Below are positions 1 to 48,312 of a DNA stretch of 48,312 nt, in pieces. Under the pieces are notes generated by a model. That model was not told the origin of the DNA. It did not search any database and saw nothing but the letters and a program-made list of their open reading frames with translations. The DNA is from Planctomycetota bacterium (GTDB taxonomy: Bacteria; Planctomycetota; Planctomycetia; Gemmatales; Gemmataceae), in assembly GCA_016873095.1 (NCBI GenBank), contig VGYC01000032.1, positions 1 to 48,312 on the forward strand, read 5' to 3'. Each line of letters starts with the position of its first letter. Position 1 is the stretch's first letter. Made by a program: the position numbers and the translations under genes.

Positions 1-75
1 CACGCGCACATCAGGAAGCGACTGAAAGTACAGCTTGATCGACTTGATTGGCCCAAGGGTAGTAGTAGCGACCAT
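1..75 (-). CDS. N-terminal fragment of an unknown protein, cut by the window edge
   Basis: Only 25 codons are visible: an ATG start reading MVATTTLGPIKSIKLYFQSL and onward, still open at the edge. The start is supported by a GGAGGA ribosome binding site about 10 bases upstream. That site overlaps the stop codon of the ligase gene in front of it, so the two genes look co-transcribed with 6 bases between them. There is no signal peptide or recognisable motif in this short piece. Function is unknown. The call rests on the start signal and position alone, and a chance start cannot be excluded. Confidence 0.5.
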   Translation of the reverse strand, partial: MVATTTLGPIKSIKLYFQSLPDVRV

Positions 76-81
76 GCGTTC

Positions 82-1941
82 CTATCCTCCGGAAAAGAGA
101 TGGGACGGGACAGGCAAAACTCCGGAGAATCGTAGGGGCTGTACAGTAGTCAAAATCAAGCCCGCGGCGATAATTGAGGCAGAATTTGGCGATTTCGCCC
201 TGGTGATGCCCTGCTCCGGGTACAGCACCTTGTCGGGGCTCGTGAGACGCACGCCGGCATATTCCTTCTTGCCCGCATCGTATCCTGGTTTTCCGCCTGG
301 CGTGTTCCGCTCCGTAGCAGTACGAGAAACGGCCCTGTCCCGCTGGACGTCCCCGGCGGGCCGGTCTTCACGCAATCCCTGGAATGAAGCATGGCGCAGT
401 CGGCCATCGCGCGTCCAGGCAGCGTACGCGACCTGGGCGACCAGCTGCGGCTCGACCCAGTAGGTCTCGGCGCTCCGGCGAGTCAGGTTCTCGAAGGGCG
501 AGGCGGCGCGGGCCAGCGGCTTTAGGCGTTGCAACAAGGAGCGAAGCGTCGGCTCGTCAAAACCCGTGCCGACCTTGCCGGCATACAGCAGATTGCCTCT
601 GTCATGGACGCCAACGAGTAATGCGCCGAGGCCGACGCGCGCGCCGCGCGGGGCAGAGTAGCCGCCGATGACAAATGCATCGCTCTTGAGGCACTTGACC
701 TTGAGCCAGTCGAGCCCGCGGCCGGGCCGGTAGGGCCGATCGCGACGCTTGCTGATGATCCCTTCCAAACCCATCTTGCACGCCTGCTGACGAAATGCAC
801 GACCATTGCCTTCGAGATGGTCCGAGTAGCGGATACGGGGCAGCGCGGCGGTGCGGATGACCTCGGCCAGAAGGCGCTTGCGCTCGTCGAGAGGAACGGC
901 CGCGATATCGCGACCGTTGAGATGCAGAAGATCGAAGGCAAAGTAATGCAGCGCAGCGGCGTCTCCACCGCCGATGGCGTTCTGCAACTCCTGGAAGTCG
1001 GTGCTGCCATCGGCGCGCAACACCACGACTTCGCCGTCCAGGATCGCCTGGGTAACGGGCAGCGCTCCGGCGGCATCCGCGAGCGCACCGAATCGCGACG
1101 TCCAGTCCTGGTGGTTGCGGCTGAGGAAGCGCACGCGCCCCTTCTCGACGCGGCAAACCATGCGATAGCCGTCGAGCTTGATCTCGTGAAGCCAGTCAGC
1201 GCCGTCCGGCGCTTCACGCGCGAGAGTGGCAAGCTGCACCGGCACCCGACGAGGAAGCGGCGCGGCGCTGGCGCCCCTGGGCATGGAGAATTGCGCCGTG
1301 CCGCGTCGGGAGAGCTTTCGCTTGCCTGCCTTGGCCGGCTCAAGCGTCTTCGAGGCGGACGCGTTCCAGACACGATCGCGTGCGGCGGCGATCTCCTCCA
1401 GGCTTCGATCGCTGAGCACGCTCAGCGGATCTTCCAAAAGGATGTCGCCCTGATCGGAAGCCTCCTCATCGCGCTCCTTGAACAACAGCCAGTTGGGTCT
1501 GGCGCTCGTGCCGTCGGCCCGGCCGGTCCGCAGCAACATCCATTTGCCGCGCAGCTTCTGCCCGTGCAAGATGAACTTGAGCTTGCCGGTTCGAAAGTTT
1601 TCCCCGGCATCGTCGAGCGGTTCCCAGGTTCCACGGTCCCAGACCATCACGCTGCCCGCGCCGTATTCACCTGCCGGAATGACGCCCTCGAAGGAACCAT
1701 AATCGACGGGGTGATCCTCGACCTGGACAGCCAGCCGCTTGACTGACGGGTCGAGGCTGGGGCCCTTGGGGACGGCCCAGCTCTTGAGCACGCCGTCCAG
1801 CTCGAGACGAAAGTCATAGTGCAAGTTTCGCGCATCATGCTTTTGCACCACGAAGGACCATCCGGTCCGAGACGGCTCCTGACCGATCGGCTCGGGCGTC
1901 CGCTGGAAATGCCGCTTGCGTCTGTATTCTTGAAGAGCCAT
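82..1941 (-). CDS. LigD-like ATP-dependent DNA ligase (PE and ligase domains; polymerase domain truncated)
   Basis: This is a 619-residue protein related to the non-homologous end-joining ligase LigD, which heals 3' ends and seals double-strand breaks with Ku. Residues about 1-160 form the 3'-phosphoesterase domain (HDARNLHYDFRLE, WAVPKG, VEDHPVDYGSFEG). Residues about 235-530 form the ligase domain: motif I KLDGYR with nucleophile K255, motif Ia FLSRN, motif III DGEVV, motif IV EGIISKR, motif V WLKVK, then an OB fold ending near TRDGRLRHASF. From about residue 565 the start of a polymerase domain is visible (LTSPDKVLYPEQGIT). The reading frame then departs from the family and ends within 40 residues; a full polymerase domain would add roughly 250. 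In the alternative frame GEIAKF continues the family pattern for only a few residues. No Ku gene is in the window. It lies 51 bases behind the YgfZ gene, probably in one operon. The start has no strong ribosome binding site. Confidence 0.88.
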   Translation of the reverse strand: MALQEYRRKRHFQRTPEPIGQEPSRTGWSFVVQKHDARNLHYDFRLELDGVLKSWAVPKGPSLDPSVKRLAVQVEDHPVDYGSFEGVIPAGEYGAGSVMVWDRGTWEPLDDAGENFRTGKLKFILHGQKLRGKWMLLRTGRADGTSARPNWLLFKERDEEASDQGDILLEDPLSVLSDRSLEEIAAARDRVWNASASKTLEPAKAGKRKLSRRGTAQFSMPRGASAAPLPRRVPVQLATLAREAPDGADWLHEIKLDGYRMVCRVEKGRVRFLSRNHQDWTSRFGALADAAGALPVTQAILDGEVVVLRADGSTDFQELQNAIGGGDAAALHYFAFDLLHLNGRDIAAVPLDERKRLLAEVIRTAALPRIRYSDHLEGNGRAFRQQACKMGLEGIISKRRDRPYRPGRGLDWLKVKCLKSDAFVIGGYSAPRGARVGLGALLVGVHDRGNLLYAGKVGTGFDEPTLRSLLQRLKPLARAASPFENLTRRSAETYWVEPQLVAQVAYAAWTRDGRLRHASFQGLREDRPAGDVQRDRAVSRTATERNTPGGKPGYDAGKKEYAGVRLTSPDKVLYPEQGITRAKSPNSASIIAAGLILTTVQPLRFSGVLPVPSHLFSGG

Positions 1942-1992
1942 GATGCCAGAGAATCGAGCAAAAATGATGCCCGTGTCAAGAGCACAGGGCGT

Positions 1993-2985
1993 TCACTTCG
2001 TCGATGTTTCCGTCCTGCTGCCTGAGATGTGCGCGATCGGTCCCCCTGGATGATCGAGAAACAGTTGCATCCCCGGCTCCCAGAAGCCGCGGCGGAGATA
2101 GGCGAGGGCAATGGCGCCCAGGCGTGGCGAGACCGCGGCCGATGTCACCTGGCCGACCTCCTGCTCCTGGTGAAAGACCCTGGCCCCCGGCGTCGCGGGC
2201 TGGTCGCCGTCGATGCGCAGCGGCGTCAGCATGCGGTTGACGTGGCCACGATCGCGGGCCATGACGATGGTTTCCTGGCCGAGGTAGCAGCCCTTTGTGT
2301 AGCTGATCGCTCGGGTGCGGCCGACCTCCATGGCCAGACGCTTGTCATCCATGTCGATGCCGTAGACGGGCCAGCCGGCCTCGATGCGCAAGATGTCCCA
2401 GACGGCGTCAGTGGCCGGCGCGGCGCCGGCGGACGTCACCTTTGCCGCCAGTTCCTGTGAGATGGCCGCCGGACAGAAAACATCAAAGCCCGGCAGGCCG
2501 AGAACATCGTTGCGGCGGACAAGAATCGGCTCGCCGCCAGACCAGGCCAGCGTGCGATTGCCCAGCTCCTTCAGGTCGGCGACAGCCTCGCCGAGCGACT
2601 CGTGCAGGACGTCCTGCGCACGCGGGCCGCAGATGTGGAACTGCGCGAGCGAAGCGGTCCGGTCCGCCAGCTCTACCTGCTCGCTGATCAGGAAATGATT
2701 GAGATGGGCCAGGACCTTGCCGGCCTGACCGGCCACGGTGTCCAGCAGAACAAACGCTCCATCATCGGCCGCGGCAAAATGTCCGATCAGCACATGGGCG
2801 ACGATCTTGGCCTTGGCGGTGGTGAGAAACGCCTCGCGTCCCTCGCCGACCGGCAGACCCTTCACGTCCTGCGTGCACAGGTTGTTGAGAAACATCAAGG
2901 CTTCAGGACCGGCCAGCTCGATCTTGCCATGCGCGGAGAGATCGAAGAGTGCGGCACGCTCAACAGCCTGGGGATAACTTGACAT
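1993..2985 (-). CDS. ygfZ: YgfZ/GcvT-family folate-binding protein (iron-sulfur cluster assembly or repair)
   Basis: A 330-residue protein of the GcvT-like fold. The diagnostic YgfZ signature KGCYLGQE is at residues 231-238, with C233 as the conserved cysteine. In known members this protein binds tetrahydrofolate and supports the assembly or repair of certain 4Fe-4S enzymes, including MiaB. The N-terminus (AALFDLSAHGKIELAGPEAL) matches the family start. The frame stays open about 59 codons further upstream, but that extension is basic and low in complexity, so the ATG at 2985 is chosen. A GTG directly before it is an alternative. No export signal is present, so it should be cytoplasmic. The next gene downstream on the same strand is the LigD-like ligase. 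Confidence 0.9.
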   Translation of the reverse strand: MSSYPQAVERAALFDLSAHGKIELAGPEALMFLNNLCTQDVKGLPVGEGREAFLTTAKAKIVAHVLIGHFAAADDGAFVLLDTVAGQAGKVLAHLNHFLISEQVELADRTASLAQFHICGPRAQDVLHESLGEAVADLKELGNRTLAWSGGEPILVRRNDVLGLPGFDVFCPAAISQELAAKVTSAGAAPATDAVWDILRIEAGWPVYGIDMDDKRLAMEVGRTRAISYTKGCYLGQETIVMARDRGHVNRMLTPLRIDGDQPATPGARVFHQEQEVGQVTSAAVSPRLGAIALAYLRRGFWEPGMQLFLDHPGGPIAHISGSRTETSTK

Positions 2986-3593
2986 CACAAGGTCAGTATA
3001 GGACTGCAGCACGAGATGAGGGGAGGATCTTCCGAGGGCGCGGGACCCGAAGGAAAGCGCAAACCGTGATTGCTTCGATCGGCGACGATAGTCTCTTGGA
3101 TCCATTCGAGACCGACGCCTCGGCGGGTCAAGTCGATATTCCCCCCAAGGCATTGGAGGCAACCCCTGCGCCGCGCGGGCCTGCCCTGAGGTTTATCCTT
3201 CCTTTTTTCCGATTCGTCCAGGTCAGGATGTGCCGAGGGGGTATATGTCACTTTCTGGACGAATCCTGGACGAATGTTGTGGACGCATGGCGTCGTGCCT
3301 GGGCCAGCGATCCGCGTGTGTGCCGGAGGCTTGCCGCGGTGGCTGCGCCAGGCCAGCGGCGTAACGTCCAGATTCAGTTATACTTACGTCGCAAGGCCCG
3401 TAGCTTCTCAATAAGGCTGGGTGAAGGCGGCCTCAATGTGTGTGCGCGAGTGCAAAACCCGCAGGCGCAATTCAATCCATCGCCACGTTACCCAGGGTTA
3501 TTGAGATCACGCGAGGCCTGGATTAGCCGCGGCGCCGTGTGGGATTTGCTGTCGGCGCGGGGCAGTGGGTCTGACCCCTGTTCGGACAGTCTC
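2986..3593. other. Gene-free stretch of about 600 bases carrying a dispersed-type repeat
   Basis: No convincing gene is seen on either strand. A long plus-strand frame crosses it, but this is an uninterrupted shadow running through the antisense of both neighbours and into the DUF1501 gene. The stretch contains the 46-bp repeat at 3229-3274 and an ATTCGTCCAG at 3211-3220 that is the exact reverse complement of the CTGGACGAAT units in that repeat. It must also hold the promoter of the YgfZ-ligase operon, but I could not place a convincing -35/-10 pair. Its last part (3560-3590) contains GGGTCTGACCCC, a short palindrome. Confidence 0.6.
3229..3274 (+). repeat. 46-bp repeat, copy 1 (tandem CTGGACGAATC units)
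   Basis: This segment matches the reverse complement of 22514-22559 at 40 of 46 positions, with no gaps. Its core is CTGGACGAATC followed directly by CTGGACGAAT, an 11-bp period of about one helical turn. All six differences lie outside the tandem core. An inverted CTGGACGAAT lies upstream at 3211-3220 in this copy only, so this copy could form a stem with a loop of about 33 bases. Both copies are intergenic. Confidence 0.75.
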
Positions 3594-4799
3594 TCACTTC
3601 ACCACGGCCATCGTCTTGTGAGCGTCCGGAAGAACCAGGCAGCGGCCCCGGCCGGTGAGCAGGCGCTGCACCTGGCCCGGAGAGTCGAGCGGGATCGTGA
3701 ACATGTCCTCGGCGGCTTCATCCGGCATGCCGCTGAGAAGATACAGGTTCGCTTGCTCGGCGGCGCTGGCCCAGAGGAACAGCGTCTCGGAGCACGGGAC
3801 CTTGTTCTGCCGCAGCGCATAGAGCAGGCCGGCGACGTTCTCGTACTGGCGGAGGATTTCCGCCTCGGGGCCAAGCTCCGGCTGCCCGGCGGTGACGAGG
3901 ACGATGCGGCCATTGGATTTGACGACGCGCGCGGCCGATGCGAAGGCGCGGGCCAGGTCGTCCAGCGACAGCCGCTCTGGATCGCCGCTGATGCCCGCCA
4001 GCACCACATCGGCTGGCTCGGCGATCTCGACGCGCCAGCGGGCGTCGAGCAGCCGTTGCCCAGCATCGCTGTTTTCCACGGGCCCGGCCAGAACATGCAC
4101 GACGTCAGTACCGGTGCCCTCGATGATCTGAACGAGAAACGGCGCGCCGAGTTGCCAGGCCACCTCGGCGGCCTCGCGGCGAACCGGCCAGGGTTCGCTT
4201 CCGGGCGCATCGAGCGTCAGGTGCCGGAACAGCTCCCGGCGCGTGGCCTCATCGCTCAGCGCCGGGTAGATCGCCGTTTCCGCGCCCGAATATCCCAGCA
4301 CCGGATCGTACGCGCGGCCCGACAGGACGACGACCTGGTCGGCATCCACCACGGTGCGATTGAGGTATATCCGCCGGCCCTTGCGCGTGCTGGCCAGGTA
4401 ACTCAGGTGCCGGCGATTGTCCGGATCATGTACTTCGAGCCGGGTTTCCTCGAACTCGTCCGCGAGGTCGTCGAGCCATGGCTGTTCCACCGAGCGCGGC
4501 GGGCACAGGATGGTGATGGCCGCCGGCGCGATGTGTGCCTCTTTCAGATGCTCCAGCACCGGCATGAGCAGCTTGCCCACATTCGGCAGGCGATCGTCCA
4601 GGATGATGGCCACGTGATCGTCGGGAATGAGCGCCTGCCGCAGTGCGGGAAAATCGAGCGGGTGCTCGAGCGCCTCGCGGACCGCGCCGACAGGATCGGC
4701 CAGCGGCGCCGCCGGCGGCTGACGGCGGACCGGCACCACGTCGTGGTCCGGCACCTCCACCGGCAAGACTTCCCGGCCATAGGCGACATCGATCCGCAT
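3594..4799 (-). CDS. LarA-like protein (DUF2088 family) lacking most catalytic residues
   Basis: A 401-residue protein with the overall pattern of the nickel-pincer lactate racemase LarA. There is an N-terminal domain with VAIILDDR near residues 63-70 where the family has a serine/aspartate-rich turn, then GYSGAET at 169-175 where LarA has GFSGGRK. Aligned by eye with the Lactobacillus plantarum enzyme as I remember it, H108 falls in CPPRSVEQP with no histidine, H174 becomes D165 and the cofactor-anchoring K184 becomes T175. Only H200 is kept, as H193. It is therefore unlikely to carry the nickel cofactor or racemise lactate, and its real substrate is unknown. The ATG at 4799 follows a good GGAGGT site; the frame is open 28 codons upstream. 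It is transcribed divergently from the DUF1501 gene. No signal peptide is present. Confidence 0.75.
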   Translation of the reverse strand: MRIDVAYGREVLPVEVPDHDVVPVRRQPPAAPLADPVGAVREALEHPLDFPALRQALIPDDHVAIILDDRLPNVGKLLMPVLEHLKEAHIAPAAITILCPPRSVEQPWLDDLADEFEETRLEVHDPDNRRHLSYLASTRKGRRIYLNRTVVDADQVVVLSGRAYDPVLGYSGAETAIYPALSDEATRRELFRHLTLDAPGSEPWPVRREAAEVAWQLGAPFLVQIIEGTGTDVVHVLAGPVENSDAGQRLLDARWRVEIAEPADVVLAGISGDPERLSLDDLARAFASAARVVKSNGRIVLVTAGQPELGPEAEILRQYENVAGLLYALRQNKVPCSETLFLWASAAEQANLYLLSGMPDEAAEDMFTIPLDSPGQVQRLLTGRGRCLVLPDAHKTMAVVK

Positions 4800-4868
4800 G
4801 AGACCTCCATGTTTGCGCTTGCACGCCAGCGCATGCCGCGAGCGGCGTGCTGTCATTCTCGCCGTCCG

Positions 4869-4927
4869 GCGAGTCGTAGGCAACCCGTTGGCGTATTATG
4901 GTGGACGCGGCCGCCGGACGCATCATC
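4869..4927 (+). promoter_or_regulatory. Promoter/leader element, copy A, upstream of the DUF1501 gene
   Basis: TATTAT at 4894-4899 is a good -10 box, and a poor -35 (GCGAGT at 4869) lies 19 bases upstream. The segment 4888-4927 lines up without gaps with 8256-8295: TTGGCGTATWATG, then 12 unconserved bases, then GCCGGACGCATCATC identical in both. Upstream, GAGTCGYAGGC is also shared, with one base of length difference. The identical 15-mer starts about 12 bases after the -10, so it should form the beginning of the transcript. The element ends 22 bases before the chosen start codon. Confidence 0.65.
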
Positions 4928-4949
4928 GGGGAAGCTGCCAGAAAGAGTC

Positions 4950-6359
4950 ATGCTTGGCGATCTGCAAACCTTGGTATCCTCCGCGCCCGGGATGCGGCGT
5001 CGCGACCTCGTGCGGGCCGGCGGATTGGCCGCGTTCGCATTGACGTTGCCCGAACTGGTGGGCGCCAGGACGCCGCCGTCTTTGACCCACGGCCGGGCCA
5101 GGTCATGTATCTACATATTTCTCCAGGGCGGACCGTCGCAGTTAGATACTTTTGATCCCAAGCCGGACGCGCCGGCCGAAATCCGCGGCGAGTTCCGGGC
5201 CATCGCGACGAGTGTGCCGGGCACTCTCGTCAGCGAGCACTTGCCGCGCCTCGCGCGACTGGCCAACCGCTTTGCCTTGGTCCGTTCGTGCACGCATGAC
5301 GATCCGGAGCACAATTCAGCCGCCTACGCGTGCTTGACGGGGCGGATGCACCCGAACAAGGGACAGATCGTGGGCCCCGGCCCCGACGATTTTCCGCCGT
5401 ACGGGGCGGCGCTGGCCGGGATTCGGCCGCCGCCGCAATCGCTGCCGGCGTGGGTGACGATGCCCGCCTATCTCATCAATGCCGGCGTGCCGTTTCCGTC
5501 GCAGAATGCGGGTTTCATGGGGTCGGCCTTCGACCCTTTGGCCATTCGCCGCGATCCCAATCTAGCAGGCTTTGCCGTGGAAGGTCTGGGCCTGTCCACG
5601 GGCGTGTCGGTCGATCGACTGGATGCCCGCCGGGCCCTGTGGCAGCGCTTGGACCAGCTGGCGCACCGGGTCGACGCCGCAAATTCCGCGCGAGCCATGG
5701 AGAATTGTTACCAGCGGGCCTTCGACCTCATACTTTCGCCGGCGGCGCGGCGGGCGTTTCAGTTGTCAGCCGAGCCGTTGGCGGCGCGCGATCGATATGG
5801 TCGAACGCCCTTTGGGCAGAGCCTGCTGTTGTCGCGCCGGCTTATCGAGGCGGGCGTGCCGCTGGTGACGGTCTACTACACCAATGAAACACCCAGGCGG
5901 CCAGGCTGCTCGATCTCCTGGGACACCCACGAAGACAACTTCCCCGACCTGAAGACCAAGTTGCTGCCCGACCTGGATCGCGCCCTGTCGGCGCTGCTGG
6001 CAGACCTGGAATTGCGCGGCCTGCTAGGCGAGACACTGGTGGTGGCGGCGGGCGAGTTTGGCCGCACGCCGAAGGTCGGCCAGCGCATCACCAATGCCGG
6101 GGCGACCGGCAATGGTCGCGATCACTGGACACGGGCGTACAGCGTGCTCTGGGCCGGCGGCGGCGTTCGCGGCGGCCTCGTCTACGGTGCCTCGGACAGG
6201 CACGCGGCGAGCCCGGCCCGGCAGCCGGTCACCCCGGCCGCACTCGCCGCGAGCCTCTATCATGCATTGGGCGTCGATCCCAGCCGGATGCTGCGCGATC
6301 GACTGGGCCGGCCGCATGCCCTCACCGAAGCCGAGCCGATTCATGCCTTGTTCGCCTGA
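4950..6359 (+). CDS. DUF1501 family secreted protein with Tat-type signal
   Basis: A 469-residue member of the DUF1501 family, abundant in planctomycetes and built on a sulfatase/alkaline-phosphatase-like fold. The exact activity of the family is not established. The twin-arginine signal MRRRDLVRAGGLAAFALTLP starts at residue 15. Family landmarks follow: FLQGGPSQLDTFDPKP, LARLANRFALVRSC, the asparagine/alanine-rich HNSAAYACLTG, WDTHEDNFPDLKTKLLPDLD, VVAAGEFGRTPKV and GRDHWTRAYSVLWAGGG near the end. The ATG at 4950 is preceded by GAAAGAG; an alternative start is 4992, directly at the twin-arginine segment. These proteins often travel with PSCyt1 cytochrome proteins, but here the partner is the phospholipase-like gene 24 bases downstream, suggesting one transcript. 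Transcription likely starts in promoter element A. Confidence 0.92.
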   Translation: MLGDLQTLVSSAPGMRRRDLVRAGGLAAFALTLPELVGARTPPSLTHGRARSCIYIFLQGGPSQLDTFDPKPDAPAEIRGEFRAIATSVPGTLVSEHLPRLARLANRFALVRSCTHDDPEHNSAAYACLTGRMHPNKGQIVGPGPDDFPPYGAALAGIRPPPQSLPAWVTMPAYLINAGVPFPSQNAGFMGSAFDPLAIRRDPNLAGFAVEGLGLSTGVSVDRLDARRALWQRLDQLAHRVDAANSARAMENCYQRAFDLILSPAARRAFQLSAEPLAARDRYGRTPFGQSLLLSRRLIEAGVPLVTVYYTNETPRRPGCSISWDTHEDNFPDLKTKLLPDLDRALSALLADLELRGLLGETLVVAAGEFGRTPKVGQRITNAGATGNGRDHWTRAYSVLWAGGGVRGGLVYGASDRHAASPARQPVTPAALAASLYHALGVDPSRMLRDRLGRPHALTEAEPIHALFA

Positions 6360-6383
6360 ATCAACTTCATGGGAGTCGTGCCA

Positions 6384-8216
6384 ATGCGATGCTCGTGCCT
6401 GGTTGCGTTCATTGCCGCGATGGGTTGCCTGTTTCTGGCCGCAGAACCGGTGCAGGCCTGGGGCGCGCACCGCTGGCATGCGGAACTGGTGCGGAAGATT
6501 CTAGCGCCGGCGCTGACGGCCGGCGACCGCCCTGTATTCTCCGACAAGGAGCTGGATGAATACGTCAACCTGTATGCGTACTACCCGGACTGGGGCTGGG
6601 GACTCACCGGCAAGCGACCGGACGAGCGCTGGGGCTATTTCATCGAAACGCACAAGAAGCGTTCGCTGGATGGAAACACGCACAGCAAGCGTGCCGCGCT
6701 TGAGTATTTCAAGCTCATGCTGGAAACGCTGGCGTCCGGCGAGTCGCGGCAGTCTCTGGTCTGGGCCGGCTGTCTGACGCATCAGATCGGCGATGCCGTC
6801 GCGACCAATCATCCGCCACTGCTGATGTACATGGTCTATGGCCTGATGCCGTGGAACATGACCCTCGGCGATACCGACAAGAAGATCGGCAGCCGCGGCG
6901 ACTGGCTCGACCTGGCCGTCGCTGTCGATCCGGCGGGCAAGCGTTACCTGCAACAGGAGTTGCAGGACCATCGACCCCGGCTGCTGGCGGACAACGCGCT
7001 CGATGCCGCCGTGCAATTGCAGATGATTCTCGACAAGAATTTCTTGCTGGTGCTCAAGCACGAGCGTGCCATCGCCGCCGCTTACGAGGCCTGGACCGCG
7101 CGGGCTGACCCGGCGGCGAGAGACAAGCTCGCCAAGCTCATGGCTGGGGTCGTGGCACAATGCACCAGGGACGCGGCGGATGTTCTGTACACGGCCGTCG
7201 AACTCGTAAGGTCGAAGAAATCGACATTTCAAGTGGCCGAAGCGCAACGCAAGGGCGCACCGCAGGTGAAGACTCTGCGACAGGCACACCCACTTGCAGG
7301 CGTTTCCTCCTATCAGGACCTGCTGGGCGGGAAAGCCCAGCGCGGCGCCGTCGGCGTTTTCCTGGGCGTGCCGCCGTGCTACTGGGTGACTCCGGGCGCC
7401 ATCGACCTGCGTGACTGCTATTTCCTGAGCGTCGTGGCCCGCACTCTCAAGAGGGAGAAGATCCCCTGCACCATCCTCGACATCCGCAAGCCCCCCGGAC
7501 GCCTCGCTCCCAACGAGACACCGGTGATCGTGCTGGCGCCGTACCGGCAGGAGGACGGCCTGGTGACGGCCGACTTTGAGAAAACGTTGAGCCGATATCA
7601 GGCCGACGGCGGACGGATTCTCTTCATCGGCGGCTGGCCGAACTACCCTGCCCTGAAGCCGCTGGCGGATGCGCTCATGCCGAGTCCCAATAACGACCGC
7701 CATGACTATCCTGTGACGCCGGCGCAGATGGCTCGCGCCAGGATTGTGGTCGCCGATGGCATCGTCGCCCCACGGAATCCGCCATCGTTCAAGATCGCAC
7801 GAGTGATGAGCGATTTCGACACGCGCGGCAGCGGCCGCTTGGTTCTCAAGCCGGATCGGCCGAAGTCCGTCGTGCCGGTTCTTGATCTCGAAGTCGATGG
7901 AAAAAGAATGGCAGTCAGCGCCGCTCACGTCGATAACGGCGCCTACCGAAGCATCTATGCGCCTTGGTACCTGTTCATGCCGTGCACGTTTCAGAAGAAA
8001 ACGGCCGTGCAGGACGTGCACGAGCCGCGCCTGGATGCCGAAGGAACCGCCATTCTCAAGTTGCTGGTCGAGCGGCTAAAGCGGTCGGCCGTGCCGCAAG
8101 CGGATGCAGCGCCGGGCGCTGCGCTGGGCTGGCCGGCGGTCGGCCTTGTTGTCGCGCTCGCGTGCTGTCGCCTGGCAAGACGGCCCAGGCAACCGCTGTC
8201 ACGGAAATTACGGTGA
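6384..8216 (+). CDS. Secreted, membrane-anchored zinc phospholipase C/S1-P1 nuclease-like protein with a C-terminal amidotransferase-like domain
   Basis: A 610-residue protein. A signal peptide ends at VQA, so the mature chain would begin WGAHRWH. An N-terminal tryptophan followed by histidines is the zinc-binding start of the phospholipase C/S1-P1 nuclease fold. Further likely ligands are in FIETHKKR, NTHSKRAALEYF and CLTHQIGDAVATNHP, the last being a clear HxxGD motif. Residues about 310-560 look like a Rossmann-type ThuA/glutamine-amidotransferase-like domain (FLSVVARTLKREKIPCTILD, RYQADGGRILFIGGW). One hydrophobic helix (GWPAVGLVVALACC) followed by a basic tail anchors the C-terminus. The ATG at 6384 is preferred because GGGAG precedes it; the frame has another ATG at 6369. 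It is probably co-transcribed with the DUF1501 gene. Whether it cleaves lipids or nucleic acids cannot be told. Confidence 0.72.
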   Translation: MRCSCLVAFIAAMGCLFLAAEPVQAWGAHRWHAELVRKILAPALTAGDRPVFSDKELDEYVNLYAYYPDWGWGLTGKRPDERWGYFIETHKKRSLDGNTHSKRAALEYFKLMLETLASGESRQSLVWAGCLTHQIGDAVATNHPPLLMYMVYGLMPWNMTLGDTDKKIGSRGDWLDLAVAVDPAGKRYLQQELQDHRPRLLADNALDAAVQLQMILDKNFLLVLKHERAIAAAYEAWTARADPAARDKLAKLMAGVVAQCTRDAADVLYTAVELVRSKKSTFQVAEAQRKGAPQVKTLRQAHPLAGVSSYQDLLGGKAQRGAVGVFLGVPPCYWVTPGAIDLRDCYFLSVVARTLKREKIPCTILDIRKPPGRLAPNETPVIVLAPYRQEDGLVTADFEKTLSRYQADGGRILFIGGWPNYPALKPLADALMPSPNNDRHDYPVTPAQMARARIVVADGIVAPRNPPSFKIARVMSDFDTRGSGRLVLKPDRPKSVVPVLDLEVDGKRMAVSAAHVDNGAYRSIYAPWYLFMPCTFQKKTAVQDVHEPRLDAEGTAILKLLVERLKRSAVPQADAAPGAALGWPAVGLVVALACCRLARRPRQPLSRKLR

Positions 8217-8237
8217 CTCATGCTATTCGGCGCGCCG

Positions 8238-8295
8238 TTGAGTCGCAGGCTCCGCTTGGCGTATAATGATGAGTGCAACTGCCGGACGCATCATC
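8238..8295 (+). promoter_or_regulatory. Promoter/leader element, copy B, upstream of the aldehyde dehydrogenase gene
   Basis: A strong sigma-70-type promoter is seen: -35 TTGAGT at 8238-8243, an 18-base spacer and -10 TATAAT at 8262-8267. The segment 8256-8295 matches 4888-4927 with identical spacing, including the 15-mer GCCGGACGCATCATC at 8281-8295, which would lie at the start of the transcript. The gene starts 50 bases further on after an AAGGAGGG site. Conservation of both the -10 region and the leader suggests shared regulation with the DUF1501 gene. Confidence 0.75.
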
Positions 8296-8344
8296 TCGGA
8301 CACACGCATCCCCGTTGGGCCGAAGCAGACAAGGAGGGCGTGAC

Positions 8345-9856
8345 ATGAGCAGCGTGGCCACGTCAAAAGGGCTGACCGGGCGGCATTTTCTTGGCGGTCG
8401 CTGGCTGAGTCCCACCGGTCAATCCTTTGAGAGCCGCAGCCCATCCAGGAACAATGAACTCATCGGCGTGTTCCCCCGCGCCGGACGCGAGGAGGCGGAT
8501 CAGGCCGTTGCCGCGGCCCGGGCCGCGTTTCCGGAATGGCGGCGCACCAGTCGCATTCATCGCGCGGAACTTTTCGACAACCTCGCGCAGCTCGTCAAGC
8601 GCGAGACCGACGCACTCGCGGAGCTGATGGCCCGCGAGTGCGGCAAGGTTGTCACTGAGTGCCGAGCTGAGGTCGTCGAAGGCCTGCACATGATCCAGTA
8701 TGTCTTCGGCACCGGCCGCATGCCGACCGGCGACGTGCTGGCCTCCGAGATCGCCGACAAGGACGCGTTCATGCGCCGCAAGCCGTGGGGCGTGGCCGCC
8801 GTCATCACGCCCTGGAACTTTCCCTTTGCCGTGCCGCTGTGGATGCTTGGACCGAGCTTGCTCGAGGGCAACACTACGGTCTTCAAGCCGTCCGAAGAGA
8901 CGCCGGCCATCGGCCAGCGGCTCGTCGAACTCTTCGAGGAAGCCGGCTTCCCGCCGGGGACCATCAACCTGGTCCACGGCGACGGCGACACCGGCGAAGC
9001 GCTGGTCCGCAATGCCGGCGTCAACATCGTTCTCTTCACCGGCAGCTACGATGTCGGCAAGCGCATCCAGGAGCTTTCCGCCAGCCAGTTCGACCGCATC
9101 GTCGCCTGCGAGATGGGCAGCAAGAGCGCCGTCATCGTCTGCGAGGACGCCCGGCTGGATCTCGCCGTGACTTGCGGGCTCCTGAGCGCCTTCAAGACCA
9201 GCGGGCAGCGCTGCGTCTCGGCCGGCCGGCTGATCGTGTCGGAGAAAATCATCGACCGCTTCGCCGAGAAGCTGGCGGCGACGGCGAAACGGCTGCGCAT
9301 CGGCGATCCGCTGGACGCGAGCCACTTCACCGGCCCGGTCATCAACCGCGCCGCCGTCGACAAGGTCGTTTCCTACAACGAGCTTGCCAAGCGTGAAGGC
9401 GCCCAGGTGCTGCTCGACGGCGGTCCGCTGACCGACGCGCCGCATGCCGGTGGCTACTACCTGTCGCCGTTCATCTACCGGATGGACCATCGGCCGGGTG
9501 TGCGCTGCATCCGCGAGGAGGTCTTCGGGCCGCATCTCGCCCTGATCCCTTTCCGCGACAACGACGAGGCGGCGGCGATTTACAACGACACGGACTATGG
9601 GCTATCGATGGCCGTCATCACCGAGAACTTCCGGACGATGCGGCACTTCCGCGAGGAGTGCAATTACGGCATGGGCTACGTAAACCTGCCGTGCATCGGC
9701 GCCGAGGTGCATCTGCCCTTCGGCGGCGTCAAGAAGAGCGGCAACGGCCATCCGTCCGCTGCCGGCCTGATCGAGGCCGTCACTCACAAGACGGCCTGGA
9801 CCGTCAACCACGCCGAGAAAGTTAAGATGGCGCAGGGGCTGAAGGCGGATATCTGA
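8345..9856 (+). CDS. NAD(P)-dependent aldehyde dehydrogenase
   Basis: A 503-residue aldehyde dehydrogenase of normal family length, oxidising an aldehyde to its acid in the cytoplasm. Active-site residues are all present: N158 in PWNFP, K181 in FKPSEE, E256 in ACEMGSKSA and nucleophile C290 in SGQRCVSAGRL. EEVFGPHLALIPF and LPFGGVKKSGNGHPSAAG complete the fold. The C-terminal signature somewhat resembles semialdehyde dehydrogenases of the antiquitin type. With the aminotransferase 36 bases downstream this suggests oxidation of an omega-amino-acid semialdehyde (for example from lysine or GABA). That substrate is an inference. The ATG at 8345 follows AAGGAGGG; the frame is open upstream without a better start. 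Promoter/leader element B lies in front. Confidence 0.93.
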   Translation: MSSVATSKGLTGRHFLGGRWLSPTGQSFESRSPSRNNELIGVFPRAGREEADQAVAAARAAFPEWRRTSRIHRAELFDNLAQLVKRETDALAELMARECGKVVTECRAEVVEGLHMIQYVFGTGRMPTGDVLASEIADKDAFMRRKPWGVAAVITPWNFPFAVPLWMLGPSLLEGNTTVFKPSEETPAIGQRLVELFEEAGFPPGTINLVHGDGDTGEALVRNAGVNIVLFTGSYDVGKRIQELSASQFDRIVACEMGSKSAVIVCEDARLDLAVTCGLLSAFKTSGQRCVSAGRLIVSEKIIDRFAEKLAATAKRLRIGDPLDASHFTGPVINRAAVDKVVSYNELAKREGAQVLLDGGPLTDAPHAGGYYLSPFIYRMDHRPGVRCIREEVFGPHLALIPFRDNDEAAAIYNDTDYGLSMAVITENFRTMRHFREECNYGMGYVNLPCIGAEVHLPFGGVKKSGNGHPSAAGLIEAVTHKTAWTVNHAEKVKMAQGLKADI

Positions 9857-9891
9857 TTCGACGCTCGCATTAACCAAGGACGCCAGCATTC

Positions 9892-11241
9892 ATGTGGCAC
9901 TTCGACAACACCGCCGTGCCTGCCGTCAAGACGCCGCTGCCGGGGCCGCGCGCTCAGTCTCTGCTGGCGCGCGATGAGCAGTTCATGTCGCCGTCGTACA
10001 CGCGCATCTATCCGCTGGTGGTGGCGCGCGGCAGTGGAGCGGTCATCGAAGACGTGGACGGCAACCTGTTTCTCGACTTCACGGCCGGCATCGCCGTGAC
10101 CGCGGCGGGGCATTGCCACCCGCACGTCGTCGACGCCATCCGCGACCAGGCCGGCAAGCTGCTGCACATGTCCGGGACGGATTTCTACTACCAGCCGCAG
10201 ATCGACCTGGCCGAACGGCTGGCAAGACTCGCCCCCGGTCCGTCCGCCAAGCGTGTCTTCTTCACGAACAGCGGCGCCGAAGCACTAGAGGCGGCGTTAA
10301 AATTGGCCCGCTGGCACACGGGGCGCTCGCGCGCCCTGGCTTTTCTCGGCGCGTTTCACGGGCGAACGTATGGCGCCATGTCGCTGTCCGGCTCGAAGCT
10401 GGTGCACCGTCGCGGTTTCTCGCCGCTGGTGCCGGACATCCATCACACCGGCTACCCGCGTGGTTGCACCGCTTGTCGCAACCTGGCCGATCCGTGCCTG
10501 TGCGTGGAGCAGATCGAGGAGACGGTGCTGAAGCGCGTCGCTCCGCCGGAGGAAGTGGCGGCCATCTTCGTCGAGCCGATTCAGGGGGAAGGCGGCTATC
10601 ACGTCGCCCCACCGGGCTTTCTGCCGGCGCTGCGCGACCTGTGCGACAAGTACGACATCCTGCTGGTGGCCGACGAGGTGCAGACCGGCATGGGCCGCAC
10701 CGGCAAGCTCTTTGCCATGGAACACTGGGATGTGGAGCCGGACATCATCTGCCTGGCCAAGGGCATCGCCTCCGGCATGCCGCTGGGCGCCATCGTGGCC
10801 GGCGAAGACATCATGGACTGGCCTCCCGGCAGCCATGCCAGCACCTTTGGCGGCAACCCGGTGAGCTGCCGCGCTTCACTGGCCACGCTCGATCTGCTGG
10901 AAAGTCAGTACATCGCCAATGCCGCCGAACGCGGCGAGCAGCTGCGGCAAGGGCTGGCACGCATGCAAGCCCAGTTTGACGAACTGGGGGAGGTGCGCGG
11001 CCTCGGCCTCATGATGGCCGTGGACATCGTCGAGGGGGGCGACCGGCAAGCCCTGGCTCCGCAACGTCGCGATGAACTGATCCAGGCTGCCTTCCAGAGT
11101 GGCTTGCTGCTGCTCGGCTGCGGCGAGAGCGCCATTCGATTCTGCCCGCCGCTGTGCGTCAGCGCCGCCCAGGTGAAGTCGGCGTTGGAAATCATCGCGG
11201 ACTTGCTGGCCCGCGGGCGCGACATGCGCATGACCGGTTGA
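9892..11241 (+). CDS. Class III pyridoxal-phosphate aminotransferase (GABA/ornithine/lysine aminotransferase type)
   Basis: A 449-residue fold-type I aminotransferase. D261 in ADEVQTGMGRTG contacts the cofactor ring nitrogen, and K290 in LAKGIASGMPLGA is the Schiff-base lysine. NSGAEALEAALKLAR binds the phosphate, and EPIQGEGGY and ASTFGGNPVSC are typical of the omega-aminotransferase group. Such enzymes move an amino group from the end of an amino acid to 2-oxoglutarate, leaving a semialdehyde that the dehydrogenase just upstream could oxidise. The two genes are 36 bases apart on one strand. An unusual cysteine cluster (GCTACRNLADPCLCVEQ, residues about 191-207) sits between the catalytic halves; similar clusters occur in related archaeal-type enzymes. 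An AAGGA lies 13 bases before the start. Confidence 0.92.
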   Translation: MWHFDNTAVPAVKTPLPGPRAQSLLARDEQFMSPSYTRIYPLVVARGSGAVIEDVDGNLFLDFTAGIAVTAAGHCHPHVVDAIRDQAGKLLHMSGTDFYYQPQIDLAERLARLAPGPSAKRVFFTNSGAEALEAALKLARWHTGRSRALAFLGAFHGRTYGAMSLSGSKLVHRRGFSPLVPDIHHTGYPRGCTACRNLADPCLCVEQIEETVLKRVAPPEEVAAIFVEPIQGEGGYHVAPPGFLPALRDLCDKYDILLVADEVQTGMGRTGKLFAMEHWDVEPDIICLAKGIASGMPLGAIVAGEDIMDWPPGSHASTFGGNPVSCRASLATLDLLESQYIANAAERGEQLRQGLARMQAQFDELGEVRGLGLMMAVDIVEGGDRQALAPQRRDELIQAAFQSGLLLLGCGESAIRFCPPLCVSAAQVKSALEIIADLLARGRDMRMTG

Positions 11242-11299
11242 GGAGCCGCGGCGCCAAAGCGATTGACCCGAAAAACTCGCGGCGGCTCGCAGATGGCTC

Positions 11300-11328
11300 T
11301 TGACAGCGTCGCGTTGTCCCGGCAAACT
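11300..11328 (+). promoter_or_regulatory. Possible promoter of the FHA-pseudokinase gene
   Basis: TTGACA at 11300-11305 is a perfect -35 box, and 17 bases later CAAACT at 11323-11328 is a weak -10 box. It lies in the 207-base gap after the aminotransferase gene and about 120 bases before the start codon. The weak -10 keeps confidence low. Confidence 0.35.
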
Positions 11329-11448
11329 TCTCCTAGACTCGCCAAGACTTGGTTTCCCACCAACCCAGACCTGGAATCGGCCAGATCGGCCGGACCATAC
11401 GTTGAGTCGCACAGGGCGCACCTCGCTTTCTCTCCGAAGGGGGTAGTC

Positions 11449-12699
11449 ATGCCCAGGCGTTTGCTGGTGATCGACGGCGCCGATCAGGGGCAGTCTTTTG
11501 TCTTGCCCGAGACGGGGACGGTGCTGATTGGCAACAGCCGCAAGCACGTGGATATCTGCCTGCACGATCTTTACGTCGCGCGGGTGCATTGCGAGCTGAG
11601 CATCGACGCCGGCCGGCTCACGGTCAGCGCGCGTGACACGCCGGGCGGCACGCTCATCAACAAGTTGCGGGTCACCCAGCAAGATTTACAACCGGGCGAT
11701 GTGCTCCGTGTCGGCAACTCGCATATCTTGCTGGAGGAGGTTGACGCCGCCGCGCTGGCGAACCCTGACCATGTGCTGTCAGGCAGGCACGCCGCCGACG
11801 AGCCAGAGCCCCTGCCAGTTTTCGGACTGGATCGGCTCGGCGATCTGACTGGCCACACGCTCGGGCATTTCGAGCTGGGAACCGTCCTTGGCCGCGGCCA
11901 CACGGGCGTCGTCTTCCGGGCCCGCGACACCAAGAAGGACCAGGAAGTGGCGCTCAAGGTGCTGTCGCCGGCTTTCCCAGCCGACGATGTCGAGATGAAG
12001 CGGTTTATCCAGGTGATGAAACCGATTCTGCCGCTGCGTCATGGAAACGTCATCGGCCTCCTCGGCGCGGGCAAGAGCGGACCGTACGTCTGGCTGGCCA
12101 TGGAGCTGATAGACGGGACGAGCTTGGAGACGGCGATCGCACGCGTCGCCGAGTCGCGCAAGCTCAAGTGGAAGCCGGCGCTGCGTCTGGCCGTGCATTT
12201 GGGCCGTGCCCTCGAGTTTCTGCACCGCGGCCACCTGGTACACGGCAACATCGTGCCGCGCAATATCATTCTGCCCGCCGCGGGCCCGGCCCGGCTCAAT
12301 GACCTCGCCTTGCTGGAAGCGCTGGGTGAATCACAACTCTTGCTTTCCGTTCTGGAAGGCAAGTTGCTGGCGGAAATGTCGTACCTGTCTCCGGAGCACG
12401 TGGACCCGGACAGGCAGCCCGACGAGCTTTCAGACCAGTTCTGTGCCGGCGCCGTCGTTTACGCGCTGCTGCTCGGCCGGCCGCCCTTTCGGGGCGATAC
12501 TCCCGAGGCGACAGTGGAACAGATCCAGAAGGCGTATCCGGAAAAGCCCAAGACTCTTCTGCCAGCCATGCCGGATGAATTCCAGGGCGCCCTGTTCCGT
12601 ATGCTGGCCAAGCACCCCGAAGATCGCTTCCCGACGCCGGACATGCTCGTCGCCGAACTGGAGAGCATGGCCCGGGCACGGCAAGTCGATGTTACATGA
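11449..12699 (+). CDS. FHA-domain protein with a Ser/Thr pseudokinase domain
   Basis: A 416-residue protein. Residues 1-100 form an FHA-like domain, and about 140-410 form a Hanks-type kinase fold with glycine loop GRGHTGVVF, VALK lysine K170, SPE at 314-316 and the helix-F SDQF region. The catalytic loop is altered: HRD is replaced by H265-G266-N267, so the proton-accepting aspartate is missing, while the later asparagine N272 is kept. DFG reads D285-L-A. The FHA domain also departs from consensus: the phosphothreonine-contacting GR is GN at 28-29 and the SRxH serine is alanine. The protein is therefore probably a scaffold or regulator rather than a kinase. The ATG at 11449 follows GAAGGGGG; the frame is open 62 codons upstream but without domain content. 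There is no transmembrane helix. Its 3' end faces the Tat protein gene 12 bases away. Confidence 0.85.
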   Translation: MPRRLLVIDGADQGQSFVLPETGTVLIGNSRKHVDICLHDLYVARVHCELSIDAGRLTVSARDTPGGTLINKLRVTQQDLQPGDVLRVGNSHILLEEVDAAALANPDHVLSGRHAADEPEPLPVFGLDRLGDLTGHTLGHFELGTVLGRGHTGVVFRARDTKKDQEVALKVLSPAFPADDVEMKRFIQVMKPILPLRHGNVIGLLGAGKSGPYVWLAMELIDGTSLETAIARVAESRKLKWKPALRLAVHLGRALEFLHRGHLVHGNIVPRNIILPAAGPARLNDLALLEALGESQLLLSVLEGKLLAEMSYLSPEHVDPDRQPDELSDQFCAGAVVYALLLGRPPFRGDTPEATVEQIQKAYPEKPKTLLPAMPDEFQGALFRMLAKHPEDRFPTPDMLVAELESMARARQVDVT

Positions 12700-12711
12700 A
12701 CCGGCGCTCTT

Positions 12712-13980
12712 TCAGCCCGGCGGCAAGCCCCTGGCGAAACCCCAGTCGGCCGGCGTGTAACGCACGTTCAGTTCCGGCGTCTTGATGAGGCGGCCCTTGT
12801 CGGCCAGGCTGTGCATGACGGCGTCGAGGATGCCGGTCGTGAGCAGCGTGCGCTCGACGGGATAGGCGGGCTGGCCGGTGTGAAAGGTGTGCTCGATGGC
12901 GCGGAGCAGATGCTCGAAATGCCCGAACGGGCGATTCTCCTCCAGGCGAAACCAGGTGGCGCGCGGCCTGGCCTCGCCGCGGATGTGCCCCGCGAACAGG
13001 AACTCGTTGGCCAGCCCGGTGCTCATGGCCACTGCCGCCTTGAGTCCGTCGCGATACTCGATGAGGAAGAAGGTGGCGTTCTTGGCGAACTCCCCGGGGC
13101 GGCCTTTCGGTGGCTTGGGCGTGACCGCGACCGCCGCGTCGAGCAGGGCCCGCGACCAGCGGCCGGCCTTCAGCGCTCGGGAGATCTCGTCGCCGCGGAC
13201 CGCCTGCACGGCGGCAACGCCGGTTTCGCCCCCCTTGCGGCGCTCGACCATGCACTGCAAGCCTTCAAGCGCGTGGAAGCCGTACGACTCCTCGCCGCCG
13301 TAGCCGACGGCGATGGCTTCACTCAGGGCGCAGCCGCGCGGCAAGGTCAGCGCCGGCGCCCGCCAGGCCACGGGCACCGACGAGCCTGCCAGGAACGGGA
13401 TCTTCATGTCCCGGGCCGTGTCGTACATGTGCCTGGCATCTCGCCAGGCATAAGCGAGATGCTTGTCGTTGAAGACGGGGACGACACGGCCGGTCTTGCG
13501 AAACGTCCGCGCGATCTCATCGAAGAACCGCCGCCGCGGATACATGTGCTGGTTGGTGTCCTTGGTGAATGGATAGTTGCCGTGCTCGCCGATGCTGATG
13601 ACGCCGGCGACGGCCAGCTTGTCCCCGCCGAGCGTCAGTGCCTCCGGGATGGTCTTGGCAATGCGAAAGCCATGCTTCCTGGCGAGGTCGCGGCTCAGAT
13701 CCCCCTTGAGGGTCTGATCGGTATACAGCGCCACCAGCCGCAGGTCCGGCCCCGCGCCGCCGTCCTGGCGCCAGCCTTCGAGAATCTTGCCGACGATGAC
13801 ATCGGCGTGGGTGTTGCGGCGATAGTCGGTGACCACGGCGGCCACCGGCAAGACGGGCCGCTTGCGTTCCTGGGCGGCAAGGGCGTGTCCGGCCAGCATG
13901 CCGCCGGCCGCCGCACCAGCGGCATGACGAAGGAAACGGCGACGCGTGAGAGTCGTTGCGTGAAGATTCATGTTCGACAT
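12712..13980 (-). CDS. Tat-exported planctomycete protein of unknown function
   Basis: A 422-residue protein beginning with a twin-arginine signal (LTRRRFLRHAAGAAAGG, then an alanine-rich stretch ending AHALAA near residue 35), so it is probably exported folded. The mature part begins PVLPVAAVVTDYRRNTHADVIVGKILEGW, resembling the first strand and helix of a nucleotide-binding fold, and continues with ISIGEHGNYPFTKD, FDEIARTFRKTGRVVPVFNDKHLAY and YGGEESYGFHALEGLQCMVERR. I do not recognise a named family; it resembles oxidoreductase-like proteins common in planctomycetes. The ATG at 13980 is chosen for GAGGA eight bases upstream; a second ATG follows three codons later. It converges on the pseudokinase gene. 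No catalytic residues can be named. Confidence 0.75.
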   Translation of the reverse strand: MSNMNLHATTLTRRRFLRHAAGAAAGGMLAGHALAAQERKRPVLPVAAVVTDYRRNTHADVIVGKILEGWRQDGGAGPDLRLVALYTDQTLKGDLSRDLARKHGFRIAKTIPEALTLGGDKLAVAGVISIGEHGNYPFTKDTNQHMYPRRRFFDEIARTFRKTGRVVPVFNDKHLAYAWRDARHMYDTARDMKIPFLAGSSVPVAWRAPALTLPRGCALSEAIAVGYGGEESYGFHALEGLQCMVERRKGGETGVAAVQAVRGDEISRALKAGRWSRALLDAAVAVTPKPPKGRPGEFAKNATFFLIEYRDGLKAAVAMSTGLANEFLFAGHIRGEARPRATWFRLEENRPFGHFEHLLRAIEHTFHTGQPAYPVERTLLTTGILDAVMHSLADKGRLIKTPELNVRYTPADWGFARGLPPG

Positions 13981-14040
13981 GTCGCAGTCCTCAACAACAT
14001 GTGCCGGCCGTCGTGGCTTTCCTGACAAGATATACCGTCA

Positions 14041-14379
14041 TCAGGGGGTGCGGCCGCGATAAAAGTGAATCTGCGCCTTTTCCAGTGTTGCCATGCCTTC
14101 CTCGATCTTGGTGTCGATGAAGCCGAGGAACTGCTCGAGTTTTGCCTTTTCATCGACGATCTCGATGATGATCGGCAGGTCGAGAGAAAGCCGTTCGATC
14201 TTGAAGGTGTGCAGGCGCGAGTGGGCGCCGAAGCCCATGATGCCGCGCGTCACCGTGGCGCCGGCCATTCCCTGGGCGCGGGCTTGCAGCACGATCCACT
14301 CGTAGAGCGGCTTGCCCTCGAACTTGTCGCTCTCGCCGATGAACACGCGCAGGAGATAGCCGTCGGTTGGCAGCATCAT
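14041..14379 (-). CDS. DUF190 family PII-like protein
   Basis: A 112-residue protein of the DUF190 family, small ferredoxin-like trimeric proteins related in fold to PII signal proteins. The family pattern is clear: RVFIGESDKFEGKPLYEWIV, ARAQGMAGATVTRGIMGFG, HSRLHTFKIERLSLDLPIIIEIVDEKAKLEQF. Members often sit beside the fluoride channel gene crcB, but none is here. Ligand and partner are unknown. The start follows a strong GGAGGA site. It reads toward the Tat protein gene, 60 bases away, and may be co-transcribed with it. It is divergent from the lipoprotein gene at 14504. Confidence 0.88.
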   Translation of the reverse strand: MMLPTDGYLLRVFIGESDKFEGKPLYEWIVLQARAQGMAGATVTRGIMGFGAHSRLHTFKIERLSLDLPIIIEIVDEKAKLEQFLGFIDTKIEEGMATLEKAQIHFYRGRTP

Positions 14380-14503
14380 GGGTGAGTCCTCCGGTTTCCA
14401 TCCATGATACTACCATCCAGCAAGCCGCGCAGAAACAGGTCACGGCAGCGCGGCGTCCAATCCTCGCTTGCGTCGCTCGCGCATAGTCGATTACAAGAAT
14501 TGC

Positions 14504-15337
14504 ATGGTCGCAAAGGCCCGCCTGCTGTCCCTTGCCTTGCTCTTGATCGCCGGCTGCCGTGGCCGGATCGATTCCGGTCCGGGCGACGTGCCGCTGTCCG
14601 CGTTCAGCGCCAATATCAGCGCCGGCGATCTGCTCGACGCGCGCACGGCCGGGTCGCGGCTGTCACGCTATCTCGATGAGCTGACCGAGGCCGGCTACAA
14701 GAAGCAGGTGCGCATCATCTTGCCGCCTGATTGGGGGCCGATCATCCATCAGCACTGGTTTCCGGTGCTGCGTGCCCGGGGCTTCAAGGTGCTGGCTATC
14801 CTCGGCCAGGAGAAACGCGACAGCGCCGCCGACGCGCCGGCCGCCATTGCCTGGGTGAAGCACATCCTGCCGCTGGTCCGCGCGGACCTCGTGGGCATTC
14901 AGATCGTCAACGAGCCGGCTTACTGGTTCACACCAGCGGAGTATGCCGCCTATCATCGTCGCATCGCGCCGCTGGTCCGCGATCTTGCTCCCGGAGTGCC
15001 GATCGTCGCCGGCGACTTCGGTGCTCAGTTGCAAGGCAGAAACACTCTCGATATCTGGCAAGCCACGCTGGCCGGCGGCGACATCGACTACGATGTCGTC
15101 AGCATCCACCCCACCGGCAACAAGCGCCGCGGCGAGTTGCTCGCCTTCGCCAAGCGCCTCCGCGAGTTCCTGTCCCGGGACGGCGCTAGCAAGAAAGTCT
15201 GGATCACGGAGGGAGATTGGGGCCACTTGCCCTTCCTGCGCGGGCAAGGACTCGACATCGAGGAAGCGTTCATCTACACCTGGAACGACGACGCCGACGC
15301 AAAGCTGATTCGCCGTCCCGGCGGCCGCCTGCCGTGA
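14504..15337 (+). CDS. Lipoprotein with a glycoside-hydrolase-like TIM-barrel domain
   Basis: A 277-residue protein. A signal sequence ends in LLLIAGC, a good lipobox, so it is probably membrane-attached and faces the periplasm. The rest reads as a TIM barrel of clan GH-A type: VGIQIVNEPAYW contains the asparagine-glutamate pair at the end of strand 4 that is the usual acid/base site, and KVWITEGDWG supplies a glutamate where the strand-7 nucleophile would be. YDVVSIHP is a typical strand-6 sequence. This suggests a sugar-cleaving enzyme, but the family and substrate cannot be assigned. At this length it is smaller than most such enzymes. The start at 14504 is chosen to give a normal signal peptide; no clear ribosome binding site is seen. 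It converges on the sulfatase-like gene with a 9-base gap. Confidence 0.72.
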   Translation: MVAKARLLSLALLLIAGCRGRIDSGPGDVPLSAFSANISAGDLLDARTAGSRLSRYLDELTEAGYKKQVRIILPPDWGPIIHQHWFPVLRARGFKVLAILGQEKRDSAADAPAAIAWVKHILPLVRADLVGIQIVNEPAYWFTPAEYAAYHRRIAPLVRDLAPGVPIVAGDFGAQLQGRNTLDIWQATLAGGDIDYDVVSIHPTGNKRRGELLAFAKRLREFLSRDGASKKVWITEGDWGHLPFLRGQGLDIEEAFIYTWNDDADAKLIRRPGGRLP

Positions 15338-15346
15338 TCTGACGAT

Positions 15347-16792
15347 TCACTTTCCCTTGTCCTTTCTGGGAAAGGTGTACACCGGATTGAAGCCGACTTC
15401 CCAGCGCTTGCGGCCAAGATCATGGCCTATTGAGCGGAAGTGGGCAAAGAGCTTGCTCTCGAGGGCGTCGGCTCGTTTGACATCCGCGCCGGCGAGGTTC
15501 TTCTCTTCGGCGGGGTCGGCATTGAGGTCGTAAAGCTCGCGTGTCCTGGTTTCGAGGGTATAGATCAGTTTCCAGCCGTCGGGCGTGATGATGCTGCGCT
15601 TGTAGGTGTATTGCCTGTAGTCGGTCTCGGAGAACACGTCACGCGTGACCGCCTTGCCTTGCAGGGCAGCGGCGAGGCTTGTGCCGCGCAGCTGCTTCCT
15701 GGCCGCATCGGCAAGCGGCACGTCCAGCAGGTCGAGGATCGTCGGCATGATATCGATGCTGCTGACGCGGTCGGCGACGGTCTTGCCGGCCTTCTGCCCC
15801 GGGAGCTTGATGATCAGGGGCACGTGCAGCGGCTCGTTGTAGAGCGTGAAGCCATGATCGAAGCGGCCATGCTCGTAAAACTCCGTCCCGTGATCGGAGG
15901 TGAGAACGAGCAGGGTCTTGCCGGCGACGCCGATGGCCTCGAGCTTGGCCAGGAACTGAGCGAACCTGTCGTCGGCGCGACGGATCTTTTCATCGTAGAT
16001 GGCTCGCCAGAAACGCACATCTTCCGGACGCATGGTCAGCCGCCCTTTGTCGAGGCCCTCCTCGCGCAGCGCTTCCTGCTCGTGCTCGGCGCCGGTGTAC
16101 TTGAAGTCGTAACCCTTGTCCACGAACCGGTAGTCGTAGCCGGCAGCAGGCGCATACTGGCCGTGCACGTCGTAGCCGTGCAGGAACACGAAGAACTTGT
16201 TGTCCTTGTTCGCCGCGATCCATTTGAGTGCCTCGGGGACGCTCTGCTCGAGTCCGCCGAACTTTTCCAGCTCATGGAAGTAGACATCGAAGCCCTGCTC
16301 GTAGCCGAAGCCGCCGCTCACGCCGGCGTTGCCGGTGAAGCCGCCCGTGACGTAGCCATGGTGCTTCAGGATGTCGGCCAGCGTCATGAGACTCGGCGCC
16401 AGCTGCTTGAGATTGGCGAGCTTGCGCAGCTCGGGAGTATAGACGGCGAACTTGTTGGTCAGGCCGTGCTCGGAAGGATAGACGCCGGTGAACCAGCTCA
16501 TGGAAGCGGGCACGGTCCAGGAGGCGACCGAGTAGGCATGCGTGAAATTGAACGCTTGCCTGGCGACGGCGTCGAGCGTCGGCGAGGTGTTGCGTGCGTA
16601 GCCGAGGCAGCCGACATGAGCGGCCTGCAGGGCGTCGAAGCTCACCAGGATCACGTTGTGACCGGGGTATTTCATCGGCAGCAGCGCCGGGTCGATCGGT
16701 TGCTCTTCGGGAGCGACGCCGCGCCGGCAACCGCACGGGGACAGGCACGCCGAGAGAAGGACGACCAGCACGACGATTCTCGGCCTTGGCAT
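15347..16792 (-). CDS. Lipoprotein of the sulfatase/alkaline-phosphatase superfamily without the formylglycine motif
   Basis: A 481-residue protein. The signal ends LLSAC, giving lipidated C16. The metal-site sequence VILVSFDALQAAHVGCLGY carries D53, and LVLTSDHGTEFYEHG carries the second metal site. The nucleophile region is SWTVPASMSWFTGVYPSEHG with T93 as the likely nucleophile. The C-x-P-S-R motif needed for formylglycine modification is absent, so this looks like a threonine-nucleophile phospho- or sulfohydrolase or transferase. VPLIIKLPG, SSIDIMPTILDLLDVP and RELYDLNADPAEEKNL are classic sulfatase C-terminal landmarks. The ATG at 16792 follows GGGAAAGG; the frame is open far upstream but that part is the antisense-like overlap of the next gene. 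It follows the FGE-like gene by 22 bases, so they form an operon. Confidence 0.88.
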   Translation of the reverse strand: MPRPRIVVLVVLLSACLSPCGCRRGVAPEEQPIDPALLPMKYPGHNVILVSFDALQAAHVGCLGYARNTSPTLDAVARQAFNFTHAYSVASWTVPASMSWFTGVYPSEHGLTNKFAVYTPELRKLANLKQLAPSLMTLADILKHHGYVTGGFTGNAGVSGGFGYEQGFDVYFHELEKFGGLEQSVPEALKWIAANKDNKFFVFLHGYDVHGQYAPAAGYDYRFVDKGYDFKYTGAEHEQEALREEGLDKGRLTMRPEDVRFWRAIYDEKIRRADDRFAQFLAKLEAIGVAGKTLLVLTSDHGTEFYEHGRFDHGFTLYNEPLHVPLIIKLPGQKAGKTVADRVSSIDIMPTILDLLDVPLADAARKQLRGTSLAAALQGKAVTRDVFSETDYRQYTYKRSIITPDGWKLIYTLETRTRELYDLNADPAEEKNLAGADVKRADALESKLFAHFRSIGHDLGRKRWEVGFNPVYTFPRKDKGK

Positions 16793-16814
16793 CGCGAGCC
16801 TTTCCCGTTGCCGG

Positions 16815-17945
16815 TCACGGCGTGCGGGCGACGCGAAAGCCCGCGTCGAAGTGCTTGTCGGCGGGGATGAGAAAGACGCGATTTGCGGAACGGCTGCTGC
16901 CGTTGCTGACCAGCCACGACCCGCCGCGCAGCACGCGATGCGTTCCCGTAGCGGGACCGCTGGGATCGTTGACCGGCGACTGCTTGTAGTAGTCCTGGTG
17001 GTACCAGTCCCAGCACCATTCCGCCACGTTGCCGTGCATGTCGTACAGGCCCCAGTGATTCGGTGCATAGCTGCCGACCTTGGTGGTGCGCTCGAGACCC
17101 GTCGGCGTCGTGGGGACGCCGTAGCCGCCGGTCGAACCCGCGGTCTTGACGTTGGCTTGCCGGCTGGTGATCGCGAAGCCGAAGTGATAGGGCGACCTGG
17201 TTCCTGCACGGCACGCATACTCCCATTCGGCTTCGGTCGGCAGCCGGTAGCCATTGCCGCCGACAATGGTCACACGCGCGCTCTTGATCGTGCCGTCCTC
17301 GGTCTTCACCTCCGCGACTTTGTAGTACGGCTTGTAGCCGTCCAGCTTGCTCAGGCGATTGCAGAATTCGATAGCGTCATACCAGGATGCACGTTCGACG
17401 GGAAAGCGCGCCGTATCAAGTGCGGCCAACCGGTCCTTGCCCGGCCCGTCGCTGCGGAACCAGCTGGGATCGGCCTTCATTACCTTGCGGTACTCTGCCT
17501 GACTCACCTCGTGGGCCCCCAGCAGGAATGAGCTGGTGATGCGAACGCGATGCTGGAGTTCATCTTGCCGGCGCCCCCTCTCTGCTTGCGGCGCGCCCAT
17601 CTGGAACTCGCCGGCGTCGATCACGACCATCGTCAGACCAGTGGACTGGCTTCTGCGTACAGCCATCATGATCGCACGAACCAGCTGACGCGCGCGCCGG
17701 CACGTTTCCAGGTCCGGGCTGTCAACCGCGCGGCGCAAGGCCGGCAGGGCCTTCTCACCGATGGCCTTGAGCGCGTCGCCCGCCGCCTCGCGCTTGACGT
17801 ACTCACGGTCGCCCAGCTGCCTGACAAGGCCGGCGATCGTGCCATCCCCGTCATCCTTGGCTGCCCCGCCGGCGCGAAGTAACCCTGAAAGCGCGATTGC
17901 CGAAAGCAAGAAGACCAGCAGCGTACTGTTGCAGAGGGAACGCAT
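16815..17945 (-). CDS. Secreted HEAT-repeat plus FGE-sulfatase (SUMF1-like) domain protein
   Basis: A 376-residue protein with a signal peptide, then a HEAT-like repeat of planctomycete type (LVRQLGDREYVKREAAGDALKAIG, LPALRRAVDSPDLETCRRARQLV) at about residues 38-98, then the FGE-sulfatase domain. Landmarks are VVIDAGEFQMGA, EVSQAEYRKVM, PVERASWYDAIEFCNRLS, YRLPTEAEWEYACRAGT, GLYDMHGNVAEWCWDW and RVLRGGSWLVSNGSSRSANR. In true formylglycine-generating enzymes the segment after RGGSW holds the copper-binding cysteines. Here those positions are valine and serine, so the enzyme activity is unlikely and a binding role is more probable. The ATG at 17945 gives a normal signal peptide; a GTG at 17969 is the alternative. 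It lies 22 bases upstream of the sulfatase-like gene. Confidence 0.88.
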   Translation of the reverse strand: MRSLCNSTLLVFLLSAIALSGLLRAGGAAKDDGDGTIAGLVRQLGDREYVKREAAGDALKAIGEKALPALRRAVDSPDLETCRRARQLVRAIMMAVRRSQSTGLTMVVIDAGEFQMGAPQAERGRRQDELQHRVRITSSFLLGAHEVSQAEYRKVMKADPSWFRSDGPGKDRLAALDTARFPVERASWYDAIEFCNRLSKLDGYKPYYKVAEVKTEDGTIKSARVTIVGGNGYRLPTEAEWEYACRAGTRSPYHFGFAITSRQANVKTAGSTGGYGVPTTPTGLERTTKVGSYAPNHWGLYDMHGNVAEWCWDWYHQDYYKQSPVNDPSGPATGTHRVLRGGSWLVSNGSSRSANRVFLIPADKHFDAGFRVARTP

Positions 17946-18049
17946 GTCGAGCCCGTCGCCAAGTTCCACGCCGCCTGAACCGGAGAAAAACCACTCTAAA
18001 GCATATTCGCAGCAGCTTCATCCTACCATGTCGTTTGTCTGCCAAGTCG

Positions 18050-20074
18050 TCATTTCAGCCAGCGCTTGAACCAGTCCGCGTTCCGTTGCAGCACGTCGGC
18101 CTGCATGTGCAAGTCCTGCGGGTTGTGTCCCTGGCCCGGGTAGATGACCAACTCGGCGGGAACGCCGTTGCGCTTGAGCGCCTGATAGAGCTCCTGGCTT
18201 TGCGACACCGGCACGCGCTCGTCCTTCTCGCCGTGCTGGATGAGCGTCGGCGTCTTGATCCGGCCGGCGAAGGTCATGGCCGAGTTCTTGGCGTACAGCT
18301 CGCGATTCTTCCAGGGCGGGCCGGCGAAGTACTGCTCCAGGAACGGGGAGATGTCGGTGGTGCCGTACATGCTCTCGAGGTTGCAGACGCCGGCGCCGGC
18401 GGAGGCGGCCTTGAACCGGTCGGTCTGCGAGATCGCCCACGCCGTCATGTAGCCGCCATAGCTCCAGCCCATCATGCCCAGGCGATCCGGATCGGCGATG
18501 CCGTCGGCAATGAGCTTGTCGATGCCGGTCATGATGTCGTCGAACGGCCCGCCGCCCCAGTCCTTGTAGGCGGCCTGGCGAAACTTCTCGCCGTAGGCGG
18601 CGCTGCCGCGCGGATTCGGGCAGAAGACGGCGTAACCCAGCCCCGCGAAGACTTGCACCGGATAGCGCGATGCCTGCGGATGCACGAAGGGATACAGCGA
18701 GAAACCGAGCGCAAACTGCGACGCCGGCCCGCCATGCGCGTACGTGAGCAGCGGATAACGCTTGCCCGTCTCGTAGCCGTTGGGCTTGACGAGCAGGCCT
18801 TCGATCTCGAGGCCGTCCTTGCTCTTCCAGCGGATGACTTCGGGTGGGGATAGCTGCAATCCTTCGACCTGCGGATTGGAATTCGTCAAGCGCCGCGGAG
18901 CCTCGACTCCTGGGATGCCAAAATGCACTTCTTTGGTGAATTCCGGACCTTCAACGATGCATGCGATGCCGTCACCTTTGACGCTGATATGACTGTAGAG
19001 ATTCTCCGGGCGCGAGAATTCGCCAACGTTGGCATCTTTCTCCTCTCCCAGCGACACCGTAATGACCTGCCGAGCCACGCGTACGTCGGCAGCCGCCAAT
19101 AGGCCTGTGCTATTGGTCGCCCAACAGTAGCTATCCGCCGCCAAATACGAAATTGTACCGTTAAACTTGCGAGTCAAAAAGCGTGGCTTCTCCTTGCCGT
19201 CTGCGGCAATCACTGCGAACCCCGTCTCTGCTAGCCAGCTGTCCTGGCCGTCGCTGGTGATGAAAGCGATGTGCTTGCCGTCGGGCGACCACTTGGGATT
19301 GATGTCGATGCCGGGGCGTTGCACCAGCGGCGAATGATTGCCGGTCTTCACGTCCAGGACGTGGATGTCGGTGCGGTGATAATCCTGGAATGCCGGCGTC
19401 GGCCGGGCAGAGAAGACGATGCGCGTGCTGTCCGGCGACCAGGAGAAGTGCGTCACATCTTCCGGACCTTTCGTTAATGGCCGCGACTTGCCGGTTGCGA
19501 GATCGATCACGTGTAGATGCATGTACTTGAAGTCGCGATCGGCGATGATGACATCGCGCTTTTCCTTCTTGTTCTTCTTCTCGACTGCCGTCTCCGGTTC
19601 GGTCATGAGATAGGCGATGCTCTTGCCGTCCGGCGAGAAGTGGAAGTCCTTGATCGGCCCGGCGGCATCGGTGACGCGCACCGCCTCGCCACCGGCGATG
19701 GGTATGCGCCACACCTGCACCTTGCCGCTGCGATCCGACAGAAACGCGACGCTCTTGCTGTCGGGCGCCCAGCGCGGCGTGTCGTCGCGGCCGGGGCCGT
19801 TCGTCAGCCGCCGTGAGCGGTCGCCGCCCTTCTTGGTCGATTCCGAAGTTTCGACGGGGACGAGCCACAGGTCGCTGTCGTACTTGCCCTTCTTCAAGTC
19901 CGGCTCGGAGATGACATAAGCGACGTGCAACCCATCCGGTGCGATGACCGCCTCGGTGATGTTGCGAATGCGCAACAAGTCCTGCACAGTCATCGGCCGC
20001 TGCTTGCGCTCCTGGGCAGCGAGGGGCAGCGCGATCGCCAGGAGCAACGCCAAAACAGAATTGATGTAACGCAT
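18050..20074 (-). CDS. Secreted S9-family peptidase (prolyl oligopeptidase/acylaminoacyl-peptidase type)
   Basis: A 674-residue serine peptidase of the S9 family, which trims short peptides. A signal peptide (VLALLLAIALPLAAQ) points to export. Residues about 30-400 are a beta-propeller with TolB-like blades such as PRWAPDSKSVAFLSDRSG, DFHFSPDGKSIAYLMTE and PKWSPDGKHIAFITSD. Residues about 420-674 are the alpha/beta hydrolase: GWSYGGYM with nucleophile S538, D618 in HGEKDERVP and H650 in PGQGHNP. The catalytic set is complete and the length is normal. The ATG at 20074 follows GGAG at good spacing; an in-frame ATG four codons upstream overlaps that site. It lies 13 bases behind the kelch gene, so they are co-transcribed. 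Confidence 0.95.
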   Translation of the reverse strand: MRYINSVLALLLAIALPLAAQERKQRPMTVQDLLRIRNITEAVIAPDGLHVAYVISEPDLKKGKYDSDLWLVPVETSESTKKGGDRSRRLTNGPGRDDTPRWAPDSKSVAFLSDRSGKVQVWRIPIAGGEAVRVTDAAGPIKDFHFSPDGKSIAYLMTEPETAVEKKNKKEKRDVIIADRDFKYMHLHVIDLATGKSRPLTKGPEDVTHFSWSPDSTRIVFSARPTPAFQDYHRTDIHVLDVKTGNHSPLVQRPGIDINPKWSPDGKHIAFITSDGQDSWLAETGFAVIAADGKEKPRFLTRKFNGTISYLAADSYCWATNSTGLLAAADVRVARQVITVSLGEEKDANVGEFSRPENLYSHISVKGDGIACIVEGPEFTKEVHFGIPGVEAPRRLTNSNPQVEGLQLSPPEVIRWKSKDGLEIEGLLVKPNGYETGKRYPLLTYAHGGPASQFALGFSLYPFVHPQASRYPVQVFAGLGYAVFCPNPRGSAAYGEKFRQAAYKDWGGGPFDDIMTGIDKLIADGIADPDRLGMMGWSYGGYMTAWAISQTDRFKAASAGAGVCNLESMYGTTDISPFLEQYFAGPPWKNRELYAKNSAMTFAGRIKTPTLIQHGEKDERVPVSQSQELYQALKRNGVPAELVIYPGQGHNPQDLHMQADVLQRNADWFKRWLK

Positions 20075-20087
20075 ATGCGACTCCATG

Positions 20088-21146
20088 TTACTTCGCGCGC
20101 CGCAGCTTCCACGCGTCGCTCTTCATGTTGTTGCCGGCGACCATCCACAGCGCATTGTCGTACACGAAGACACTGGCGGCGTGGCGCGGGGCCCATGGCG
20201 TGTTTTTCACCTCATGCCAGGTGACGCCGTCGGCGGAGTGCCAGACATCGTTGCGGTTGCCCTTGACCTTCCCCAGGCTGTAGCCTTCCATGACCCACAG
20301 GCGGTCGTCATAGACAGCGACTTCGTGATATTGCCGGGCTTCCCAGGGGGCGGCCTTGGTGTGCTGAGTCCAGGTGACGCCGTCGGCCGTGCTCCAGACG
20401 TCGTTGTAGAAGTTGCGGGACTTGATCTTCGGCGTGTCGTAGGTGCCGCCGCCCAGGATCCAGATGCGGTCCTTGAATACGGCGCTGCCGCCGATCATGC
20501 CGCGCTTCGACCAGAACGGCTCCCTGGGCGTGATCTTGTCCCAGTTGACGCCGTCCGCGGAGGTCCAGACATCGCGATAGAAGACCTCGTCGCTCTTCGC
20601 GAATCCCGGCATCGTCTGGCCGCCGATGACCCAGATCTTGTCCTTGAAGACGACGGTGTAGTGCAGTGCCCGCGGGCCCCACGGCACCGGCTTGCCCTTG
20701 TTGACCAGCGTCCAGTTCTTGCCGTCGGTCGAGTTCCAGACATCGTTCTGGTAGTTGCCCTGGTTGACGTCGCCGCCGACGATCCACATCTTGTCCTTGA
20801 AGACAACGTAGCCGGCCGTGTGCCGGCCTTCCCAGTCCTTCTCCGCATCGAAAGTGCGATCCAGAAAGCTGTTCGGCTTGATGAGGTTCCAGGTCTTGCC
20901 GTCGGTCGAGTTCCAGACCTCGTTGTTGCAGATGCGCGGAAAGAACTTCTTGTCGCCGGGGTTCCAGCCGCCGATGAGCCACATCTTGCCCTTGTAGGTG
21001 AGGGCGCCGGCCCCGTCGCGCGGCGCGAACGCCGCCTTGAGCGTGACCTTCTCCCAGCGATACTGCGGCGTGGGGTCTTGCCCACCGGCAATGGACACCG
21101 TCGATCCGGCGAGGACAAGCACAAACAAGCGCGTGCACTGATTCAT
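20088..21146 (-). CDS. Secreted kelch-type beta-propeller protein
   Basis: A 352-residue protein with a signal peptide (LFVLVLAGSTVSIAGGQ). Six repeats follow, each built on the pattern kDkiWviGG, then nDVWnStDGknWt: YKGKMWLIGG, FKDKMWIVGG, FKDKIWVIGG, FKDRIWILGG, YDDRLWVMEG and YDNALWMVAG, matching a six-bladed propeller. The NDVWNSTDGKNW strand recurs between blades. No catalytic residues are evident, so a binding or structural role is likely. Other kelch proteins act as galactose oxidase or sialic-acid mutarotase, but those signatures are not seen. The ATG at 21146 follows AAGGAG; the frame has another ATG seven codons upstream. It precedes the S9 peptidase gene in the same operon. Confidence 0.85.
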   Translation of the reverse strand: MNQCTRLFVLVLAGSTVSIAGGQDPTPQYRWEKVTLKAAFAPRDGAGALTYKGKMWLIGGWNPGDKKFFPRICNNEVWNSTDGKTWNLIKPNSFLDRTFDAEKDWEGRHTAGYVVFKDKMWIVGGDVNQGNYQNDVWNSTDGKNWTLVNKGKPVPWGPRALHYTVVFKDKIWVIGGQTMPGFAKSDEVFYRDVWTSADGVNWDKITPREPFWSKRGMIGGSAVFKDRIWILGGGTYDTPKIKSRNFYNDVWSTADGVTWTQHTKAAPWEARQYHEVAVYDDRLWVMEGYSLGKVKGNRNDVWHSADGVTWHEVKNTPWAPRHAASVFVYDNALWMVAGNNMKSDAWKLRRAK

Positions 21147-21235
21147 GGTGACTCCTTGGTTTCTCACTTGATAGGCGCACGGGAGGCGGAAGGAAAGCCT
21201 GGCGGCCGCGCTTGTCTCACAATCGGGCGCGTGCT

Positions 21236-21293
21236 AACCGCTTGCGGTTTCGCGCGCAGGCTCGCGCGCGAGTGCGCGAAACCGCAAGCGGTT
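21236..21293. repeat. Perfect 20-bp inverted repeat with a nested palindrome
   Basis: The arms 21236-21255 and 21274-21293 are exact reverse complements. The 18-base loop contains CTCGCGCGCGAG (21261-21272), itself a perfect 12-bp palindrome, so the whole segment can fold into a long compound hairpin. It lies between the end of the esterase gene (21316) and the start of the kelch gene (21146), both minus strand. No T-run follows, so it is not a standard intrinsic terminator. It has the look of an intergenic palindromic (REP-type) element. Confidence 0.8.
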
Positions 21294-21315
21294 GTAGCGC
21301 CGCTGGTTGGAATGC

Positions 21316-22341
21316 TCAGTTTTTCTTCGTGTGCTTGTTGACGAATTCCAGCGCTGCGCGAGCGACCACGTCTTCCGACTCGATGGCCCGGAAGCAGATG
21401 GAACTGTGGTTGCGGCGCGGCACCTCGAGCAGGGTCGCTTCCACGCCGCACTTGCGCAGGGCCTCGTGAAACTCGCGAGCCATGGTCGGCAATGTCGGCA
21501 GGTCGTTGTCGGCGTGCATGATCAGGAACGGCGGCAGGCCGGGGCGGACGTGGTTGAGCGGCGAGGCGGCGGCACGCTTGTCCGGATCGCTGCCGAACGC
21601 CGGCCAGTAAGGATCGATGCGCATGGGAATGCCCTTGAACTTGAGGCGGTGCTCGCGATCATCCGGCTCGGGCTCGCCGCGCACCAGGCCGACCTGCCTC
21701 AGGTGAAACGCCACCGCCGACCGGCCGCCGAGCGTGAAGTCCGTCATCCCCGGCGGGATGTTGTAGACGCCGCTGACGGCGATGACGCCGCGGATGTCGT
21801 CCGTCTTGAGCCCTTCGTCGCGCAGATAGCACTCATCGGTGGCCAGCAGCGCGACCAGATGTCCGCCGGCGGAATGTCCGGCGAGAAAGAGCTGGTCGAC
21901 AGCGCCGCCGTACTTGCCGATGTTGTGCCGCGTCCAGGCGAATGCCCGGGCCACGTCCTTGATGTGCTCCGGATGCTTGACCAGCGGCGACAGGCGGTAA
22001 TTGGGCAGCACGGCGCCGATGCCGTGCCGGGCCAGAAACTCGCCGACGCTGGAGTACAGCCCGCAGCAGCGATTGTCGCCGTAGACCCAGGCCCCGCCAT
22101 GCACCAGGAAGACGACCGGAAAGTCGCGGCGGCCCTTCGGCAGATACAGGTCCAGCGTGTGCCGATGCGCCTGCAGTCGCGGGCCGTCGCAGTACGGGAT
22201 CTCGCCGATCTTGTGCACCTCGCACGGCCCATCCGTGGCGATGCGCACTGACTCCCAGATCGGGATGTCGGTGACCCGGCAGCCGACCAGCACTGACCCC
22301 AGAAGGCACAGCGCAATCCAGAATCGGATACGTATCGACAT
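21316..22341 (-). CDS. Lipoprotein esterase/lipase of the alpha/beta-hydrolase superfamily (HGGxW type)
   Basis: A 341-residue protein. The signal ends LVGC, giving lipidated C21. The hydrolase motifs are in order: oxyanion sequence HGGAW at 81-85, nucleophile S157 in GHSAGG, acid D280 in MHADNDLPT and H312 in PRRNHSS. This is the arrangement of carboxylesterases related to BD-FAE and hormone-sensitive lipase. The natural ester is unknown. The length is normal. The ATG at 22341 is the first of the frame and is followed directly by the signal. It is divergent from the DUF1573 gene across 269 bases that contain repeat copy 2, and the inverted repeat at 21236-21293 lies just after its 3' end. 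Confidence 0.92.
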   Translation of the reverse strand: MSIRIRFWIALCLLGSVLVGCRVTDIPIWESVRIATDGPCEVHKIGEIPYCDGPRLQAHRHTLDLYLPKGRRDFPVVFLVHGGAWVYGDNRCCGLYSSVGEFLARHGIGAVLPNYRLSPLVKHPEHIKDVARAFAWTRHNIGKYGGAVDQLFLAGHSAGGHLVALLATDECYLRDEGLKTDDIRGVIAVSGVYNIPPGMTDFTLGGRSAVAFHLRQVGLVRGEPEPDDREHRLKFKGIPMRIDPYWPAFGSDPDKRAAASPLNHVRPGLPPFLIMHADNDLPTLPTMAREFHEALRKCGVEATLLEVPRRNHSSICFRAIESEDVVARAALEFVNKHTKKN

Positions 22342-22513
22342 GCGAGCGGGGTGTAACGCGGTCCGTCGAATCGGTCAAGGCATGGCAAGCCAGGCAAGCT
22401 GGTGCGAGCGTGCCGTGCTCGTGCGTGCGTGGCGAGCCGGGAGCGCGAGCGACCGGAGTAGCCTCTGATTCTCTCCTTGCTGCGAAGGTCGCCGCACGCT
22501 ATGCCGGCCCAGG

Positions 22514-22559
22514 ATTCGTCCAGGATTCGTCCAGATAATGACACACATCCCCTCGGCGC
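22514..22559 (-). repeat. 46-bp repeat, copy 2 (tandem CTGGACGAATC units)
   Basis: On the minus strand this reads as a 40/46 match to 3229-3274, with the tandem CTGGACGAATC CTGGACGAAT core fully conserved. Just past it a third partial unit, CCTGG, follows. It lies in the intergenic region between the divergent esterase and DUF1573 genes, about 50 bases upstream of the latter, so it overlaps the probable regulatory region. Confidence 0.75.
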
Positions 22560-22610
22560 AAAATGATCACAAAGCGCATCGAGATGTAACCATCTTCATG
22601 GCATTGTCTT

Positions 22611-23705
22611 ATGAAAAAAAAGCATCCGTCCGACCCCGGCACGTTTCGTTTGCTCCTTGGACCCGCCGGACGGGTCCTGCGCCACTGGCGCCTCCACGGG
22701 CCTGCCATTTTGGCAGGAATCGTGCTGGCCATGTCCTCTGCCCGTGCCGATCTGCGCTTTCCCGAGTCGACGATCGATCTGGCCGACATCCGTGCCGGCG
22801 TCCGACTGACCAGGGAGGTCGCGCTCATCAACGACTCGGCGGCGGCGCTGGAGATCGTGGAAGTGCGTGGCAGTTGCGGTTGCGTGTCGCCGCGCATCGA
22901 GCCGCGCGTCATCCCGCCCGGCGGCAGGGCCACGCTGCATCTGTCGATCAACACGCTCGGCGAAGGCGCCGGCCCGCACGCCTGGAAGGTCGCCATCTTC
23001 CATCGCCGGCAGCGCATGGGCGACGACGTCAAGGCCAGCGAGCTATCGATCCGGGCCAGGATCGTCACCGAGATCACCATCCAGCCGGCGTCGGTGACCA
23101 TGATCACCGCGGGCGGTCTGACGCAAACGGTGCTGCTGACCGATCTGCGGGCCGAACCGATGAAGGTCAAGCAAGTCGCCGCCAGCGCGGCATTCCTGAA
23201 GGCGAAGATTGTCGAGCGCGGCGACCAGCCCCGGACGACGAAGATCCTGCTCGAGGTGGGCCGTGAGTTGCCGCCCGGCCGGCATGTCGAGACGCTGACC
23301 ATCTATGCCGACGATCCCATCTACGGCGAGCTGCGCGTGCCGGTGACCATCGTCCGCCCGGCCGCCGGCGCGGTGAGCATCGATCCCCCGGAGGTATGCC
23401 TCGACCCGGCGGCCGACATCACCTCGCAGATGGTCCGCATCCGCGCGCGCGACGGCCAGCCCGTCCACATCGAAAAAGTACTGCCGGCGCACGTGGCCAT
23501 TCGCTGCAAGTGGGCCGCCGCTGAGGCGGGCGACATGTTCCTGAAGATCGAGGCGGATGCCGTGCCGGTCGGAGTTTCGCGAAGCCGGGTTGAAGTCCAC
23601 CTGTCCACGCCGGCGCGCGCAGTCCTCGCAATTCCTGTCCTGATCGGCGCCGGCGACCACGAAACGCCAGCGGGGAGTGGCTTTCCTCGCGGCAACATGC
23701 GATAA
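22611..23705 (+). CDS. Secreted DUF1573 domain protein
   Basis: A 364-residue protein with an unusually long basic N-region before a hydrophobic helix ending SSARA near residue 46, so it is probably exported. The DUF1573 domain follows: VALINDSAAALEIVEVRGSCGCVSP with the paired cysteines C89 and C91, and VIPPGGRATLHLSINTLG. This immunoglobulin-like fold is common in Bacteroidota and planctomycete secreted proteins; its role is not established. Two further beta-sandwich-like segments follow (residues about 145-240 and 245-350). The start at ATGAAAAAAAAGC has no good ribosome binding site, and no later ATG keeps the signal sequence intact. It precedes the large secreted protein gene by 57 bases. 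Confidence 0.82.
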   Translation: MKKKHPSDPGTFRLLLGPAGRVLRHWRLHGPAILAGIVLAMSSARADLRFPESTIDLADIRAGVRLTREVALINDSAAALEIVEVRGSCGCVSPRIEPRVIPPGGRATLHLSINTLGEGAGPHAWKVAIFHRRQRMGDDVKASELSIRARIVTEITIQPASVTMITAGGLTQTVLLTDLRAEPMKVKQVAASAAFLKAKIVERGDQPRTTKILLEVGRELPPGRHVETLTIYADDPIYGELRVPVTIVRPAAGAVSIDPPEVCLDPAADITSQMVRIRARDGQPVHIEKVLPAHVAIRCKWAAAEAGDMFLKIEADAVPVGVSRSRVEVHLSTPARAVLAIPVLIGAGDHETPAGSGFPRGNMR

Positions 23706-23762
23706 TCTCCTCACCGATCGCGTCCGGTCCGAAACCCGCTCACGTCAAACGGGAGGTGGCGC

Positions 23763-25865
23763 ATGCGCCGTGCGTTCCAAATCATTCTGTTGCTGGTCTT
23801 GCTGTCCGCGCCGACAGCGCTGCAGGCCCAGGAAAGCAAGAGCCTGGCGGAGCTGATGCCGGCCAAGGTCTGGGCGTACGCCGAAGTCCGGCAACCGGGG
23901 CGGTTCGCAGCAGAAATCCAGAAGCTCTTCGCCGGCTCGATGCTCGGCGATGTCCCGCGCTCGCTGGACAAGCTGCGGGCCAGGACGGGCCCCTTGCGCG
24001 GCGTGGGCGTGGTCGAGGCGGCAATTCTCAGCGTCTTGCTGGCGCCGGAGATGGCCAGGGAACTTGACCAGATTCAAGGCGTGGGCGCCGCCTTTGGCGG
24101 CTTCGCAGCTGACGGCGAGCCGCACTTTCTCTTCGTCCTCCAGCCGGGCAAGAGCAGCCTCGCTCCGTTCCTGATGCGGATGTTCTTGACCATAGCGCCG
24201 GTTCATCCCGCCGAGACTGTCGAGGGTGTGTCGATCTATCGCCTTCGCGAATCTCGAGTGGTCCGCAATCAGTTCGTGGAGGAACGGGATGGTGCAGCGC
24301 TGGCAATGGCGCCGGATGCTCTGCTTCTGGGTTCGCCCTCGATGGTTCGCGACGCCATCCGCTGTCTCAAGGGCAAGAAGACGACCGCCGCGCTGGCCGA
24401 GGACAAGAACTTTCAGGAAGCCGCCGCCGAGATCGATAACCGGCCAGGGGTGTTCGCGTTCGTCAACCCGGCCGCGGCAATCGATAGCCTGGACGCAAGT
24501 CATCCCGATGGCGGCGCGATGCTGCGGCAAAGCCCCGTCGCCAGCCTCGTCAATCCCAGGGCGGTTCGGGGCGTAGGCATGGGCCTGAGCCTGAACAGGG
24601 GCACGCTGAGCTTTCGCAAGGTCGCCCTGCTGAAGAAAGGCGAGAAGTCGCTGGTGCTGGACGCCTTGCCGTCGCGGCCGGTTGACCCCGCCTTGCTGAA
24701 CTTTGCGCCGCGCGACACCATCTTCGCCGCCGCCATCAGCAACGGCGACGGTCCGGCCCGGTTCAAGAAGGCCCTGGCGGAGCTGGACACCATTCTCCTG
24801 CCGCTCACCAAGGTCAAGATCAGCGACATGCTGCATCAGCTCGAAAAGAAGGTCGAGCTGGACCTGAGCAAGGACGTGATCGGCAAGATCGCCGCCGTCG
24901 CAGTCGCCATGGGCGATCCGTCGAAGGCGCCGGTCCGCCGCGTCGAGGAGAAGGGCCCGGACTTTCATCGCGTCAGCATCAGCCCGGAGACGCCGCTGGT
25001 CGTGATCGTGCAGGCCGTGGATGAGCCGGCGGCGAATGATCTGGCGAAGGCGGCACCGCGTCTTTGGGGCCTGATCTCCGGCCAGCCGGCGGTGGAACCC
25101 GCCACCAAGAAAGCTGCCGGCCGCGACATCCAGCACCTGAGAATGGGCAGTGGCGATTCCATCTATTTCGGCCGCAGCGGCTCGACTCTGATCTTCGGTC
25201 CTTTCGCCGATCCGGTCGCCCAGTCCCTGGCTGCCGGCAGCAAGAAGAACGGCCTGCTGACACTGCCGAAGCTCGCCGCCCGCGAAAGGGAACTGCAAGA
25301 CGCCGGCGCCCTGCTCGTCGTGCGCCCCTTCGGCACGGTGATGGCCGTGCTGCTGGGTCATGGCGTCAGCCGCGTGACTACCTCACCTGATTCCGACCCG
25401 AAAAACGTGCCCGAACCAAAGAAAGAAGGCCGGCAGCGCCAGCCGGACAACGCGGACCCGATCGTGAAGAAGAACGAAATCGTGCAGCCCGACGCGGAGG
25501 AGGCCAAGATCTTGCAGCAGTTCGCCAGGATCGTCGAGCTGGAAGACTGGCTGATCTTGCGTCTGACGAAGAAGGCCGACCGCATCGTGCGCGACGGCCA
25601 GGCAGCGAACCTCGACAAGGTCATCCCGCGCACGGTCGATTTCTTCCTGGAACAATGGCTGCGCTTCCAGGACCACGCGCCGCCCTTCAAGGAAATCAGG
25701 CCGGAAAAGCGGCTCAAGCAACCCATCGATGCGCCGGGCGCACGGTTCGATCTTGACCGGTCGCGCGCGACCGGCAAAGATTTGCGCGGGAGGAAGAGCA
25801 ATGAGGAAAGAAAAAGCGTCGCGCCGGCCGGTATCGGTGCCAAAGACGCTCAAGATCATCGTTGA
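23763..25865 (+). CDS. Large secreted protein of unknown function (DUF3352-like)
   Basis: A 700-residue protein with a clear signal peptide (FQIILLLVLLSAPTALQAQ). The start follows GGGAGGTGG. The chain has two similar halves of alternating strands and helices of the sort seen in planctomycete DUF3352-like proteins: LAELMPAKVWAYAEVRQPGRFA at the start, LFVLQPGKSSLAPFLMRMFLT, LLLGSPSMVRDAIRCLKG, PRDTIFAAAISNGDGPARFKKAL, and a second unit near VVIVQAVDEPAANDLAKA and SGSTLIFGPFADPVAQSL. No catalytic motif or anchor is seen. The last 60 residues are charged and low in complexity. Its 3' end overlaps the HicB-like gene by 65 bases in another frame, which suggests either coupled expression or an extended C-terminus. 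Confidence 0.72.
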   Translation: MRRAFQIILLLVLLSAPTALQAQESKSLAELMPAKVWAYAEVRQPGRFAAEIQKLFAGSMLGDVPRSLDKLRARTGPLRGVGVVEAAILSVLLAPEMARELDQIQGVGAAFGGFAADGEPHFLFVLQPGKSSLAPFLMRMFLTIAPVHPAETVEGVSIYRLRESRVVRNQFVEERDGAALAMAPDALLLGSPSMVRDAIRCLKGKKTTAALAEDKNFQEAAAEIDNRPGVFAFVNPAAAIDSLDASHPDGGAMLRQSPVASLVNPRAVRGVGMGLSLNRGTLSFRKVALLKKGEKSLVLDALPSRPVDPALLNFAPRDTIFAAAISNGDGPARFKKALAELDTILLPLTKVKISDMLHQLEKKVELDLSKDVIGKIAAVAVAMGDPSKAPVRRVEEKGPDFHRVSISPETPLVVIVQAVDEPAANDLAKAAPRLWGLISGQPAVEPATKKAAGRDIQHLRMGSGDSIYFGRSGSTLIFGPFADPVAQSLAAGSKKNGLLTLPKLAARERELQDAGALLVVRPFGTVMAVLLGHGVSRVTTSPDSDPKNVPEPKKEGRQRQPDNADPIVKKNEIVQPDAEEAKILQQFARIVELEDWLILRLTKKADRIVRDGQAANLDKVIPRTVDFFLEQWLRFQDHAPPFKEIRPEKRLKQPIDAPGARFDLDRSRATGKDLRGRKSNEERKSVAPAGIGAKDAQDHR

Positions 25866-26064
25866 AAAGCACCCGGATGGCTTCGTCGCCTATCCGCTGG
25901 GTCTTCGCGGCGTCGTGGTCGGCGAGGGCAGCACGTACAAGAAGGCGATGGCGGATGTGAAATCCGCCATCCGCTTTCACGTCGAAACCTTTGGCCGGCA
26001 GGTCATCGAGCAGGAATCTCCCGTCCTCGAGGCGTTCGTGGACGAGGCGGAGGCGCCGGGGTGA
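25801..26064 (+). CDS. HicB-like antitoxin-type protein, solitary
   Basis: An 87-residue protein with the HicB-like fold (KIIVEKHPDGFVAYPLGLRGVVVGEGSTYKKAMADVKSAIRFHVETFG), a partial RNase H-like domain that in HicAB pairs neutralises the HicA mRNA interferase. No HicA gene is visible on either side. No helix-turn-helix or ribbon-helix-helix segment follows the domain, so DNA binding is not indicated. The start follows GGGAGGAAG and lies inside the end of the preceding gene; the frame is open 24 codons further upstream. Its stop overlaps the start of the small membrane protein gene (TGATG), so the two are translationally coupled. It may be an orphan antitoxin or an unrelated regulator with the same fold. 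Confidence 0.78.
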   Translation: MRKEKASRRPVSVPKTLKIIVEKHPDGFVAYPLGLRGVVVGEGSTYKKAMADVKSAIRFHVETFGRQVIEQESPVLEAFVDEAEAPG

Positions 26065-26357
26065 TGCAGCACGTTTCAGCGTACGCGTTTGCTGCACTTG
26101 TCTGCCTGTCTTGCTCCGGCATGCTGCTTGCCATCCCAGTGAGCATTTCGGGTAATGAATGGAAAGTGATTCTTGTCGCCCTGTGTTGGCCAACCGCAGT
26201 CGTTTCGCTCGCGCTCGGGACAGTGTTTGGTGTGCTGGGATTCATTGCTGAGAAGGGCTGGCGATTTCGTTTGCAAGCCGGGATTTCGGGACTCTTGTGT
26301 GTCGGGAGTTTATGCTGGTTCTGGCAATCCCTCTGGCGCAACTGGATGCCATCCTGA
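26064..26357 (+). CDS. Small three-helix membrane protein, unknown function
   Basis: A 97-residue hydrophobic protein with three predicted helices: FAALVCLSCSGMLLAIPVSI, VILVALCWPTAVVSLALGTVFGVLGFIA and LQAGISGLLCVGSLCWFW. Its ATG overlaps the stop of the HicB-like gene by one base (GTGATG), and GGAGG lies upstream inside that gene. A GTG at 26061 is an alternative start. No family is recognised. Coupling to the HicB-like gene suggests a functional link, which is inference. Its base composition looks slightly less GC-rich than its neighbours. It converges on the FG-GAP gene, 33 bases away. Confidence 0.6.
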   Translation: MQHVSAYAFAALVCLSCSGMLLAIPVSISGNEWKVILVALCWPTAVVSLALGTVFGVLGFIAEKGWRFRLQAGISGLLCVGSLCWFWQSLWRNWMPS

Positions 26358-26390
26358 GCCGTTGGGATGGCGTCCGGATGACAGTGACCT

Positions 26391-27614
26391 TCACTTCCCC
26401 AGGTTCCAGTAAATCCGCGCGTTGTGCGTCTGCCGGCCGACGGCGATGATGTCGATCCGGCCGTCGCCGTCGAGGTCGGCGACCGTGAGGTCCTCGCAGG
26501 CCACGCCGCCGTTGTCGAGGATGTGGCGGGCCCATTTGCTGCCGTGCTCGTCCGTCGCCCTGTAAAGCCGCACGCCACGGCGTTCCTTGAACGTATCGCC
26601 CTTGTCCGGGTCGTCGCGAACGCCGATGACGAGTTCGTCGCTGCCGTCGCCGTCGAGGTCGGCGCACCAGACGGCGTGGCCCCAGCGCAGATGATCGTCG
26701 ATGACGTGCCGCTTCCACAGTTGCGTGGCATCGTCCGGCTCGGAGTAGACGACCACCTGGTTGCCGTGCCACGGCTCGATGGTGGCGATGAACTTCTTGC
26801 CGTTCTTGAGCTTGCCGAGCTTGATCTCGCTGGCGCCGCGCTTGCCCTTGGGATTCTCCTGGTTGCCCGCGCCCAGGTGACGCTTCGACCACCTGTCGCC
26901 GTTGCGGCTCAGGAGATTCACGCCTTCGTAGCTGGCGGTGAGGATGTCGACGCCCTTCTTCTTCGCCGGGATCGGCCAGAAGTTGTGTGACACGTGCAGG
27001 CTCTCGTCGATGGCCTCGGCAGCCCAGCGGTCGCGGGCCGGGTCCTTCGGGATGCGATAGGCCAGCACGCGCAGCGGCGCGTCCATCCAGTTCTTGGCAG
27101 ACGAACTGCCCCGGCCAAAGAGCGGGACGACCAGCAGCGCCGGCTTGCCGTTGCCGTCGATGTCGGCGAAGCGGATGCGATGCACCGTCGGCTCGCTATC
27201 GATGGGGTGGATGGTCCAGGGCTCGTCGAGCGTCTTGCCGCGGCGGAGCCATTGCAGCGTGCCGCCTCCCTTGGTGTTGCCGGGGTTCCAGCCGGCGCCA
27301 AGGGCAAAGTCGATCTTGCCGTCGCCGTCAATGTCGGCGGCATCGATGCAGACATTGTCCGGCTGCGTCTGTCCCTCGATCATCGTCCGCCGTTTCCATG
27401 TCGGGTTCTGATACCAGACAACGCGTCTGGAATCGACGACGACGATGTCCTTCTTGCCATCGCCATCGACATCGGCGACGACGACGCCATAGCCGACGGT
27501 GAAACCGGTCTCGATCTCCTGCGAACGGAACTTCGGAAAGGTGGGGCCGTCGCTGTATGCGGAACGCGTCAGGAACAGCAGCAGCGTCGCCGCCAAGGCT
27601 GGAATGAGCTTCAT
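26391..27614 (-). CDS. Secreted FG-GAP/VCBS repeat protein
   Basis: A 407-residue protein with a signal peptide (LIPALAATLLLFLTRSAYS). Five calcium-binding-type loops of the DxDGDGxxD kind recur: VADVDGDGKKDIVV, AADIDGDGKIDFALG, FADIDGNGKPALLV, CADLDGDGSDELVIG and VADLDGDGRIDIIAVG. Between them are propeller-like strands such as RRVVWYQNPTWKRRTMI. It is therefore an integrin-alpha-like seven-bladed propeller, probably exported and calcium-stabilised. The ligand is unknown; related proteins are common in planctomycetes. The ATG at 27614 follows GGGAGAC; the frame runs 17 codons further upstream. It lies 47 bases after the Uma2 gene on the same strand. Confidence 0.88.
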   Translation of the reverse strand: MKLIPALAATLLLFLTRSAYSDGPTFPKFRSQEIETGFTVGYGVVVADVDGDGKKDIVVVDSRRVVWYQNPTWKRRTMIEGQTQPDNVCIDAADIDGDGKIDFALGAGWNPGNTKGGGTLQWLRRGKTLDEPWTIHPIDSEPTVHRIRFADIDGNGKPALLVVPLFGRGSSSAKNWMDAPLRVLAYRIPKDPARDRWAAEAIDESLHVSHNFWPIPAKKKGVDILTASYEGVNLLSRNGDRWSKRHLGAGNQENPKGKRGASEIKLGKLKNGKKFIATIEPWHGNQVVVYSEPDDATQLWKRHVIDDHLRWGHAVWCADLDGDGSDELVIGVRDDPDKGDTFKERRGVRLYRATDEHGSKWARHILDNGGVACEDLTVADLDGDGRIDIIAVGRQTHNARIYWNLGK

Positions 27615-27661
27615 CGGAGTCTCCCGTGGAATGACATCTACAACTGATCGTCGGAACATGC

Positions 27662-28246
27662 TCATGTTCCCGCCTCGGGAACGAAACTCACGCCTTGGTA
27701 GATCTCGGCCAGCGGCAGTTCCGTCGCGATTTCGGTCAAAGGCAGGATGGCGTTCAGCCCGTCGTGCGTTTGCGGAACAAAACCCTCGCCGGTTCGACGC
27801 CAGACGACCACGCTTGCGAATTCCTGCTCGACGAGTACATAGGCCGCGAGCGAGGGAATGGCCAGGTATGCGTCCTTCTTCTCGCCTTCGTCGATGCGCC
27901 GCGTTCCCCTGGAAAGCACCTCGAATATGACGATGGGTTGATCTTGAAACGACTCGTCATCGCGATTGGGGTCACAGACAACCGACACGTCCGGATAATA
28001 GAAGCGAATCTCGCCGGGCAAACGGATGCGCATCTTGGTATCGGAGTTGAACGGCTGACAGGGCTTGCCGCGCAGCCGGGCGAATATCGAGCCGAAGATA
28101 TTGCCGACGATGCGATTGTGAACGTTTCGCGCCCCGGCCATGGCGTAGGCGATGCCGCCGACGTACTCATGCTTGATCGACGAGGTCAGCTCACCGGCGA
28201 GGTAATCCTCCACGGCGAGCCGGTTGATCTTGTGCGCGGCGCTCAT
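27662..28246 (-). CDS. Uma2 family (DUF820) endonuclease-like protein
   Basis: A 194-residue protein of the Uma2 family, a PD-(D/E)XK nuclease fold expanded in cyanobacteria and planctomycetes. The fold is shown by FYYPDVSVVCDP with D86, and PIVIFEVLSRGTRRID with E109, followed by DEGEKKDAYLAIPSLAAYVLVEQ. The N-terminus (LAVEDYLAGELTSSIKHEYVGGIAYAMAG) is typical. The biological role of the family is not established. It follows thiC by 62 bases on the same strand but has its own promoter (28253-28281) whose -10 lies only six bases before the ATG, so the transcript may be leaderless; no ribosome binding site is present, consistent with that. Confidence 0.92.
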   Translation of the reverse strand: MSAAHKINRLAVEDYLAGELTSSIKHEYVGGIAYAMAGARNVHNRIVGNIFGSIFARLRGKPCQPFNSDTKMRIRLPGEIRFYYPDVSVVCDPNRDDESFQDQPIVIFEVLSRGTRRIDEGEKKDAYLAIPSLAAYVLVEQEFASVVVWRRTGEGFVPQTHDGLNAILPLTEIATELPLAEIYQGVSFVPEAGT

Positions 28247-28252
28247 GCGCTA

Positions 28253-28281
28253 ACTATAATTGGTCAGCACCAGTCCTGCAA
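28253..28281 (-). promoter_or_regulatory. Promoter of the Uma2 gene, probably leaderless
   Basis: On the minus strand TTGCAG (28276-28281) and TATAGT (28253-28258) are separated by exactly 17 bases. Only TAGCGC lies between the -10 and the ATG, so transcription would start at or next to the start codon. Confidence 0.65.
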
Positions 28282-28308
28282 GCGCGCGAAGGTCCGTACG
28301 AAACTCCG

Positions 28309-29646
<1,338 letters not shown>

Positions 29647-29690
29647 TTAGCCGCGCCACGGAGTCGAAGACTTCGCGTCGCTGCCAAGTG

Positions 29691-30149
29691 TCACGTGACT
29701 GCCTTCAGCCATCCTCCCGCGTAATTCAACAACGGATTCCATACGCCGATCATGGCGTTGATCACATAGAGCACCAGCACCGGCAGGTACATGTAGATCA
29801 TGAACATGCTCAGCCCCTGGAAGAAGTCCTCCAGGGCGAAGAAGACAAAGAAGATGCCGGCGGCTGCCGGGATGTAGCCCATCAGCACGAGCAAGTGAAT
29901 CGGCCCGGCCGGAAAGCCGGCCCACCCTGCCAGCATGTAATCGACGATCACGAAGCCAACCGTCATGACCGCGACCAGCAGCGTGGCGAACGTGCACCGC
30001 CACCAAAGCGCATTCTTCGGCATGTCGATTGGCTTGGGCCCCTGACGGATCTTGTAGGCGGCGAAGGCGAGCGGGATATTGACGGGCCACAGGGCCGCGA
30101 TCGTCACGGTCCAGGCCAGAGCCCCGCGCACGAAGTGATACAGCTCCAC
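29691..30149 (-). CDS. Uncharacterised four-helix membrane protein, first gene behind the TPP riboswitch
   Basis: A 152-residue hydrophobic protein starting with GTG (MELYHFVRGALAWTVTIAAL). Four helices are predicted at about residues 9-32, 50-72, 84-106 and 110-135, with a short basic loop (KIRQGPKPIDMPKNALWW) after the first and a conserved-looking acidic turn (FALEDFFQGL) between the third and fourth. I do not recognise ThiT, PnuT, YkoE, ThiV or another known thiamine transporter, and it is smaller than these. The start codon is only 8 bases from the 3' strand of riboswitch stem P1, which suggests translational control. The next gene is thiC. Thiamine-related uptake or membrane function is an inference from that context. 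Confidence 0.8.
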   Translation of the reverse strand: MELYHFVRGALAWTVTIAALWPVNIPLAFAAYKIRQGPKPIDMPKNALWWRCTFATLLVAVMTVGFVIVDYMLAGWAGFPAGPIHLLVLMGYIPAAAGIFFVFFALEDFFQGLSMFMIYMYLPVLVLYVINAMIGVWNPLLNYAGGWLKAVT

Positions 30150-30156
30150 ACGCTAC

Positions 30157-30240
30157 TCGCTTTCCCACGCCGGCATGATCCGGATCAGGTCCCAGGGTCT
30201 GCTCTCAGCCCGGCGTCGTCCCGCCGGACACCCCTAGCGA
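30157..30240 (-). promoter_or_regulatory. TPP (thiamine pyrophosphate) riboswitch
   Basis: Read on the minus strand the Thi-box is clear. Stem P1 is TCGCT (30236-30240) with AGCGA (30157-30161). AGGGGTG follows, then the P3 arm TCCGGCGGGACGACGCCGG, GCTGAGA, ACCC, CTGATCCGGATCATGCCGGCG for P4/P5, and TGGGAA before P1 closes. These are the conserved pyrimidine- and pyrophosphate-binding segments of the class. The downstream GTG start lies within 8 bases, so repression probably hides the start region. Confidence 0.95.
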
Positions 30241-30250
30241 TTCTCCCTGA

Positions 30251-30278
30251 ATTGTATCTCTCGCGCCTTCTGCTTCAA
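30251..30278 (-). promoter_or_regulatory. Promoter of the riboswitch-membrane protein-thiC operon
   Basis: On the minus strand TTGAAG (30273-30278) and TACAAT (30251-30256) are separated by 16 bases. The predicted transcript start falls just before riboswitch stem P1. Confidence 0.6.
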
Positions 30279-30311
30279 GGAGGGATGACGGCCGCGTCGC
30301 GGATTGACAGC

Positions 30312-30317
30312 TATAAT
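30312..30317 (+). promoter_or_regulatory. Possible -10 box for the VOC protein gene
   Basis: TATAAT is a perfect -10 hexamer 42 bases before the start codon, divergent from the thiamine promoter. No good -35 is found at 16-18 bases; a TTGACA sits only two bases upstream of it, which is too close. Confidence 0.4.
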
Positions 30318-30358
30318 GCGGAAGGCCTGGATCGGCTCGACAACACTGGATCAACGCC

Positions 30359-30778
30359 ATGTCGCTGGACATCATCAAACTCGACCATTGCTCGATTCTC
30401 ATCACCGACGTCGCGCGCAGCCGCCAGTTCTATCGCGATATCCTGGGGCTGCGCGCAATCAACAAGCCGCGGACCTTCGACTTTGTCGCGCTGTGGTTCG
30501 ATCTGGGGGATCACCATATCCATCTGCTGCTCAAGGACAGGCCGGACGTCATCAGCCCGCGGCACTTCGCCTTGCGCGTCGCCAATGCCCGCCAGGCACG
30601 CTCTTTTTTCCAGACGCACGGGATCGCCATCCAGGAATCCACGCTCATCCCGGGGGCCGACCGCTTCTTCATCGCCGATCCGGACGGCAACCGCATCGAG
30701 ATCATCCAGTGGCTCAGGCCGTATAGCTCCGAGGAGAACGCCGTCGTGGAACCGGATGCCGATCTTGTCGGTCGCTGA
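30359..30778 (+). CDS. VOC superfamily (glyoxalase/dioxygenase-like) protein
   Basis: A 139-residue protein of the vicinal oxygen chelate fold, two beta-alpha-beta-beta-beta units. LDHCSILITDVARSRQFYRDILGL opens the fold with metal-site H10, HFALRVANARQARSFFQTHGI opens the second unit, and DPDGNRIEIIQW closes it with a metal-site glutamate. The fold covers glyoxalase I, extradiol dioxygenases and antibiotic-resistance proteins, and the substrate cannot be told. The start codon has only a weak GGATC before it. It is transcribed divergently from the thiamine operon and is followed by the inverted repeat at 30856-30932. Confidence 0.9.
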   Translation: MSLDIIKLDHCSILITDVARSRQFYRDILGLRAINKPRTFDFVALWFDLGDHHIHLLLKDRPDVISPRHFALRVANARQARSFFQTHGIAIQESTLIPGADRFFIADPDGNRIEIIQWLRPYSSEENAVVEPDADLVGR

Positions 30779-30855
30779 GCAGGGTCGGCAGGCGCGGCAA
30801 TTGCCAGGCGCATCCTGGAACTAGATGATTGTTTCGTCAGTCAGCCGTCGGCGAT

Positions 30856-30932
30856 GGGAGGGCGAGGCTCCTGCCGAGCCGTGGAGCAAATAACCAAGCG
30901 GGTTCACGGCTCGGCAGGAGCCTCGCCCTCCC
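30856..30932. repeat. Perfect 28-bp inverted repeat (MITE/REP-like hairpin)
   Basis: The arms 30856-30883 and 30905-30932 are exact reverse complements, each starting or ending with GGGAGGGCGAGGCTCC and its complement, around a 21-base loop richer in A/T. It lies in the 264-base gap between the VOC and aminotransferase genes. It has no T-run. I recall similar GGGAGGGCGAGGCTCC palindromes as frequent in planctomycete genomes, but this could not be checked here. Confidence 0.85.
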
Positions 30933-31042
30933 GAAATTCGGCCCATCCACTGATCGGGAACTTATTAAATGGCCAACTAGAATGACACCGGGCGATTTTG
31001 GGCACGCCGGCGATCGCGGATGGCGGGAAAGAGGATTCACTC

Positions 31043-32341
31043 ATGGCGTCGCGACAGCATCTGTTGCTTCCCTGGACCGTGCAGGAGCGCGAGGATCCGG
31101 TCCTCGAGTTCGATCATGGCGAGGGTGTCGTTTTTTTTGATCGCCAGGGGCGGCGCTATCTCGACTTCTTGTCGCAGCTTTTCAATTGCAGTCTGGGCCA
31201 CGGCAATCGCCGCGTGATCGAGGCGATTCAGCAGCAGGCTGCCAGGGCGGCGTGCGTGTCGCCCCAGGTGCTGACGGCGGAGCGGGCCGAGCTGGCCGGG
31301 CGGCTGGCGAAGGTCGCCCCCGGTGATCTGACACGCTGCTTCTTCGTCAACAGCGGCAGCGAGGCGGACGATCAGGCGTTCATCCTGGCGCGACTGTACA
31401 CGGGTCGGCCGAAGATCTTCGCCAAGTATCGCAGCTTTCACGGCACGACGCTGGCCGGGCTGGCCGTCGCCGGCGACCCGCGCCGCGCGGCCGTCGAGCC
31501 CGGCATCCAGGGGGCAGTTCGCTTCTTCGATCCTTTCTGTTATCGCTGCGACTTCGGCCTGGAGTTTCCCGCCTGCAAGATTCATTGCCTCGACGCGCTC
31601 GAACGGCAACTGCAGATGGAGAACCCGGCCACGGTGGCCGCCATCGTTGTCGAGCCGGTCACCGGCGCGGCCGGCGGCTTCCCGCTGCCGGATGGCTATC
31701 TCGCTGGCCTGCGATCACTCTGCGACAGGTACGGCATCTTGCTCATCGCCGACGAGGTCATCACCGGCTTCGGGCGGACCGGCAAGATGTTTGCCGTGGA
31801 ACATGACGGCGTCGTCCCCGACATGCTGACGCTGGCGAAGGGCCTGACGTCGGGTTACGTGCCGATGGGTGCGGTGCTGGTCCGCGAGCCGATCGGCAGG
31901 CACTTCGAGAGCAAGATGCTGCCCCTGGGCAGTACCTACGCCGCACATCCGCTGGCATGCGCCGCGGCGCTGGCCTGTCTCGACGAATACACGCCGGCCC
32001 TGCTGGAACATGTCCGGGCCATGAGCACGCACCTCTTCTCACGGCTGCACCGCCTGGCCGAGCGGCAGCGTCTCATCGGCGACGTGCGCGGCAAGGGGCT
32101 GTTCGCCTGCCTGGAACTGGTCGTCGATCGCGCCACGAAGCAGCCGCTGGTGCCGCCCAACACGGATTCGCCGCTGCCGTTGCAGATTCGCCGCCGCGCC
32201 TGGGACGAGGGCATCCATCTGCTGGCCCGCGGCAGCCTGATCGTCCTGGCCCCGCCGCTGATCGTGCAGACGAAGGAAATTGACGAAGCACTCGAAAGGC
32301 TCGAGCGCGTGCTGACCTGGCTGGCTGCACAGCTTCATTGA
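31043..32341 (+). CDS. Class III pyridoxal-phosphate aminotransferase
   Basis: A 432-residue fold-type I enzyme. HLLLPWTVQE near the N-terminus resembles omega-aminotransferases acting on taurine or beta-alanine. NSGSEADDQAFILAR binds the phosphate, D237 in IADEVITGFGRTG contacts the ring nitrogen, and K266 in LAKGLTSGYVPMGA is the Schiff-base lysine. The amino donor cannot be fixed from sequence; it belongs to the taurine/beta-alanine/hemL-like side of the class, distinct from the enzyme at 9892. The ATG at 31043 follows AGAGGA; the frame is open 15 codons upstream. It is followed 30 bases on by the large secreted protein gene. Confidence 0.9.
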   Translation: MASRQHLLLPWTVQEREDPVLEFDHGEGVVFFDRQGRRYLDFLSQLFNCSLGHGNRRVIEAIQQQAARAACVSPQVLTAERAELAGRLAKVAPGDLTRCFFVNSGSEADDQAFILARLYTGRPKIFAKYRSFHGTTLAGLAVAGDPRRAAVEPGIQGAVRFFDPFCYRCDFGLEFPACKIHCLDALERQLQMENPATVAAIVVEPVTGAAGGFPLPDGYLAGLRSLCDRYGILLIADEVITGFGRTGKMFAVEHDGVVPDMLTLAKGLTSGYVPMGAVLVREPIGRHFESKMLPLGSTYAAHPLACAAALACLDEYTPALLEHVRAMSTHLFSRLHRLAERQRLIGDVRGKGLFACLELVVDRATKQPLVPPNTDSPLPLQIRRRAWDEGIHLLARGSLIVLAPPLIVQTKEIDEALERLERVLTWLAAQLH

Positions 32342-32371
32342 CGCGGCGCGCGCCACTCGCTTGAGGGCAGC

Positions 32372-34843
32372 ATGGGTCGTTTTTTGCTTACGGTGCTGAC
32401 AGTCCTGGCCGCGATCCCCGGTCAAGCCTCGGGGCAGGCGTCCGAAAAGAAGCTTCTCCTTGCCCGCAATGTCGAGGCGCCGTTTTGTTACTTGCCCGGC
32501 GGCCAGCGGCACTGGCAAATCCTGTCTGGTCCTCTGTCGCGCGACACCCGCGTAACGCTCACAGCCCGCAAGGACAAGGCGGAATGGCGTCAGGGGCGGG
32601 TGCTGGACTTCGACGGCTTGAAGGTGACCGTCTCGGCTGATGGCAAGCTGGGAATCGCGGCCACGCCGGACGCCCGCATCGCCTTTGATCTTGAAATCGT
32701 CCTGAGCACGGCCGGCGCTGGGGAAGAGAAGCAGCGGCTGAGCGTGCGTGCCGCGCCGCCGTTACGGGCACTCACCTACTATGCCGATCTTGGCGATGAT
32801 CTGATCAATATCTTCTTCGACTCCGGCAAGGGCGTGTTCAGGCCCATCGAGCGGAGCGGCTTGGACCAGTACTTTCGCCGGTTGCAGGCGCATGGGGTGG
32901 GACGGCTGATCGTGTGGCTTGGTCCATTGCCCTACATCGTCGATCCACGCAACTATCCTGCCCAGGAATGGCGCCGCTACGAGCAGATGGCTCGAGCGAT
33001 CATCGACGACCAGGAACTGGCCCGGAGCCTGGCGCGTCAGCAGAAACTCACATCCTGGACCTGGCTGCGCCAGATGCTGGCCTTGCGATTGATGCCCGAA
33101 CTCGGGCCGATGCTGGCCCGGAGTGCAGCGGACCACGGCATACGGCTTTCGATCAGCTTTCGACCGTTCGAGACGGCGCTCGCCAAGTACTACAGCCTGC
33201 CCGTGTTCAGCGAGAACGGCGCCTGGGTCATGAACTTCAGCCCATATGCCTCCCTGCCGGTGCAGTTTCATCCAGAGCAAGTTTGCTTTGGCCATTACCG
33301 GACCATCCTCGCGGACATGGGCCAGCAGCGGTTTGGCGAGCTTGGCGCCATCGAGCTTGGCGGCGTGGACAACCCGGGAGCGCTGTTCGAGCAGTTCCGG
33401 ACAGGCAAGCTCAAGTTGCGGTTACTTGCTGCTGCGTATCCGCCCTTGGCTGCTGACTCGTTTGTCCTGGTGCAATCCGCCAAGGGGGAATATCGGCTGC
33501 AGCGCTTTGGCGCCATCCAGGCGCGCTCCGAGACGCAGCTAGTGGAGGTCAAGGATTTTCGCCTGGAGATTGGCCCCGGGCAACGTCCACGCCTAACCCA
33601 TCTGCAGCTCCCCCAATCTTGCCGCTACCTGTGGCTGACAGCGGTCGACCGGCCACAATTGCCGGTGGAACTGGCCGCGGCCTTGCCGGCGACCTTGTGG
33701 TCGAAGGCGAACACCCGCCTTGGCAAGGAAAACCTCTACTGGGTCGCCGCTGATCCCCGGTCACCAACGCGGGTCGCTTACCTCAGGGATGATGGTGAGT
33801 CCCAGTCCGAGTTTCAGGCAATCGAGAAGAGCATTCAGCAGTTCGGCAACGCCAGGCGCGTTTCTCTGGCCGAGCACATGCTGGTCATTGATCGCGGGCC
33901 TGCTTATTCCGTGGAGATGGTTGACTGGAATCAGGCAGCGGCGCGGCGCTTCGTCGTTGACGAGCTGAAGCCAATTCTCGCCCTGCCGGCTTTCGACGAG
34001 ATCTTCATAAACACCCGCTCGCACACGGAGCTGGCGGGTTTCATGGGTGACGGCGCGCTGGGCGTGAGGCCGATCGCCGACTATCTGCGCGCCAAGAAGA
34101 ATTACCGCCACCTCGGCATCGATCTGGCCTATGCCCCGCGGCAACTGGCCCGGGTTCTGAAGGATCGAAAGAACTTCGACAAGGTCACTACCTGGCAAGC
34201 GGGTGAATGGGACCTGGCCGGCACCTGCCAGAGTTCCGACAGTCCTTACGTCTGGCGATATCTTCGCAACCGGGCGATTGCCGAGGGCGTGCACAAGCTA
34301 TGCGCCGACCTGGAGCGGGCATTTCCCAGGACGCGACTTCGTGCCGTGATCCCGCCACGAGCGGCGGCCGTGGCAGTCGTCGAAAGCGCCCTCGACAAGA
34401 TGCCGAAATCCGGCGGCGGCGTCTTTGGCAGGGAGTATTATCTGCAACTGTGGTCGACGCTCAATCACATCCCGAGCATCGGCGAGGGGATGGCCATGGT
34501 CGATCTGACCGGGCTGCGTGTCGAGCCGGTGTTTCATGGCACGCGCATGGCGCCTGACCTCGATCCCCTGCGCGCGTACGTCCGCGCCTGCATTGCCGAC
34601 CTGGCCGACAATCGCGGCTCGAGCTTCCGCGGCCCGCGCGCCTTTTTTTACGAAGGCCACGAAACGCTGCGCTCGCCGCGCGGACGCAAGATCCGCGAGG
34701 ACGTCATCGGCTACCTCATGTCTCACCCCAGGGACGTCCGCGAGGTGATTCTTTACGAGGCCGCCGCCTGGCTCTACTCCTTGCCCCTGGACGATGCCGA
34801 CCTGTGCGGTCACGGATTTCTCGATCGGCTCAAGACGAGATGA
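32372..34843 (+). CDS. Large secreted protein of unknown function, possibly a glycosidase-like enzyme
   Basis: An 823-residue protein with a signal peptide (FLLTVLTVLAAIPGQASGQ) and a start after GAGGGCAGC. An N-terminal beta-rich part (residues about 25-130) is followed by barrel-like segments: LDQYFRRLQAHGVGRLIVWLGPLPYI, ARSAADHGIRLSISFRPFE, LPAFDEIFINTRSHTELAGFMGDGALGVRPIADYL and YYLQLWSTLNHIPSIGEGMAMVDLTGLRVEPVF. These fit a TIM-barrel hydrolase, but no catalytic pair can be named with confidence. I do not recognise a family. The next gene, also secreted and glycosidase-like, starts about 90 bases on with its own -10 box. Confidence 0.65.
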   Translation: MGRFLLTVLTVLAAIPGQASGQASEKKLLLARNVEAPFCYLPGGQRHWQILSGPLSRDTRVTLTARKDKAEWRQGRVLDFDGLKVTVSADGKLGIAATPDARIAFDLEIVLSTAGAGEEKQRLSVRAAPPLRALTYYADLGDDLINIFFDSGKGVFRPIERSGLDQYFRRLQAHGVGRLIVWLGPLPYIVDPRNYPAQEWRRYEQMARAIIDDQELARSLARQQKLTSWTWLRQMLALRLMPELGPMLARSAADHGIRLSISFRPFETALAKYYSLPVFSENGAWVMNFSPYASLPVQFHPEQVCFGHYRTILADMGQQRFGELGAIELGGVDNPGALFEQFRTGKLKLRLLAAAYPPLAADSFVLVQSAKGEYRLQRFGAIQARSETQLVEVKDFRLEIGPGQRPRLTHLQLPQSCRYLWLTAVDRPQLPVELAAALPATLWSKANTRLGKENLYWVAADPRSPTRVAYLRDDGESQSEFQAIEKSIQQFGNARRVSLAEHMLVIDRGPAYSVEMVDWNQAAARRFVVDELKPILALPAFDEIFINTRSHTELAGFMGDGALGVRPIADYLRAKKNYRHLGIDLAYAPRQLARVLKDRKNFDKVTTWQAGEWDLAGTCQSSDSPYVWRYLRNRAIAEGVHKLCADLERAFPRTRLRAVIPPRAAAVAVVESALDKMPKSGGGVFGREYYLQLWSTLNHIPSIGEGMAMVDLTGLRVEPVFHGTRMAPDLDPLRAYVRACIADLADNRGSSFRGPRAFFYEGHETLRSPRGRKIREDVIGYLMSHPRDVREVILYEAAAWLYSLPLDDADLCGHGFLDRLKTR

Positions 34844-34864
34844 ACGTGCCGGCTCGGAACATAA

Positions 34865-34870
34865 TATAAT
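34865..34870 (+). promoter_or_regulatory. Possible -10 box upstream of the 1270-residue protein gene
   Basis: TATAAT within ATAATATAAT lies 64 bases before the start codon in an otherwise GC-rich gap. No good -35 is visible, so only the -10 is called. Confidence 0.4.
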
Positions 34871-34933
34871 CCATCGCAATGCATCTGCCGATGTCACGTT
34901 TCATCAGCGCGGCGGCTGACCAGGGAACCTCTC

Positions 34934-37900
34934 ATGCGTTTCACTTGCTGTGTGGCGGCACTGTTCTTTTCGTCCGTGGCCTACGGTCAGGGGAACCTGC
35001 TTCGCAACGGCGATTTTCAGGATGACTGGCTCACTCATCTGCCGGAACTCAAGAATCATCACTGGAACTACACGACCGAGGTTTACAATCGCCGGGATTA
35101 CAACCCGGATGGCTGGCGGCTGACGGGAAAATGGCAATGGCGCGATGCCGACAGGCCGCGCGGCCAGCGAGCGCTCGTGCTGGCTTCGCCGTCGCGCGCC
35201 GCCCAGTGGGTCAACTGGTTAACCATCCACAATCCCGCGAAGCTGGTTGATTGGCCGGACGCCGGAGGCTATCCCAGTGCCGAGGCAGTGCGATCCAAGA
35301 ACCCGCTGGCGCTGGTGCGCGATCTGACGTTTCGCGTCCGCTTGTCGGCGCGAGAAGTCCCCAAGAACGGCGTGACGTTGCATCTCACCTGGACCGACGC
35401 GCTCGGCTACGATCCGCCCGCCAAGGACCGCGGCGTCACTGTCAGCGTGGCCGTGCCTGAGGGAACGTATGCCGACAGGACCATCGAGCTGAAACTGCCC
35501 GTGGCGACCTGGCTCAATACCGCCCGGAAGGACAAGCTATTCGACGCGCAGGGAGCGCTGATTCCCTTGGCCGCACTCTGTGAAATTACCTACGCTCCGG
35601 GCAAGTCCGGTTCCGTCACGCTGCTGGAAGCGTCGTTGCTGGAACCGGGCCCGAATTCCCCCAACTTGCTCCCCCATGGTGGGTTCGAAAGTGCAGACAG
35701 CGGTTACGTCAAAGGCTGGTCACGGCCGCAGAAGTATCGTTATTTCCCGCCCGGCGTCTACTACATCTTCAACACCTGGCACAACAGTCTGTCCGATAAT
35801 CGTGGCAAGGTCTTTCGCGATAGCCTGGTCTTGCATCAGGGGCAGGCCTCGCTGTGCATGACCGTTCCCACCGGCGACGAGGTCTGCGTGGTCAGCGATC
35901 CGATTCCGCTCGCGCAGGCGACGCCGGCACTGCTCGAGGTTCGCGCCTGGATCAAGACACATCAGCTCGCCATGATGCAGATCGATGCCGACGACGACAA
36001 CGGCAACCGCATCAACGGTTACAATTTCATCCAGAAAAACCCGCTCTCGATCGGCAGCAACGATTGGCGACAGGTACGCGTCGTTTTTCGCCCGACGACG
36101 CCACTGAAGTCCTTGCGGCTCAAGCTGTGCGCTCGTGGCATGAATGGGTATACGCTCGGCGGCACGGGCCACCAGCCTCAGCAGAACGCCGCAGGGATCA
36201 TCTGGTGGGACGATGTCGAGGTGTTCGAACCTGCAAGCAGCGCCAGTGATCTGCGGTCACGACGCGTTCCCCTTCCTGTCGCACAGGCAACGGCATCCCC
36301 GCCCCATCTTGCCAGGCTCGATCTTGGCGAGCAACTCCTGGGCGTCAATGAACTGACCGGCGACATCGTCAATCCGGGCGCACGATCCCGGTTCACGCTG
36401 GAAGTCTCCAGAGGGAATGCGGACACGAGCCAGACCGTGGACGCCGTCGTCGGTCAACGGGCGCCGGTGCGGCTGGCGTATTCGCTTCTGCACACCGGAA
36501 AACCTTACGAGGAGCAACTGTTCACATTGAAACTACGCGACGCCCGCGGCAAGACCGTCTCGGCATCGTCTTATCCGATTTCTACCTGGACGGTGCTGCT
36601 TGACCTGGAACTGGGCTCGCTCTACTTGCAGCCGGAACAGAAGCAATTCGTGCGCGTCAACATCGGCTTCACGCACGCACAGATGATGCGGCTCAAGAGC
36701 CTGCGTCTGGAGGTGCTGCGTCTCGGTACCGGTCAGGTCTTGAAGACGATCATGCTCCCCGCCACCGCGGACGTCATCGAGAAACAGCGCTCGAAGATTC
36801 CAGTCGGCATGCTTGACGACTTTCGCAACCTGCTCGTGGCCGATATCGACGTGTCCTTCTTGCCTGTGCAGCCGTTCGACAACCCGCAGCGCCAGTGGGT
36901 GATTCGGGCCACACCGGTCGACGTGGACGGCAAGACGACACTGAGCCAGACGTCGCCTGCTTTTTGCCGGCTGGCACACGACGGTCCGCAACCGCCGATC
37001 CAATCGGTCCGCATCAGCGATCGGGGAGAGTTCCTCGTCAACAACAAACCGTGGATGCCCTGGGGTGTAACTTACGGTCACAATCCCGTCTATGACGGGC
37101 CGGCACAGTCAGGAAAGTATTACGATCTCGCCAATCTGCAGCCGTGGGGCGTGTACGATCGCCACGGGGGCAATCTGTCGAAACGTGACCTGTGGGACCT
37201 GAACTGCATCCGTTACGTCGAAGGCGGCAAGACGCTGACGCCGGCTCAGCTTGACGCGCTATGGAAGCAGGGGTTGTACGCCTCCACTGTTTTTCTGCCG
37301 CACGATCGCAAGGCCTGGCCGCAAGATTTCCTGAAGTACCTGCAGACGGCGCCGATGGTGGCCTCCGTGTCGCGCGGCCCGGAAGAGGCGTTCGGATACT
37401 TCACCACCATGACTCCGAAGCAACTTGCCGACCTGAGGGCCGACGTCGATCACCTGCGAAAAGCAACCGGCAAGCCTGTCATGGTGGGGCATGGCGGCTA
37501 CTGGACGCGCCTCGAGTTCGAGCGTGCCACCTTCTTCGATGTCTTTGACCCGGAAACCGAACCCTGGTATCCAGCTCCCGTTCATACCGATCTCTTACCG
37601 CTGATTCACGGGAAGAAAAAAGTCGTCTGGCTGCGTCCGCAGATGTACGAGAGCGTCCCTTACGAGCGCTGGCGCTATCATGTCTTTGTCGAACTGATGC
37701 GCGGCGTGCGCGGCTGGCAGCTCGCTCATGGCCCGGGCGATCCATCAACCTTTCGCGGACTGCACGCGGAGTTGCGCCATGTTCAGCCGGCTGTCTACTC
37801 CGCGGACACGCCTCCCGCGGTCACCTTTGAGCCGCCACTGGAAAACCTGGTGCGCAAGGCCGGCAACAAGATCCTCATCATGGCCGCCACCACTCATGGC

Positions 37901-38746
37901 CTCACTTTCGGCAACTGGCGACACACCAGCGAACACCGGGGCGAGGATCGGGCACGCGTCACCTTTGACGAGCATGTTTTCCGCGACGAATCGGATGGCT
38001 ATCATGCCGCCAAGGAGCCAAGCTCGCTGAAGTTGTGTCCGCACGGCATTCAGTACCTGGCGAACTCCAGGAAATGGCCGGCAGGCAGCAAGCTCGTCAC
38101 CTGGGCCAAGCTCGATCGCAAGAACGGACCGAAGAGCCTCGTTGCCTTCGTGAAGGGCGATGGGCGGTGGACGCATGCAGCTTCGTGGGGAAAATTCGAT
38201 CTGCCAGGGATTCGAACCGACAATGACCGGGCCTTCTGGTTCCTGCGGACGTTCTATCGCCATGCCCGCGGCTTTCTCGGCTGGGGCAACAAGGTGGAAG
38301 CCTATGCACTGGAGTTCCTGCCGACACAGACTGCCGCCATGGGAGATCTGCCGGCAGCCGACGATTGGGTCAAGCTCGAAGTGCCCCTTGAGAAGATCGG
38401 CGCCGCGGGCAAGCTGGTCGATGGCGTCGGGTTTCTGCACGACGGCGGTCGGGTCTGGTGGGCTCGCACCAGCCTGATGACCCCTGACGGCAACGAAACC
38501 GTCATCTTCGGCGATCACGAGGATCGGCCCTCGCCGTCAGCGCTTGCCAGGACAAAGATCACCGTCGCCGGCCTGAAGAAAGGAACGCCGATCCGCGTCG
38601 TGTTCGAAGACCGCACCTTGAGCGCCGAGGATGGCTACTTCATTGACGACTTCACGGGCGTCGATCTCTATCAGCGCTATGGAGGCGAACGCCTCGGCTA
38701 CGGTAATGCGCCCGTCGCCCTGCACATCTATGAAATCTCTCGCTGA
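34934..38746 (+). CDS. Very large secreted protein with carbohydrate-binding-like and TIM-barrel-like parts
   Basis: A 1270-residue protein with a signal peptide (FTCCVAALFFSSVAYGQ). Two jelly-roll-like units follow, each opened by a NLLxxGdFE-type strand: NLLRNGDFQDDW near residue 21 and NLLPHGGFESADSGYVKGW near residue 240, the usual start of carbohydrate-binding modules. From about residue 700 a barrel-like domain is opened by GEFLVNNKPWMPWGVTYGHNP, a pattern typical of glycoside hydrolases, and includes MVGHGGYWTRLEF and VFVELMRGVRGWQLAHGPGDP. A C-terminal beta domain ends GYFIDDFTGVDLYQRYGG. Substrate and catalytic residues are not identified. The start follows GGGAACC. It and the preceding gene may serve one polysaccharide-related function. 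Confidence 0.75.
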   Translation: MRFTCCVAALFFSSVAYGQGNLLRNGDFQDDWLTHLPELKNHHWNYTTEVYNRRDYNPDGWRLTGKWQWRDADRPRGQRALVLASPSRAAQWVNWLTIHNPAKLVDWPDAGGYPSAEAVRSKNPLALVRDLTFRVRLSAREVPKNGVTLHLTWTDALGYDPPAKDRGVTVSVAVPEGTYADRTIELKLPVATWLNTARKDKLFDAQGALIPLAALCEITYAPGKSGSVTLLEASLLEPGPNSPNLLPHGGFESADSGYVKGWSRPQKYRYFPPGVYYIFNTWHNSLSDNRGKVFRDSLVLHQGQASLCMTVPTGDEVCVVSDPIPLAQATPALLEVRAWIKTHQLAMMQIDADDDNGNRINGYNFIQKNPLSIGSNDWRQVRVVFRPTTPLKSLRLKLCARGMNGYTLGGTGHQPQQNAAGIIWWDDVEVFEPASSASDLRSRRVPLPVAQATASPPHLARLDLGEQLLGVNELTGDIVNPGARSRFTLEVSRGNADTSQTVDAVVGQRAPVRLAYSLLHTGKPYEEQLFTLKLRDARGKTVSASSYPISTWTVLLDLELGSLYLQPEQKQFVRVNIGFTHAQMMRLKSLRLEVLRLGTGQVLKTIMLPATADVIEKQRSKIPVGMLDDFRNLLVADIDVSFLPVQPFDNPQRQWVIRATPVDVDGKTTLSQTSPAFCRLAHDGPQPPIQSVRISDRGEFLVNNKPWMPWGVTYGHNPVYDGPAQSGKYYDLANLQPWGVYDRHGGNLSKRDLWDLNCIRYVEGGKTLTPAQLDALWKQGLYASTVFLPHDRKAWPQDFLKYLQTAPMVASVSRGPEEAFGYFTTMTPKQLADLRADVDHLRKATGKPVMVGHGGYWTRLEFERATFFDVFDPETEPWYPAPVHTDLLPLIHGKKKVVWLRPQMYESVPYERWRYHVFVELMRGVRGWQLAHGPGDPSTFRGLHAELRHVQPAVYSADTPPAVTFEPPLENLVRKAGNKILIMAATTHGLTFGNWRHTSEHRGEDRARVTFDEHVFRDESDGYHAAKEPSSLKLCPHGIQYLANSRKWPAGSKLVTWAKLDRKNGPKSLVAFVKGDGRWTHAASWGKFDLPGIRTDNDRAFWFLRTFYRHARGFLGWGNKVEAYALEFLPTQTAAMGDLPAADDWVKLEVPLEKIGAAGKLVDGVGFLHDGGRVWWARTSLMTPDGNETVIFGDHEDRPSPSALARTKITVAGLKKGTPIRVVFEDRTLSAEDGYFIDDFTGVDLYQRYGGERLGYGNAPVALHIYEISR

Positions 38747-38805
38747 GCTTCGAAAAGTGATCGCACCGAGCTGCAACGAAAGTCGAGCAAGTTATGTGAC
38801 GCTTT

Positions 38806-39756
38806 ATGCCTGATCGAGTTCACCACCCCCCGAATCTCATCTACTCACCCGGCACCCAGGTCGTGACCCTGGTTGATGTCCTCGGCCAGAGCGGCAAGGT
38901 TCTTCATCCTCGTGGCTCGGTCGGTGTCATCGTCCGCTCGCCGGTGGACCTGCATCATTCCTACCGTGTGCGGTTTGCCGATGGCATCGAGGAGTCCCTG
39001 AACCGGGATCAACTGACGATGCTGGCCCGCTTCAAGGAATCCGAGATCGGCGACACCGACATCACGGCCATTCGCTGCAACCTGTACGAGCGAGTCATCT
39101 ATCGCTGCATCATCGGCTCACAGGCATATGGCCTGGCTGGGGAGGGTTCGGACATCGATCGCCGTGGCATCTACCTGCCGCCCGCCGATCTGCACTGGTC
39201 GCTCTACGGCGTGCCCGATCAACTGGAGAACGACGACACGCAGGAGGCGTACTGGGAATTGCAGAAGTTCCTGGTGCTGGCGCTCAAGGCGAACCCGAAC
39301 GTGCTGGAATGTCTCTACACTCCAATGGTCGAGAAGGCGACGCCACTGGCCGAGAAACTGCTGGCGATGAAGTCCATCTTTCTCTCCCGCATGGTGTACC
39401 AGACCTACAACGGCTACGTTCTGTCCCAGTTCAAGAAGATGCAGGCCGACATCCGCAACAAGGGCCAGGTGAAGTGGAAGCACGTCATGCACCTGATCCG
39501 GCTGCTGCTCTCGGGGATCAGCATCATGCGAGAGGGCTTCGTTCCGGTGAGGGTTGAGGAGCATCGAGAGAAGCTGCTGGCAATCCGGCAAGGCGAGGCG
39601 CCGTGGGAAGAAGTCGAGGACTGGCGGAAGCGTCTGCACCATGAATTCAACGCCGCCTCGGAGACGACGGTCCTTCCCGAACGCCCGGACTACGAGAAGG
39701 CCAATGCGTTTCTGATCGAGGCCCGCCGCCTGGCGTTGTCGGAGAACCTGCCGTGA
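38806..39756 (+). CDS. RlaP-type nucleotidyltransferase (PF10127) with an added N-terminal domain
   Basis: A 316-residue protein of the DNA polymerase beta-like nucleotidyltransferase family PF10127, whose RlaP members are linked to RNA repair. The signature is GSQAYG at 104-109 with metal-binding SDIDRRG (D116 and D118), followed by QEAYWELQKFLVLALKANPNVLECLY and the helical region typical of the family. Residues about 10-80 form a small beta-rich domain (PGTQVVTLVDVLGQSGKVLHPRGSVGVIV, SYRVRFADGIEESLNRDQLTML), possibly SH3-like. The ATG has no good ribosome binding site. Its stop overlaps the GTG start of the next gene (GTGA), so the two nucleotidyltransferases are translationally coupled. 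The substrate is unknown. Confidence 0.88.
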   Translation: MPDRVHHPPNLIYSPGTQVVTLVDVLGQSGKVLHPRGSVGVIVRSPVDLHHSYRVRFADGIEESLNRDQLTMLARFKESEIGDTDITAIRCNLYERVIYRCIIGSQAYGLAGEGSDIDRRGIYLPPADLHWSLYGVPDQLENDDTQEAYWELQKFLVLALKANPNVLECLYTPMVEKATPLAEKLLAMKSIFLSRMVYQTYNGYVLSQFKKMQADIRNKGQVKWKHVMHLIRLLLSGISIMREGFVPVRVEEHREKLLAIRQGEAPWEEVEDWRKRLHHEFNAASETTVLPERPDYEKANAFLIEARRLALSENLP

Positions 39757-40520
39757 TCAACGAACCCCGCTTGCTCAGGCAAATCGAACAGCATCCGTAT
39801 CCGCTCCTGTTCGTGACGATCAGCGGGGCGCACCTGTACGGCTTCCCCTCGCCGGATTCCGACTACGACCTCCGAGGCGTTCATCTACTTCCCCTGGAGG
39901 AAGTGGTTGGACTGAGGACGGGCCAGGAGACGGTCGAGAAATCAGGCATCCACGACGGCCTGGAGATCGATCTGGTCACACACGACGCTCACAAGTTCTT
40001 TGGCCTCCTGCTGAAGAAGAACGGCTACGTGCTGGAGCAGGTCTTGTCGCCGCTCGTGATCCATACGACGCCGGAGCATGCTGAACTGAAGGAGATCGCC
40101 AGGAACTGTATCACCCGGCACCATGCTCACCATTATCTGGGGTTTGCCGAAACACAGTGGAAGCTGTTTCAGAAGGAAGACCCGCCGCACGTCAAGCCGC
40201 TCCTCTATGTGTATCGGGTGCTGCTGACCGGCATTCGCCTGATGAGGACGGGCGAAGTCGAGGCCAACCTGGGACGCTTGCACGAGAGCTTCAAGCTGCC
40301 GTACATCCCCGAACTGATCGCGCAGAAGGTTGGCGGCACGGAGAAGGGCAGATTGGAGCGGGCGGACCTGGGGTTTCATCAGCGGGAATATGAACGGCTA
40401 CGGGCGGAACTGGAGCAGATGTATCAGGAGAGCCGGTTGCCGGAAGCTCCGAGTGGTGCGGCGGCGCTGCATGATCTGCTCCTGCACGTTCGCCTTGAGG
40501 CGCAGGAACGAATGGCATGA
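39753..40520 (+). CDS. Second RlaP-type nucleotidyltransferase (PF10127), coupled to the first
   Basis: A 255-residue protein of the same family, starting with GTG inside the stop of the previous gene. The signature is SGAHLYGFPSPDSDYDLRG with D37 and D39 as metal ligands; the usual GS dipeptide is replaced by SG. LEQVLSPLVIHT and HYLGFAETQWKLFQKEDPPHVKPLLYVYRVLLTGIRLMRTGEVE follow in the family order. It lacks the N-terminal beta domain of its partner. The coupled pair suggests one complex or sequential steps, which is inference. The 3' end converges on the gene at 40530 with a 9-base gap. Confidence 0.88.
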   Translation: MINEPRLLRQIEQHPYPLLFVTISGAHLYGFPSPDSDYDLRGVHLLPLEEVVGLRTGQETVEKSGIHDGLEIDLVTHDAHKFFGLLLKKNGYVLEQVLSPLVIHTTPEHAELKEIARNCITRHHAHHYLGFAETQWKLFQKEDPPHVKPLLYVYRVLLTGIRLMRTGEVEANLGRLHESFKLPYIPELIAQKVGGTEKGRLERADLGFHQREYERLRAELEQMYQESRLPEAPSGAAALHDLLLHVRLEAQERMA

Positions 40521-40529
40521 GTTCCGGCA

Positions 40530-42770
40530 TCATTGTGTCAGCGGCGTGATCCGATAGCGGACCTTCTTCGTGCCGGTCAGCTCGGTTGGTCCATCATTCG
40601 TTTCCATGAGATCGACCAGCACGTTGCGAGCCGTGCCGCGACTCAGAAATGTGTCCGACCAGTCTGCGGCCGACAACTTGGCGCGGCGCACGCGGTCGAA
40701 CGTGATCAGGACGGCGCCGTCGAAACGCGTCAAACGCACGGCCTGGACGGCGGCGAACCTGTCAGTTGCCGGCTGCCATTTGTCGCCAACCTGGAAGTCG
40801 ATCATCGTCGGCTTCGCCTTGGGCTGCGTTGCCGCGTCGCGAAGGTACACGGGCAGCGTCTCGTACAGTTCGGCAATCTTCTCGGAGCCGGCGCCCTGCA
40901 AGGTCGTTTCGACGCTGACGCCGTTGCTGTCGATCTGGAAGGAGCGAGCGTAGTCGTACTTGCCCTTGATCGACTTTGCCTGGCCGACGATTGCCGGCGG
41001 GACGGTGCCAGATACCCTCACCTTGGCCAGATCCCCGGCGATCTCGAACCTGGCCGCGGGCTCGCGGATACGGGCGGAAGTGAAGAAGATGCCGCCGGCG
41101 GTCACCCCGCTCACCGAGTGGTTCGGCCAGGTGCGCCAGGCGTCGATGACGTCAAATGACTTCTGATGCGCCATGCCGCCGCGCTGGCCGAGCAGGACCG
41201 CGCCGGTCTTCGGCGTCCAGTAGGCCGAGAGCTGGCCGCCGCTGAGCCCCATCGGCCCCGGGAACTGATGCATCCTTGGGTTGCCATCCTGGAAGCCGAC
41301 GGGGCCGGTGTGCAATATGGCTGCGTATCCCGGTTGCCGGCAGACGAGGAAGTCATTGTCGAACGCGCGCACGAATGTTTCGCCGCGCTCGAACGGCGAT
41401 TTGACCATGGGCGACTTCTTCTTCTCCAGCTGCAGACGCCGCGCATAGGTGCCGGGGCGATAGAACTCGACGGCGGGATTGACGCTGGCCGGGAAGTTGA
41501 AGGTTGACCAGATGCGACGCTCCCACGGATGCGACACGATCTCGTGGTTCTTGGTGAAGACATAGGCCGCTTCCTTGCTGCCGTTGCCGACGCGGACGGG
41601 ATTCTCGGCGATCTGGCCGTTGAACTGCTGGGCACGCTTGCTGGGCGCGTCGCGCAGGTCGTTCGCGGACGGCAGTGGGACTATGTGAGCCGCCTCGTCG
41701 GTGAGCATGGCGGCGGCGACGTCGCGCGTTCTATTCCACGACCACTGATCGATCGACGCCGGGCCGGAGACGCGTGCGTTGAAATGGCTCGGGCCCGACA
41801 GCTTGCCGTCCGGTTCCGGCAGGATGACATGGGCGCGCAGCCGATAGGCGCGTTCAAGGGCATCCTTCACGAAAGTCCAGTCGCTCATCAGGCCGGTCAT
41901 GACGGCGAAGTAGTTCGCATGGCCCTGGAAGGGAAGATCAATGCCGCCGCGAAACGTCCAGTAGCCGGCTGGGTCGAAGAAGTTCGGGTCGGTGTACAGC
42001 TTGCGTGCGAACGCTTCTACGGTTTTCGAGAAAGCCGGGTCGTCGATGACGCGGGCAACGCACAAGAGCCCGAACGGCGCAGCGAGATCGGAGTGCGGCT
42101 CTTCCCATTTCGCGCCCCAGCCAAGCACGCGTTCGCCGGCGCGCTTGAGTCCCGCTGCGTACGCCTGGCGAACTTCGGCGGGCAAGATGTCCTTGAAGCC
42201 CGGATAGGGCAGCCCGAAGTAGACAAGCTGATACGAGTACCAGTCGGTGCGTCCCAGTTCGGGATAGTCGTCGAAATTGGCATCGAGCATCATCATCATG
42301 ACGGCCGCGGTGACGAACGCCCGCAACTTCAGGGCGCGACTGTCGTGGTAGAGGTTGCCCGGATACTTCCACTGAACGAACGGGATAAGAGTCTCCGGCC
42401 AGACCGGGGGCTTCAGCACGCCTTTCGGTGTCTCGATCGCGGACAGAACGAACAGCCCCGGAGGCGCGTTGATCGCCGGCACGCCGCGCTTGGTGCCGAC
42501 GAGCGGTTGTTGCATGAGCGTGAACAGATGATTGCGATACTGGTACTCGGGATCGTCACTGGCCGCGATCTTTGTCGGCAGCGGCATCGTCACGCCGTGA
42601 GCAAAATCCTTCTCCGTCAGCGTGCTCATGTGCTTGATCAGGACGCGTTGATACTCATGATCGCGCGGCAGCTTCGGCCGCGGCGGATAGGTCTTCTTGA
42701 CGGTCTGGGCTTGCAGCGAAGGCGCAACGGCGAAGATTGTGATCGCAAAGGCCCAGCAGAATCGCGCCAT
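40530..42770 (-). CDS. Secreted protein, probably a toroid-fold polysaccharide-active enzyme
   Basis: A 746-residue protein with a signal peptide (FAITIFAVAPSLQAQ). The first half is helix-rich (LKLRAFVTAAVMMMMLD, RQAYAAGLKRAGERVLGW, AAPFGLLCVARVIDDPAFSKTVEAFARKLYTD, HANYFAVMTGLMSDWTFVKDALERAYRL), as in alpha/alpha toroids of heparinase and polysaccharide lyase type. The second half is beta-rich (VCRQPGYAAILHTGPVGFQDGNPRMH, LSAYWTPKTGAVLLGQRGGM). No catalytic residues are identified. The start lies after GAGGCG. It is divergent from the similarly built gene at 43044 across a 273-base region. The substrate is unknown. Confidence 0.68.
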   Translation of the reverse strand: MARFCWAFAITIFAVAPSLQAQTVKKTYPPRPKLPRDHEYQRVLIKHMSTLTEKDFAHGVTMPLPTKIAASDDPEYQYRNHLFTLMQQPLVGTKRGVPAINAPPGLFVLSAIETPKGVLKPPVWPETLIPFVQWKYPGNLYHDSRALKLRAFVTAAVMMMMLDANFDDYPELGRTDWYSYQLVYFGLPYPGFKDILPAEVRQAYAAGLKRAGERVLGWGAKWEEPHSDLAAPFGLLCVARVIDDPAFSKTVEAFARKLYTDPNFFDPAGYWTFRGGIDLPFQGHANYFAVMTGLMSDWTFVKDALERAYRLRAHVILPEPDGKLSGPSHFNARVSGPASIDQWSWNRTRDVAAAMLTDEAAHIVPLPSANDLRDAPSKRAQQFNGQIAENPVRVGNGSKEAAYVFTKNHEIVSHPWERRIWSTFNFPASVNPAVEFYRPGTYARRLQLEKKKSPMVKSPFERGETFVRAFDNDFLVCRQPGYAAILHTGPVGFQDGNPRMHQFPGPMGLSGGQLSAYWTPKTGAVLLGQRGGMAHQKSFDVIDAWRTWPNHSVSGVTAGGIFFTSARIREPAARFEIAGDLAKVRVSGTVPPAIVGQAKSIKGKYDYARSFQIDSNGVSVETTLQGAGSEKIAELYETLPVYLRDAATQPKAKPTMIDFQVGDKWQPATDRFAAVQAVRLTRFDGAVLITFDRVRRAKLSAADWSDTFLSRGTARNVLVDLMETNDGPTELTGTKKVRYRITPLTQ

Positions 42771-42826
42771 GTCGAACGCCTCGAGATTGGTTGGTTGTCA
42801 GCGAGCGTGCGGCGGGATCAAGACGA

Positions 42827-42850
42827 TGGTTTCTTATTTGGTTTCTTATT
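42827..42850 (+). repeat. Two perfect tandem copies of a 12-bp unit in a shared upstream region
   Basis: TGGTTTCTTATT occurs twice back to back (42827-42838 and 42839-42850) in the gap between two divergent secreted-protein genes, about 57 bases from the start of the minus-strand gene. It is the most A/T-rich patch nearby and might be an operator or contain promoter elements for either gene. Confidence 0.7.
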
Positions 42851-43043
42851 GGGTCGCTGAGAATAATTCCAGCCGAGCTACCCTCGATCTGTGCGCTCTC
42901 GCCAATCCCGCGCCGCGTTCACGCTGGATGCCAAGAAAAGCTGCAACGGCACGACAATCGGCCAGGTAATCTCGATAACATGATCATGCACCGCGCTTCG
43001 TGAACGGTCCCACCCTCGCCTTCGATTTACCCAAAGGATTCTC

Positions 43044-45656
43044 ATGTCACGTCGCATTCCCTGCCTTGTCGCCGTCTTTGTCTGCGCATCGGCCGCGTCG
43101 GTTGCCGCGGCGCAATCGACGCATCGTTTGCAGGACGGCATCACGGTGTTCGTCAACAACGCGGACGGCAAGGACTTTGTCGTCGATCTCGCCGTCCGTG
43201 ATCTGAACCTTTTCGAGACCGGGCCGCGCGAGCTGCTGGTCAAGGTCTACGATCCGCATGGCAAGCCCGTGGTTCGCAAGGTGATTCCGGACGACGGCGT
43301 CGTCTCGAAGGCGTTTCTGCCGCCGATCGGCGCCTGGGACCACGAGGCCTGGTACTACGCCTACTGCTACATGAAGGGAACGCAGCCGATGATCCGCTGG
43401 AGCGCGTTCTCCGAGCCCGATCGACTCGCATCCGTGGCCAAGCGCGACTTCAAATTCGCCGTCAAGGGCGGCGTCAAGGGAGTGTATCGCGTGCTCGTCG
43501 TGGGTTGCATCGATCACTACGTAACGCTGAAGATCGATCCCGCGCTGCCGCATGCCGTCGCCGGGCATCCCGACTGGATCCACGGGAGCGGCAAGCAATG
43601 GCAGAAGAGCTACGTCTACGTGCCGCGCGGCAGCCTGGGCCTGTTCGCGATGTTTGCCGAGTACGATGAGCCACGGCGACGCTCCGTGGTCGTTCGCGGT
43701 CCGGACGGCAAGTCACTCGTTGCCAGCAAGCCTGGACAGATCTTCTGGAAGGACCAGATCAATTTCGACAAACCGGGCCAGTACGACGATCAGCTACTCA
43801 CCGTGGAAGTCGCCCCCGGAGCCGGCGACTTCCTGCTAGGTCTCAAGTTCAAGCTTGAGAAACGCGACGACGTGAACTATCGCGGCGACCGTGTGGCGAC
43901 GGCGGTCTATGCTCCCGATGAAGCGACGGCCCGCGCCGTGAAAGGCGGCGCCATCTATCACGATGGGCAGGTATTCTGGCACGGCTTCCAGGTCCGCTTC
44001 CACGACTGGCTCAAGAAGCGTTCCGCTGCCGACTTCGACGTGAAGGGCGCCGACGGCAAACCGGCGGATCCCGCCGCCGGTTACTTGACGGCGACAAAGG
44101 GCCTGCCGCCGTTGCCGATCAAGCCGGGCTTCCTTCCCGTGAATGGCGTCCACTGGCGTGCGCCGCTGTCCGACGTCATCATGCACAATTACGCAGTCAA
44201 CAAGAACAAGGCTGCCCTCAATGTCGCGCTGCGCGATCTGCAGGCCGGGCTGCGCATCATCGGGCCAAACGATCATGTCTCCAATGCCATCGGCGGGCCG
44301 TTTGCCAACATGGCCTACGAGTTCGGCAACTACGCCTGGCATTACTGGCGACCGGCCTGGCGCGTTCTGCGCCAATCCGATGCCCCCGACGACGTCAAGG
44401 CAATCGTGCACGAGGCGTTCCTTGTCGCCGGCGATCGACTCGCATTCTGTCGAACCTGGGAGCGCGTCAACGGCAATGCCTATGCTCAAGTTCTGGCAGC
44501 GCTGCGCTACTGTCACGAAGCCACCAGCGATCCTCTGCAAAAAGAGCTGTTCGAGACCTACTGGCAGCGTTTCACCACGGGCGGGTGGGGCGAGCGCGTT
44601 GGCGTCGGTCCATCCGGGCCCGTGCAGGAAGGCTTCGGCTACGCGTACCATTACGCCTCCTATATCCTCACGACCTGGAAGGCAATCCGCGCCGACTTCC
44701 CCAACGATCAGCGTTTCGCCAGGGTGCATGACGGCGTCTACAACTGGTTCAGCTACACGCGCTCCGACGAGAATGTCGCGTGTGGCCCATGGAGCACACG
44801 CACCAGCTATTCTCCGGAAGGACAGCCGCTCAAGGACGGGCCATTCGCCTGGAAAGGGTTTCCCGGCCCCGACTTCACCGATTCCATCAATAACGCCGGC
44901 GAGTTCTGCGCGGCCCGCCGCAAGAACTACGATGCGTTGACGTATCATGGCCGGCTGAGTCCCAAGTGGGAATCGAACGCCCACCCCGGGCAATCCGGCT
45001 ACGGCGGCGGCATGCTGTGCCAGCTCCAGGTTCCCGGCAAGGGACTTGCCATTGCCTCGACACTCAACAAGAGCTACGGCGAGGATATGGACGTCTCGCT
45101 CTGGCGCGATTTTCACCTGCACACTCTCGCGGGCATCCAGGCAGATGGCGCTCCCTTCGTGGCCGGTGACAGCGAGCATTTCGATGCCAGGCTGAGCCAG
45201 ACCCAGGTCAAGAGCAGCGGCGACATTCGCAACACGCCGCTACGCATCCAGCGAACATTCTCCTTCAAGCCGGACGAGATTGTTTGCACGCTGCAACTTG
45301 ATGAAACGAACTTCAACGACCTGCTGTCGCTCTGGCTCAAGAACAATCTGCGCGGCAAGGTGCGCGAGGCCTACGAGATGATTCCCTTCCAGCCGAAGCT
45401 ACGCGACAAGGCGGAGCCGACGATCGTGTCACTGCTCGACGCCGCCGGCAAGCCCGGCAAGGCCCTCGGCAAGGAACCGGTCAACGCCGCCGGCGTCCTG
45501 ATCGATCGCGGCGGTTTCGGCGTGCGCATCCTGTTCGACAAGGAGCGCCCGGTGATGCGCGGCAACAACAATACCGTCATGATCCGCCTGGCCGACAAGG
45601 TCGTCGCCGCCAAGGAAGTGTCGATGTCGTATCGCCTGATGCCGTTCGGGAACTGA
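43044..45656 (+). CDS. Secreted protein, probably a toroid-fold polysaccharide-active enzyme
   Basis: An 870-residue protein with a signal peptide (LVAVFVCASAASVAAAQ) and a start after AAAGGA. Residues about 25-270 are beta-rich domains (ITVFVNNADGKDFVVDLAVRDLNLF, YVYVPRGSLGLFAMFAEYD). About 370-640 are helix-rich with a likely carbohydrate-binding cleft (IMHNYAVNKNKAALNVALRDLQ, GPFANMAYEFGNYAWHYWRPAWRVL, GPSGPVQEGFGYAYHYASYILTTWKAI). The remainder is a beta-sandwich. This order resembles heparinase-type lyases and relatives. No catalytic residues are asserted. It is divergent from the gene at 42770 with a similar helix-then-sandwich order, so the two may act on one substrate. It converges on tex, 80 bases away, with no hairpin terminator seen in that gap. 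Confidence 0.68.
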   Translation: MSRRIPCLVAVFVCASAASVAAAQSTHRLQDGITVFVNNADGKDFVVDLAVRDLNLFETGPRELLVKVYDPHGKPVVRKVIPDDGVVSKAFLPPIGAWDHEAWYYAYCYMKGTQPMIRWSAFSEPDRLASVAKRDFKFAVKGGVKGVYRVLVVGCIDHYVTLKIDPALPHAVAGHPDWIHGSGKQWQKSYVYVPRGSLGLFAMFAEYDEPRRRSVVVRGPDGKSLVASKPGQIFWKDQINFDKPGQYDDQLLTVEVAPGAGDFLLGLKFKLEKRDDVNYRGDRVATAVYAPDEATARAVKGGAIYHDGQVFWHGFQVRFHDWLKKRSAADFDVKGADGKPADPAAGYLTATKGLPPLPIKPGFLPVNGVHWRAPLSDVIMHNYAVNKNKAALNVALRDLQAGLRIIGPNDHVSNAIGGPFANMAYEFGNYAWHYWRPAWRVLRQSDAPDDVKAIVHEAFLVAGDRLAFCRTWERVNGNAYAQVLAALRYCHEATSDPLQKELFETYWQRFTTGGWGERVGVGPSGPVQEGFGYAYHYASYILTTWKAIRADFPNDQRFARVHDGVYNWFSYTRSDENVACGPWSTRTSYSPEGQPLKDGPFAWKGFPGPDFTDSINNAGEFCAARRKNYDALTYHGRLSPKWESNAHPGQSGYGGGMLCQLQVPGKGLAIASTLNKSYGEDMDVSLWRDFHLHTLAGIQADGAPFVAGDSEHFDARLSQTQVKSSGDIRNTPLRIQRTFSFKPDEIVCTLQLDETNFNDLLSLWLKNNLRGKVREAYEMIPFQPKLRDKAEPTIVSLLDAAGKPGKALGKEPVNAAGVLIDRGGFGVRILFDKERPVMRGNNNTVMIRLADKVVAAKEVSMSYRLMPFGN

Positions 45657-45736
45657 AGCATCAGGGACCAATGGCACGTAGAGTGAACGCCGACTTCAAC
45701 AAGCGTCCTCTGCAAGGAACGTTCAGCCTTTTCCCG

Positions 45737-47926
45737 TCACTGGCCTGGACCCGACTGAACCTGTTTGCGAGACAGCGCGATGCGGCGACGATCCCGATCC
45801 ACCTGCAATACCTTCACGCGGACGACATCGCCGACCGCGACCACGTCGCTCGGATCTTCGACGAAGCGGTCGGCAAGTTCCGAGATATGGACGAGCCCGT
45901 CCTGGTGAACGCCGACGTCGACAAACGCACCGAAGCGCGTCACGTTCGTGACCACGCCTTCGAGCGTCATGCCTTCCGCAAGATCTTCCAGCTCGTTGAC
46001 GCCTTCGGCAAAGGCAGCCACCCGAAATTCGCTGCGCGGGTCGCGACCCGGCTTGGCCAGCTCCGCCAGGACGTCCCGCACGGTCGGCAGGCCGACGCGC
46101 TCGTCCACGAACTCCCCGGCGGCCAGCTTGCCGGCCAGGACTGCGTTGCCGACCAGTTCCCGCGCGGACACTTGCAGCCGTGTCGCCATCTTTTCAACCA
46201 CGTAGTAGCTTTCCGGATGGACGGCGGAGTTGTCCAGCGGCTCGTCGCCATCGCGAATGCGCAGAAACCCCGCCGCCTGCTCGAAGGCCTTGCGGCCCAG
46301 CTTGGGCACGTTCAACAGCTGCTTCCGGCTCGCAAAGCGGCCGTGGGCATCGCGATGCTCGACGATCCGCTCCGCCAGCTTGGGGCCGATGCCCGCCACC
46401 GCCGACAGCAACGGAGCGCTGGCCAGGTTGACATCGACGCCGACCGAGTTGACGCACGACTCCACTTCGCGGTCCAGCGCCTTGCGCAGCAGCGTCTGAT
46501 TCACGTCGTGCTGATACTGGCCGACGCCGATCGACTTTGGATCGAGCTTGACCAGTTCGGCGAGCGGATCTTGCAAGCGATGCGCGATGCTGATGGCGCC
46601 GCGCACCGTGACGTCCAGCTGCGGATACTCGCGCCCGGCGATCGCGCTCGCGGAGTAGATCGACGCTCCCGATTCGCTGACCATGACCTTGGTGACTTGC
46701 GACCGGCTGCGCTTCAGCAGGTCGGTCACGAACGCGTCCGTTTCGCGTGACGCCGTGCCGTTGCCGATGGCGATCAGCTGGACATCGTGCCGGGCGATCA
46801 AGGCCTGCAGCGTCTGGCCGGCGCCGGCGACGTCGCAGCGCGGCGCGGTCGGATAGATCGTCGCGCTGTCGAGAAACTTGCCTGTGCCGTCGACAACCGC
46901 AACCTTGCAGCCCGTGCGAAAGCCGGGATCGATGCCGATGGTTACCCTGGGCCCGGCCGGCGGCGCCAGCAACAGGTCGCGAAGGTTGCGGGCAAAAACG
47001 CCGACAGCTTCCTCGTCGGCCGCCTCCTTCAACTGTTGCAGGATAGCCGATTCGGTCGCCGGCAGCAGCAAGCGCGCGTAGCAATCCTCGACGGTCCGTA
47101 AAAGCTCGGCCTGGAACTCGAACGACGGATTACGAACCAGTTTCCTCTTGAGCTTGTCGAGAACGACTTCGTCGTTCAGCTGCACGCCGATGTGCAGCAC
47201 GCCTTCAGCTTCGCCGCGCATCATGGCCAGCAGCCGATGCGATGGCACGCGCGCCACCGGCTCGGCGTGATCGAAGTAGCTCGCGAACTTGCTGGCCGGA
47301 TCGTTCTTGCCGCGCCTGACCTGAGCGACCAGGCGTCCGCCGCGCGCTTGCTCGTTGAGCCAGGCGCGCGTGGGCACGTCCTCCGACCAGTGCTCGGCCA
47401 CGATGTCGCAGGCTCCCTGCAAGGCAGCCGCGTCGTCGGGCACGTCCTTGGCGGAGTTCACGAACGGCCGCAAGATGTCGGCACGCGACTGCTTGCACGC
47501 TTCCTGGCTTAGCAGGATGTCAGCCAGCGGCTGCAGGCCGCGCTCGCGGGCGATCGTCGCCCGTGTGCGTCTCTTGGGCTTGAACGGCAGGTACAGGTCT
47601 TCCAGCGTTCTCTTGTCGAGGCATGCCAGGATTTGCCCACGCAATTCCGCGGTCAGCAGGCCTTGCTCGGCGATCGACTTCAGGATGGTCGTCTTGCGCT
47701 GGGCCAGCTCGCGGGCCTTCGCCAGGGCATCCTCGATGCCGCGCAGGGATTGCTCGTCCAGTCCCTGGGTCATTTCCTTGCGGTAGCGGGCAATGAACGG
47801 GATGGTATTGTCTTCATCCAGCAGCTTCACGGCTGCCCGCACCTGGGCGGCGCCGACCCCGAGGCTGGTGGCGCAGCGGGTAATGGTCTGCTCCAGATCG
47901 AAACAGTCGAAAGGGCTGCCATCCAC
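45737..47926 (-). CDS. tex: Tex-family RNA-binding transcription accessory protein
   Basis: A 729-residue cytoplasmic protein of normal Tex length. Domain order is: an N-terminal helical domain (NTIPFIARYRKEMTQGLDEQSLRGIE at about 40-65), a YqgF/RNase H-like core (VTIGIDPGFRTGCKVAVVDGTGKFLDSATIYP, LIAIGNGTASRETDAFV), tandem helix-hairpin-helix motifs (AGIGPKLAERIVEHRDAHGRFASRKQLLNVPKLGRKAFEQAAGFLRI) and a C-terminal S1 domain (GMTLEGVVTNVTRFGAFVDVGVHQDGLVHISELAD). Related proteins aid RNA binding and transcript processing or termination. It starts with GTG at 47926 after AAGGAGG with six-base spacing; an ATG nine bases upstream is out of frame. Transcription runs divergently from the cytochrome gene. 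Confidence 0.97.
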   Translation of the reverse strand: MDGSPFDCFDLEQTITRCATSLGVGAAQVRAAVKLLDEDNTIPFIARYRKEMTQGLDEQSLRGIEDALAKARELAQRKTTILKSIAEQGLLTAELRGQILACLDKRTLEDLYLPFKPKRRTRATIARERGLQPLADILLSQEACKQSRADILRPFVNSAKDVPDDAAALQGACDIVAEHWSEDVPTRAWLNEQARGGRLVAQVRRGKNDPASKFASYFDHAEPVARVPSHRLLAMMRGEAEGVLHIGVQLNDEVVLDKLKRKLVRNPSFEFQAELLRTVEDCYARLLLPATESAILQQLKEAADEEAVGVFARNLRDLLLAPPAGPRVTIGIDPGFRTGCKVAVVDGTGKFLDSATIYPTAPRCDVAGAGQTLQALIARHDVQLIAIGNGTASRETDAFVTDLLKRSRSQVTKVMVSESGASIYSASAIAGREYPQLDVTVRGAISIAHRLQDPLAELVKLDPKSIGVGQYQHDVNQTLLRKALDREVESCVNSVGVDVNLASAPLLSAVAGIGPKLAERIVEHRDAHGRFASRKQLLNVPKLGRKAFEQAAGFLRIRDGDEPLDNSAVHPESYYVVEKMATRLQVSARELVGNAVLAGKLAAGEFVDERVGLPTVRDVLAELAKPGRDPRSEFRVAAFAEGVNELEDLAEGMTLEGVVTNVTRFGAFVDVGVHQDGLVHISELADRFVEDPSDVVAVGDVVRVKVLQVDRDRRRIALSRKQVQSGPGQ

Positions 47927-48023
47927 GTCATTCCTCCTTGTCGCACAATTGCCGACGATTCATTATCTTATCTGAACGACGGCCTCCACAGGATTCACTG
48001 AACCGCGTAGCAACGCCAGATGG

Positions 48024-48029
48024 TACAAT
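48024..48029 (+). promoter_or_regulatory. Possible -10 box for the PSCyt1 gene
   Basis: TACAAT in GGTACAATAAGG lies 40 bases before the start codon. The -35 region is weak (GAACCG-like at 18 bases), so only the -10 is called. Confidence 0.4.
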
Positions 48030-48068
48030 AAGGGTTCGCCAGGCTCGCTTGCCTCGCCGGAGCTGGAT

Positions 48069-48312
48069 ATGTCGAACATTCCAAGAACCCGCACGGCCAT
48101 TCGCAGGATCTCGTTGTTGCTCGTCGGCCTTGGCTTGTCGCCGGCCGCCGTGGCAGCGGGCGAAGCAAAGAAACCGAGTCCGCAGGCGATCCAGTTCTTC
48201 GAGACCAAGGTCCGGCCTGTCCTCATCGAACATTGTTTCCGTTGCCACGGCGACATCAAGAGGCCCAGGGGAGACCTGCGGCTGGATTCCCGTGCGGCGA
48301 TGCTGGCCGGCA
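48069..48312 (+). CDS. PSCyt1-type planctomycete cytochrome c protein, N-terminal part
   Basis: The first 81 residues are visible before the window ends. An arginine-rich signal (RTRTAIRRISLLLVGLGLSPAAVAA) is followed by FFETKVRPVLIEHCFRCHG, the heme c attachment motif CxxCH, and then RPRGDLRLDSRAAMLAG, a sequence characteristic of the PSCyt1 domain of planctomycete secreted proteins. Full-length members usually add PSCyt2 and PSD1 domains and are often encoded beside a DUF1501 gene, but the next gene is outside the window. The ATG at 48069 follows GGAG. Electron transfer at the cell surface or in the periplasm is the likely role; the partner is unknown. Confidence 0.92.
   Translation, partial: MSNIPRTRTAIRRISLLLVGLGLSPAAVAAGEAKKPSPQAIQFFETKVRPVLIEHCFRCHGDIKRPRGDLRLDSRAAMLAG

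Follow-up and report, generated by a model that had tools for sequence, protein, structure and literature searches.

The window, that is, the whole stretch of 48,312 nucleotides analysed here, carries on its minus strand a TPP riboswitch, a small membrane protein gene and thiC, in that order. The aptamer (30145..30245, minus strand) matches RF00059 over the full model (positions 1-105) with 62.6 bits and E = 5.1e-10 in cmscan, exceeding the gathering score of 54.3 bits, and an RF00059 scan of the 8.36 Mb assembly returned this TPP match alone. Immediately upstream, a consensus scan found a single promoter-like site, TTGAAG-16-TACAAT (30251..30278, minus strand), with 9 of 12 matches and 0.1 expected in shuffles; we treat it as a candidate only. 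The riboswitch is followed by a 152-aa ORF (29691..30149, minus strand) with a GTG start and four predicted membrane helices, then by a 68-nt gap (29623..29690, minus strand) in which a GGAGG Shine-Dalgarno-like sequence can be read ahead of the next gene, and then by thiC, encoding phosphomethylpyrimidine synthase (28309..29622, minus strand; PF01964, E = 3.3e-188; TIGR00190, 662.7 bits against an equivalog cut-off of 460). This layout had been proposed from the letters alone, in an interval (29691-30278) that combines promoter, riboswitch and ORF. Infernal, the check named by that sequence-only reading, confirms the TPP riboswitch, and the cmscan, ORF and TIGR00190 results uphold the gene order with the membrane gene first in the unit. 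The GTG was said to lie about 8 bases past stem P1, which agrees with what we find: P1 ends in AGCGA, then come seven bases and then the GTG. As for the promoter placed ahead of the riboswitch, the site at 30278-30251 fits by consensus match only.

The possibility that the membrane ORF is no gene, but a frame left open by chance in a GC-rich region, draws on the many long antisense frames that the region holds. The homologues rule this out and we regard it as practically negligible: frame, start and length are kept in nine further genomes with the same linkage. Moreover, nine homologues with 36-54% identity to the window protein contain no stops or broken frames, and mismatch by codon position (0.44/0.31/0.55) leaves the second positions best conserved. 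The homologues open with M-E-[LI]-Y just where the window ORF begins, and an in-frame TAG stands two codons 5′ of its GTG; therefore, the GTG start is assigned correctly. On these comparative grounds the membrane ORF is a real, conserved gene.

A first search with the single window sequence against 198 relatives gave nine clear homologues, window included (E = 1e-22 to 1e-99), plus two weak ones. With a profile, 11 of the 102 genomes of the order were found to carry a homologue (window included), all of them in the window's own family, Gemmataceae, and none in the neighbouring family. The carriers include four Gemmataceae or planctomycete MAGs, of which one was recovered from Lake Baikal and another from groundwater, and the gene does not occur in genomes without thiC. 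The two divergent members, in genomes G036 and G007, score 32.3 and 36.6 bits respectively with a profile built without them, against at most 13.7 bits for 4000 shuffled copies searched with the same profile. Extending the profile search to 392 genomes across the phylum gave no further homologue beyond one partial match, 63 residues within a 612-aa frame of G464, which we take as chance. One hit of the first search (L012 in G148, E = 1.5e-4) was not recovered by the profile and was rejected, and tblastn against plasmids gave no match to the membrane protein. The sequence is too short for a membrane-protein tree to resolve the deep branches.

The relatives have 78 TPP sites, spread over 77 genomes; reading downstream, we found thiC at every one. 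As in other thiC-led RF00059 (THI element) operons, the aptamer of the window scores above the curated threshold and stands upstream of thiC, the usual target; what differs is an extra membrane gene, which sits exactly between riboswitch and thiC at 10/78 sites here. These linked carriers are the window genome (G000), G026, G003, G020, G040, G072, G064, G053, G076 and G036, and their proteins share 18-54% identity with that of the window. Because the arrangement is repeated in 10 genomes, it is not due to chance. The sequence-only reading had suggested looking for homologues behind TPP riboswitches in other planctomycetes, and 10 of the 11 members, window included, are so placed. Homologues outside any thiamine context, which it held to count against its interpretation, come down to one of the 11: G007, the distant eleventh homologue, lies amid unrelated genes, and that genome's own riboswitch runs straight to thiC.

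The membrane gene is absent at the other 68 sites. Sixty of these have thiC within ~156 nt and six have a long ThiC form, whilst G005 has a 380-nt leader with no ORF and G054 a thiC with an internal deletion. In this last case (L057, G054:C61) the riboswitch-linked thiC is without its middle, the N-terminus being joined to the C-terminal part. In G018, G067, G074, G082 and G196 (L036-L039, L055) the TPP riboswitch precedes a long ThiC with an N-terminal extension, a form that branches off deeply and separately in the thiC tree. On that tree the presence of the membrane gene needs four changes, at least three of them on well supported branches, compared with 9.6 for shuffled labels; the gene is thus clustered, yet gained or lost several times. 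G012 belongs to a genus that includes five carriers and has neither riboswitch nor membrane gene nor thiC, reflecting either joint loss of the three or an assembly gap. Beyond thiC, no conserved neighbours were found across nine carrier loci; three carrier loci of one genus share one upstream gene.

We envisage the membrane gene and thiC in one transcript, on which the leading riboswitch mediates repression by TPP. With TPP scarce, the aptamer would be open, allowing the membrane protein as well as ThiC to be made; when B1 is plentiful, the membrane gene should be off. The conserved GGGAA(A)GC box lies at the 3′ end of the aptamer, and the start codon lies 1, 3 and 9 nt past it in G003, G036 and the window genome, respectively. 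Given such short distances, TPP probably blocks ribosome access directly in these three genomes, where the box or the adjoining stretch is the likely ribosome site and would be hidden by TPP. The distance from box to start is 48-116 nt in the other seven linked carriers. An alternative (anti-thi-box) pairing downstream of P1 was considered as a mechanism and dropped, the shuffle test being unconvincing: of seven genomes, six gave a pairing clearly no better than shuffles and one was borderline (34/500 shuffles). Between aptamer and start no intrinsic terminator was found in the window.

Four hydrophobic segments (residues 10-28, 56-74, 86-104 and 112-130) are present in the window protein, with positive charges mostly in the loop following the first; together with an all-helix AlphaFold model, they bear out the four-helix membrane protein that had been described. 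The nine close members share the invariant residues Y4, F6, A12, W13, G37, R51, D70, P80, H85, F104, G112, P123, W137 and L148; in all eleven, only G37, R51, G112 and P123 are invariant, position 108 being D or E. The window protein has one cysteine and no cysteine motif or redox domain. Searches of Pfam at E up to 10 placed none of the 11 members in a family, and searches of NCBIfam, PHROGs and PDB sequence profiles found no relative of the protein. The sequence-only reading had thought it unlike the known transporters; in accord with this, the Pfam models of ThiT, ThiW, PnuT, YkoE, CytX and ThiV are absent among the matches of the 11 members at E up to 10. AlphaFold models, built from five sequences, are all-helix (mean pLDDT 64.6 for the window protein; 72.1 for the L107 homologue), and Foldseek with these models gave no match below E 0.5. 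MAPEG proteins (LTC4 synthase, MGST2, FLAP), which likewise have ~150 aa and four helices, come up repeatedly in the weak structural matches, with a Foldseek probability of at most 0.84 and VIA Z 6-7. However, the match to LTC4S (E 0.78, TM 0.48, Z 6.5-6.9) is under the level trustworthy for helical bundles, the fold matches as a whole lie within the noise for such bundles, and no member matches PF01124 (MAPEG) at E up to 10. The motif R-x3-N-x2-E of LTC4 synthase is absent at the conserved arginine. The MAPEG-like matches may reflect the common helical-bundle arrangement only. Compared by helix count, an ECF S-component has about six helices, plus ECF-T/A partners, against the four predicted here. 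Judged by these comparisons, the membrane protein is a new family within a known regulatory setting.

Few regulons are as well mapped as those of TPP riboswitches, and the membrane proteins under their control have mostly been transporters. The genes that these riboswitches control in other bacteria mostly encode thiamine enzymes, with transporters making up ~30% on average (PMC3766115), and known transporters of this kind include ThiT, PnuT, ThiV, ThiBPQ, ThiXYZ, YkoEDC, CytX, ThiW and ThiU (PMC6593275). Our protein shares with these its small size, the membrane, the TPP riboswitch and an adjoining thi gene; it differs in having no profile match, four helices, ~150 aa and no salvage enzymes found for free thiamine or HMP. 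Membrane proteins under TPP control commonly import free thiamine or HMP (PMC6593275, PMC3766115). However, the pathway content of the genomes argues against such a role here. ThiE is present in all 33 genomes tested and ThiL-like matches in all 20 tested (18 above cut-off), and TPK was found in 0/33; TenA and ThiM were not found in carriers, and the Pfam models of known thiamine and precursor transporters are unmatched in the 11 members. TenA was discarded as a carrier trait, the PF03070 (TenA family) matches in carriers G000 and G076 having turned out to be PqqC, which is what the model picks up in the window genome. A true TenA does occur in G007, and G032 has a PF03070 match. ThiM was likewise discarded, as the three PF02110 (ThiM family) matches examined by Pfam are NAD(P)HX dehydratase and the rest look alike. 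A fusion of Clp_N-like, ThiD2 and ThiE domains is encoded in the window genome and seven other carriers; G072 has the ThiD2-ThiE fusion without a Clp_N match, and G026 has a short ThiE frame and no ThiD2. ThiD2 phosphorylates HMP-P, not HMP (PMC12345177). Across the salvage enzymes surveyed (TPK, TenA, ThiM and ThiD2), imported thiamine or free HMP would be without a recognised use here. This weakens the importer, which we consider improbable. From the earlier suggestion of a new thiamine or HMP transporter, transport as such is kept as the best guess, whereas uptake of free thiamine or HMP has lost ground with the missing TPK, TenA and ThiM and with the ThiD2-ThiE fusion.

The thiamine phosphate synthase of the window genome is itself a Clp_N-ThiD2-ThiE fusion (L113:4998-6521, G000:C126). 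The same fusion also occurs in the non-carrier G023, and the G007 version has no Clp_N match. Two genes from the fusion in the window genome lies a gene for a phosphonate-type periplasmic binding protein (L113:2491-3417), and weak NMT1-family matches are found near thiE in G003, G007, G022, G038 and G072. Elsewhere in the window genome, PqqB-like, PqqC and PqqE-like genes stand in a row (L109:369-3428, G000:C77), and this genome probably makes pyrroloquinoline quinone.

The protein could also be a conditional accessory of ThiC, for example in electron supply, iron-sulphur cluster protection or membrane anchoring. It is encoded directly upstream of thiC in 10/10 linked cases and only in thiC genomes, thiE being located elsewhere, and membrane-associated factors affecting thiamine synthesis are known in Salmonella (apbE, rseC). 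RseC is one such factor, and both RseC and ApbE are membrane-associated and tied to the HMP branch. A title cited in PMC11729352 connects apbE with thiamine synthesis in Salmonella, and RseC has an N-terminal four-cysteine motif and two helices (PMC11729352). With one cysteine and four hydrophobic segments, the membrane protein departs from the four-cysteine, two-helix pattern of RseC, and it has no cysteine motif, another helix count and no sequence match to RseC or ApbE. Moreover, 68 TPP sites lead to a related thiC without the membrane gene, and the two genes have to be adjacent: these genomes have a single TPP riboswitch, at thiC, and a place next to thiC therefore tells little beyond TPP control. 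A conditional accessory of this kind seems to us unlikely. A membrane factor that ThiC cannot do without, the other role suggested earlier, is also unlikely, because most relatives have thiC without the membrane gene, as do most TPP-thiC operons of the same family.

A further explanation is that the membrane protein has an unrelated function, such as in general stress or the envelope, its gene having come under TPP control on insertion between riboswitch and thiC and then been kept. The distant homologue of G007 among unrelated genes would fit, as would the protein of G036, far diverged yet in the same position. Nevertheless, the gene never left the thiamine operon in 10/11 genomes at identities of 18-54%, and a neutral insertion is disfavoured because it would be lost or moved. 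We therefore think an unrelated function rather unlikely.

Our preferred reading, held tentatively and with slightly less than even confidence, is of a Gemmataceae-restricted, four-helix inner-membrane family, cotranscribed with thiC and shut off by TPP, that may serve the thiamine economy as a conditional transporter of small molecules. What the sequences themselves show is the riboswitch, the order of the genes, the conservation, the four hydrophobic helices and the confinement to thiC-bearing genomes; a TPP-repressed transporter is our best single guess at the function and is drawn from this setting. The most likely role, uncertain as it is, would be that of a transporter used by some lineages and not by others, since the patchy presence of the gene (10/78 sites, four changes on the tree) is more readily expected of an optional transport trait than of a partner essential to an enzyme. 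The transporter might take up a phosphorylated form (TMP, TPP or HMP-P) or export a pyrimidine by-product; either would be likelier than salvage of free thiamine or HMP because TPK, TenA and ThiM are missing and ThiD2 is fused to ThiE. Several points speak against a transporter: the protein has no sequence link, and no confident link by fold, to a known one; no enzyme was found able to use imported thiamine or free HMP; the distant G007 homologue lies away from thiamine genes; and, as said above, a place next to thiC tells little beyond TPP control. That TPP controls a membrane family where free thiamine and HMP salvage seems to be missing, the protein serving phosphorylated intermediates, pyrimidine export or conditional partnership with ThiC, strikes us as possible, though we would sooner doubt it than assert it. 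If true, each of these roles would add to the membrane functions so far described under B1 control.

Genes of unassigned function preceded by TPP riboswitches have been reported from metagenomes (PMC2211319). Ours resemble them as uncharacterised genes behind TPP riboswitches; however, the metagenomic cases are mostly single, two resembling each other, whereas here there is a family with 10 linked members in fixed order. A limited literature search combining TPP riboswitches, planctomycetes and thiC found no paper. A lineage-specific membrane protein of a new family, together with ThiD2 and the apparent lack of salvage enzymes, would point to an unrecognised step of B1 or precursor handling in some planctomycetes. 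The membrane gene is an orphan well suited to testing, being small and having a single regulator and a single neighbour.

Lastly, the gap between the membrane gene and thiC contains strong palindromes, e.g. TTTAGCGCCCGCG...CGGGCGCTAAA, in G040, G072, G076 and G053 (L006, L007, L009, L010). The exact palindrome motif has few other copies (3-20 kb examined per genome). The palindromes vary from one genome to the next and have the look of repeat units.
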